From positions 1 to 41,896 of IMG/VR virus record IMGVR_UViG_3300027996_000003: a stretch of DNA of 41,896 nt, one strand, 5' to 3'. The DNA is from a virus. Positions 1-41,896 of this stretch are shown one piece after another. The notes beneath the pieces are model-generated. The model saw only the letters and a list, made by a program, of their open reading frames with translations, did no database searches and was not told the origin of the DNA. Within the stretch, counting starts at the first letter, position 1, and every line of letters begins with the position of its first letter. The translations under genes were made by a program, and so were the position numbers.

Positions 1-127
1 CCTTGCTTGACTTTGACGTGTCTGACAATATCGGCGGGCGAAACGTAATTAAGTCTACGCTGTTTTTGAGAGCGACGTCATGGGGTGGATTGTCTCTCGG
101 CGGTCAAGCTATGCGTATGGATGTTGT
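1..127. repeat. Terminal overlap, left copy
   Basis: These 127 bases are identical to 41770-41896. The reading frame of the gene ending at 527 continues exactly through the joined ends. A length of 127 matches a common assembler k-mer, so this is most simply the overlap of a circularised contig and not a biological terminal repeat. That last point is inference. Confidence 0.93.
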
Positions 128-527
128 TGGTCTTTTGCATAAAAACCTAGATGACTGGATTCCTTATTCAACTAGTACGACTTCGGATGTAACTTTTGAT
201 TATTATGACACTAGCGCGACCAGTGCGTGGCGTACTAATATTGGTACATTCTGGGAAAGCACTCCAAACGACGGAATGACTACTTCGTATCCATTCGGTG
301 CTGGAGATCAGTTTTGGGGTATAAAATCTGATACAACATTTACCGATTGGGCTGATGACGGAATAATTACAATAGACGTAACTGAAATTATGCAAGCCTG
401 GGCTGCTGGAGAGCGAGAGGGTGGGTTGATGCTCTTTGGAGCTCGGTCTGGAAGTGCAAATCCGGTATTTGGTAATGTAAATTGGACGGCGACACATAGG
501 CCGTACTTGGAAGTCTTTACACAGTAG
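1..527 (+). CDS. C-terminal part of secreted SGNH-like/tandem-95/DNRLRE protein
   Basis: This is the 3' end of the gene that starts at 39453; joined across the ends, the product is 947 residues. The segment is a DNRLRE-type beta-sandwich. It has the hallmark FDVSD near its start, a central VTEIMQAWAAGE (family pattern: DVT..vqaW..G) and a terminal RPYLEVFTQ (family pattern: RPYLEV). DNRLRE domains are found at the ends of secreted and cell-surface bacterial proteins and are not typical of phage fibres. The stop codon TAG (525-527) is followed directly by the GTG start of terL, so the two genes are probably translationally coupled. The first 127 bases duplicate the window end. Domain assignment is by motif reading only. 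Confidence 0.85.
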   Translation, partial: LLDFDVSDNIGGRNVIKSTLFLRATSWGGLSLGGQAMRMDVVGLLHKNLDDWIPYSTSTTSDVTFDYYDTSATSAWRTNIGTFWESTPNDGMTTSYPFGAGDQFWGIKSDTTFTDWADDGIITIDVTEIMQAWAAGEREGGLMLFGARSGSANPVFGNVNWTATHRPYLEVFTQ

Positions 528-2198
528 GTGACAGGGTTGTTGGAAACAAGTTTATCTAAAAAGAGAAAGCTCGCACAGCTCCAGGCTTTGCATGCTCGGA
601 TCGCTTTCTATGGAACGCCTGAAAAAAACTATATGGATAGCGGGCTTTGGATATTCTTGCAGTATGTTAAAACTAAAGACGAGCATGACGCTTTGAATCC
701 CATGAAGGGGCTGCCGACTGAAGATGGCGCGATTAAGTTATACATATTGACATCCTTTCATTACATGCTAAAACATCCTCAGCTTGCAGCCCCGAAATCA
801 AGACAGATAATGTGGTCATGGATGATCTCTATCTTCTCGGCTTGGTTCGCAAGAACAGCAAAACATAGATTGATACTTATACAATCTAAGAAAGAAGAAG
901 ATGCGCATGCTTTGGTATCAAGAGGCAGTAAAGACCCCCTTGCAGGCCGTATCTCTTTTATTGAGCATACCCTTCCTGCTTGGCTTGGCGATCCTAATAT
1001 TCGTAGCGGTGATGGTAATAACGCTGGCCGATTATCTTACAGCAACGGCAGTCAGATTCGTGGCATACCTCAAGGCGCAGATCAAGTAAGATCACATACG
1101 CCAAGTCTGGTTGCGAGTGACGAGATAGCTTTCCAGGAAGAAGCCGAAGCTGCTTATGTGGCTATTAGGCCCGCAGTCCAGGGCGGCGGTAGGTGGCTAG
1201 GAGTTTCCTCGGCGAACCCAGGGTTCTTCCGTAGGATGTGTGGGAATATAGACGAAGAGTCAAATGTATCCAGTATATCTGGGGCGCTGCCAAAAGGTAT
1301 GAGAAGCTGGGAGACACGTGATGGTATCGTAGTATTAGAGACTCACTATTCCGCTGATCCAGACAAAGATCCAGATCGTAATGGCAAATCTTGGCTGATA
1401 GAAGCCGTTAAGGGCTATCCGGGTGGAATGAAGTCATCTGGTTGGCGTAGGGAGATGGAGATTGATTGGGACATTATGGGTGGAGATCCTGTATTTGAAT
1501 TCTTGCTCGATCACGATAGTAAGATATTCACTCCTCGCTTGTCTCATGATGTAATAGTGAATGATCTTGAATTATTCGGAGGGTTTGATTATGGAATAAG
1601 AAACCCAAGCGCATTTGAGGTTTGGGGAGCTGATAAAGCTGGAAACTTGTACGCCGTTTGGGAGTACTATAAGTCTGGAGATACATATAAAGAGACAGCG
1701 GCAGCTATAAAATCTTGCCCTTTCTACAGTAAGCTCCGATATATAAAAGCAGATCCAAGTATCTGGGCCAGAACACAGCAGACTGCTAATGGCATCAAGA
1801 GTATCTCTGAGCTGTTTTCAGAAGAAGGAATACATTTTCAACCAGGTCGCAGAGGAGCGGACGTTCCAGTATCAGAAAGATTCCTTGGGGATTACTGGGC
1901 TGAACCAGACAAGCCAAGAGCTTTCATAACAAGCGCATGTCCGCAGCTCCGACGAGAAATGACGAACTTAAGATGGAAAGAACACAGGTCGGCTCTCGTG
2001 GCTGCCACAAAGAATAATCCTGAAGAGATCGTCCAAAAAGACAATCACGGCTATGATGCCACAGCGTACTTGATCGACAGCAGGCCTGGCGGTAGAATTG
2101 GGCCAACGTTAAAAATAAAAGCTGGCACTATCGCGGCAATTGAGGCTGAGTTTAGAGAAGCAGAACTCAGGAACTCCAATCAATATATTGGCTGGTAA
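528..2198 (+). CDS. terL: Terminase large subunit (TerL)
   Basis: DNA-packaging motor: an N-terminal ATPase drives DNA into the prohead and a C-terminal RNase H-fold nuclease cuts the concatemer. Length is 556 residues. The ATPase adenine/Walker A-like segment is PKSRQIMWSW at about 89-98, and Walker B is SLVASDE at about 193-199. Nuclease acidic residues are likely D354 (GGFDYG), D409 (KADPS) and D506 or D510 (DNHGYDA). The start is GTG directly after the previous stop; TTG codons at 537 and 540 are alternatives, and no in-frame ATG occurs before residue 36. It lies directly before portal, as in many podoviruses and P22-like phages, but terS lies 2.8 kb upstream behind two secreted-protein genes, which is unusual. 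Confidence 0.93.
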   Translation: MTGLLETSLSKKRKLAQLQALHARIAFYGTPEKNYMDSGLWIFLQYVKTKDEHDALNPMKGLPTEDGAIKLYILTSFHYMLKHPQLAAPKSRQIMWSWMISIFSAWFARTAKHRLILIQSKKEEDAHALVSRGSKDPLAGRISFIEHTLPAWLGDPNIRSGDGNNAGRLSYSNGSQIRGIPQGADQVRSHTPSLVASDEIAFQEEAEAAYVAIRPAVQGGGRWLGVSSANPGFFRRMCGNIDEESNVSSISGALPKGMRSWETRDGIVVLETHYSADPDKDPDRNGKSWLIEAVKGYPGGMKSSGWRREMEIDWDIMGGDPVFEFLLDHDSKIFTPRLSHDVIVNDLELFGGFDYGIRNPSAFEVWGADKAGNLYAVWEYYKSGDTYKETAAAIKSCPFYSKLRYIKADPSIWARTQQTANGIKSISELFSEEGIHFQPGRRGADVPVSERFLGDYWAEPDKPRAFITSACPQLRREMTNLRWKEHRSALVAATKNNPEEIVQKDNHGYDATAYLIDSRPGGRIGPTLKIKAGTIAAIEAEFREAELRNSNQYIGW

Positions 2199-2199
2199 A

Positions 2200-4029
2200 A
2201 TGAAAGAGATAAAAATGGATTATGATAGGGAAATCTCCAGGCCGCCTGACTACGACGATGAGAAAGTCGCTAAGTGGATGCATGAGCTTGATCGAGGTAT
2301 CGATAGAAGAAAAGAGGAGTCTGAGATTTGGTCAAGAAACGCTGAATGGGAGAATGCTAACCATTGGTCAGATGACGCGTTAGCTCCCGGTCAAGATCGC
2401 GTTACTGTGAATAAAATAGGCGCGTGGGTTAATACAAGAATTCCAGCAATGATATTCAGAAATCCAGGATTCTCAGTTAGGCCGCTAAAGCCAGACGGGT
2501 ACATTCCTATTCAGATAGAGGTAATAGATCAAGAGACTGGAGAAACATCAGTCAAGACTGTTGCCCGGCATAAAGTAGTAGAGAGTCTCTTAAATTATAT
2601 AGTAACACAGCCATCGTTTGGTCTCTATAGAACCCTAAGAAGATTCATGAAAGCCTCACTGCTTGGCTATGGCGCTTTGAAGGTTGGGTACTTCCCGGAA
2701 TTTGATGATCAAAAGAAAAAGAAAACTAAAAAAGCAAAACTTGTCGGTTGGGTAAATCCAGACGGCAGCGATGATGACGGCCTTATATCGGACAAATGGT
2801 TTATAGATTGGGTTCCTCATTGGAGAGTAATTATAGATCCAGATGGAGAGAATGAATTCTATGATCACTCATGGGTTGCTTGTGAATACATAGAGCATAT
2901 AGATGACGTGAGGAGTAATAAGCTATTTAAGAACACAGCGGACCTCACCCCTACACTTGAAGATTTTGACAAAGATTATGAAGGCACTACTACAAGCGGA
3001 GAGAGTACGTTTACCGGGGTGGAGCCATACGGAAAAGACAGGGCTGAGAAGGTAAGACTGTTTGAGATTATAGATCTTCGCAAGAAGAGAATTATAGTTA
3101 TTGCAGAGGGGCACGGGAAAGCTTTAAGAGATGACCCTCTTCCAGAAGGAATACTGCATAGTCCGTATGTGTTCTTTCGACCAATTGAAATCCTTGGTCA
3201 ATTCTATCCAAGGCCACCAGTAAAAGACCTAATACCAATTAACGACGAATACAATAAATATAGATCCAACCTGATGTCTGGAACTCGCAGGGCTGCGCGA
3301 AAATTTGTCGCACGCAAAAGTGCGTTTGATGAGCCCAATATGGCTAAACTTACCAGCCCAAACGACATGGCTATAGCTGAGACAGATGCGGCTGATATTG
3401 CTAATGTTATAGTGCCGGTAAATATGCCAGGAATGTCTGGCGAGGTATTTGCTTATGGCCAGGATATCCCCAGGGACTTCAATGAAGTTGCCGGGCAGCC
3501 GGGAGAAGCCAGAGGTCAAGCCACAGCTAAGACCGCTACTCAGGCAAACATCATGCAGCAGAGCAATTCTGTCCGTGAGGACGATATGCGCGAGATGGTT
3601 GGCCACGCCCTAAGGGAACTCGGTAAGAAGCTACTCGATAGCGTTCAAAAAAACATGACAACTAAGCAGGCAATTACGATAGCTGGGGAAGATGGACAAG
3701 CCTTTTCTACTATGGTTGATCATGACATGATTGTTGGTGACTTTGATATTGACGTAAGTGTCATAGAGTTGATGCCGAGAAACACGGATGTTGAGAAAGC
3801 CCAATTTGAAAAAGTGCTACAGATTTTAGCAGCGGCTCCTTGGTTGGTGTCTGAGCCATCCCTTGCTGATTCAATTCTGGACATGTTCCAGATCAATAGC
3901 ACTCCAGTCAGGGACGGCTTGGTTAACGCAGCCAAGATGCAAATGCAGGCTGCTGGAATGGGCCAAGGCCCACAAGATCCAGTCCCAGGCAATCCGGCTG
4001 ACATGGCCTCCCAAAAAGGTGGTCAGTAA
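2200..4029 (+). CDS. Portal protein (head-tail connector)
   Basis: Forms the dodecameric ring at the unique capsid vertex. About 609 residues, within the 500-725 range of podovirus portals. It has an acidic N terminus, a charged middle and a conserved-looking stretch around RPPVKDLIPINDEYNKYRSN. A helical region follows, with GEARGQATAKTATQANIMQQ, resembling the stem/wing helices of P22- or T7-like portals. The chosen ATG at 2200 sits just after the TerL stop; ATG 2215 (preceded by AAAGAG) is equally possible. An open frame reaches back into terL to 2140 but would overlap it by 59 bp. The C terminus is Gly/Pro/Gln-rich. The next gene overlaps by TAATG. Family assignment rests on order, size and composition. 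Confidence 0.82.
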   Translation: MKEIKMDYDREISRPPDYDDEKVAKWMHELDRGIDRRKEESEIWSRNAEWENANHWSDDALAPGQDRVTVNKIGAWVNTRIPAMIFRNPGFSVRPLKPDGYIPIQIEVIDQETGETSVKTVARHKVVESLLNYIVTQPSFGLYRTLRRFMKASLLGYGALKVGYFPEFDDQKKKKTKKAKLVGWVNPDGSDDDGLISDKWFIDWVPHWRVIIDPDGENEFYDHSWVACEYIEHIDDVRSNKLFKNTADLTPTLEDFDKDYEGTTTSGESTFTGVEPYGKDRAEKVRLFEIIDLRKKRIIVIAEGHGKALRDDPLPEGILHSPYVFFRPIEILGQFYPRPPVKDLIPINDEYNKYRSNLMSGTRRAARKFVARKSAFDEPNMAKLTSPNDMAIAETDAADIANVIVPVNMPGMSGEVFAYGQDIPRDFNEVAGQPGEARGQATAKTATQANIMQQSNSVREDDMREMVGHALRELGKKLLDSVQKNMTTKQAITIAGEDGQAFSTMVDHDMIVGDFDIDVSVIELMPRNTDVEKAQFEKVLQILAAAPWLVSEPSLADSILDMFQINSTPVRDGLVNAAKMQMQAAGMGQGPQDPVPGNPADMASQKGGQ

Positions 4030-4460
4030 TGCTATATGATTTTATTTGCGAAAGTTGCAATATTATCTTTGAAGTCCAACAAGGGATGAAAGAGGATCAT
4101 GAGTATGATTGCGAGAAATGCAAGGCTCCAGCCAGGCGTGTTTACTCTCCGATAACGTTTTCAGTTGACACGTGTTCTGATTATTATGATGATGGTCTTG
4201 GATGTTACATTAAGAACAAAGACCATCGCAAGGAAGTTATGCGGGAACAGAACGTAACGGAGTACAACCCTGACTCCATAGCTTCCAAGATGAAGAAAGA
4301 CCTTAAAGATATAGATGCTGATGCTAAGCCTGAAGAAGCTGGGGCCGCTAAACAGCAAGTACGAAAAGAAGCTTCAACCAAACGGAAGCGTAGCCAAATC
4401 CGGTCTACGATTAAGAAACTTGATCTCTCCCAAATCGTGGCAAACGCGACCGGGGAGTAA
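4029..4460 (+). CDS. FmdB-like zinc-ribbon protein
   Basis: 143 residues. The first ~40 form a classic FmdB/CxxC zinc ribbon: LYDFICESC (C7, C10) and YDCEKCKAPARR (C28, C31), followed by VYSPITF. The rest is lysine- and acid-rich (KMKKDLKDIDADAKPEEAG) and ends in a basic helix. The start overlaps the portal stop as TAATG, so the two are coupled. FmdB-family ribbons are widespread small bacterial proteins of uncertain function, described as putative regulators. Here one sits where many phages carry a head-maturation or connector gene. A structural or scaffold-assisting role is therefore possible, but nothing in the sequence proves it. Confidence 0.7.
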   Translation: MLYDFICESCNIIFEVQQGMKEDHEYDCEKCKAPARRVYSPITFSVDTCSDYYDDGLGCYIKNKDHRKEVMREQNVTEYNPDSIASKMKKDLKDIDADAKPEEAGAAKQQVRKEASTKRKRSQIRSTIKKLDLSQIVANATGE

Positions 4461-4475
4461 CCAGGAGATGATAGA

Positions 4476-5288
4476 ATGACAGAGAACTTTAACATTCCAA
4501 ACGAAGGCGCAGCTGCGGAATCGTCCGCTGAGGCAAACACGAATTGGCAAGTCCAAGAAGACCCCAATGATGCAATGTATGGAGAATACTCTACTGAGGC
4601 AGAACCAGTGAGCCCAAGTCCAACGGACGAACCCTCATGGGAGCAGCAATGGGAAGCCACCGGCGACCCCGTTCACTTGCCCCCTCAATTGCAGGGAGTC
4701 CACAAGGATATGATCGCTGGGATGAATATGAAGTTTAGGGAGCTGGCAGCCGAGAAGTTGGCTCTTCAGCAAGCAACTTCGGGAGTCGTTCAAGAGAGTG
4801 GTCAAGCAGTAGGCGGGAATGAAATGCCAGCACTTGATGACTCTACTGACGAGAAATGGAAAGACAGCGTTCAGGCGCGAATTGATTGGCAAGTTCAGCA
4901 GCAAATGAGTGGCGTTAACACAAAGCTTGAAACACAACAGCAGACTCTGAATATGGCTGCTGCCAAAGAGGAGCAAACTCGAATACGCTCACATCCAAAT
5001 CACTCTCCTGAAGTTGAAGGCGAAATGGCAAGACTTGCCTCGACAGACGCTTTCTGGGCTTCAAGTTTACAGACGAAAACTGGTGTTGATACTTTGCAAG
5101 CGCAAGCTATCACAAATATGACACAAGCACAACGGAGTGCTAGTCAGCAACAGAGAATTCAGAACGCACCACATCAGGCTGTAATGCGCGGCGGTGGAGG
5201 CAATGCCACCCCTTCCGATAAATACGCATCCAGCTTTGATCAAATTGCTGAAGAAGTCTTTGCTGATGCTGGTGTTCCGTACAAATAA
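4476..5288 (+). CDS. Probable capsid scaffolding protein
   Basis: 270 residues with no recognisable enzymatic motif. The N-terminal third is acidic and low-complexity. The middle (about 75-200) is predicted helical and rich in Gln, Glu, Lys and Ala (for example QQQMSGVNTKLETQQQTLNM). The C terminus carries basic residues and FADAGVPYK. This composition, and a position directly before the major capsid gene, is the usual signature of a scaffold. ATG 4476 follows GGAG at a suitable distance. No protease was found nearby, so the scaffold may leave intact, as in P22 or T7. Confidence 0.75.
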   Translation: MTENFNIPNEGAAAESSAEANTNWQVQEDPNDAMYGEYSTEAEPVSPSPTDEPSWEQQWEATGDPVHLPPQLQGVHKDMIAGMNMKFRELAAEKLALQQATSGVVQESGQAVGGNEMPALDDSTDEKWKDSVQARIDWQVQQQMSGVNTKLETQQQTLNMAAAKEEQTRIRSHPNHSPEVEGEMARLASTDAFWASSLQTKTGVDTLQAQAITNMTQAQRSASQQQRIQNAPHQAVMRGGGGNATPSDKYASSFDQIAEEVFADAGVPYK

Positions 5289-5301
5289 CGGAGTATAAGC
5301 A

Positions 5302-6309
5302 ATGACTTATCAACCTACTGTTAGGGCAGCACAGAATATTGATGCCCTATTAAGTACAACTTTGGATAAGTACTATAAGTCCGGCTTGATGCATGATGCT
5401 ATCTTTACCTCTAATCCAACCTTTGACTTCCTGAAGTCAGCTGGAAGGATCAAGTATATCGATGGCGGAATGCAGCTTGCTATCAACCTTATGTACGGTA
5501 AAAACTCTACTGTCGGCCCATATAGTCGATATGAAGAGCTGAATATTGATCCACAGGATGGAATCACACAAGCATTCTTCCCTTGGGTTCAGTATGCAGG
5601 AGCAATCACAATTGACGGACTTAGTGAATTCCAGAATAGCGGAAAAGCTGCTTTGGTTAATTTGCTTGGTGAGAAAATGGAGCAGCTGACAATGTCTTTC
5701 TCAGAGGAGATGAACGAAGATTTGTTCGATTCCACTGTAACTGGCGACGCTTCTCAGGTTTCATCCAAGCAGCTAATGTCCATTAATGCGTTGATTGACA
5801 ACGACAATACTGTTGGTCAGATCGATTCAAGCTCACGCGAGTGGTGGCAGTCAAGTATTAACGCTTCAGGTGCTGATATTACAACCAACCAGGGGCTTAA
5901 AGAAGCAATGGGTACTAAGTACAACGATGTTTCTATTGGCTCTGGTGGTAAGGCGACTCTGCTTCTTACTACTCAAGAAATCTTTGAGAAGTATGAAAAC
6001 TCGATGCAGGAACAGATCAGATACACTTCGACCGAAACCGCAACTGCTGGTTTTGAAAAGTTGCGCTACAAAGCTGCGACTATGATGTGGGACTCTGACT
6101 GTACTACTGGGTCGATGTATTTTATCAACCCTAAATTCCTTAAGCTGATGGTCGCACGTGGACGCGACTTCCGTCCAGGCGGATTCCAAAGAGGAATCAA
6201 GCAGGACGCACGCACTGCAAATTACTTGTGGTATGGACAGCTTGTATCCTCTAACCGTCGTAAGTTGGGCGCTATCACTGGTATAGACGCATCAACTATC
6301 AACCCATAG
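5302..6309 (+). CDS. Major capsid protein (HK97-like)
   Basis: 335 residues, a normal length for a compact HK97-fold coat protein. Features typical of one phage coat family include a capsid-like N terminus (DKYYKSGLMHDAIFTSNPTF), an aromatic stretch (AFFPWVQYAGAITIDGLSEF) followed by a long helix (GEKMEQLTMSFSEEMNEDLF), and a C-terminal region with MMWDSDCTTGSMYFINPKFL. There is no cleaved delta domain or obvious prohead protease site. Start ATG 5302 is preceded by CGGAG. Flanked by scaffold and decoration genes with 13-14 bp gaps, consistent with one high-expression head operon. Confidence 0.9.
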   Translation: MTYQPTVRAAQNIDALLSTTLDKYYKSGLMHDAIFTSNPTFDFLKSAGRIKYIDGGMQLAINLMYGKNSTVGPYSRYEELNIDPQDGITQAFFPWVQYAGAITIDGLSEFQNSGKAALVNLLGEKMEQLTMSFSEEMNEDLFDSTVTGDASQVSSKQLMSINALIDNDNTVGQIDSSSREWWQSSINASGADITTNQGLKEAMGTKYNDVSIGSGGKATLLLTTQEIFEKYENSMQEQIRYTSTETATAGFEKLRYKAATMMWDSDCTTGSMYFINPKFLKLMVARGRDFRPGGFQRGIKQDARTANYLWYGQLVSSNRRKLGAITGIDASTINP

Positions 6310-6323
6310 AAAGCAGGTGAATA

Positions 6324-6743
6324 ATGAGTAATTATCCTCAGATCCCAGGTATTGGTGAAGGCGATCATCACGGCGCTGCCGAGATTTCAAAGAGAACCTT
6401 CAAGGCTGCTGTTGCTGTCGCTGTTGGCGAGCAGGTAGCTATGTCTGTTACTGAAGACGATGGCATTACTGTATTCCTTGCGGATACAGATGTCGCCGGT
6501 GGCGAGTTTGTTTGCGGTGTTGCTGTAAAGGCAGTCGCGGCAGGCGATTATGGTGAGTTCCAGACCAAAGGTCTATTCGTAGGCTTGGTTGGCTCTCTTA
6601 CTAACGGTGAAGGCTGCTTCCCGTCTGCTACCGCTGGAGCGGCAGGCAACAACGAAGTGTCGTCTCAAGAGACAGCACATCCTTTTGCTGTATGTCTTGA
6701 TGCTACTACTGGAACAGTATTCCTTGACTGCTTCGGCGGATAG
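6324..6743 (+). CDS. Probable capsid decoration/head-fibre-type protein
   Basis: 139 residues, rich in Ala, Gly and Val with alternating hydrophobic residues typical of small beta-sandwich capsid cement proteins (for example VAVAVGEQVAMSVTEDDGI and GDYGEFQTKGLFVGLVG). It follows the capsid gene by 14 bp and has its own AGGTG ribosome site. The DUF2190-like and other decoration families share this layout, but I cannot assign a family by eye. Confidence 0.6.
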   Translation: MSNYPQIPGIGEGDHHGAAEISKRTFKAAVAVAVGEQVAMSVTEDDGITVFLADTDVAGGEFVCGVAVKAVAAGDYGEFQTKGLFVGLVGSLTNGEGCFPSATAGAAGNNEVSSQETAHPFAVCLDATTGTVFLDCFGG

Positions 6744-6752
6744 GAATAAAGC

Positions 6753-7388
6753 ATGTCAGTATGGACAGATCGCATAGATAGCATTCTTAGTAGTCATTTT
6801 CATGACGCAGGTCTGATTAGTGACGCTATTGATGATGGCACAAAAAACTTCATATACGGCAGCTTGTTGTCGATATTGTCTGAGCGTTATGATCTAGCTA
6901 CGGAGAAAAGTGATTTTAACATGACAGACGTATATTGGGATGATGGGTTCCTGGATATAGGAGAACCGGATGCCATAAGTATACTGCGAGTAGAGTATGC
7001 AGCAGATGACGTGTTGTTTGATAACGTGCTTGAAGCAGTATCATTTAACAATCTAAGCGATCTGTCTCCTACGTGGCAAACTGACAGGAGTGCTGACCCT
7101 TCGCATTATGCGATCCTTGGCACTCCTGGATCAACTTATTTCAAATTAAAAATACACCCAAGTCCGATTGACGGCATGGCTGGAACTCTGCGAGTTACAT
7201 ATACAGCGAATGCAAGTTCCTACTTTCCGCCATTATGGATTGACTCTATGGTTATCCTTCCATACATCAAGGCTATTTTAGCAGAAGAAAAAACAGAGTT
7301 TGATAGACATTGGGGAACTTTCCTGGCTAACCTAAATGATGGCAAGGCAAAGATTTCCTATAATTCTGATCCACATAAGGGGTTTTAA
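6753..7388 (+). CDS. Head-tail adaptor-like protein
   Basis: 211 residues. A helical N-terminal third (DAIDDGTKNFIYGSLLSILS) precedes a beta-rich middle (YAILGTPGSTYFKLKIHPSP and GTLRVTYTA). It ends in a helical tail (MVILPYIKAILAEEKTEFDR). This helix-beta-helix order resembles phage adaptor/connector proteins that dock under the portal. Overlaps the next gene by 1 bp (TAATG). Assigned from architecture and position only. Confidence 0.55.
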   Translation: MSVWTDRIDSILSSHFHDAGLISDAIDDGTKNFIYGSLLSILSERYDLATEKSDFNMTDVYWDDGFLDIGEPDAISILRVEYAADDVLFDNVLEAVSFNNLSDLSPTWQTDRSADPSHYAILGTPGSTYFKLKIHPSPIDGMAGTLRVTYTANASSYFPPLWIDSMVILPYIKAILAEEKTEFDRHWGTFLANLNDGKAKISYNSDPHKGF

Positions 7389-7864
7389 TGAACTGCGGAG
7401 ATATGTTGGATAGAATTCAGGAGTTGACAGGCGGATCTGGAGATGTCTTCAGTCAGCTTCTTGTTGTAAATATATCCAGGCGCGTGTTGTCTGAAATTCA
7501 TAGTTTCACTAAATGCAGCGAGAGAATGCAGGATATAACACCCGGAACTCCGGCAGGCGGAGGCGAAGTCGTGTGTAATATGCCGCTTGACTTCCTGTCT
7601 CTACAGTGCATTTGGAACGCAGAAAATAAAGTAAAACTACAGCCGGTCAATGGATTTGAGCTTAAAACTAAAGTAGTTGGCTGGAGAAGTGTTACTGGTG
7701 AGCCGCTTTGTTATTATTATTCAGAAATGAACAGAGCTACATCATATAGACAAGTTGGCTTATGGCCCCTTCTTGAAGGTTTAGATGAGCCTGTGGTGCC
7801 TACAGCCACACCTCTAGTAGATCCTTCGTCGGGGTCAACACTCCCAGATCTTGGAGAGGGATAA
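7388..7864 (+). CDS. Tail-adaptor-like protein, N-terminal half (split gene?)
   Basis: 158 residues. Opens with the usual beginning of short-tail adaptors (tail-tubular-A-like): a helical start, then ISRRVLSEIHSFTKCSERMQ. A beta segment VVCNMPLDFLSLQCIW and a typical ...PLCYYYSEMNRATSYRQVGL segment follow. In intact relatives the next segment would be a beta strand of the kind 'LTLEYVASP', and that occurs at the very start of the next gene. Here the frame ends in a linker-like tail, PTATPLVDPSSGSTLPDLGE, and TAATG starts the next gene. See the separate finding on the split. Confidence 0.6.
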   Translation: MNCGDMLDRIQELTGGSGDVFSQLLVVNISRRVLSEIHSFTKCSERMQDITPGTPAGGGEVVCNMPLDFLSLQCIWNAENKVKLQPVNGFELKTKVVGWRSVTGEPLCYYYSEMNRATSYRQVGLWPLLEGLDEPVVPTATPLVDPSSGSTLPDLGEG

Positions 7865-8199
7865 TGTTAATTAAGTATGTAGCATCACCAAACGAACCAA
7901 GTACCGGTGGAATATCTTTCAACGATGAAAGTGAAATCGATATTCCAAAATGGTCGAGATGGGGATTAGTGGCAGAGGCAGCATCTCAGTTATATGAAGC
8001 CGACTCAATGGTAATGAATGCAGTGCTTGCTTACAAATATAAGCACATAGCTAAGTACTTTATTGATAGACTTAGAATGAGATCCTACTCTAAGCTTCCT
8101 AGGGACGATGTATTTGGAAAAGGATATTCACAGTATGAAGGGCCAGTTGTGACCGTCCCCGAGCTAATCGGCGACGGAACTCCGGATGGAGGATTTTAA
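7864..8199 (+). CDS. Tail-adaptor-like protein, C-terminal half (split gene?)
   Basis: 111 residues. Begins MLIKYVASPNEPS and continues with DIPKWSRWGLVAEAASQLYE and a helical end. That matches the C-terminal half of tail-tubular-A-like adaptors (strand, then '.iP.w....l...aa..lye'). It lies in the -1 frame relative to 7388-7864 and starts within that gene's stop (TAATG), so both halves are probably made together and could assemble non-covalently. Overlaps the following gene by 1 bp. Confidence 0.6.
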   Translation: MLIKYVASPNEPSTGGISFNDESEIDIPKWSRWGLVAEAASQLYEADSMVMNAVLAYKYKHIAKYFIDRLRMRSYSKLPRDDVFGKGYSQYEGPVVTVPELIGDGTPDGGF

Positions 8200-11063
8200 T
8201 GCAGCGGTTTAGATTTGACTCATGGGGTGCACTTAATCAAGAAGTTGAGCCTGAGTATGTAGAACAGGGCGAGCTTGTTGAATGCGAGAATATAGACCTC
8301 TCTGTTACTGGTAAACTTAAACCAGCAATAGAGAACTCTATAAAGCTCAATACATCCACTGTGTTTACGGATCTCGATGACGCTTCAATACCCAAATACT
8401 TAACATGCCTTGAATCACCATCTGGCTGGACTCCTGCTAGTTGGGGTGAAAGTAATTATGATTACATTCTATTCTTCAAGAAAGAGTACGTTGTCTGCTA
8501 CACTGGCTTAAATAAAAACACAAAAGTACTTGATACAGACATGCCTGACACTGTTCATGACTTATACACATCATCAACTCTAGATAGCATTAGTATATCA
8601 AAAATCGGCGACTCTTACATAATCGTTGACGGCGGCACTAATAAGAAGTGGGCCGAAGATGTACTTATAGGCATTGGGCTTGATTACAGTGGATCTGAAG
8701 TTTTAGATGAACAGGTCAAGCCACAAATGTTTGAGCTGAAACCGTCAAATAGTTCCGCCCATGGAGAGCCAGACCAAAAATGGCTATGCATTTGTAGCCA
8801 TGAAAACGAATCGCCAATAGTGGGTTTTCATTGGTCAACGCAGATACTCGCTCTTGAAACAATTCGTCCACACGAATGGAAGCTCCCTTGGGGGATGGCT
8901 ATCTCCGAGTTAGCATCTACCTATAGATTCCTTTATTTCTACAAAGCTAATCTCTTCAGTTCTGAGTTGGATACAGAAATATTAGAAAACGTTGAGTTGT
9001 CTGGATCGTCCTATGCAGGTGGGAGTAAGTGGTATTACGAGACGGAATGGATAGAAGCTAATCCTACAAACTGGTGGCCTGTGTGGAATATTAAGACAGA
9101 CCAGCTTTATCCTAGTGGAGATGGATATTGGTGGGAGGAGTATAATATAGACACAGACACTCTTACTACTGGCGATGCTGTTGCAAAAGACTGGTCTACT
9201 ATTTCTCCTGATGACAGTATGAATGGATATTGGTACATACAAGACCCGGACGATATTCATGGAATGGTATATTTCTTAATGTTTTATTCCGGCAGTAGGG
9301 TATATCCAACATTCTCTTCATTAAGTATAGGAGTAGACTCTATTCCTGACCCATCTTCTATTTGGAAAGATGCAATGGAGATGAATATATGGAAATTGTA
9401 TTGGGGAACCCCATACACTAACCACCTTCCAAAACATTCATACTCTATCGGACCTGTAGAGGATTCCGTTACTTCTATTTTTGGGCCTGACTTTACTGGG
9501 TATTATGAATTTGCAGCAACACTAGAAAGCTTATTTGCTGTACATGGTGTTGAGGAATCAGACATGTTCAGTGAAACAATAGAACTCAATAATGACTTCA
9601 CTGCCATAGTTAGCACAACTGCCTTAACTAGACTTATCGATAACAAACTGTGGTCTGAGTTGTGGCCAAGGCCTACATCAAGAACTTACGGAACAGCTGG
9701 AGTTATTCCCCATGATTTCGTTAACCCAGGAAAGGTTTATGCTGTAAGGTATATTTATAGAAGCGACAACATAGACACAATGCTTACTCCCCTTATTTAT
9801 CTTAACGATGAAAATGAGGAGGGGTTTCATGAAGGGATAGAGGTTACGGCTGGTGCTGTTGTGAGAATCACAATTGGGCTATGTCTACAGTACATGCTGG
9901 TTGATGGTACTCCTGAAAATGTGTATTGTGAGATATACCGTGGCGACTCCGATGGTGATCTTTATAATCTTGAAACAATTCCTGTAGCCGCGACGCCATC
10001 AGACTTGTCAGCCTCAATTACTCATCTTGACTACTACGACACAAGCGCCGATGCCAACTTAAGCACAGTCCTTGAAGCGTCTGATTATTCAGCGATAGCT
10101 CCTCCGGCTGGCGCTATAGCATCTGAGTATGTAGCAGATCAATTATATCTAGCTAAGGGCTCAAAGCTCCACTGGAGCGACTATGGAGCTCCGGAACAAT
10201 TCTCAGAACTTCACACTACTTTGTTCGACGAGAACATAACAGCCCTTGAGAACATAGGCGGCAACCTTGCTGTGATAATGCCGGGTTCAATTAATGTCTA
10301 CAGGCCGATCGATGAAATCGGAGTAATACAGAAAAGTCTATCTGAGGTTGGATGTGAGTCTGATTCTAAAACAGCAAACTCTAAGTCTCTTGTGTTCTTG
10401 ATAAACGACGATGCGCTGTGGGGATTTAACGGAACTAAGTCGGTGAAGATATCTGGCCCAGCTAAGACGTACTATGACGCAATAATAAGCGGTGGAAGCA
10501 ATATTCTTATTGAAGCAAATATCATGAATCTCTATATAGCATATACAGACTCATCTGATAACTGCAGAACGCTTAAGCTCTCTGCGTCTGGTAAAAACAG
10601 GTGGGGACTTATCGATCCTGGTATACAAGTCTACGGGCTTTGCAGTACTCCGGATAATAGAATTATTGCATGTGGAGCAAAACTAGTTAATGAGGATTAC
10701 GTTGAAGCCTTCTCAAGTATTGAGGGTGGGACATCAAGAACAGAAGAAGACTACAAAGTCGTAACTGGAATAATGAGATTTATGGATCCCGTAGCCCTGC
10801 GTGGTGTTAGCGCCATGTCGAAACATTTTATTGGTACATCTGGAACAACTGTAACGGTAATTGCTAGATCGCTTCTTGATACTGTTAGTAATATAGGCAG
10901 AGTGTTGTCAGAAAGCGGGAATTGGTTTAGAGATAGGTTTAATATAAAATCAACAGCTGGACGAGCAAGTACAATACAAGTTCAAATTGAGGGAAATAAA
11001 TCAGACGTTAAAGAAGTCATAGTGGAGGTGAGTGGAAATGGGCCAACAGCAGCAGCCAAATAA
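8199..11063 (+). CDS. Tail hub / nozzle-type structural protein
   Basis: 954 residues. N terminus FDSWGALNQEVEPEYVEQGE followed by ENIDLSVTGKLKP resembles the opening of podovirus tail-tube/nozzle proteins (T7 gp12-like role), where a 'gG.n...p.....gelv.a.N...' pattern is usual. The body is beta-rich with many aromatic residues. Toward the C terminus a conserved-looking section reads YLAKGSKLHWSDYGAPEQFS and later LVFLINDDALWGFNG, like propeller blades. No signal peptide. Starts in the previous stop (TAATG) and its 3' end overlaps the fibre gene by 26 bp. A nozzle role is inferred from position and size. Confidence 0.68.
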   Translation: MQRFRFDSWGALNQEVEPEYVEQGELVECENIDLSVTGKLKPAIENSIKLNTSTVFTDLDDASIPKYLTCLESPSGWTPASWGESNYDYILFFKKEYVVCYTGLNKNTKVLDTDMPDTVHDLYTSSTLDSISISKIGDSYIIVDGGTNKKWAEDVLIGIGLDYSGSEVLDEQVKPQMFELKPSNSSAHGEPDQKWLCICSHENESPIVGFHWSTQILALETIRPHEWKLPWGMAISELASTYRFLYFYKANLFSSELDTEILENVELSGSSYAGGSKWYYETEWIEANPTNWWPVWNIKTDQLYPSGDGYWWEEYNIDTDTLTTGDAVAKDWSTISPDDSMNGYWYIQDPDDIHGMVYFLMFYSGSRVYPTFSSLSIGVDSIPDPSSIWKDAMEMNIWKLYWGTPYTNHLPKHSYSIGPVEDSVTSIFGPDFTGYYEFAATLESLFAVHGVEESDMFSETIELNNDFTAIVSTTALTRLIDNKLWSELWPRPTSRTYGTAGVIPHDFVNPGKVYAVRYIYRSDNIDTMLTPLIYLNDENEEGFHEGIEVTAGAVVRITIGLCLQYMLVDGTPENVYCEIYRGDSDGDLYNLETIPVAATPSDLSASITHLDYYDTSADANLSTVLEASDYSAIAPPAGAIASEYVADQLYLAKGSKLHWSDYGAPEQFSELHTTLFDENITALENIGGNLAVIMPGSINVYRPIDEIGVIQKSLSEVGCESDSKTANSKSLVFLINDDALWGFNGTKSVKISGPAKTYYDAIISGGSNILIEANIMNLYIAYTDSSDNCRTLKLSASGKNRWGLIDPGIQVYGLCSTPDNRIIACGAKLVNEDYVEAFSSIEGGTSRTEEDYKVVTGIMRFMDPVALRGVSAMSKHFIGTSGTTVTVIARSLLDTVSNIGRVLSESGNWFRDRFNIKSTAGRASTIQVQIEGNKSDVKEVIVEVSGNGPTAAAK

Positions 11064-12462
11064 AGCAAATGACGACAAGTTTGAAGAGAGAATGGGCGAC
11101 ATAGAATCAAGGCTTGAGGTGCTTGGCACTGACATCATGCGAGAGCGGCATCGAACAAAAGTAGAAATAACTAATGCTGTGAACACGGTCTCCACAGTAC
11201 AGGGTCTCCCTGGGGCCTCCGGTGTGGATGGTTCTGAGGGCGTTAGTGCAAGAGGCGTAAGTCTGTCAGTTACCGATCAAACGATAGAATTTAATACTAA
11301 TGGAGACGACCCGTCTCCTACATCGGTGACATTTACCTCTGCCGCCGTGAATTCTAGCTCTACTGTTTATTATGAATTCTTTCTTGATGATGTGTCTCAG
11401 CAGAATACGACAGATGACTATTGGGAATACGATACACACGGTCTTACATATTCAGACATGCCTAAGAAGGTAGAATGCCAGATTAGAGAAGATTCATCGA
11501 CTGGTTTAATACTGGCTCGCGACCAGATTAACCTACAGGGCTTAATGGCAGGTAGTGATGCTGTTACTACAGTGCTATCAAACGACGCACATACTATGCC
11601 TGTGACGGTAGCAGGAGTAATCGATTACACTGGCTCTGGAACAGACATAGAGGTTTGGGTAGGTACTACACAGCTGAGTTATGGCACTGGCGACATGGAA
11701 TACCAGGTAACAGCAACAAGCACAAACATTACTGCCAGTACTCCAACTACTGAAGATGGTACAGATGGTGGAGATATTAGACGCTATCCAGATCATAGCG
11801 GATCAATGCCAGCCAACACCGACTTAATAAGCTACGCTATCGCTGTTAAAAACGAAGCTGGCGTTTCTATGCACTTTACAAGGGTACAGACTTTCTCAAA
11901 GTCCTGGGAGGGCGCAGCTGGTGTGGATGGAATCAATGTTGATGTCGCCTTTAACTTCCAGACAGATGATACATATTCTGATCTGGATGCAAGTGGAGAT
12001 ATTGCCGACGTAAATGATGGAGTTATTCTGACAAGTAGCGGCTGGGACTATACGGAGAACTGGGATATCAATAATAACATAGATTCTTCTTACATATTCA
12101 CAGCGCCAAAGGATGGGATATATTTCTTTTCAGCTGAATTGTATGTGTCATGGTATCAGATTACGTCAGGTGCGGGGGATCATCCTAGATGTAGAGTGGC
12201 TTGGGATGTAAGTACCAATGGCGGCACTACTTGGACTGTTTATGCAGTCAGAGCTGCTGCGAGCGATTTCAAAGGACTCGTCGGTGCGACAGCCGCGCAA
12301 GCATGGTGGTGGCCTTATGTAATAAAGCCATTGGCGGAAGATAGCCAGATTAGAGTAAGACTTTGTTGCGATAATATTTACACAACTGGCTCTTACGGAG
12401 CGACAGTTACGGCAGGTAGTGAATTTGCTGGTCATCTGATAACACCAGAATATCCGGTATAA
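11038..12462 (+). CDS. Tail fibre with collagen-like hinge and C1q-like tip
   Basis: 474 residues. Residues ~1-55 form a charged coiled coil (GDIESRLEVLGTDIMRERHR) suited to trimerisation and docking. A short collagen-like Gly-X-Y run (GLPGASGVDGSEG) follows, then Ig-like beta domains, a second small Gly-rich hinge (GAAGVDGIN) and a C-terminal jelly-roll. The tip resembles C1q/TNF-like modules: SYIFTAPKDGIYFFSAEL, then alternating strands with QIRVRLCCDN, ending EFAGHLI. Such C1q-like heads are known on trimeric receptor-binding fibres. The start is ATG 11038, since GGAGG lies 9 bases upstream; GTG 11032 is an alternative. Probably the main virion receptor-binding protein. Confidence 0.72.
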   Translation: MGQQQQPNKANDDKFEERMGDIESRLEVLGTDIMRERHRTKVEITNAVNTVSTVQGLPGASGVDGSEGVSARGVSLSVTDQTIEFNTNGDDPSPTSVTFTSAAVNSSSTVYYEFFLDDVSQQNTTDDYWEYDTHGLTYSDMPKKVECQIREDSSTGLILARDQINLQGLMAGSDAVTTVLSNDAHTMPVTVAGVIDYTGSGTDIEVWVGTTQLSYGTGDMEYQVTATSTNITASTPTTEDGTDGGDIRRYPDHSGSMPANTDLISYAIAVKNEAGVSMHFTRVQTFSKSWEGAAGVDGINVDVAFNFQTDDTYSDLDASGDIADVNDGVILTSSGWDYTENWDINNNIDSSYIFTAPKDGIYFFSAELYVSWYQITSGAGDHPRCRVAWDVSTNGGTTWTVYAVRAAASDFKGLVGATAAQAWWWPYVIKPLAEDSQIRVRLCCDNIYTTGSYGATVTAGSEFAGHLITPEYPV

Positions 12463-12477
12463 AAGAAAGGTGATAGT

Positions 12478-12930
12478 ATGTGGGGACAATTAGCATTAGG
12501 TGGACTTGGATTGCTTGGGCAGCTTTGGGGTGCAAGCCAGGTGAAAACTCCAGAAAACGAATTCCAGGATCCAGAGCTACGTCGAAGACGGATGGAGATG
12601 CTTGACATGCTACAAAGCGGTGGCGGTCACTTCAATCTTGGTGAGATGCAGAAGCGAAACATGGGTAATACTACTCAGTTTGCCAGGCAGCACGGAATGA
12701 AGATGGGTAGCGCTCCTGTGATGAACATGTTTAACGCCGGGAACGCTCAAGCTCTCAGTCAATCCATGATGGGTAGACAGACAGCCATGAACCAGATTCT
12801 CGGAATGAACAACCCAACATATCAGCAGCCACAGAATAACGCTATGGCTAATCTAGCTATGGGTGCTGGTAATACATTAATGAGTGGTGCGGGACTATCG
12901 TACGCCGATGAAAAAGGCTGGCTACGATAA
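12478..12930 (+). CDS. Small virion/ejection protein (gp14-like role)
   Basis: 150 residues, very rich in Met, Gln, Asn and Gly. N-terminal hydrophobic stretch LALGGLGLLGQLWGASQ and a later semi-hydrophobic stretch NAMANLAMGAGNTLMSGAG. Small, membrane-inclined proteins preceding giant internal proteins are typical of the T7 gp14 position in ejection complexes. ATG 12478 follows AAAGGTG. No enzymatic motif. Confidence 0.5.
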   Translation: MWGQLALGGLGLLGQLWGASQVKTPENEFQDPELRRRRMEMLDMLQSGGGHFNLGEMQKRNMGNTTQFARQHGMKMGSAPVMNMFNAGNAQALSQSMMGRQTAMNQILGMNNPTYQQPQNNAMANLAMGAGNTLMSGAGLSYADEKGWLR

Positions 12931-12943
12931 GAAAGGTTTTACA

Positions 12944-13750
12944 ATGGCGGATATTAGCAGATTGATGGGAATGATACTTTCCCAGAAACTCAACCAAAGG
13001 CAACTGGAAAGCGACATGGGGAATCGTGATATACAGTTATATCACAGTCCCTCGACAGGCGGCCGTATCTCGCCAGGTGTGTATAACTCCCTCGGTGAGG
13101 CTGATCAGAGCACGTACATCCCCTTTTATTCAAGCTATGGTTCAGCTCAGGGTACTCAACCTGGAGTCCTCCAGGGCTATTCTAGCGGCTCTGGGAGTGG
13201 TGGGAAGTATAGTGCGAACCCGGCAGATGTTCTAGGGAGCTTTAATCAGAACGATCAGGGCGTGTGGAACGCACAGCCTGGCACTGGGATGGTTCCTCCT
13301 TGGATGGCGCAGCTTATGATAGACTCAGGAAAGACCAGTCAATTCATGCAGGAGTTTAACGCTGCTGGTGGAAAGGCGGATCCTGGTGGAGCGGCACAGA
13401 GGGCGTATCAAAATACGTTCAATGCAGAAGACATGAGGGTCGCATACCCTGAGTTCTTCGATCAGTGGAAAAGACACCCAGATAGCGAAATCTCAAATGT
13501 TGATGAATACGGTAATAAGAAAGTATGGCAGGACGAGAGATCCTTTAGAGGCGATGACTGGAAGTCTGATAGAGAAATGAATAAGGAAGCTGTTAAACGT
13601 GCCAGAAAAGGCGACACTAGCAAGCCACCTATGGAGCTGCTTAAAATGCTTGAAGGTCTTCCTGGATATGAACAGTGGTATGACAGAGAAACTGTGGGCC
13701 AATTAGAGGGAGTCCAAGCTAAGCTTTTGAATCAAGCTAAAGGAAAATAA
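12944..13750 (+). CDS. Internal virion protein, unknown function
   Basis: 268 residues. Starts MADISRLMGMILSQKLNQRQ (ATG 12944, preceded by AAAGG). An earlier open frame from 12884 would overlap the upstream gene and lacks a ribosome site. The middle is Gly/Ser/Tyr-rich and low-complexity (around GVLQGYSSGSGSGGKYSANP). The C terminus is highly charged, with RSFRGDDWKSDREMNKEAVK. No family recognised. Its position between a gp14-like gene and the giant ejection genes suggests a virion role. Confidence 0.55.
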   Translation: MADISRLMGMILSQKLNQRQLESDMGNRDIQLYHSPSTGGRISPGVYNSLGEADQSTYIPFYSSYGSAQGTQPGVLQGYSSGSGSGGKYSANPADVLGSFNQNDQGVWNAQPGTGMVPPWMAQLMIDSGKTSQFMQEFNAAGGKADPGGAAQRAYQNTFNAEDMRVAYPEFFDQWKRHPDSEISNVDEYGNKKVWQDERSFRGDDWKSDREMNKEAVKRARKGDTSKPPMELLKMLEGLPGYEQWYDRETVGQLEGVQAKLLNQAKGK

Positions 13751-13751
13751 C

Positions 13752-16067
13752 ATGGCAGAACCTCAAGCTAATTCTACTCATAAACAGCCATCTGTTAACA
13801 TGTCTGATGTGCACAAGATGCTACAAGCAGACGGAATGATGGACACTCCGAGTAACATTAACTATATCCAAGCAAGGTTAATGGAGCAGGGTGTTACTGT
13901 AAATAATGATACAGATAATACTAGATTTGGTGGCGGAGGGTGGAATGAAGCGCGGTCTGCTCCAGTCGAAGGTCTATCTAATGCCATAAGGGGCATTGGT
14001 AGTGTAACTGGTTCTGCTATTGCAGGAGTAGGTGCAGTTGATACTGGTGCAGAGTTGATGGACTGGACTGGACGTAAGGCTGATAATCTTGCTGATAGAT
14101 TCAGAACGCCAAGTATGCCTGAAAGTGATAGCGTTGGCGGGTATCTTAAAGAGATGCTCTATCATCCACTGAAGGCAAAGAATGAGATGCTGAAAGCATT
14201 GGGAACCTCGGTTCCATCTATTGCTGCTGCTGGAATCGCTACTGGAGCGGCGGTCCTTGCTGGGGCTGGAACTGCTGTAGTAGGTGTACTGGGTGCTGCG
14301 GCTGCTGGTTTGACAGAATCAGCGATGGAGCAAGGTCTTACTATTGATGAAATTCTTGAGACAAAGAAACAGCAGATATTGGAACGAAGACCAGAGATCA
14401 CTAATAAGGAGTTAAGCCAAGAGCTTAAGGGTTATTTAAGCAAAGCATACGGATCTACATTTGATGTATTCGCAAGAGACGCGATAGTCAATACGTTAAT
14501 CTTTAGAGGTGTTGGAGCTGTACCAGGTAGACTACTTGGGTCTGCATTGAAGGGGACCACTAAAGCCGCAGGTGGCGGACTGGCCTCTAAGTTCCTTAGA
14601 AAAGGCGCACTGGAGTTTGCTACAGATCAACTTCCAAGGACATCTAAAACCTTTAGGGCTCTCAAGCACGCCATACCAATGAGTGAGGAGCTCTTCCAGG
14701 AAACACTACAGTCTGTATCCAGTCAGTATACAGTAGCAAGAGAAACTGGAGCCCCTGCTGGAATCAACTGGACAGCAGCTATTCAGGAAGGAATCGTTGC
14801 AGCACCACTTGGCGTGGGTGGACACGTTCTGACGTACACAGCGGATGCTCTGAGTCTTAATGAAGCCGGATTTATTAACGGCGGTGGCGACGAGGCAATG
14901 CTGAATAAGATAAAAGGCGCTGGTAGGGTTGATGGTCCATCAAGGCCAGTCTTAGGTGAAAACGACAGTTATGTATTTAATGAAGACGGTACGCAGAAGA
15001 TGGAAGAAACATTCTTCAATAAAGATTCCGTACTTGAAGACCTATCTGCAATTGAAGACGAAATCACATCTAGTGAATACAGCCTCGGAGACAGAATGTT
15101 CCTTAAGGGTAGAATTAAGTTACGCAAGATGGCTGCCAGGGCAGATATTATAGAGAAATTTGATGCCATGCCTAATGGCGGAGGACATACCGCATTAAGC
15201 AATATGGTTAATCAAATAGGCGAAACGCTTGGCCTCCTTGATGCGTATGGGGAGGGAATGAATTCAGAAGCAAAAGAGCGATTAGTTGAAAGCAGCATAA
15301 AGGCATTTGTTGAGCTTATCGAGTCAGAGGATCCAGATGGTACAGGAAGTACCCTTACTGAGGCTGAGGCTTTGTGGGTTACATCACATGCAAAAAAATT
15401 AATAGAAGAGACTGAAAAGGCTGGCGGGGTTGAGGTTGGCACATATACGTTCAAGGGTGATAATTTAGTTAATGAATCCAAAGCTAGACTGAAGGTTTTA
15501 TTCGGAAATACAAAGACAACCGTATCAGCGCTACGCGGAAAGCTCAAGGAGTACAGAGAGAGAAGAAGTATGGCGCTTGAGGCTTTACATAAAGTCTTTA
15601 CTAATGAAGTAAAGGGTGAGAGCGTTGAGGCCGCGACAGAGCGCAGAGATGTAGTGTCTGCTATAGTTTCAGCTATCATTGAGAAATCAAAAGGAATAGA
15701 TGAGTTCAGGCAGAACTTTAATGCCGTACTCGATGAGTTGGTTAATGAACAAGACAAAGCGAGGCGAGAGGGCAAACCGCTACCTATGTCGGATCAAGAT
15801 TTAGTGACACTACAAAGCTGGTTTGATAATGTGGATGAAGTGTTTGATGCTCTAGAGCAGAATGATGTGCTTAAAATGTCTTCAAAAATAAAAGCCATTA
15901 AAGACAAGATTAGTAATTCAAACGCAGGCTCTATTGCTAAGCAGAAGGGCGCGGCACTCCTTAAAGCCGTAGCCATATTACTGGGCAGTGTAAGTAAAAA
16001 ATATGCTAACAGAAAACAGCAATCTGATACAGACAATGTATCGCAAACAGATGAGGGATGCGTATAA
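13752..16067 (+). CDS. Large internal virion/ejection protein with hydrophobic segment
   Basis: 771 residues. After a 140-residue polar N terminus comes an Ala/Gly/Val-rich hydrophobic stretch of about 35 residues (SIAAAGIATGAAVLAGAGTA and following), able to span or insert into a membrane. A second weakly hydrophobic part lies near 250-275. The remainder is long, charged and helical (for example ALRGKLKEYRERRSMALEAL). Together with the next two genes this looks like an ejection complex that forms a channel through the host envelope. No lysozyme motif seen. One-base overlap with the following gene. Confidence 0.6.
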   Translation: MAEPQANSTHKQPSVNMSDVHKMLQADGMMDTPSNINYIQARLMEQGVTVNNDTDNTRFGGGGWNEARSAPVEGLSNAIRGIGSVTGSAIAGVGAVDTGAELMDWTGRKADNLADRFRTPSMPESDSVGGYLKEMLYHPLKAKNEMLKALGTSVPSIAAAGIATGAAVLAGAGTAVVGVLGAAAAGLTESAMEQGLTIDEILETKKQQILERRPEITNKELSQELKGYLSKAYGSTFDVFARDAIVNTLIFRGVGAVPGRLLGSALKGTTKAAGGGLASKFLRKGALEFATDQLPRTSKTFRALKHAIPMSEELFQETLQSVSSQYTVARETGAPAGINWTAAIQEGIVAAPLGVGGHVLTYTADALSLNEAGFINGGGDEAMLNKIKGAGRVDGPSRPVLGENDSYVFNEDGTQKMEETFFNKDSVLEDLSAIEDEITSSEYSLGDRMFLKGRIKLRKMAARADIIEKFDAMPNGGGHTALSNMVNQIGETLGLLDAYGEGMNSEAKERLVESSIKAFVELIESEDPDGTGSTLTEAEALWVTSHAKKLIEETEKAGGVEVGTYTFKGDNLVNESKARLKVLFGNTKTTVSALRGKLKEYRERRSMALEALHKVFTNEVKGESVEAATERRDVVSAIVSAIIEKSKGIDEFRQNFNAVLDELVNEQDKARREGKPLPMSDQDLVTLQSWFDNVDEVFDALEQNDVLKMSSKIKAIKDKISNSNAGSIAKQKGAALLKAVAILLGSVSKKYANRKQQSDTDNVSQTDEGCV

Positions 16068-19000
16068 TGAGTTCATGTACTGATCAGAATAAGATAGTCG
16101 CATTAGCAACAAAGCTTGCACATGACGCAGCGGACGATAACGATGTTCCGCCATTTCAGAGAGCGGCTTTGATTGATGGATTCAGGAATGCGTATATTGC
16201 TGAATACGATCAATTGATCGGTATAGGAGAAAGTCACGAAAACGCCAGCGCAGAGGCAAGTGCTCAGGCGCTTAAGCGATCAGGTATACTTGAGTCCGAA
16301 GCTATCACAGAAGCGCATAGTCCTAAGAGATACAAGGATGAGCCATTCAGGATTGATCTTGATAAACTAACCAAAGAAGAATCCTCAGAGATTTTAATCT
16401 CCAGGGTAAAGGCACACGAGTTAGACCCTGACGTAATTGCGCGATCAAACCAGTTGTCTGATTTAATATTAAAAGCTGGAGCCAATATAGTATCCATAGA
16501 TAGCTCTGATTGGGATGCATGGAAAACAGAGGACTACCTAAAGGCCTTGGCTGTACTTAAGCTAACTGTGGGGAAACTTACTGGAATAACGGTATTGACT
16601 AATGGAGACAATGCTATCGGGGCTGACATGACTCTTATGGGTATAAAGTCCGTTAGCTTTACTGGGCCGAAGCTATCCAATGAATCCGCCTATCACCCTC
16701 TATTGGAAAAGTCAAGGGTCTCTGGTTCTGTGGCAGGAACAGCAAACAGAGTGACGGTAGATGAGAGCAGCGCGGTGGGGGTAGACGAAGAGGTATTCAG
16801 AAGCTCCGATGTGTCTGTAATGTTTATGCCGTCATATATCAAGCAAGTCGCCTTAAACTATAGACTCCAAGAAGAGAGATTGCGTGAAACTAGAGTCTCT
16901 AAGAGGGCATACGCTCGAATAGCGGCAGCATCAGAAGCAGCGCTGACAATTGCTGCATTTAGAGCAGACTTTGGCGGAGACTATAGTGGTTTAAGCCCGG
17001 CGCAGAGAGATATATACAACAGGGCCCTCAGGACTCAGGCTTACTACTTTGATATTACGCCTGAAGTTCTAAGCTCTGTAGAGGCTAAAAAGCAATACAT
17101 AGCAAGCTATGTGGCAAAAAACATTAAACGTGAAAAAGTGAAGATACATAAAAGCACTCAAGCTGGAGCTGACAGCTTAGTGCGTAAACAGAAGTTGTCT
17201 CAGCGACACGGCAAGGCAGTTATCGCAATAGGTATTGGTGATAGCGCTAACTCATTAAATATTTACAATCCGTTTAGTGTGAAAGACGTTACCCAGGAAA
17301 AGATAGGATTGCTTAAAAACAGACTTGATGCGCTTTCTAAGGAAGACAATCCAAACGTAGGTGCAATGAGGGATATTCTTAGGCAAATCGATCAAGCTGA
17401 GATAGACTCTAAGTCCCTTAATCAACTGCAAGGTAAAGTCCCTACTCCGGACGAAACAAGTAGAGAACTCGCTACTCATGAGCAACGTGGCGAAAATGAA
17501 CCTTATGATCCCGAATATCTTACAGAAGACAAATCAGAGGAACACGCAGATGATGTAGCAGAATACATAGCTCATATATCTGGCGTAGCTCCGATGACTG
17601 ACGAAGAGATAGCTGATAAAGGATCTGCTATTGCGGATAATAAGATATTGTGGTCGCAAGATGATATAGCTACATCAACGGAATTGCTGCCAGAAGAAGA
17701 GATAGCTGGGTTTATAAAAGGATTGTTTGACAGAGATCGTGGAGGACTCGATAAGAGACTGCTTGATAATGCAAGCCTGCCTAAAAAGATCAATACTGAT
17801 GACAAGTTTACTGGACTTGGTAATGGTAAGGCAATTGTTATTTCTGCTGGGATAGCGAAAAGTCGCCTATCTGAAGAGGGAGTCACTACAATAGCTAGAT
17901 TCGTAAGAGGTATAGTTGGGGGTAAGCTTAGAAACAAAGTTGTTTACAGGTCAAACACACAAGCCATGAATGATCTCGCGGAAGCCATATCAGAGAATAG
18001 CGCAGGAGCTCCTAGTCTTACTACAAGTAGAACTGCTATTAAGAAATCCGAAGCACAGATAACCGATGATGGCAGATATACAAAAGAGTTCTTAGATAAT
18101 GTTGGATTTGGGTTAATTTTGTCTACTGATAATGACGCTGGAAAGATGGCTGGGCTTCTAAGGGCTCGCGGGCTTCCTTACGTCTTTGTGAGGTTTGAGG
18201 CCGGAGAGTCTATGAAGATCGAATACATTCACCCTAATCCAGGTATACAAGAAGCATACAGCAAGGGACAAAGAGGACTTGCTAGAAGGCTGGCAATTAA
18301 AGAGTACTTAGGAAACTCATCAGCAGTAGATGGGTTTATTGGATTCTTCAAAGATATGTACTTACCTGCACTGACAGAAGATAATGTCTCAACACACTTT
18401 CAAGTATATCAGCACGCGATGATAGCGTTATCTTACTTCCATGACATAACTGTAAAAAACAAAGACCTACAGGATATTCACATTATAAATCCATACAGAA
18501 GCACAAGTATGCCAATATCCGGAGACGGCGCACAGGCTGACCTTCTGAAAACACTAACCCATAATGCGCTGAACAATAATAGCGTTTTAGATCAAATCGC
18601 ATTTGGAATTTCTGAGGTGATGGACTCGGATCTATTCACGGAAAACATATATACTGGACTGTATGTTAAAGATTCCGTTAGAAAACTTATCGATGGAGTG
18701 CAGACCGACAATCAAATTAAAGACGCGTCATCTGAAGACCTAAGTGTTTCTCTCATGAAATACATAGCCAAAGCACAGCCCGCAGAAGCAATGGAAAGCC
18801 TCAAAAGGGGCATAGAGGAATTATCTAAAACAAAAGAAGAAGTCACTACAAATGATTTCATAAAGTTCATACTTACGCATAGCTCAGAAGCTAGGGCCGC
18901 TCTATTCTCAGTACTAATGAATAAAGACCTATCACAGCTCGTCACTGGGGACAATACCAAATCAGTAGACGGCGATGTTTCTATATTGAGAAATGCGCTA

Positions 19001-20977
19001 CAAGATGCCATAGCAATTCCAATCCAGCAAGCCATAGGGAGACAACAGAGGTTATCTTTTGGTGACTCAAGTCATCAAAGGAGATCGCTCGGCATGATGG
19101 GTATCACGGACTCTTGGACGGCAAGCGATGACCAAGTTAATGACTACGCGATGTATGTTGCGTCAACATCAATAGGCCCAAATGGAGTGCCATTCCATGA
19201 AGATATTAAAATAAACATTACCAACAGTGGTGAAGTATCTATATCTTTTGAAAACGCCACAAGGTTCTTTGAGACAAATCAAACACTGGCATCAGCTATA
19301 GCATCTGGAGACACCGGCGCTATGGCTATTCCATTCTTTGGAAATAGAAGAAACGCATTTGATCAGATAATCGTAGAAGGCGGAAGGCATTACAATTATC
19401 TATATGATGAAATAAAGAATGTCATTGGTGGAACTGTAGACCTTTTTGAAGGCAAGACCGGCGAACCTCTTACTCAGTATGAGAGGTCTCTAATTGAGAC
19501 CATATCAATCTCTCGCCTTATATTAAATGAAGACAAGGCGTGGAACCAGCCTGGCGGTATGGACGAAAGCCAGAAGCGCCTAAGAGCTGACGCGGCTGTA
19601 ATGAAGAAAGCAATGGAGTCTGCGATCAGAGAACTTCTTTCTGGAATGGACTTTAAGGTAGCTGTTAAGGCTAACGAAAAAGTTATAATTAATAAAATCA
19701 AAGAGATGATGGACGAGGGAGCTAATGAAATAGGATTCTCTGGTAGCATCAGCTCTATAGCTGAGAGAGTAAGTCAAGCTACCGGATTAGCGCCAGGACT
19801 GCTGACTAACGCACGGCAAGCTATTAAGGCCTTTACGCTATACAGCATGGTTCGAGATGGCAATGTGGAACACTTTATGAGAAAGTCTCACAGCGATGAC
19901 CACGTGACATATATGCCTGTTGAGATTGACGGAGAAGTACAGTTGGCTGAGATCTTAGTTATTGAAGGAAAGCTCTATAAGGTTCCAGTAATTAACTCAA
20001 GAGGTACTGGAACTAAGCTAGAAACCGGAACAAGAGTTGAGGGTAGACAGGAGCTTACTGCTTTAGAGAAGGCCGCACTCCTTAGATCTCCAGCAGCAAA
20101 AGACAAGGTTGCCTTTGAGATAGTCAATACAGTACTATATGATAAGGCTACGATCATAAGCGAAGCGCTTGAATTACTAACGATAGCCAACCCTGCTTTC
20201 CAGCAAGATGTAGAAGTTGTGAGGGCTTACATGACTGGCGAGGATACGGGAGAGCTTAGAGCAACCCCAGGCTTTGAGGTGGTTATGGAGCAGCTCGCAG
20301 AGCACATTGATGCACTAATCGCAGGTAGGGTTCATGGAGTGATTCAAAGCCAGCTCAATATGAATCAAGATATCGATGAAGCATCTATGAATGACAATGC
20401 TAATGATGAATTTATGCCCGCAAGCGCACGCGGAAAGAACCCAATAAACAGGGAAAGTCAAGGCGGAGGCTTTGATAAAAGAGTGCTCGATAGAGTAGAC
20501 CAACAGAAGTCTGATATGCAATATGTCAATGAAAGCCCAGAGCAGCTGGCAATGCAATCAGTTAAGCAATACATAGAAGCAGAGGTCGCGAAATTTGAAA
20601 GCACTTTTGTTGGTAAAAACGAAAAAGAAGCATTTAGACAAAAGATTTCAGCACAAGCTATGGGGCCAAATGGTGTATACAGCCTATACTTGGCAAATGA
20701 AAAAGGCGCTGCGATGCCAGCAACCGAAGAGAGCACAATCAGAAACACAGTGGAGATGGCTGCGGCTGCACTTGCAAAAGGCAAAGGAAGAGAGTCTATA
20801 CAAAAATTAATAAACCTCCTACAGGTTGGGCCGCTACGAAATGACATGGCGGCTGCAATGAAAGTTGTCGCAGACTTCGAGGCTGGATTAATATCGGACA
20901 CAGAAGCAGTTAGTAGAGCATCGGAAATGAATTACAACGAACACGATGATGGTGGAATAAGTATCCTTTGTAAATAG
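16067..20977 (+). CDS. Giant internal virion/ejection protein (1,636 aa)
   Basis: The largest gene, about 12% of the genome. ATG 16067 overlaps the previous stop (TAATG) and follows GAGGGA by 8 bases; an ATG at 16058 is less well placed. The product is mostly charged and helical with no signal peptide and no clear transmembrane helix. The C-terminal third has alternating acidic and basic helices and a cluster of glycine/proline linkers. Giant proteins in this place (T7 gp16, N4 virion proteins) are packaged in the capsid and ejected. No transglycosylase, polymerase or protease motif could be identified by eye. It might instead be a mosaic of the 'large polyvalent protein' type. Confidence 0.6.
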   Translation: MSSCTDQNKIVALATKLAHDAADDNDVPPFQRAALIDGFRNAYIAEYDQLIGIGESHENASAEASAQALKRSGILESEAITEAHSPKRYKDEPFRIDLDKLTKEESSEILISRVKAHELDPDVIARSNQLSDLILKAGANIVSIDSSDWDAWKTEDYLKALAVLKLTVGKLTGITVLTNGDNAIGADMTLMGIKSVSFTGPKLSNESAYHPLLEKSRVSGSVAGTANRVTVDESSAVGVDEEVFRSSDVSVMFMPSYIKQVALNYRLQEERLRETRVSKRAYARIAAASEAALTIAAFRADFGGDYSGLSPAQRDIYNRALRTQAYYFDITPEVLSSVEAKKQYIASYVAKNIKREKVKIHKSTQAGADSLVRKQKLSQRHGKAVIAIGIGDSANSLNIYNPFSVKDVTQEKIGLLKNRLDALSKEDNPNVGAMRDILRQIDQAEIDSKSLNQLQGKVPTPDETSRELATHEQRGENEPYDPEYLTEDKSEEHADDVAEYIAHISGVAPMTDEEIADKGSAIADNKILWSQDDIATSTELLPEEEIAGFIKGLFDRDRGGLDKRLLDNASLPKKINTDDKFTGLGNGKAIVISAGIAKSRLSEEGVTTIARFVRGIVGGKLRNKVVYRSNTQAMNDLAEAISENSAGAPSLTTSRTAIKKSEAQITDDGRYTKEFLDNVGFGLILSTDNDAGKMAGLLRARGLPYVFVRFEAGESMKIEYIHPNPGIQEAYSKGQRGLARRLAIKEYLGNSSAVDGFIGFFKDMYLPALTEDNVSTHFQVYQHAMIALSYFHDITVKNKDLQDIHIINPYRSTSMPISGDGAQADLLKTLTHNALNNNSVLDQIAFGISEVMDSDLFTENIYTGLYVKDSVRKLIDGVQTDNQIKDASSEDLSVSLMKYIAKAQPAEAMESLKRGIEELSKTKEEVTTNDFIKFILTHSSEARAALFSVLMNKDLSQLVTGDNTKSVDGDVSILRNALQDAIAIPIQQAIGRQQRLSFGDSSHQRRSLGMMGITDSWTASDDQVNDYAMYVASTSIGPNGVPFHEDIKINITNSGEVSISFENATRFFETNQTLASAIASGDTGAMAIPFFGNRRNAFDQIIVEGGRHYNYLYDEIKNVIGGTVDLFEGKTGEPLTQYERSLIETISISRLILNEDKAWNQPGGMDESQKRLRADAAVMKKAMESAIRELLSGMDFKVAVKANEKVIINKIKEMMDEGANEIGFSGSISSIAERVSQATGLAPGLLTNARQAIKAFTLYSMVRDGNVEHFMRKSHSDDHVTYMPVEIDGEVQLAEILVIEGKLYKVPVINSRGTGTKLETGTRVEGRQELTALEKAALLRSPAAKDKVAFEIVNTVLYDKATIISEALELLTIANPAFQQDVEVVRAYMTGEDTGELRATPGFEVVMEQLAEHIDALIAGRVHGVIQSQLNMNQDIDEASMNDNANDEFMPASARGKNPINRESQGGGFDKRVLDRVDQQKSDMQYVNESPEQLAMQSVKQYIEAEVAKFESTFVGKNEKEAFRQKISAQAMGPNGVYSLYLANEKGAAMPATEESTIRNTVEMAAAALAKGKGRESIQKLINLLQVGPLRNDMAAAMKVVADFEAGLISDTEAVSRASEMNYNEHDDGGISILCK

Positions 20978-20987
20978 AAAGGCTGTC

Positions 20988-23258
20988 ATGGCTGCAAAGT
21001 GCAATGTAAAGCAAGAGTCGTCGGGAATGACATGGAATGTTCCTGGGTATATATTTGATAAAATCAAAGCCCTACAGAAACGCCTGCTGACCGGGGTGGA
21101 TCCCAAAACAAAATGGGGAAAGTTTAATAGCGGCAGAAACATCGAGGGCAGTACTCTTGATAAAGCAGCAATCCTATCCATCATGGACGAGGGTGACACG
21201 ACTGCGTCTGTCAGGGTTTTCACTGATGAATCATCTAAACCACAGAACTCCATACTGAATAAGGTATTGCTTGAAGCAATGAAGAATGTCTCTAGAGCTA
21301 CCTACAGGATGACTGGCAGGAATTACTACATAGCCTTACTTGGTGGTGGGAAGTTCGGTAACTTCCTTGAGCGTGGACTCCTGTGGCCTCTGAGACAAAC
21401 ACAGATGGCGATGAAGAAATATCAGACAATGCACACCGAATCGTTTGCTAAAATATTAAGCAAATATGACATAGCTCCAAGAAGCGAAACGGCTAAGAAT
21501 ATGACCGTGATGCTAGAGCACTACATGGTGAACGATCTGACATATCCGGGTGTCAAGGAAAACGGCCCAATGCTTAGCGAGCTGTCGAAGCTTTATGATA
21601 CTCTCCTGGCTGAATACAATATCTATGCAACCAAGAACGGCCTGTCGCCGATAAATACAATGACAATTGGTGGAGCAAAAGGATTGCTACCTATGCCTAC
21701 AGCTGGCTCTACGTTACTTGGGAGCGGTACTGCCGGAAAGAGCACGGCAATCAGAAACAATGAAGGCATCGAGGAAATGATAAGAGCTATTGGTAATAGT
21801 GACTTTGATCAAGAAACAGACCTGCACCTTTACTTTCCACAGCTGATAGATACAATTGGCCAGGGAATATTCTACAACGCAGCGGCAAAGTATTCTGAGA
21901 AAGTTATAGGAGAGCTTGAAACAGAGAACACAAGACGCAGAGAGTCTTCTAAAGAATATGAATCACTTGATGAGGCAATCGGCACACTTCAAAATATGGT
22001 AGATGAAGTTTATGGTGGTAAGCTTAATGAAGTTGATTCTGGAATCAAAGCTCTCGTCGGTGACAATAGCAAAGCAGACAAGGCTCTGGGTGTTACACAG
22101 AAGGTGGCGAGGTCTATGAGGGCTGCGACCTTTGCCTGGAACTGGGCTTGGTCGATCACAAAACAAACAGCTTCCATCATTTATATCCCAACACGCTTTG
22201 GAGCTGCCGCTACTGCGATATCAGCAAGACGGTATCTATTCGATCCAGACTTTAGGAAGAGAGTTCAATCAAGCTATGCGCTGAGCTATAAAACATCTTC
22301 TGGTGGACGAGTTGCAGACATGGGTATGGGATTGCGCAACGAGAGAGACCCACAGTATATGCGAAGAGGCTTTATAGCAGAGAAGCTATTGGCTACTTCC
22401 TGGGGAAGCGGCAAGGTCGCAGCATACGATAAGGCGACAGCGATGGGCTACCTGCTGTCTGACACGATTGAAACTAATCTATCTATCTTGGCAGCGGGTG
22501 CAGCTGAAGCATCATTCGAGAAAGCTGTAGCTAACGGAAGCATAGACACAACAGCAGACATGGATCGCATTAAAGACGAGTGGATTAACAACGCTATTAT
22601 GCGAACTCAGTCTATGTATAACATGGAAGACAGAGTGGGGCTTCTTGGTGGCAGAAACGTACCAGCATTCTTCCCGTTCTTCTCACACACATTTGAGCTT
22701 AATAACTACATAGGCGAGATTATGGGAAACAAGATACCTATTGTCCGAAATGTATTTCTACCCAACGGTCACGTGACTCAATATGACAGCAATTCAAATC
22801 CAGGCAGAATTGTGACAGCCCACAGGGTTGTTACGCTTACAAAGCTATTTGGCTTAATGGCTGTAGCTAATATGTGCATAGCTGGTATGGATGAAGATGA
22901 ACCTTGGGATGCTGCAAACTTTGTTCCTTTCTCTAGCATTCTGTTCTCTGGTAATTCTGGACGCACTGGCGCTATGCCTGTTGATTACACAAAGAGTCTA
23001 TACGGCGGTGTTGATCGATGGATGGAGTTTGGCGACATGAAGGGAATCCGTGACCACATGATGAAGTTTCACATGATGGGCGGAATCCAAGGAAAGAAAA
23101 TGATGGACGGTGTTGAGTCTATCATTAACGGAGAGGTTCGAAGTAGAAAAGGAGATCATTTGTTTAGTATTGATAAAAAAGATTGGCCTGAGACAATTGC
23201 TCGCGGGCCATTCAAGTCACCATCTGCAAGACAGTGGAAAAAGCGAAAGGGCTTTTAA
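20988..23258 (+). CDS. Internal virion/ejection protein (756 aa)
   Basis: 756 residues, third of the large virion genes, 10 bp after the giant gene and preceded by AAAGGC. N terminus Cys-containing and basic. The middle is helical with conserved-looking RAATFAWNWAWSITKQTASI, followed by an amphipathic region. A hydrophobic helix LFGLMAVANMCIAGM lies near 620. The C terminus is basic (SPSARQWKKRKG). The Trp-rich amphipathic segments suggest membrane contact during ejection. No family recognised with certainty. Confidence 0.57.
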   Translation: MAAKCNVKQESSGMTWNVPGYIFDKIKALQKRLLTGVDPKTKWGKFNSGRNIEGSTLDKAAILSIMDEGDTTASVRVFTDESSKPQNSILNKVLLEAMKNVSRATYRMTGRNYYIALLGGGKFGNFLERGLLWPLRQTQMAMKKYQTMHTESFAKILSKYDIAPRSETAKNMTVMLEHYMVNDLTYPGVKENGPMLSELSKLYDTLLAEYNIYATKNGLSPINTMTIGGAKGLLPMPTAGSTLLGSGTAGKSTAIRNNEGIEEMIRAIGNSDFDQETDLHLYFPQLIDTIGQGIFYNAAAKYSEKVIGELETENTRRRESSKEYESLDEAIGTLQNMVDEVYGGKLNEVDSGIKALVGDNSKADKALGVTQKVARSMRAATFAWNWAWSITKQTASIIYIPTRFGAAATAISARRYLFDPDFRKRVQSSYALSYKTSSGGRVADMGMGLRNERDPQYMRRGFIAEKLLATSWGSGKVAAYDKATAMGYLLSDTIETNLSILAAGAAEASFEKAVANGSIDTTADMDRIKDEWINNAIMRTQSMYNMEDRVGLLGGRNVPAFFPFFSHTFELNNYIGEIMGNKIPIVRNVFLPNGHVTQYDSNSNPGRIVTAHRVVTLTKLFGLMAVANMCIAGMDEDEPWDAANFVPFSSILFSGNSGRTGAMPVDYTKSLYGGVDRWMEFGDMKGIRDHMMKFHMMGGIQGKKMMDGVESIINGEVRSRKGDHLFSIDKKDWPETIARGPFKSPSARQWKKRKGF

Positions 23259-23536
23259 TGAGACTGAAGAGACAAATAGACTATGGGCATATTATAATGA
23301 TTCTCACTATAATCGCAGGAGGCTTAAGCTTTATATTTGCAATGGACTCTAGCGTCAAAGTCAATGAAGCAAAGTTCGATTCAAGAATGAAATACAACGA
23401 GACAACCATGTCTAAGATTGCCGACATTGCAGTAGACCATGAACGAAGAATACGAGCAAATGAAGATTTCCGTATAGAGTCTACTGCTAGACATGAAAAT
23501 TCAACATGGAGAGGAAGGGCAGATGAAAAGAAGTAA
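23258..23536 (+). CDS. Single-TM coiled-coil protein (i-spanin- or holin-like)
   Basis: 92 residues. Short basic N terminus MRLKRQIDYGH, one transmembrane helix (about 12-30: IIMILTIIAGGLSFIFAMD), then a charged helix to the end (VNEAKFDSRMKYNETTMSKI and on). An N-terminal anchor plus periplasmic helix is the layout of inner-membrane spanins, and of some pinholin or antiholin partners. The start lies in the previous stop (TAATG). The 3' end overlaps the endolysin start by 14 bp, tying it to the lysis cassette. Confidence 0.55.
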   Translation: MRLKRQIDYGHIIMILTIIAGGLSFIFAMDSSVKVNEAKFDSRMKYNETTMSKIADIAVDHERRIRANEDFRIESTARHENSTWRGRADEKK

Positions 23537-23876
23537 ACATTTTAGTTCACATAGAACGGAGTGCCCGTGTTGTGGATTTGACAACGTAAGAGCAGAGTTG
23601 CTGGTAGGCCTTGAAGAGCTTAGAAAGCTGTCTGGATACCCAATTGACCTGGGGTCTGGCACTAGGTGTCCTACACAAAACAAACTCAAGGACGGTAGCC
23701 CAGGAAGTTATCACATGAAAGGCAAGGCGGCGGATGTCTCATCAAGAAAATACAAGCCTAAAGACCTTGCAAAGCTTGCAGAGCAAGTTGAAGTTTTCTC
23801 AAAAGGTGGTATTGGGATTTACCCAAGCCACATACATGTAGACATTGGCGAAAGGGTAGCACGATGGAATGGTTAA
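23523..23876 (+). CDS. Endolysin, M15-family D-Ala-D-Ala peptidase
   Basis: 117 residues, a normal length for phage M15A/M15_3 peptidases, which cut peptidoglycan stem peptides using Zn2+. Metal ligands are visible: H64 and D71 in SYHMKGKAAD (family SxHxxGxAxD), and H103/H105 in SHIHVDIG. An extra N-terminal Cys cluster TECPCCGFDN is common in this family. There is no signal peptide, so release should depend on a holin. ATG 23523 follows GGAAGGG; an open frame 30 bases further upstream lacks a ribosome site. Overlaps the preceding membrane-protein gene and the following holin-like gene. Confidence 0.88.
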   Translation: MKRSKHFSSHRTECPCCGFDNVRAELLVGLEELRKLSGYPIDLGSGTRCPTQNKLKDGSPGSYHMKGKAADVSSRKYKPKDLAKLAEQVEVFSKGGIGIYPSHIHVDIGERVARWNG

Positions 23877-24049
23877 GAAGCACAAAACTACTGACTACAG
23901 TTCTCGGTATGACCTATATATTTATAGGCAATCTAGTTGGCGCTATTAGCGGAGAGTTTGCCGTTGGTGGACTCGTTGGTATTAGCGGTACGTTTGTGAC
24001 TGGTAAAATCTTCCAGTACAAAAATGGACACAAGGAAGCTGGTGAATAA
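23864..24049 (+). CDS. Holin-like small membrane protein
   Basis: 61 residues. Two hydrophobic helices, about 8-27 (KLLTTVLGMTYIFIGNLVGA) and 33-50 (AVGGLVGISGTFVTGKIF), with a short charged tail KNGHKEAGE. Size, topology and location immediately after the endolysin fit a class II-type holin. Overlaps the endolysin by 13 bp, and the next gene starts in its stop (TAATG). Confidence 0.6.
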   Translation: MEWLRSTKLLTTVLGMTYIFIGNLVGAISGEFAVGGLVGISGTFVTGKIFQYKNGHKEAGE

Positions 24050-25461
24050 TGGAACTTAGTGGAGCGTCGAGATTAGCGGATTTTGACCTTGAGCTTTTGG
24101 CTGACCTGATAATTGGAATTGAGTCAGCGAACGGAGATCCAAATTCCTTGGCCATGAGGTCAAACAATCCAGGAAACCTTGCGTTCAAAGGACAGAAAGG
24201 AGCTTCTCCGGGGGAAGGCCTACATGATATGACTTTTGCAAAGTTTGACAGCCTAGAAGCAGGCAGGGCTGCGCTAGTGAATCAGCTGGATGCGTACGCT
24301 TCTGGACGAAGTGCCCACACTGACTCCACTGCCACACTGCAAGAAGTAATGCACATATATGCGCCTGCGCAACATGGAAATAATGATCCAGTCGCATATG
24401 CGGATTCGCTCGTTAAAGGGTATAACCACTCAAGTCGGCAGCAGGGAGGAGCTATGAACTCAAGTCGGCAGCCGGGAGGAGCTATGAACCAGGGACAGAA
24501 AAATCAGGGAATGCCACAAATAACACTAGAAGATCTGCTTCTTCAAAGTGCGCTAGAGCAAGTGAAGGGACATGACCAACAGCAGCAAACAACGACACCA
24601 TCAAATGCTGTGAATGTTAACACTATGAACCAGGGACAGAAAAATCAAGGATTGCGCATGATGGGTCTGGGTAATCTTATACCTAGCACTATCCCAGGGA
24701 CAGATATGAGCGCACTTCAAACAAAGCATCCATCTCTTGAGGAAATGCTTTTACCAGCTATAAACTCATTGCCGAAACACCTCGTAAAGTCCCTTGGAGG
24801 GTATCAGCCAGGAATGTATCAGACACAAGCCTCATCAGGAGGGAGCACCTCCCAACCTCAGCTACCAGCTATGCCGAAACACCTCCTCAAATCCCTTCCA
24901 GGCTTCCAACCCCTTCCAGGAGGGTGGCAGCTAGGAATGCATCAAGCCTCATTAGGAGGGAACACCTTCCAACCTTCGCCATTTTTGACTCCAGAAGATT
25001 ATCAGGGCGGGAGTACAGTTCCACAGAAATTCTCTAGACCCCAGTCGTATATAACTGGGATTAATGAAGCTGGACCAGGAAGAGTCGTCTCTCCACAAGG
25101 AAGTCAATTAGGAAATCGTGCAGGATTGGCTAATGGTGAAATTAGCGTACTTGATTTGGCTGACCTTAGTGTAGACCCAGGAAACCCAGACCCAACAAGA
25201 TACGCTGCGGGAGGGAAAGCAAGAGATATAGTATCTTCAACCCTTAACAACCAACAGCCTGTAATGCCAGAACCAGCAATGCCTCCAATCTACAAGTCAA
25301 CCGAAATCCCAGAGAAAAGCTTTGATTTAACTGGAGCAACAAGCGCAGACAGAGACAAAGACAAAGACAAAGACAAAGATAGCCTATTCCCGCTAATGAT
25401 GCTCATGATGATGATGGGTGGCGGAGGACAAGGCGGCAGCCAGAGGCCGATATGGATGTAA
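24049..25461 (+). CDS. Muramidase-like protein with long repetitive C-terminal tail
   Basis: 470 residues. Residues ~1-125 resemble phage structural muramidase/transglycosylase modules: IIGIESANGDPNS, RSNNPGNLAFKGQKG, FAKFDSLEAGRAALVNQL, and IYAPAQHGNNDPVAYADSLV (family pattern YAPp...nD...Y). The probable catalytic glutamate is the one in IGIES. The remaining ~340 residues are low-complexity Gln/Pro/Gly/Met linker with duplicated blocks (SSRQxGGAMN twice, NQGQKNQG twice, KHLxKSLxG twice) and a DK repeat near the end (DRDKDKDKDKD), finishing in a Met/Gly tract. Could be a virion-associated cell-wall enzyme or a late lysis factor. Overlaps the next gene by 10 bp. Confidence 0.65.
   Translation: MELSGASRLADFDLELLADLIIGIESANGDPNSLAMRSNNPGNLAFKGQKGASPGEGLHDMTFAKFDSLEAGRAALVNQLDAYASGRSAHTDSTATLQEVMHIYAPAQHGNNDPVAYADSLVKGYNHSSRQQGGAMNSSRQPGGAMNQGQKNQGMPQITLEDLLLQSALEQVKGHDQQQQTTTPSNAVNVNTMNQGQKNQGLRMMGLGNLIPSTIPGTDMSALQTKHPSLEEMLLPAINSLPKHLVKSLGGYQPGMYQTQASSGGSTSQPQLPAMPKHLLKSLPGFQPLPGGWQLGMHQASLGGNTFQPSPFLTPEDYQGGSTVPQKFSRPQSYITGINEAGPGRVVSPQGSQLGNRAGLANGEISVLDLADLSVDPGNPDPTRYAAGGKARDIVSSTLNNQQPVMPEPAMPPIYKSTEIPEKSFDLTGATSADRDKDKDKDKDSLFPLMMLMMMMGGGGQGGSQRPIWM
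24428..24487 (+). repeat. 30-bp tandem repeat with internal SD-ATG
   Basis: Two copies (24428-24457 and 24458-24487) differing at one base. Each contains GGGAGGAGCTATG, i.e. a strong Shine-Dalgarno followed by an in-frame ATG (24454 and 24484). A related NQGQKNQG-coding block recurs near 24623. Confidence 0.85.
25348..25377 (+). repeat. GACAAA hexanucleotide microsatellite
   Basis: Five hexamer units (the first reads GACAGA) encode an alternating Asp-Lys/Arg run near the C terminus of the muramidase-like protein. Likely length-variable by slippage. Confidence 0.8.
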
Positions 25462-25721
25462 AAAGCTCTATAATTATGGCAGCACTTGGTGCTATGTTCA
25501 CGATACTCTTAGGCTTGTTCATTAAGAAAGATAAGCACGACGCTGAGAGCGACCTCAAAGACAAGAATAAGATTATCGATCTGGAAGAAAAGATTAAGGA
25601 GCGAGATGCTGATAGGGCACTGGAAGATCAAATGGACGACCCTCGCAGTGTGCGTATTAATCGCGCTGCCAAGCTTCTCGCAGATCTACGAGCCGACTAT
25701 CAACGACGTAGAGCCCAGTAG
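25452..25721 (+). CDS. i-spanin-like N-anchored coiled-coil protein
   Basis: 89 residues. One N-terminal transmembrane helix (about 6-24: SIIMAALGAMFTILLGLFI) followed by a strongly charged helical region (KDKHDAESDLKDKNKIIDLE and on) and a basic end. This is the inner-membrane spanin (Rz-like) layout. The next gene begins inside its 3' third in another frame, the classical Rz/Rz1 nesting. Overlaps the muramidase-like gene by 10 bp. No sequence family identified. Confidence 0.6.
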   Translation: MDVKSSIIMAALGAMFTILLGLFIKKDKHDAESDLKDKNKIIDLEEKIKERDADRALEDQMDDPRSVRINRAAKLLADLRADYQRRRAQ

Positions 25722-25959
25722 CGCTTACATAGGCTTAACGTACAACGATCTCCTGGAACTGTCAGAGAGGCTTGCTCACAAGAACGAGCTTACAGAAGGC
25801 AAGCTAGAGGCCTCTGAGAAGAGGTTCGATGTACAGGAGATTTACTACAGAAATCAACTAGAACAAGAGCGGAGACGCACAAAGCAGATAATGCTCTGGT
25901 CTACTGCGTCCCTCGCTCTCGCTGTCGCAAGTGTCTGGGTGGGCGCTAAGATCCAATAG
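25606..25959 (+). CDS. Nested spanin-partner candidate with signal and C-terminal TM
   Basis: 117 residues, overlapping the upstream gene by 116 bp in another frame. N-terminal hydrophobic signal-like segment (WTTLAVCVLIALPSFSQ), a charged helix (SERLAHKNELTEGKLEASEK), then a C-terminal transmembrane helix IMLWSTASLALAVASVWVGA. The nested position suits an o-spanin. However, no canonical lipobox precedes the only early cysteine (LAVC, inside the hydrophobic core), and the C-terminal helix is more like a unimolecular spanin. Start ATG 25606 could be replaced by a later GTG. Last rightward gene; its stop is 15 bp from the convergent block. Confidence 0.55.
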   Translation: MLIGHWKIKWTTLAVCVLIALPSFSQIYEPTINDVEPSSAYIGLTYNDLLELSERLAHKNELTEGKLEASEKRFDVQEIYYRNQLEQERRRTKQIMLWSTASLALAVASVWVGAKIQ

Positions 25960-25981
25960 GCGTCTTCTTGCTCCTTATTGG
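25953..25981. terminator. Possible bidirectional terminator at convergent ends
   Basis: Inverted repeat CCAATA...TATTGG (6 bp, 17-base loop) spanning the stop codons of the two convergent operons, with TTT on the right. The stem is weak, so this is only a candidate. Confidence 0.25.
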
Positions 25982-26310
25982 TTTACAACTCTGTGTATGA
26001 TTCCGCATCCACCTGGCTCGCCTAAGTCAATAAGTGGCTCACTCTCAGTTGACCACACGCCAGCCCTGCCAAACTCGTCAACACCACGAACTCTGATAAG
26101 CGATAGTCCTACTGGCATGTCCTGGGTTAGTGTTGGGTTTATGACTGTGCCAAACGGTTCCCAGTCTCCGCTATTCACTCTTAGCTGAACATCATAGTAG
26201 GCTACTGGTGTGCCTGTCGTTGGTGCTGTCCATGTGTAGGTTACTTCCAAAGCATAGGATGGGCCTACTGTCATCATCATTAAGATGATAGCTGTGATTA
26301 GATTCTTCAT
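25975..26310 (-). CDS. Secreted small Fn3-like protein
   Basis: 111 residues. Clear Sec signal peptide: MKNLITAIILMMMTVGPSYA, likely cleaved after A20. The mature part is a single beta-sandwich resembling fibronectin type III (VTYTWTAPTTGTPVAYYDVQ, then a GLSLIRVRGVDEFGRAGVWS core, the usual 'y.vrv.a.d..G..s.ws'). ATG 26310 follows AAGGAG and overlaps the previous stop (ATGA). It is the last gene of the leftward block. An envelope-acting role such as altering the host surface is inference. No catalytic motif. Confidence 0.78.
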   Translation of the reverse strand: MKNLITAIILMMMTVGPSYALEVTYTWTAPTTGTPVAYYDVQLRVNSGDWEPFGTVINPTLTQDMPVGLSLIRVRGVDEFGRAGVWSTESEPLIDLGEPGGCGIIHRVVNQ

Positions 26311-26540
26311 TTAGTCTCCTTACATGATTCTACAATTCCACGAGCCATATCCAATTTCTTAGCCTCACGCTCTTCTTCGGCTATGGCATTCCACCTCTCT
26401 CTTTCATCGAATTCATCAGAGTCCATTACATCGCAGTATTTACCGCACGAATAGCACTCTATGATATTCTCTGAAGTGTTCTCAAAGACACTAAACTCCG
26501 TGCTCCCACAGCAGTCAGTGACATAGTGTGTATAATCCAT
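26307..26540 (-). CDS. Small Cys-rich zinc-binding-type protein
   Basis: 77 residues. Cysteine pairs TDCCGSTEF and IIECYSCGKYCDVMD form a probable zinc ribbon, with conserved spacing C(C)...CxxCxxxC. The C-terminal half is an acidic/basic helix (DERERWNAIAEEEREAKKLD). A WNAIAEEE-type helix following a Cys4 knuckle is common in phage 'Lar-like' restriction-alleviation peptides; that similarity is weak and only suggestive. ATG 26540 follows AAAGGA. Confidence 0.7.
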   Translation of the reverse strand: MDYTHYVTDCCGSTEFSVFENTSENIIECYSCGKYCDVMDSDEFDERERWNAIAEEEREAKKLDMARGIVESCKETK

Positions 26541-26552
26541 TATTAATCCTTT

Positions 26553-26948
26553 CTAGCAATAGTAAGCGTCGAAATGACACTTACCTTTTTTAACGATACA
26601 GTCTCTTATCTCAATGCCTAACGACAGAGAAGCCAGCTTCGTCTTAGACTCGTCATCAAGGACTAGATCTATTACGTCGTTTATCATCTCGATTGCTGTG
26701 TCAGTGTCTTTGTTTGTAAGCGCATCCGCTACCTTCTTTTTGTCTTCTTCAGTCAAGCAGTCTTCATTCATAAGGTATTGCGTTATCTCATGAATTCTTT
26801 TTGCTACACTATCGAGATGCTCCTTTCTGAACTGATGTTGTGTATACATCGGCTCAACTACCTCTCCACCAAACTGTACCGCATCATCTGAGCCCTGAAA
26901 GCTATAGAAGCATCCATCTATGTCTCCATCATAAGTTCGTCCCATCAT
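26553..26948 (-). CDS. Hypothetical protein
   Basis: 131 residues, acidic and largely helical after residue 40 (HLDSVAKRIHEITQYLMNED, TEEDKKKVADALTNKDTDTA). The N terminus contains a Tyr/Phe/Gly-rich beta-like part, and the end carries Cys and His (DCIVKKGKCHFDAYYC). Starts in the previous stop (TGATG). No family recognised. Confidence 0.68.
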   Translation of the reverse strand: MMGRTYDGDIDGCFYSFQGSDDAVQFGGEVVEPMYTQHQFRKEHLDSVAKRIHEITQYLMNEDCLTEEDKKKVADALTNKDTDTAIEMINDVIDLVLDDESKTKLASLSLGIEIRDCIVKKGKCHFDAYYC

Positions 26949-27394
26949 TCACCATCTTTCTTGAAGTTAAAGTCAGGTTGACTGACCTTGCGAGTACACT
27001 TACTCCAGTCAATTTCAGGTAAGCCGAGCTGAGCCCTGAATCTCTTGCCAGCAGCTATAAGCTCCTCAACAGTAATCTCCTTCCTTGTCCACTTGATAAA
27101 CATAGGAGACATGAGCTTGCTGTACTTAATATCAATCTCACTAAGCTCTGGCTCGCTATGACTGCTCTCATGCATATCATACCAATCCCTTGCTAGGGGG
27201 TTTATAAACTCCTGAATGGTTGGCATCCACTTCTGGGTGTCCATCACCTCTTCGGCGCGATGATGAACATCAGCAACTCTATAGATTTTAAGCTTACGCA
27301 CCCACCTGGAAACCTGCGTCTCGTTTGGTGTCTTGCTGTAAAAAGCAAACAGCTCTGCAAGTACTTCGGTTAAAGTATAAAACTGTTCAGTCAT
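26945..27394 (-). CDS. Helicase-loader-like (G39P-type) candidate
   Basis: 149 residues. ATG 27394 lies after AAAAAGGAG; a longer frame exists but lacks a ribosome site. The N-terminal ~85 residues follow a pattern seen in phage helicase loader/inhibitor proteins (G39P-like): FAFYSKTPNETQVSRWVRKL, a middle helix with HHRAEEVMDTQKWMPTIQEF ('...W...L..v..ae...... .PTi.e'), then a flexible linker and a second helical part. If right, it would recruit the host DnaB-type helicase, filling a gap in a genome with no helicase of its own. Similarity is modest and family assignment uncertain. Confidence 0.45.
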   Translation of the reverse strand: MTEQFYTLTEVLAELFAFYSKTPNETQVSRWVRKLKIYRVADVHHRAEEVMDTQKWMPTIQEFINPLARDWYDMHESSHSEPELSEIDIKYSKLMSPMFIKWTRKEITVEELIAAGKRFRAQLGLPEIDWSKCTRKVSQPDFNFKKDGE

Positions 27395-27406
27395 AATTAC
27401 TCCTTT

Positions 27407-27470
27407 TTCAACCAATTCAATTAAGTGATTATCATTGCTTCAACTAATTCAATTAAGTGGTTATCATTGC
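27407..27470. repeat. 32-bp tandem duplication
   Basis: Copies 27407-27438 and 27439-27470 differ at only two positions. The inner copy covers the 3' end of the gene ending at 27421; the other covers the spacer toward the next gene. The pair supplies both the C terminus and the intergenic sequence. Confidence 0.88.
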
Positions 27471-27678
27471 CTTGTTTAACTGCGTCATACATCGCTTCTT
27501 CATTTTCAAGGCATCTGTTATACAGATTTGCTTTTTCTTTCTCTAATTGTTCTATCCTTCCTTTTAGAAATGCGATTTCGTATTTAGATATACACTCTAG
27601 ACCTTTTAGAAATGCGATTTCGCATTTAGACATAAGGCAATCTTCACAATGACCCATCTGAAAATTATTGCTGCTCAT
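27421..27678 (-). CDS. Small Cys-containing coiled-coil protein
   Basis: 85 residues. N-terminal CEDCLMSKC cysteine cluster, then two copies of a 14-residue unit (CEIAFLKGLECISK / YEIAFLKG...), then a charged coiled coil (RIEQLEKEKANLYNRCLENE). The duplicated unit is a 42-bp in-frame tandem repeat in the DNA. The stop lies inside another tandem repeat. Start ATG overlaps the preceding stop (TAATG). Function unknown. Confidence 0.65.
   Translation of the reverse strand: MSSNNFQMGHCEDCLMSKCEIAFLKGLECISKYEIAFLKGRIEQLEKEKANLYNRCLENEEAMYDAVKQGNDNHLIELVEAMIIT
27560..27630. repeat. 42-bp in-frame tandem duplication
   Basis: CCTTTTAGAAATGCGATTTC-type block at 27560-27588 and 27602-27630, offset 42 bp (14 codons), one mismatch over 29 bases. 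It lengthens the N-terminal part of the small Cys/coiled-coil protein by 14 residues. Confidence 0.85.
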
Positions 27679-27944
27679 TAAGCATCCTCCAAATTAATCT
27701 TTGCTTTAATATGATGCCAAAACATTCGCCCGCACTTTCCGCACCGTTCATCTTTTGTTGTTTGTAATGCAAACCGCCTTGATGTCGTCCAAGTTTGCAG
27801 CTCGTCAAACAAGACAGCTTTTTCTATGGCTCTGGCAAAGTCCTCAATGTCTCTGTATAGGGTTGCTTCCTCATGAGCTGAATAGTCTCCGCACTCCCTG
27901 ATAAATGGTTGTGCTATATCTTCTATCTGTTTATCCGTCAGCAT
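27678..27944 (-). CDS. Small protein with C-terminal CxxC/HH zinc knuckle
   Basis: 88 residues. Helical N-terminal part (TDKQIEDIAQPFIRE, ARAIEKAVLFDELQTW). C-terminal CGKCGRMFWHHIKAK could bind zinc through two Cys and two His. ATG 27944 follows GGAG. Partly overlaps the preceding gene and joins the next through TAATG. No family recognised. Confidence 0.65.
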   Translation of the reverse strand: MLTDKQIEDIAQPFIRECGDYSAHEEATLYRDIEDFARAIEKAVLFDELQTWTTSRRFALQTTKDERCGKCGRMFWHHIKAKINLEDA

Positions 27945-28188
27945 CTTTCAACTCCTTAATTAATTTCTCGTTTTTCTTGTGATTAATGCAATCCTCAAGA
28001 CAATTAGAATGCCCCCAAACTATTTCAATGGGGCGCTTGCAGCACGCACACTTTGGATTGCCTACTCTGTATGCGGCTTCACACCAAGCCTCTCTCGCCC
28101 AAGACTTAATAACCTTAGACTCGACACCATCCTCTGGATTGTCGAGATTTGAATTTAATCCATGTTCCTCCCACCACTTTTCAAACAT
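27931..28188 (-). CDS. Small Cys-rich protein
   Basis: 85 residues. ATG 28188 is chosen because GAGGAGGAG lies just upstream; a start 15 bases earlier would bury that site. Trp-rich N terminus (FEKWWEEHGLNSNLDNPEDG). Central Cys-rich part CACCKRP...CLEDCINHKKN may bind zinc. Starts in the previous stop (TAATG). Its WWEEHG start echoes the EEWWEGS of the upstream gene, hinting at an old duplication or a shared interaction motif. Confidence 0.68.
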   Translation of the reverse strand: MFEKWWEEHGLNSNLDNPEDGVESKVIKSWAREAWCEAAYRVGNPKCACCKRPIEIVWGHSNCLEDCINHKKNEKLIKELKDADG

Positions 28189-28550
28189 TACTCCTCCTCG
28201 CATTGGCGTTCTACATAGTCTATCCAGCCCTCATCGATGTCAGCAAAAGACCGAAGGTCGCCACCACATTCAGCTTTAACAAACATCCTAAGAAGCGAAG
28301 CTGTACTAACCTGAGTTTCTTCATCAAACTCATTAAGTCCGAAAATATTATTCGGATCAACACCGAACCTATCAAGGAACTCAGCCTCAAGAGCCGGGAA
28401 TGCTCCAGACTCCAAGTCGTCATCAACAATAGAGCCCTCCCACCACTCTTCAAGCATACTGCTATCTTCATACATTTCTATTTCTTTCTCTTCTCGGCCT
28501 TCACTTTTAAGCAAGTGATTGTGTAGGCTTTGTTCAATTGGGTCAGTCAT
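28188..28550 (-). CDS. Hypothetical acidic protein
   Basis: 120 residues, strongly acidic (many Glu/Asp; isoelectric point surely low). Contains SMLEEWWEGSIVDDDLESGA, a helix with Leu/Phe repeats and an acidic end YVERQCEEE. Acidic small early proteins can mimic DNA or inhibit host enzymes, but no specific evidence for that is visible. ATG 28550 follows GGAG. Confidence 0.65.
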   Translation of the reverse strand: MTDPIEQSLHNHLLKSEGREEKEIEMYEDSSMLEEWWEGSIVDDDLESGAFPALEAEFLDRFGVDPNNIFGLNEFDEETQVSTASLLRMFVKAECGGDLRSFADIDEGWIDYVERQCEEE

Positions 28551-28563
28551 CTGATTCTCCTTA

Positions 28564-28914
28564 TCATTGGTTGCCCCCTGTTTCTTTCTTTACAATATCA
28601 GCTATCATAGAATGCTCCGCCTTGTGAGCTGGAGCATTCACGTAGCCCTCGAATTTAGATGGAGCAAACAAAGTGGCAGGTCTGAAATACTTTTCATCCT
28701 TAGTGCCACTCCATATTGCCCATTGATTCTCAATGACATACTTAAAGTCATCAAGCGCATAGCCTTCCTTCCATCTGGCATTCATGAGCTTCCGAGTACT
28801 GGGAACCGTCCGCCATTTTTTAGCAGACACCTCCTTCATGTAGTCGATTATCTTGATAAACGGCAGCTTGCCTTCTTCGTCAAAAACTTCTTTTCTACAA
28901 TGAGGGCAAAGCAT
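28564..28914 (-). CDS. Phg_2220_C-like replication protein, stand-alone
   Basis: 116 residues. After a short MLCPHCRKEVFDEEGK segment the protein follows the 'conserved phage C-terminal domain' pattern closely: IKIIDYMKEVSAKKWR, TRKLMNARWKEGYALDDFKY, VIENQWAIW, EKYFRPATLFAPSKFEGYVN. In other phages this domain ends larger DnaD/replisome-organiser proteins. Here the usual N-terminal winged helix is replaced by a CxxC stub, so it is an orphan domain. Likely role: recruiting or loading host replication proteins at the phage origin. ATG 28914 follows AAGGAG. Confidence 0.78.
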   Translation of the reverse strand: MLCPHCRKEVFDEEGKLPFIKIIDYMKEVSAKKWRTVPSTRKLMNARWKEGYALDDFKYVIENQWAIWSGTKDEKYFRPATLFAPSKFEGYVNAPAHKAEHSMIADIVKKETGGNQ

Positions 28915-28916
28915 AA

Positions 28917-29366
28917 TTACTCCTTCTTTTTAGCAGGCTTCTTGACTGGCTTCTTTATGCCACTCTTGATAGGATTTTTCTTAATGCCGGTCTTGATAGG
29001 AGCAACATCCCTCCAATCACCTAGACCTGTGCCACCGGCCTCCTTAGACAGGGCTTCAGTTATGCCTGCAACCTCGTCGATAATAGATTCGGATACAGAA
29101 GTCCCCTTGCCAACCACCTCTCTCGCTTTTTCATCCAGGACAGCAAAAGATGCCTTGGTGATATTAGCAACGACGGCAGTAATAATCATCGGAACAGGAT
29201 GGTAGTCATTAACCACACAATGGTTCTCCATGAAATTAACAGTCTGCTCCATGAAGTCCATCAGTTCCTCTCTGCCGATTTCACTAATCGCATTTTCTTT
29301 TGAACACTTACAGTTGACATCAAAAGGCAGAGATGAAATTATACCTTTCTTGAGTAGATCACTCAT
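28917..29366 (-). CDS. Hypothetical protein with lysine-rich tail
   Basis: 149 residues. N-terminal Cys pair NCKCSKEN, helical centre (EELMDFMEQTVNFMENHCVV and ANITKASFAVLDEKAREVV). A Lys/Pro-rich C terminus of about 25 residues (IKSGIKKPVKKPAKKKE) should bind nucleic acid nonspecifically. Overlaps the upstream gene (ATGA) and follows GGAGG. Family unknown. Confidence 0.62.
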   Translation of the reverse strand: MSDLLKKGIISSLPFDVNCKCSKENAISEIGREELMDFMEQTVNFMENHCVVNDYHPVPMIITAVVANITKASFAVLDEKAREVVGKGTSVSESIIDEVAGITEALSKEAGGTGLGDWRDVAPIKTGIKKNPIKSGIKKPVKKPAKKKE

Positions 29367-29581
29367 TTTTCCTCCTTAAGTTTGAAGTTTTCACAGTCTT
29401 TGGTTTTCCACACAGGATCAAATATAAGTGGGTAAAAGAACGACCCGCCTGCCACTCCGTGCTGACTACCAGTCATAGCCTTATCAGGCTTCTCACAAGA
29501 AATATGTGTATTGCCGAGAACGCTCTTACGGTGAATGCAATAGTGACACTCATTAATCATGGTAATTTTCTTTTCAGTCAT
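29363..29581 (-). CDS. Conserved phage zinc-finger-like protein
   Basis: 72 residues. Pattern CHYCIHRKSVLGNTHISC, then GGSFFYPLIFDPVWKTKDCE. This matches a well-spread phage small-protein type ('C..C.H....G..H..C......G...f.yP..FDPvW...C..F') whose Cys/His residues are thought to bind a metal. Function unknown. ATG 29581 follows GGAG; overlaps both neighbours. Confidence 0.75.
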   Translation of the reverse strand: MTEKKITMINECHYCIHRKSVLGNTHISCEKPDKAMTGSQHGVAGGSFFYPLIFDPVWKTKDCENFKLKEEK

Positions 29582-29774
29582 TTGCTCTCCTTTTCTTCCA
29601 TTTACTTAACATGCGAAATTCAAGACTTCCGCGAGTCCTGTTAATATCGAACACACGAGAATGAACTCTTGAAACATGGAATACCTGTCTTTCGTCACTA
29701 TCACTGGCGCACCTCAAGCGTCTCCTTACTCGCTTTGGAACACCAAGTTCGGATAGGAGCTGTTCACGATTCAC
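29574..29774 (-). CDS. Small basic protein (GTG start)
   Basis: 66 residues, very Arg-rich (VPKRVRRRLRCASDSDERQV, MLSKWKKRRA), probably nucleic-acid binding. Start GTG 29774 overlaps the previous stop (GTGA) and is preceded by AAAAGG, so translation is likely coupled. A single-Cys protein with no recognised family. Confidence 0.6.
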   Translation of the reverse strand: MNREQLLSELGVPKRVRRRLRCASDSDERQVFHVSRVHSRVFDINRTRGSLEFRMLSKWKKRRAND

Positions 29775-30064
29775 AACTGCAACCTTTTCTTAACAGTCTT
29801 CAACAGCTCTATAAGCGCATCCATCTCCTCTAGTTTTTTCTTTTGCTCTTCAACTGTGCCAAACCCTTCTTTTAAGAGGACTTCCATTTTTGCCTGCGAT
29901 TCATGAAAGCACCTACGTGACTTCGTGTATGAAAAATAGCCATGTGCTATCATAACAATCATCACAAACCACCACGCGGGATCCAACGCAGTATATCCTT
30001 CAATAGCAAGACCGATGGCCATGACTGCCAAAAAAAGACCATTAAGACTAAATGCTATCTTCAT
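29771..30064 (-). CDS. Small membrane protein with cytoplasmic coiled coil
   Basis: 97 residues. Two transmembrane helices (about 3-21: IAFSLNGLFLAVMAIGLAI; 29-45: PAWWFVMIVMIAHGYFS) then a charged coiled coil (EEQKKKLEEMDALIELLKTV). An inner-membrane early protein could change envelope or exclusion properties, but the role is unknown. ATG 30064 follows GGAGG; overlaps neighbours. Confidence 0.65.
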   Translation of the reverse strand: MKIAFSLNGLFLAVMAIGLAIEGYTALDPAWWFVMIVMIAHGYFSYTKSRRCFHESQAKMEVLLKEGFGTVEEQKKKLEEMDALIELLKTVKKRLQL

Positions 30065-30345
30065 CACTCACCTCCCATATTTGAAGGAAGATTCTTAGCT
30101 GCATATACCCTATACTTGCTAATCGCTTCCGAAATCTCCCTTGCAAGATGTGTGGCATCCTCATAATGACTGACCTTGTCAAGATCACAGCACGCTTCAT
30201 GGATAACCTTCTGAATCGACTGAACCAGAATTGCTCCAGGATCAGAAAGCTTCTCGCTGTACGGCTTATCCAGAATTTTAGTCATGTTTGTTTTCCAATC
30301 CTCACCAAACAAATTGACTGCCTCTTCTGCTACTTTACTCATCAT
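30064..30345 (-). CDS. Hypothetical helical protein
   Basis: 93 residues, helix-rich (QSIQKVIHEACCDLDKVSHY, THLAREISEAISKYRVYAAK). No motif recognised beyond a CC pair. Alternative ATG at 30342. Begins within the last codons of a 24-codon leader frame that follows AAAGGA. Confidence 0.62.
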   Translation of the reverse strand: MMSKVAEEAVNLFGEDWKTNMTKILDKPYSEKLSDPGAILVQSIQKVIHEACCDLDKVSHYEDATHLAREISEAISKYRVYAAKNLPSNMGGE

Positions 30346-30409
30346 TCACGTCCTTTGGTGTTCCTTCTGGTGACAGCATCCCCACAACTCTATGTACATC
30401 TTTTTCCAT
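30335..30409 (-). CDS. Very small protein or leader peptide (24 aa)
   Basis: Peptide MEKDVHRVVGMLSPEGTPKD, then VNDE. The ATG follows a strong GGAGGAG located 8 bases upstream, and its end overlaps the start of the next gene. It could be a real micro-protein or a translational leader for its neighbour. Confidence 0.45.
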   Translation of the reverse strand: MEKDVHRVVGMLSPEGTPKDVNDE

Positions 30410-30423
30410 GCAACCAACTCCTC

Positions 30424-31806
30424 CTAAATTAAATCAAGTATCGCGAGACCCTTCCTCTTGTCAACAGGAGACCATCCTGCAAGCATCACAGCTTCACGAA
30501 TCAAAACCTTACTTCCTCCGCCGTTAGCTAAATCCAAAGCTTGAAGTGATTTTCTCATACCGAGATCATATCTCAAGCCGTGTTCTTTAGCATAGGCACG
30601 TATAGCCTTCATGGACTCTGTAATCCACTCAGCCTTCTCACAGTCTCCTAGAATAGCAGACTCTAAGTTCTCGTCTAATCCCCATGGAATAGTTACAAAT
30701 CTTGATAGCACAGATAAGTCCTGCTGTCTAGCAGAAACATACATTGCATCAGCGCCGTGCCCCATTGTGTTACCTGTACCAATAACTACTAGATTATCTT
30801 GAACTGCCACAGTTCCATCAGGAAACGTAACAGGATCTCCAGGCCCAGAGGCTAGGATGTTGTTCAGAGTCACCAGGATGCTCTCGTTGCAACGATCCAT
30901 CTCATCGAGCAGCAAGAGTGCTCCTGCAAAATAAACGTCTGTACCCTCCACTGCTTGCCTTAGAGGAGTGCTTACATAATTGCCAGTTGCGCTGTGATAA
31001 CCAAACAGCTGCGACTGTGGAGTTTGTGGCCCCATAGAAAGCGGTAGATATTCAAGATTCAGTGCTTTCGCAATCATCGCAGCAGCCCTTGATTTGCCAC
31101 CACCAGAAGGCCCGGCCAGATAAGAATTCAATCCAGCGCCAGCAACGGTTAGTAGATCTTCAAATCGACTGTGAGCTAAGCCGATATTGATGGGTCTAGC
31201 TGGAGCAGGTTGAGCTACTTCAATGATGTTGGGCTTTTTATGTTCTTCCATAACTTTCGTCATCTCCTGTCTAACGACAGAAGACACAAGCTGGTTAAAC
31301 ATGTCCCTTGATGATAACTCTGGCTTGCTTGGATCACTTGACTTTTGTGAAGTTACAGGCATAGCACTGACTACCTCACCCGTAATCCTGTTTCTAGTTT
31401 CCTCAAAACTATCCTCAATAATCATCTCTATATCATAACCATTTCTTTTATAAATATGCGAGTCAATGCTCTGGGTGCACAATTCACCCCAAAGGGAATA
31501 TTCATTAAAAAGCTTGTCGCTCATCTCGGACTTGTTTCCGGAGATGTTTCCATCAACAACTTTATGTTCTTTCAGATATTTAAGAAAATCACCTAAATCT
31601 GTTTTTTGCACCATTTGTTCAATCCCAGCAGAGACTCTGTCTTTGCATAAGGGGTCCGGGTGCATATAAGGCAACCAGTATTCCGTCTCGCCCTCGTAGT
31701 TACCTGGTAGACTGTGAAGAATAATTGCCCTCGTGACTACGCGGACAATTCTCTGATGAGATGGTCTCAGCCCATCATAGTTTACTTGAATAGGTAAAGT
31801 ACCCAT
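30424..31806 (-). CDS. MoxR/CbbQ-type AAA+ ATPase
   Basis: 460 residues. N-terminal ~200 residues of unknown fold, then a AAA+ core. Walker A is GPSGGGKS (232-239), Walker B LLLLDE (297-302), sensor 1 TGN (344-346), a probable Arg finger R369 (VLSRFVTIP), and NMLASGPG-like spacing after Walker B (NILASGPGD). The MoxR/CbbQ/NirQ/CobS clade pairs with vWA-domain proteins to remodel targets. A vWA-like candidate is encoded upstream in the same operon (34755-35591). ATG 31806 follows GGAGG. Confidence 0.85.
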   Translation of the reverse strand: MGTLPIQVNYDGLRPSHQRIVRVVTRAIILHSLPGNYEGETEYWLPYMHPDPLCKDRVSAGIEQMVQKTDLGDFLKYLKEHKVVDGNISGNKSEMSDKLFNEYSLWGELCTQSIDSHIYKRNGYDIEMIIEDSFEETRNRITGEVVSAMPVTSQKSSDPSKPELSSRDMFNQLVSSVVRQEMTKVMEEHKKPNIIEVAQPAPARPINIGLAHSRFEDLLTVAGAGLNSYLAGPSGGGKSRAAAMIAKALNLEYLPLSMGPQTPQSQLFGYHSATGNYVSTPLRQAVEGTDVYFAGALLLLDEMDRCNESILVTLNNILASGPGDPVTFPDGTVAVQDNLVVIGTGNTMGHGADAMYVSARQQDLSVLSRFVTIPWGLDENLESAILGDCEKAEWITESMKAIRAYAKEHGLRYDLGMRKSLQALDLANGGGSKVLIREAVMLAGWSPVDKRKGLAILDLI

Positions 31807-31824
31807 ATTAACCTCCGGGTTGTT

Positions 31825-31992
31825 TTACCGCACACTCCTCTTTCGGTAGTATGCAAATTCTTTACATTTACGAACATCTTTAACACTCATATAAATGATA
31901 GGGGGAGTGTTTGGAGCATGATAGAATGCGCATTTCTCCCGAACTGGACAAGTGCGCCCCCAGACATCTACCCCCTTACATTTATTATTCAT
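31825..31992 (-). CDS. Small Cys4 protein (55 aa)
   Basis: Four cysteines (C5, C15, C21 and one in DVRKCKEF) with basic C-terminal RKRSVR suggest a zinc-binding DNA- or protein-interaction peptide. ATG 31992 overlaps the resolvase stop (TAATG). Confidence 0.7.
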   Translation of the reverse strand: MNNKCKGVDVWGRTCPVREKCAFYHAPNTPPIIYMSVKDVRKCKEFAYYRKRSVR

Positions 31993-32531
31993 TAACTTAA
32001 TCCCTCCTCTAATTTAATTCCAAAAGAGCACTGTTCACCCATTTTAATCAGCCCACTATACGCTATCGCAATAGCATCTGCGTAAGCTTCTCTTTCAGGC
32101 TTGGTGCCCTCTAGCTTGAAGCCAAAATAACTCTCGGCCTCAGCCATCATAGCAGGCTTCTTGGCGTTACCAATGCCAGTGAATTCCATCTTTACATCCG
32201 TGGGATTAATGCGATACATGCTGCACTCATCACGACCATTTCCATAGTGAGACCAAAGCACGCCAATAAGCTCTGATTGCTTCATGGCTCCTTTTGCATT
32301 CAATCCAATAACGCAATCTTCAATAATTACGATATCAGGATTAAGGCAATACTCCATCTCGAATTGACACACCTCTCTAAGTATGTAATTCATTCTCTCA
32401 GGCAATGGTATAACTGCATTTGTATGTACACATCCAACACGTTCAATAAGCAGGCTTGTGCCGTCAAATACTGACGAACACATACCTGTACATGTTAAAC
32501 CTGGATCAATTGATAGAACTGTCTTCATCAT
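31992..32531 (-). CDS. RuvC-like Holliday junction resolvase
   Basis: About 179 residues. RNase H-fold hallmarks: DPGLTCTG near residue 9 (first Asp), IVIIEDCVIG near 67-76 (E71), and C-terminal YADAIAIAYSG (D152) with E148. Spacing and the GNAKKPAM segment fit RuvC resolvases, which use four acidic residues and Mg2+. Likely role: trimming branched intermediates before packaging. The start could be ATG 32528 or 32531, and the ribosome site is weak. Overlaps the upstream gene by 26 bp. Neighbours SSB and ERF support a recombination module. Confidence 0.85.
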   Translation of the reverse strand: MMKTVLSIDPGLTCTGMCSSVFDGTSLLIERVGCVHTNAVIPLPERMNYILREVCQFEMEYCLNPDIVIIEDCVIGLNAKGAMKQSELIGVLWSHYGNGRDECSMYRINPTDVKMEFTGIGNAKKPAMMAEAESYFGFKLEGTKPEREAYADAIAIAYSGLIKMGEQCSFGIKLEEGLS

Positions 32532-32988
32532 TTGGATTACACCCCATAGCGCCAAATTTATCATACAACTTTTGCACTACAGCCTTGCCTTCTTCCATGG
32601 CCTCATCGCTGTCATTAGGATTGACTATCCTTCCGCTCTTAGTAATAATACGGCAATCCTTCATGCATAACTCCCCGGCCTCAATCGCATCCATAGCGTT
32701 ATCGTATGAGGGATGACTAGATGCGTCAATATCTGTTATGACATCATCATAAACACCGCCATGGCGGTATTCTATAGAGGTGGTAATAAGCTCAGAAGCC
32801 AATAGCTCCATCAGTATAACCATCCTATCAGTGCTACCGGTTTGACCCAAGCATGAAATGCACCGTTCATAAACATGTTCATCTACATAGTTGTGAGCGC
32901 CTTTCTCATGCATGAAAGTTCTATACTTTGAGAGTTCCTTTAATAAAGGGAACTCCTTAACGGTTCTCTTCTTCGCTTTTTTTATCAT
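32506..32988 (-). CDS. Hypothetical protein
   Basis: 160 residues, no motif recognised. Basic N terminus (MIKKAKKRTVKEFPLLKELS), acidic centre (GGVYDDVITDIDASSHPSYD) and a Lys/Gly middle. Cysteines CISCLG near 43-48 and CMKDC near 107-111. ATG 32988 is preceded by GGAG and overlaps the previous gene by 32 bp. Being between SSB and the resolvase, a DNA-processing role is possible but unproven. Confidence 0.65.
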   Translation of the reverse strand: MIKKAKKRTVKEFPLLKELSKYRTFMHEKGAHNYVDEHVYERCISCLGQTGSTDRMVILMELLASELITTSIEYRHGGVYDDVITDIDASSHPSYDNAMDAIEAGELCMKDCRIITKSGRIVNPNDSDEAMEEGKAVVQKLYDKFGAMGCNPNDEDSSIN

Positions 32989-33157
32989 CCTGATTCTCCT
33001 TCTGTTCTTTCGCTAATTTAGCTGCACGCTCTGCAATAGCCATGGCAGCTATAATAACAAGCTCCCTGCCAATTAAGACAGAGAGCCTTCCTGTTGTAGA
33101 GACTAGTCCTTTTGCTGCGGGAGTAAGCGCAGTGACAATCCCTTTAAGTAACCTCAT
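32957..33157 (-). CDS. Small amphipathic or membrane-associated protein
   Basis: 66 residues. Moderately hydrophobic central segment (GRELVIIAAMAIAERAAKLA) flanked by basic residues, with a charged Lys/Glu C terminus. Could be a membrane-bound helix. ATG 33157 follows GGAGGAG. No family. Confidence 0.6.
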   Translation of the reverse strand: MRLLKGIVTALTPAAKGLVSTTGRLSVLIGRELVIIAAMAIAERAAKLAKEQKENQDDKKSEEENR

Positions 33158-33174
33158 AACTCCTCCTATTCTAC

Positions 33175-33543
33175 TTAATCAAAAGTAGGCTCAGTGATTG
33201 TTAGTCTTTCTGGCTTAACAAAGCTAATGCCGTCAGAATCAGACACTTTCAAATCCAGGAAAATAGATCCATCTTCTTTGGTCTGCTTAATATCAAGCTT
33301 ACCAGTAACGGCGACGTAATGACCCTTCTCAAGGCGCTTCATTACATACTTAGCAAGATGGCCCCAGCACTTCACTGTCATCCAATGAGTGTACTTAGAA
33401 TACTCACCATCCTGCTTTACTTTTGGGTTCTCACAACCCTCTGGATTCTTCCAGACTGTCTCGATTGCCATAGTAAACTTAACGCCAGAACCCATTGCGG
33501 TAGGTGCAACTGCACAGTAACCTGAGTAACTAAAATTATTCAT
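33175..33543 (-). CDS. Single-stranded DNA-binding protein
   Basis: 122 residues starting MNNFSYSGYCAVAPTAM (ATG 33543, after GGGAGAAG). The OB-fold pattern is visible: VKFTMAIETVWKNP, HWMTVKCWGHLAKYV, KGHYVAVTGKLDI, FLDLKVSDSDGISF. Shorter than cellular SSBs and lacking the acidic C-terminal tip that recruits host factors (it ends TITEPTFD, still acidic). Likely coats ssDNA for the ERF annealing protein two genes upstream. Overlaps the previous gene by 8 bp. Confidence 0.78.
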   Translation of the reverse strand: MNNFSYSGYCAVAPTAMGSGVKFTMAIETVWKNPEGCENPKVKQDGEYSKYTHWMTVKCWGHLAKYVMKRLEKGHYVAVTGKLDIKQTKEDGSIFLDLKVSDSDGISFVKPERLTITEPTFD

Positions 33544-34087
33544 TTTCTTCTCCCTTGTTAAAGAAGCCATGATACTCAAAGCCTCTCCAGATTTTGCCCG
33601 TAGCTTCCTTGAAGCGTAGAGCATCTAGTACTCGTAATTTTCTAGTAATTACGACTCTGTCTAAGGTTAGGTTGGTTTTATATTCAGACCAACCAAGTAA
33701 GTGACTTAAATCTCTCCAGTCAGCTAACACCAGACCGAGATTATTCACTCTGAAATAAAAGCCACCAAAGTAAGGCTTGAATCTCAACTGACCACCATCC
33801 AGTGACCCTCCTTTCTGACAACAGCCATCAGCCGCCATCCTTGTATGATGAGTCATGCCACAAACAACACAAGACTCTCTTCCTCCAATCCGACCAGTAA
33901 TCATCGCATGCTCTATATTTCTGGCTATATCCAGAATAACTTCATCGTTATGACAAGCGTCAGCTTCCTCCTGGGTATCCCACCTGTAGGTACAGATAGA
34001 ACACATGGGTTTATCAAAGCTAAACATCTTTGCATTGCGACTGCCAAGCTCATTATAGCCAACAAACCTGCGTGTTACTAGACCCAT
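33536..34087 (-). CDS. Cys-rich putative nucleic-acid-binding protein
   Basis: 183 residues. Two cysteine-rich clusters (MCSICTYRW, and ESCVVCGMTHHTRMAADGCC) and a separate Cys-free C-terminal part. Probably binds zinc; a DNA/RNA role is plausible in a gene set with SSB and ERF. ATG 34087 follows GAGGAG. No family assigned. Confidence 0.65.
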   Translation of the reverse strand: MGLVTRRFVGYNELGSRNAKMFSFDKPMCSICTYRWDTQEEADACHNDEVILDIARNIEHAMITGRIGGRESCVVCGMTHHTRMAADGCCQKGGSLDGGQLRFKPYFGGFYFRVNNLGLVLADWRDLSHLLGWSEYKTNLTLDRVVITRKLRVLDALRFKEATGKIWRGFEYHGFFNKGEENE

Positions 34088-34088
34088 A

Positions 34089-34733
34089 TTAAGCTCCTCT
34101 TATGTCCTTGATCTTAGAGACGTAGGCCTGCTTTAATTCGCCAGAAACGCCCATTATTTTAGCGTCAGCCATATACCCATTGACAATCCCATTGAGATCA
34201 TCTTCTGTAGATGATTCCTGAACATCTCTAAGCATATTGTTTAGAAACGTAGCTTGCTCGCCGTTATCTCCAACAGTAGGCTCCCTTGAGTTTTCTGGCT
34301 TAACAACAGCATCAATTTCAACAGCACGTTCCTCCATAAGAGTGCCATTATTAAGATAATCAAGATCCCTCTCTTGACCTTGACATGGAATGAGTCCTTG
34401 TAGCGCGTACTTGGCTGCGTACGAACCAGTAGACCCCGAAATCTGCCCACTGGTCATGCCTTTTAGCACCTCGCTATGTTCGGCGGGAGCACGCTTAGTT
34501 ATCACTTCATCACCAAGACGAAGCTCAACCTCTGCCATCACGAACGCGCGACCGGCACACTCTTGTAAATACTTATCAATAGTAAGTGTTGCACCAGCTG
34601 CCTCAATCACAGGATTGATAACCTTAATAATATCATCTGCACTCCTGTAGTTATAGCCACCAAAAGTATTCACTTGACCTTTTGGTATATCCAGCTTCGA
34701 TAACACTTTTACGAGCCTGTCTATATCTCTCAT
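34089..34733 (-). CDS. erf: ERF-family single-strand annealing protein
   Basis: 214 residues. Matches the Erf superfamily: N terminus VKVLSKLDIPKGQVNTFGGY, NYRSADDIIKVINPVI, then the signature GSTGSYAAKYALQGLIPC. Promotes annealing and strand exchange for concatemer formation and recombination-dependent replication. ATG 34733 follows AAGGAG. A tail of about 80 residues after the core is acidic and may bind partners. Confidence 0.88.
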   Translation of the reverse strand: MRDIDRLVKVLSKLDIPKGQVNTFGGYNYRSADDIIKVINPVIEAAGATLTIDKYLQECAGRAFVMAEVELRLGDEVITKRAPAEHSEVLKGMTSGQISGSTGSYAAKYALQGLIPCQGQERDLDYLNNGTLMEERAVEIDAVVKPENSREPTVGDNGEQATFLNNMLRDVQESSTEDDLNGIVNGYMADAKIMGVSGELKQAYVSKIKDIRGA

Positions 34734-34754
34734 TTTGTCTCTCCTTCTCTGGTT

Positions 34755-35591
34755 TTAACCAGTCATTAGCTTGTCTCTTGTTAATCTTGAAAGCCATTCA
34801 ATGCCTTCATCTATGTCCATGTCCATTAAATCCTCTGTCTGAACAATGACATCATAGCCTTTCGGAGCATCTCTCTTGGTAAGCTCCACGCTGCGACCAT
34901 AGCCGGATCCATATTGCTCCCACAGCCACTCCTCCTCACGCTCCATGCAGGCAAACTTAATCCTCCTAAGCAAAGTAGTGTGACCGAGATAATAAGCCAA
35001 CCTGTCGCCAGGCATAGGCTCTGATGGCTCCTTGCAGCGCATGTAGTAAGTAATGTGATAATCTTCTCTTGTTCTTACGTGGAAGAATATCGTGATGCCA
35101 ACACTTATCCCACTCCTTTCGAGATAATCCGCATACGAGGCAATTATTATGCCCCTCTCCATAATGTCCTCACTATCTGATCCGCTATTAATACCACGAC
35201 AGACAAGAAGCTCGACAGTTCTTGCTTTTATCGGAGAACACGCTTCGCTGATCATGTTTTCTGGAACACCCTCAAGAAAGCGATCAATATCAACCGTATG
35301 ACCAGTGACATCATATGCATCGTGAGGCTTTGGAATCTTACTGAGATTAATAGTCTCAAGATTACCCTGTACGGCTTTCTCAAGTCTATCTGCGCCTTCA
35401 GGCCAGCCCTGCTCAGCTAACACTAAAGCTTCCTCCCATGTACCACCAGCCCAGCTAATCTCATCGGTAGAAGTACTTGATGGACTTCTAACCCAACTAG
35501 GCAAAGGACTCAAGGCTCTGTCCATAAGATCTGTTGGATTATCAAAGTAACGAATAAGCCGTTTCTTCTCCTTGTCCAACTCAACCCTCAT
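34755..35591 (-). CDS. DUF7192-like, probable vWA-type partner of the AAA+ ATPase
   Basis: 278 residues starting MRVELDKEKKRLI (ATG 35591; GAGGAGG just upstream; a longer frame to 35693 overlaps the neighbour and lacks a site). Contains ISWAGGTWEEALVLAEQGWP, the marker of a phage family otherwise noted next to CobS/MoxR ATPases, then DIMERGIIIASYADYLERSG, typical of vWA-like folds ('rG.ai..l.d.Le..G..v'). The classic MIDAS motif DxSxS is not evident, so this would be a divergent vWA-like protein. It probably serves as adaptor for the ATPase at 30424-31806. Family name is from memory of the pattern. Confidence 0.6.
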   Translation of the reverse strand: MRVELDKEKKRLIRYFDNPTDLMDRALSPLPSWVRSPSSTSTDEISWAGGTWEEALVLAEQGWPEGADRLEKAVQGNLETINLSKIPKPHDAYDVTGHTVDIDRFLEGVPENMISEACSPIKARTVELLVCRGINSGSDSEDIMERGIIIASYADYLERSGISVGITIFFHVRTREDYHITYYMRCKEPSEPMPGDRLAYYLGHTTLLRRIKFACMEREEEWLWEQYGSGYGRSVELTKRDAPKGYDVIVQTEDLMDMDIDEGIEWLSRLTRDKLMTG

Positions 35592-35892
35592 GGCTACCTC
35601 CTCGATAAATACGATGACCATCGTCGTTGTATACTTCGTCCACACGAAGCACTTTTCCGACTCCATGCCTTGCGACCATGATGTAACCATCAAGGCCTCT
35701 CAGCTCAATCTCGACACCCTTAATACCCTTATACTTATGGAACAACATGCTCCATATAATCAAGGCTTCAGCTAGGGTGGTAGGGTTCTGGTGCTCTTCG
35801 TTAGCTGGCCCTATGTAGTAAGGGCGCTCAGAGCGCTGTGAGTGTCTGTGGGGCTTCTCATATTCCCACACACTGATTTCTAATACAGACAT
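35581..35892 (-). CDS. Hypothetical protein
   Basis: 103 residues. ATG 35892 lies 7 bases after AGGAGG; the upstream ATG 35898 is too close to that site. Mixed alpha/beta composition (PTTLAEALIIWSMLFHKYKG; IKGVEIELRGLDGYIMVARH). Ends overlapping the next gene by 11 bp. No family. Confidence 0.62.
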   Translation of the reverse strand: MSVLEISVWEYEKPHRHSQRSERPYYIGPANEEHQNPTTLAEALIIWSMLFHKYKGIKGVEIELRGLDGYIMVARHGVGKVLRVDEVYNDDGHRIYRGGSHEG

Positions 35893-35924
35893 TTTCATGC
35901 CTCCTTTAGCTGCTAGTTATTTGG

Positions 35925-35977
35925 CTTACAGTACGCAGCTTACACTGTAAGACAATCACCGCAAAGCATTATTTGCG
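35925..35977. promoter_or_regulatory. Two adjacent hairpins in the early-operon spacer
   Basis: Stem 1: CTTACAGT (35925-35932) with ACTGTAAG (35944-35951), 8 bp, 11-base loop. Stem 2: CGCAAA (35960-35965) with TTTGCG (35972-35977), 6 bp, 6-base loop. They fall in the only long spacer (about 130 bp) between leftward genes. Candidate processing site, attenuator or small RNA. Confidence 0.5.
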
Positions 35978-36020
35978 ACGGCTTACCTTCGATTTCTTAA
36001 CAAAGTCTACTCGACTTTCC

Positions 36021-36320
36021 TCATTTCTCCACCTTTACTTTCTTTGCTACCACATCAGTAAGGTATGTATCACCTAAGTGCAGCATCATTGCCGCCAGGT
36101 AATGGGAGTGTCGCTGAATGCCAGCCTTATCAAACCTGTCGCCAATATAGTCAATTGTGTCACGACCTATCTCCATGTATAGATCTTCGCCAATCTCCTT
36201 ATTGGCTGTGAGAACCAATGCAGCAACAAGATCCTTAGTCTCGTCACTAAGGGTCATCTGTTCATAGCCGTCATCCTTAACGTCTGGAACAATACTAAGC
36301 TTTGGTTTTTTAGTCATCAT
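36021..36320 (-). CDS. Hypothetical protein
   Basis: 99 residues, helical with basic ends (MMTKKPKLSIVPDVKDDG ... VVAKKVKVEK). Contains a stretch SHYLAAMMLHLGDTYLTDVV. No Cys motif and no recognised family. Starts after AAGGTGGG overlapping the previous stop (TAAATGATG; ATG 36320 or 36317). Confidence 0.6.
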   Translation of the reverse strand: MMTKKPKLSIVPDVKDDGYEQMTLSDETKDLVAALVLTANKEIGEDLYMEIGRDTIDYIGDRFDKAGIQRHSHYLAAMMLHLGDTYLTDVVAKKVKVEK

Positions 36321-36497
36321 TTACCCACCTTCCGTAATTTGGGTCAGCATCTTATCACAGCTGACTTCAAGTTTTCTAATCCTGTACAAGAGCACTGAGA
36401 CTCTCTCCAGGCAGCGATCACAAACACCATTTGGCCCAAGCGCATTAATATGCTTAAGCACACCAATTAAACTCTTCGACTTGCAATGGTTACACAT
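36321..36497 (-). CDS. Small zinc-ribbon protein
   Basis: 58 residues. CNHCKSKS at residues 2-9 and CDRCLERV at about 26-33 form a two-CxxC zinc ribbon, followed by a coiled coil (LLYRIRKLEVSCDKMLTQIT). ATG 36497 overlaps the previous stop and gives the shortest sensible start; an open frame 12 bases earlier exists. Confidence 0.72.
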   Translation of the reverse strand: MCNHCKSKSLIGVLKHINALGPNGVCDRCLERVSVLLYRIRKLEVSCDKMLTQITEGG

Positions 36498-36756
36498 CAG
36501 AATCACCATCCTCTTGTCCGAAATGTATTTCTACCCAGCTTAAATCTTTACCGAACTCCAATAGGCTCGTGCTATGGTCGCTAAGCCCAGCTATAAGATC
36601 ATCAGCACCTGGAATGCCTGACTTAACCATGAGACTCTCAGCTTCAAGCAAAAGCTCAAGCGCCTCCATGACGCAATTCAGAGCTTTGCTGACATTATGG
36701 CTACCTGGGTCAACCTTAATTGTGAGATCACTCATCAAATACCTCATCTTCTTCAT
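36490..36756 (-). CDS. Hypothetical helical protein
   Basis: 88 residues. A helix-rich centre (KALNCVMEALELLLEAESLM) and an acidic C terminus (EIHFGQEDGDSDV). AAGGAGG lies 9 bases before ATG 36756. A second ATG at 36735 (MSDLTIKVD) is possible. Function unknown. Confidence 0.6.
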   Translation of the reverse strand: MKKMRYLMSDLTIKVDPGSHNVSKALNCVMEALELLLEAESLMVKSGIPGADDLIAGLSDHSTSLLEFGKDLSWVEIHFGQEDGDSDV

Positions 36757-36758
36757 CT

Positions 36759-36923
36759 TTACTCACCTCCTTCATCGGGTTCAGGACTAGGATCGTAATC
36801 GTCCTCCGGACAATATTGCTGCATCTGGTCTATCTCATACTCTTCGTTGTCTACACGTGCAGGAACATGTCCTAGCACTTGAGTTACGAGACTGTTCTCC
36901 AATAGTTCACTGAGTTCACACAT
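36759..36923 (-). CDS. Small acidic protein (54 aa)
   Basis: Peptide begins MCELSELLENSLVTQVLGHV and ends DYDPSPEPDEGGE; strongly acidic C terminus. ATG 36923 follows AAGGAGTAAGTC. This ribosome-site context recurs almost identically before two other leftward genes. Confidence 0.65.
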   Translation of the reverse strand: MCELSELLENSLVTQVLGHVPARVDNEEYEIDQMQQYCPEDDYDPSPEPDEGGE

Positions 36924-36933
36924 GACTTACTCC

Positions 36934-37101
36934 TTAGTTGATTGAGTTGACTAGAATACCGATTCCCCAACCTATCCATAGATTGATACCAATAATCCAC
37001 TTGATCCTCGACCTACGCTTGTCCTTCCTCGCTTCAGCGAGACTATGCTTTAGCACTGCATCCAGCTGTCTACTTGTGTGGTCTGTTGTGTTGTGCTTCA
37101 T
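36934..37101 (-). CDS. Small single-TM protein (55 aa)
   Basis: Basic N-terminal half (LAEARKDKRRSRIK), then a C-terminal transmembrane helix WIIGINLWIGWGIGILVN. ATG 37101 follows GGAGAG. C-tail anchored small inner-membrane protein; function unknown. Confidence 0.68.
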   Translation of the reverse strand: MKHNTTDHTSRQLDAVLKHSLAEARKDKRRSRIKWIIGINLWIGWGIGILVNSIN

Positions 37102-37111
37102 TACTCTCTCC

Positions 37112-37300
37112 TTATTTGATGATGAACGATATAGCTGTCATTATGATAGCTATAACTCCACCAAACACAAAGCCTATCACCAAGCCTATCACCAATGGCT
37201 CAACATTGCGTTGATACCAGCTCTCACGATTGGGCTGAAACATAGCTTTCGCTATCTTATTCAACTCCTCCTGCTCTCGCATCTTAGCTGTCTTACTCAT
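37112..37300 (-). CDS. Small tail-anchored membrane protein (62 aa)
   Basis: Begins MSKTAKMREQEELNKIAKAM (charged helix). The C-terminal transmembrane helix is PLVIGLVIGFVFGGVIAIIM plus TAISFIIK. ATG 37300 overlaps the preceding gene by 8 bp and has GAGGAAG-type context upstream; a longer frame to 37414 would overlap that gene almost fully. Unknown function. Confidence 0.7.
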   Translation of the reverse strand: MSKTAKMREQEELNKIAKAMFQPNRESWYQRNVEPLVIGLVIGFVFGGVIAIIMTAISFIIK

Positions 37301-37457
37301 TGTCTTCCTCTTTCTTCTCAAGTTTCTCCTGCGCCTTGGACAGAATGTCCTGACACTTCTTGCGCAACTCCACTTTCTCTCCGTCTGACTCCATGCTGAA
37401 CGATGGTTTACCACTGAACTTGACCTTTGGTAGTGTGATGTCGAATGTGAATCTCAT
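37293..37457 (-). CDS. Small protein (54 aa)
   Basis: Begins MRFTFDITLPKVKFSGKPSF and ends in a Lys/Glu-rich helix (LEKKEEDNE). ATG 37457 is preceded by AAGGAGTTAGTC. Amphipathic beta N terminus. Function unknown. Forms the start of the leftward block with neighbours downstream overlapping. Confidence 0.65.
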   Translation of the reverse strand: MRFTFDITLPKVKFSGKPSFSMESDGEKVELRKKCQDILSKAQEKLEKKEEDNE

Positions 37458-37459
37458 GA

Positions 37460-37558
37460 CTAACTCCTTCTAAGTTTGTTAACGACTCTGTCTGCCAACA
37501 TGGATACGTCTAATATCCACAACATAACTGCAACTGATTTGTCTTTTGATAGTCTCAT
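37460..37558 (-). CDS. Very small leader-type frame (32 aa)
   Basis: Starts ATG 37558 after AAGGAGTAAGTC; peptide begins MRLSKDKSVAVMLWILDVSM. Shares its initiation context with two other genes, which supports translation. May be a leader peptide. Confidence 0.42.
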   Translation of the reverse strand: MRLSKDKSVAVMLWILDVSMLADRVVNKLRRS

Positions 37559-37576
37559 GACTTACTCCTTGTATGG

Positions 37577-37654
37577 TTATTTTCCCGCAGGGTTCCTCAA
37601 AGACATGGTCTCAACAAAGTTTCCATCTCTCCAAAGACTAAAGAGAGCGCTCAT
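37577..37654 (-). CDS. Possible first leader peptide (25 aa)
   Basis: Starts ATG 37654 after a G-rich GGGGAGGG upstream; peptide MSALFSLWRDGNFVETMSLR, then NPAGK. Weak evidence: only the ribosome site and location at the head of the leftward transcript. Confidence 0.33.
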   Translation of the reverse strand: MSALFSLWRDGNFVETMSLRNPAGK

Positions 37655-37674
37655 AATTAAGCACCCTCCCCCTA

Positions 37675-37688
37675 CCCCCTCAAGGGGG
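37675..37688. promoter_or_regulatory. GC-rich hairpin near head of leftward transcript
   Basis: CCCCC (37675-37679), loop TCAA, GGGGG (37684-37688). On the minus strand it is followed by further G-runs (GGGGGAGGG), then the first start codon. Could impede ribosomes or polymerase, or form a G-rich structure. Confidence 0.45.
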
Positions 37689-37775
37689 GACTACCTTTAA
37701 CATTGAGGGAACCTATCAGCTCAAGGAAATTATTAACATAACACATTCTCTACTACCAGTACTGTCTAAGAGTAT

Positions 37776-37803
37776 ATCATACAATAAGTTACAAGATACT
37801 CAA
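37776..37803 (-). promoter_or_regulatory. Candidate leftward promoter
   Basis: Minus strand TTGAGT (37798-37803) and TATGAT (37776-37781) with a 16-base spacer: four of six and five of six matches to sigma70 boxes. A GTTAYAA repeat covers the -35. Transcription would start near 37769, about 115 bases before the first leader frame. A weaker unit of the same geometry lies 28 bp upstream (CTCAGT/TATACG, 37804-37831). Confidence 0.45.
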
Positions 37804-37982
37804 CGTATAGGAGTGGTTATAAGATACTGAGGTATAATAATATTTATTCCTATTATACATTGATTGGATGAAGTATAATATTGAGTGTATAAGAGGCTAT
37901 ATATGCTGGTAGGATTTTGTATGGTATAGTGGTTACAAAAATAATATATAAATCTTGTGTTTGCTTTTTAAGTGGTTATAAG
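37788..37982. repeat. Four GTTAYAA-cored direct repeats
   Basis: Copies at 37788 (GTTACAAGATACTCAACGTA), 37816 (GTTATAAGATACTGAGGTAT), 37932 (GTTACAAAAA) and 37975 (GTTATAAGGTAA). The last three share an upstream AGTG. All point the same way. Spaced 28, 116 and 43 bp. Typical of repressor/activator operators or iterons. Confidence 0.6.
37955..37982 (+). promoter_or_regulatory. Weak candidate rightward promoter
   Basis: TTGTGT (37955-37960), 16-base spacer, TATAAG (37977-37982). The -35 matches only three of six positions. The -10 overlaps the fourth GTTAYAA repeat, suggesting the same factor would affect both directions. Confidence 0.28.
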
Positions 37983-38087
37983 GTAAAAATTCTTTCTAAG
38001 TTTGCATCGGTAGTGTATTTTGGTTTGGGTTGGGCGGGAAAAAAGATAGTAACATTTTTAGTAGTTGAGTGATATTTAAGGAGACTT

Positions 38088-38143
38088 CCTTTCTTCGCTT
38101 CACTCAGAAAGGGTCAGGGCGCTTCGCAGACTCGCTACCTGAC
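38088..38143 (+). promoter_or_regulatory. Two abutting hairpins in the terS leader
   Basis: Hairpin 1: CCTTTCT (38088-38094) with AGAAAGG (38106-38112). Hairpin 2: GTCAGG (38113-38118) with CCTGAC (38138-38143), extended internally by GCG/CGC. A good ribosome site, AAGGAG (38078-38083), lies just 5' but has no start codon at proper distance. The terS GTG follows 17 bases after the second hairpin. A four-codon ATG frame (38147-38161) ends on the terS start as TAGTG. Confidence 0.5.
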
Positions 38144-38160
38144 GATATGGTTTTTAATTA

Positions 38161-38991
38161 GTGTCTAATAAAAGAAAACCAGGTCCTAAACTGAAGAAGG
38201 GACCGAAGTCAAAAGTAAAGCCTCTTGATAAGAGGTCGAAGGCCTACAAGAGGGGCCGGGTCATGGCGACCGATCCACGCGTTGGATTCAATCTTCTCGA
38301 TAACCGCGAATTCCTATTATTTCTAGAGCAATTTGGCTATAACATGTCCTGGGCAACAGATGCCTGTGGATTAGCGCATGGCTCTATGCTTCAGCGTGCA
38401 AAACGCCAGGGCTGCCAAGCAGAGATCAGAAGGTTGAGAGCCGACTGGGAAGAGAAGAACGGGTCGGTAGAGCAGGCCTTTAAGATGCAAGACGCACGAA
38501 TAGCGGCGAAGCTTGTTGTTACAGAAATTGAAGAACGTAGAAAGATAGATGCAGAAGAGCTAAAGATTAATAAAGCCAAGATAGGCCAGGAGGAGGTCTA
38601 CAGGGCGATATGCAATGCAGGTGGAATATTAGGAGACGCGGCTACTTTCCTTAGAGCCGCAGGACACGAACTCACAAAATCAGCACTGGTGCGAATGGTT
38701 GCGAATGATGAATATCTCCAAGAAGCCTGTGAGCTGGGCGAAAAGGAGCTTCATCTATACATCCGCGACGATATTCTCTCGGCATCCCGCGGGCAAATGA
38801 CTCCAAAAAAAGAACAAAGTAAATGGATGTTACAAATGTCAAAAGCCAGAATGGGATGGACGGAGAAGACTAAGGTTGAACATAGCGGCTCAGTTGGTTA
38901 CGATACAAAAGCACTGCCTACAGACCTGAAGGAGCCGGATCTTCCGCCTCTTTCTGTCGTTAATGGCGGTTTGAAAAAAGAAGAGGATTAA
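38161..38991 (+). CDS. terS: Terminase small subunit (TerS)
   Basis: 276 residues, GTG start (first available after a stop at 38155-38157). Alternative ATG lies at residue 35, preceded by a GAGGGG stretch. Basic N terminus (SNKRKPGPKLKKGPK), then helix-turn-helix-type regions: DNREFLLFLEQFGYNMSWAT, and GILGDAATFLRAAGHELTKS followed by ALVRMVANDEYLQEA. The C-terminal MSKARMGWTEKTKVEHSG is a common TerS ending ('..GW.e...vehsG'). Recognises the packaging site and activates TerL. First gene of the rightward block. Confidence 0.82.
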   Translation: MSNKRKPGPKLKKGPKSKVKPLDKRSKAYKRGRVMATDPRVGFNLLDNREFLLFLEQFGYNMSWATDACGLAHGSMLQRAKRQGCQAEIRRLRADWEEKNGSVEQAFKMQDARIAAKLVVTEIEERRKIDAEELKINKAKIGQEEVYRAICNAGGILGDAATFLRAAGHELTKSALVRMVANDEYLQEACELGEKELHLYIRDDILSASRGQMTPKKEQSKWMLQMSKARMGWTEKTKVEHSGSVGYDTKALPTDLKEPDLPPLSVVNGGLKKEED

Positions 38992-39025
38992 TCTTAGGGT
39001 AGCATCTTCTCAGTGTTACCCATCA

Positions 39026-39073
39026 GGAAGCTTGGTGTGGATACCTCCTTACCGCGAGCGCAGCCGAGCTTCC
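39026..39073 (+). promoter_or_regulatory. Stem-loop between terS and the secreted genes
   Basis: GGAAGCTTGG (39026-39035) pairs with CCGAGCTTCC (39064-39073) with one T-G wobble; loop about 28 bases. A smaller stem GGGTA/TACCC (38997-39021) precedes it. Followed by ACCCCTTTT. Could reduce read-through after terS or act as a processing site. Confidence 0.45.
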
Positions 39074-39096
39074 ACCCCTTTTGAAAGGATTCGACT

Positions 39097-39465
39097 GTGT
39101 TTAGAAAAATTTTGATTACAATGATGCTGCTTGTCGCAGCGGGCGTTTCGGCGCTTGAGTTTGGTGGATGGGGGGACGCTGTAGAGGTTCTTGTGGAAGA
39201 TGACAGCAATGTGTCTTATTTGTCTGATGACATGAGCAATATTACCAAGTACGGTGGCTGGACGATCTTCCTGCCTTCCGACGCAGCTGCGACGGTTACT
39301 TTTCATCGCGGCAGAGGTAGTACTGGCGTGAGTGGCTCGTATGAGACAGCTGGTATTACGCTGTCAGCAGGTGAGCAGTTTACATTTCCTGGTAAAATTA
39401 CAGATTTGAAGTTCGATGATCCTACAGCTAATGTTACTGTGGCGGTATTCCCTTGGGTAAAATAA
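39097..39465 (+). CDS. Small secreted protein, beta-rich
   Basis: 122 residues. GTG start after GAAAGGA with a typical spacing. Signal peptide FRKILITMMLLVAAGVSA, predicted cut before LEFGG. The mature part is beta-rich (GGWTIFLPSDAAATVTFHRG, LSAGEQFTFPG, ANVTVAVFPW), without cysteines or catalytic motifs, as in small adhesin/decoration modules. The following gene starts inside its end (overlap 13 bp), so the two are coupled and probably act together outside the cytoplasm. Confidence 0.68.
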   Translation: MFRKILITMMLLVAAGVSALEFGGWGDAVEVLVEDDSNVSYLSDDMSNITKYGGWTIFLPSDAAATVTFHRGRGSTGVSGSYETAGITLSAGEQFTFPGKITDLKFDDPTANVTVAVFPWVK

Positions 39466-41896
39466 GACTAATATTTATAGTCGTCTTTTTTGCCACACTA
39501 ATTCTACTAGTGTCGTCTATGCCGTCGTATTCGCAGGTTACTAAAAAAATATTCTTCCCGCACCACAGTATGGGGTCAAGGCTTGTTGGAAATCGATATC
39601 CGGCAGCGCAGCCATCGCAGCAGTATCAGCTACCCGCATACAATGGTGAAGACACCACCTGGCAGATACTTATTCCAATTAATGCACTTAACATAGAAAA
39701 TGGAACTGATGTTCAGTTCTTTCAGTGGGATAGAGAGGATTCTGGATATACATCCAGTACAAATCGCTGGGTAAGGGACGACTTTGATGATGGCCCGGAT
39801 TATACTTATATAACTGATGGTAGTGAATATTTTGATTTAAGCGCCGCAGATGGTTATGGGGCACCGTATTCTTTGATGGGTGAAAATTCTCCACCAGGAA
39901 ACTATCCGACCGTTCTTTATGACCTGTGGGCTCAAGATTCAGATGGCTACATGGGTGACCAAAACTACCCTGTGTATACTCATCTTCCTATTAATCTCGC
40001 CAATGAATTCGACGTAATAGTCTTAAAGAGCAGCTATCAAACGACGCAGTGGTGGGGAGCTGATGGAGCCGAACGAACTCTATATGAAGTATTCGGAAAC
40101 ACAGAAAGAGATGATGGGGATGACACAAGAGAATCGATTTATGAGTATTACTTCGAGACACAGGATTTGATGCTCGCTTTGGCGGATGAGCTTGCAGCTC
40201 ATTACCCAGAAACAATTTTTGTTTATATCGGCCTGGCTCCAAGACAAAATCGACACGATACACCTACTTATGATGATCAAATTACAGAAGAAGTCGCTCA
40301 GGCTTCTTATGACTTCAACGCCTGGTGTAGGTCCGAATGGGTATATCGACAACCTAATCTGAGGTATTTTGCCTGGTACAGTTATTTGGCTGATTTGGAT
40401 CCCGAGTCTGATGATTACATGGCGCTTCTCGATGAATACGAACATAATCCAGGCTCTGATTCAGATAGTCACTGGTCGTTCTCTAGGGGTGAAGTTGTTG
40501 GTGAAATCTTTGGTGAATATTTATATAATCTGGCAGTAGCGGAAGATTCAGGTGTAGGATTAGACAACGAGACATACAGGGAGTGGGGGCCGGATTATGA
40601 TGGCGCGGATCCCTGGGGGAACTCACCACCAACATTTGGTTTAATTCAAAACGCTACTTCAAGAGAAGATTCAAATTATGAACTTGATTTAGAGCAATAT
40701 GTGTCTGACGTAGATGAAGACCCGTTGACGATTTCGGTTATCGGCACATACTCAAATGTTGCTGTCGAAATGATTAGTGATTTTATAGTCAGAATTACAC
40801 CAGACGCGAACTGGCATGGAGAAGTGCTTGATGTAACTATGCAGGTAACTGACGGAGTCGCCACGGCGAACTCTGATTTTGATATAGTATTTACGCCAGT
40901 AAACGATCCACCTACTATTACTGACTTTCCAGCATATTTCGAGTGTGATGAAGATGATGCTGTTGTAGAAGATTTGTCTGACTGGACTCATGACATAGAT
41001 GGTGATGATTTAATTTACAAGGTTTCCGGTGGAAACAATATTAAGGTTTATGTATCTGGGTCCAATGTTATCTTTCACCCACAATCCAACTGGAATGGCA
41101 CTGAAAGATTTACATTCTTTGTCCAAGACGAAGTATCCAGTTCTACTTCTGTGAGTTTTGATATTGTAGTTAATCCAGTTAACGACGCACATACTCTTGA
41201 GTTTGGCACTCTTAATCTTCGACTGCCAATTGGTAGCGTGACGAATTTCGACATCTCTTCATATATTACCGACATCGACAATGAGGAAGAGATATTTATT
41301 ACGGATGTCACGAACTTGTCGGCTGGCGACATTATTGCTACATACAGCGGTAATGTGATTGAGTTTAGTTTGCTTTCGTCTGATGTATATACCGGCCAGG
41401 AGACCTTTGAGGTTACGGTGGAAGATCTTGACAATACTGACACGGATATATTTACAGTCGAGGCTTATACTCCTGTTTCCCTAGATGCTACTACAAAAAT
41501 CGAGCCAGGGCTTTTGACGGGTTACTCTACACGCCTTGCGTCTGCGTCTGGTTGGGGCTTGACGCTTGTTATGCCAAAAGTAGAATCCTGGGTATTTAGT
41601 AACTCCTCAACAATGTACACTGGCGAATATACTCACGAAATAACCTCAGTTGGTGGTAGTGGAGAATTAAATATAAATTCTACAACAACGCCAAGAGGTG
41701 CATCAGATCCGCTTAGGTTTAAGGTTAGTGGGGATGGTTGGCCAATAGATGCGTATAGTGAAATTGCTGCCTTGCTTGACTTTGACGTGTCTGACAATAT
41801 CGGCGGGCGAAACGTAATTAAGTCTACGCTGTTTTTGAGAGCGACGTCATGGGGTGGATTGTCTCTCGGCGGTCAAGCTATGCGTATGGATGTTGT
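39453..41896 (+). CDS. Secreted SGNH-like/tandem-95/DNRLRE protein, N-terminal part
   Basis: Continues at position 1; total 947 residues. TTG start overlapping the previous gene, with a strong signal peptide (IRLIFIVVFFATLILLVSSM, then PSYSQ). Residues ~30-360 resemble SGNH-hydrolase-like proteins (KIFFPHHSMGSRLVG near 33-46; DSDSHWSFSRGEVVGEI near 334). A catalytic serine would be S39. Three cadherin-like/tandem-95 beta repeats follow (about 390-680), with boundaries marked by VNDPPTI and VNDAHTL and Asp-rich calcium-type spots (SDVDEDPL, DIDGDD). DNRLRE lies at the C terminus. A large exported protein coded between terS and terL is unusual. Probable surface-modifying or adhesive exoprotein; enzyme activity is inferred. 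Confidence 0.72.
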   Translation, partial: MGKIRLIFIVVFFATLILLVSSMPSYSQVTKKIFFPHHSMGSRLVGNRYPAAQPSQQYQLPAYNGEDTTWQILIPINALNIENGTDVQFFQWDREDSGYTSSTNRWVRDDFDDGPDYTYITDGSEYFDLSAADGYGAPYSLMGENSPPGNYPTVLYDLWAQDSDGYMGDQNYPVYTHLPINLANEFDVIVLKSSYQTTQWWGADGAERTLYEVFGNTERDDGDDTRESIYEYYFETQDLMLALADELAAHYPETIFVYIGLAPRQNRHDTPTYDDQITEEVAQASYDFNAWCRSEWVYRQPNLRYFAWYSYLADLDPESDDYMALLDEYEHNPGSDSDSHWSFSRGEVVGEIFGEYLYNLAVAEDSGVGLDNETYREWGPDYDGADPWGNSPPTFGLIQNATSREDSNYELDLEQYVSDVDEDPLTISVIGTYSNVAVEMISDFIVRITPDANWHGEVLDVTMQVTDGVATANSDFDIVFTPVNDPPTITDFPAYFECDEDDAVVEDLSDWTHDIDGDDLIYKVSGGNNIKVYVSGSNVIFHPQSNWNGTERFTFFVQDEVSSSTSVSFDIVVNPVNDAHTLEFGTLNLRLPIGSVTNFDISSYITDIDNEEEIFITDVTNLSAGDIIATYSGNVIEFSLLSSDVYTGQETFEVTVEDLDNTDTDIFTVEAYTPVSLDATTKIEPGLLTGYSTRLASASGWGLTLVMPKVESWVFSNSSTMYTGEYTHEITSVGGSGELNINSTTTPRGASDPLRFKVSGDGWPIDAYSEIAALLDFDVSDNIGGRNVIKSTLFLRATSWGGLSLGGQAMRMDV
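41770..41896. repeat. Terminal overlap, right copy
   Basis: Identical to 1-127 (127 bp). See the left copy; it marks the circular join and must not be counted twice. Confidence 0.93.

Follow-up and report, generated by a model that had tools for sequence, protein, structure and literature searches.

A phage gene directly upstream of terL encodes a predicted exported multidomain protein with an SGNH-like lead domain

The window, by which we mean the whole stretch of DNA that was analysed, comprises 41,896 bases and represents an IMG/VR virus record. Bases 1..127 are identical to bases 41770-41896. An assembler running at k = 127 leaves a repeat of just this length on a closed contig, so the exact terminal repeat is probably an assembler overlap of that size, and the identical ends indicate that the contig closes into a circle of 41,769 bp. 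An open frame of 947 codons spans the join (39453..41769 + 1..527), with a TTG start and a TAG stop. The sequence-only reading had assigned a 947-residue protein to 39453-41896; the frame proved to be real, but this interval holds only residues 1-814, and the DNRLRE match discussed below falls outside it. The GC content of the gene is that of the genome, which rules out that the gene is foreign by composition. The features around and within the gene are:

38161..38991, plus strand: 276-aa frame at the place of terS, with which the rightward late operon opens
39097..39465, plus strand: second, small (122-aa) protein, predicted to be exported, with signal-peptide-like N-terminus MFRKILITMMLLVAAGVSA
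39453..41769, plus strand: first part of the 947-aa gene (TTG start), which continues at window 1-527
39453..39536, plus strand: predicted signal peptide, residues 1-28, MGKIRLIFIVVFFATLILLVSSMPSYSQ (11-residue hydrophobicity 3.2, net charge +2)
39537..40566, plus strand: HHSxG SGNH-like hydrolase domain, around residues 29-371, matched by the cellular-family profile
39561..39575, plus strand: HHSMG motif, residues 37-41, with candidate nucleophile Ser39, aligned with the HHS of all cellular members
40458..40475, plus strand: DSDSHW, residues 336-341, with candidates Asp338 and His340 (family consensus D-S-H-P)
40626..40868, plus strand: Cadherin_5/tandem-95 repeat, residues 392-472 (Pfam, 44.7 bits, cut-off 26.5)
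40902..41165, plus strand: Big_9/tandem-95 repeat, residues 484-571 (Pfam, 52.4 bits, cut-off 23.6)
41205..41492, plus strand: probable third beta-repeat, around residues 585-680, seen by eye only, with no profile match
1..127, no strand: contig-closing repeat, exact copy of 41770-41896
1..527, plus strand: last part of the 947-aa gene, TAG stop at 525-527
165..515, plus strand: DNRLRE (CBM96-like) domain, residues 828-944, matched by NF033679
528..2198, plus strand: terL (phrog_2, E 2e-16), which begins right after the stop of the 947-aa gene

With its P22-type portal, phrog_2 terL and phrog_9953 capsid, the window is probably a short-tailed phage whose lineage is little known. Among several hundred IMG/VR contigs, the nearest relatives of its capsid reach no more than about 41-44% identity, and the closest annotated record that was found is Podoviridae sp. 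ct52p938 (MW202803). Among the leftward genes are RuvC, an Erf-like annealing protein, SSB and a CobS-like AAA protein. The latter (phrog_249; 30424-31806, minus strand) lies in one leftward cluster with a DUF7192 protein (34755-35693, minus strand), and MW202803 also carries a relative of the AAA protein. A 111-aa protein with a signal-peptide-like start (25975-26310, minus strand) looks FN3-like by eye and matches phrog_31 (central tail fibre J) at 1e-7. A 476-aa protein at 11032-12462 has, by eye, a collagen-like start and a C1q/TNF-like end, and probably serves this phage as its actual tail fibre. The rightward operon follows an AT-rich gap and runs from the frame in the terS position (38161) via the 122-aa gene (39097) and the 947-aa gene to terL. 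The 276-aa frame at 38161 matched no terS profile in Pfam, PHROGs or NCBIfam; its position and its terS-like C-terminal sequence suggest that it is terS. The 122-aa gene (39097-39465) and the start of the 947-aa gene share 13 bases, and tblastn in phages recovered no relatives of the 122-aa protein.

As ranked with a simple scorer of our own making rather than a trained predictor, 6 of the 1,107 open starts in the genome were signal-like, and that of the 947-aa protein came out strongest, with the most hydrophobic core. KIRL and 16 mostly hydrophobic residues stand immediately ahead of the SGNH-like domain. The signal hinges on the TTG start at 39453, which is not preceded by a clear ribosome site; initiation at the in-frame ATG at 39519 would delete it. 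Together with the repeats and the C-terminus, this start bears out the earlier proposal of a multidomain, surface-type protein, with export itself being predicted.

No match to the lead domain was recovered from Pfam, NCBIfam, PHROGs or a sequence search of the PDB. The search for its family was seeded by the motif FKSC-P, which served solely as a starting clue and was subsequently put to the test by means of profiles and controls. In Planctomycetota, the motif search yielded proteins with HHSCG, FKSCFP, FNxWL and DSHP blocks, and profile searches widened this HHSxG set to distant members in Planctomycetota and Verrucomicrobiota. A profile built from 11 cellular members scored the window domain at 32.2 bits, where the best of 2,000 shuffles reached 6.3 bits. 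The cellular-only HHSxG profile was also run against 3,657 background frames, which were derived from the window and the fetched loci, with the HHSxG family's own loci left out. Here, a protein of a second phage contig (L125) was recovered at E 5e-41 and the window protein at E 2.2e-7, the third match having an E-value of 0.56. The match of the window domain is full-length and above background, and the domain is collinear with the HHSxG family over its whole length, from HHS through D-S-H. Several of the cellular members likewise have signal-peptide-like starts and extra domains. On these sequence grounds, the lead domain belongs to an HHSxG clade of exported cellular proteins, which constitutes an unnamed family.

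Relatives of the lead domain come from cellular genomes and are scarce in viruses. The second phage copy is a 545-aa protein with an HHSCG domain (L125:9509-11146, IMGVR_UViG_3300042731_003254), which carries two hydrophobic segments at its N-terminus, ahead of the domain, and is flanked by a beta-helix protein and fibre-like genes. L125 is a 52.7-kb tailed-virus contig in which terL-like, capsid-like and 2,612-aa tape-measure-sized frames can be discerned by eye. It was the single match among the 51 records and genomes searched for the HHSxG domain, the other 50 being devoid of it. Queries with the window protein itself were less productive: tblastn with the SGNH part gave no match in phages or plasmids, pattern scans of viral and genome contigs using the window protein alone gave no match either, and the window domain, searched against 294 Planctomycetota genomes and 398 from Pseudomonadota, returned noise only, as judged from reading the frames. 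Similarly, an HHSxG profile of three close members found no match in 299 Pseudomonadota genomes.

The window domain is highly divergent (27% to the cellular member L124, alignment A8) and contains large insertions. The FK[SH]C[FY]P motif of the family is absent and the window reads LKSSYQ; in other words, FKSC-P has degraded to LKSS-Q. DSHP has changed to DSHW, and the PN and HP motifs are degraded as well. Given the degraded FKSC-P and DSHP motifs and the absent Asn block (see below), the enzyme could be dead or altered.

The connection to the SGNH/GDSL fold was evaluated at the level of the family. Comparison of the HHSxG family with GDSL in hhalign gave P-values of 8e-4 (local) and 3.5e-4 (global), whereas reversed and unrelated controls ranged from 0.14 to 0.97, and Pfam Lipase_GDSL_2 matches one HHSxG member (L117) at 5e-4. 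The relationship of the clade to GDSL/SGNH is real but weak, and we regard it as support and not as proof. With respect to Block I, Ser39 aligns with the invariant Ser of HHS, which is placed near the GDS block in the global alignment at low column confidence. In Block V, the DSHP of the family matches the HP region of GDSL and the window keeps Asp338 and His340, although the D-x-H spacing is one residue shorter than the usual SGNH D-x-x-H. An equivalent of the Block III Asn (GxND) was not seen in the window at KSSYQTTQ, a region where the HHSxG family is variable too. For the fold prediction proposed earlier for residues 30-360, AlphaFold models of the domain alone and with a partner from L125 had pLDDT values of 36 and 32, both below 40 and too poor for use. 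Fold searches with both models returned no significant match; the second low-pLDDT model gave non-significant GDSL/CE2 esterase matches (E 0.7-1) amid unrelated folds. The SGNH-like lead domain that had been read from the sequence thus stands as a distant member, in which Ser39 and Asp338-x-His340 are kept and the Asn block is not, and we infer an SGNH fold and catalysis on that basis.

The two repeats above their Pfam cut-offs connect the middle of the protein to the tandem-95/cadherin-like surface proteins, although only two or three copies are found. The NCBIfam tandem-95 model (NF012211) scored 66 bits, under its cut-off of 90, and is clear by E-value. Likewise, NF033679 scored 25-32 bits, under its cut-off of 34, with E-values of 1.5e-5 to 1e-7. 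Of this DNRLRE model, the second part is matched by the C-terminal 117 residues and the first part is unmatched. The expectation of a carbohydrate-type C-terminus is corroborated by this match, at a sub-threshold score. The DNRLRE domain is akin to the alginate-binding CBM96 (PMC9971899). Its original description came from surface proteins of archaea and bacteria (PMC2447325), and an Aeromonas phage has one protein annotated as DNRLRE (PMC12512217). In phages, tblastn with the DNRLRE part gave no match.

It had been suggested that the gene interrupts the terminase pair. The comparison with phages with related capsids does not sustain this view, as the interval between terS and terL is variable and often contains fibre and exported-protein genes. 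Between terS (phrog_2538) and terL, gaps of 1.4-3.8 kb were found in L036, L025, L053 and L070, and these gene-bearing intervals rule out that the pair is broken in the window phage alone. In L011, the interval holds a tail-collar gene (L011:2211-2867, phrog_8763, 4e-36) and other fibre-like genes, and in L057 and L069 there is almost nothing between the two (the terS of L070, L011 and L057 was assigned by likeness to profiled terS). The intervals of L053 and L070 also hold a protein that combines a signal peptide, a Thr-rich stalk and a hydrophobic segment at the C-terminus, and L042 and L047 encode similar exported proteins a few genes upstream of terL, with a head that is PA14-like at 6e-5 in L042 and more weakly so (0.085) in L047. 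The predicted exported proteins a few genes upstream of terL are L053:3488-4846, L070:3460-4803, L042:2369-3973, L047:2636-4000 and L080:1031-2020; all have a signal-peptide-like start, and most a Thr-rich stalk and a hydrophobic C-terminus. In yet another related phage, a PhoD-like phosphatase is annotated between terL and portal (L004:3699-4832, MW202489), a further enzyme encoded in the packaging region. With its variable length and its fibre and exported-protein genes, the terS-terL interval is a slot for host-contact cargo.

What the sequence shows is the frame, the gene order, the repeats and the family to which the lead domain belongs, and on these we base a proposal for function to which we give an even chance: the 947-aa protein would be a late-expressed, Sec-exported, multidomain carbohydrate esterase that acts on surface glycans of the host or its neighbours. 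After export via Sec and removal of the signal peptide, the HHSxG SGNH-like domain (Ser39, Asp338, His340) would hydrolyse an ester of a surface polysaccharide, most likely an O-acetyl group. The two or three tandem-95/cadherin-like repeats may form a stalk that spaces the esterase domain from the DNRLRE end, and the DNRLRE/CBM96-like C-terminus may bind sugar and so retain the protein on the glycan. The late position and the predicted export suggest that the protein would act late in infection and outside the cytoplasm, on the surface or matrix sugars of the infected cell itself. Progeny that are released would then neither be caught by nor re-enter the spent cells. Substrate, timing and benefit to the phage are what we infer here.

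The main competing explanation is that the protein is a tail fibre or spike of the virion with an SGNH deacetylase domain, like gp63.1 of phage G7C, in which case the N-terminus would not be a working signal or translation would start at the ATG at 39519. As a member of the structural operon, the gene could equally encode a virion protein, which counts against the exported-esterase reading; moreover, phage receptor-binding proteins commonly carry SGNH domains (PMC13123978, PMC9569702), the relative L011 has its tail-collar fibre in the same terS-terL interval and the L125 copy adjoins a beta-helix protein and fibre-like genes. Nevertheless, we consider a fibre unlikely. The strongest signal-like start of the genome stands directly before the domain, and an N-terminal virion attachment domain in its place was not observed. 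Neither the window protein, which lacks a PHROG tail family match in line with the earlier view that it is no tail fibre, nor the L125 copy matches a known fibre family, and the membrane/export segments with which both start argue against a fibre. Furthermore, tandem-95 and DNRLRE are modules of surface proteins, and the window holds another fibre-like candidate (by eye) at 11032-12462.

The degraded FKSC, PN and HP motifs could also mean that the protein is exported and not catalytic, an adhesin or lectin that binds glycans as a decoy, a receptor mask or cell-cell glue, for which repeats and DNRLRE would be suitable as binding or structural modules. However, Ser39, Asp338 and His340 have been kept despite wide divergence elsewhere, which makes this quite improbable. 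Even less credit can be given to the possibility that the gene is cargo from the surface-protein repertoire of bacteria without a part in the lytic cycle, for instance a lysogenic-conversion gene. The cellular and hardly viral distribution of related domains would agree with it, as would the absence of the gene from 50 further records and genomes of phages whose capsids are related, but the gene overlaps its upstream neighbour, abuts terL, matches the genome in GC and has no promoter or terminator of its own that stands out, and none of the genes inspected was noted as an integrase.

Compared with the HHSxG proteins of Planctomycetota and Verrucomicrobiota (L109-L120, L123 and L124), with which it shares the full-length lead domain, the window copy is phage-encoded, is combined with tandem-95 and DNRLRE, contains insertions and has degraded FKSC and HP motifs. 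With the SGNH deacetylase fibres of phages it has in common that a phage-encoded SGNH-type hydrolase presumably acts on surface polysaccharide. The SGNH domains of Escherichia phage G7C gp63.1, Pectobacterium phage Possum gp66 and Klebsiella prophage receptor-binding proteins are proven esterases or polysaccharide deacetylases (PMC9569702, PMC13123978), and since such fibres deacetylate polysaccharide or show esterase activity, deacetylation would be the likeliest reaction for the window enzyme as well. Yet these proteins are virion fibres, Possum gp66 being described with an attachment domain, whereas the window protein combines an export signal with surface repeats, a DNRLRE end and an SGNH-like domain of a different clade. 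Seroconversion acetylases and glucosylases act as transferases in the membrane and attach groups, mostly in lysogens. Like these enzymes the window protein would change the glycans of the infected cell, but it would do so as an exported esterase from a late operon.

The known SGNH deacetylases of phages belong to tail fibres and serve during entry. If the proposal is true, the window enzyme would work during exit or on the infected cell as a whole, and the escape of progeny from trapping by spent cells or matrix becomes a question that can be tested with one gene. More generally, and rather doubtfully at this stage, some tailed phages may export a sugar esterase with a carbohydrate-binding tail that strips or alters the glycans of the cell that is being left; it would be a late, external counterpart of receptor-destroying activity, and its gene would occupy a terS-terL slot in which related phages carry other exported surface proteins. 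Two further gains of the analysis are an SGNH-like family that had no name and a cargo slot between terS and terL that is worth mining for exported phage proteins, and the gene suggests that a phage may remodel the surface of its host from the outside.
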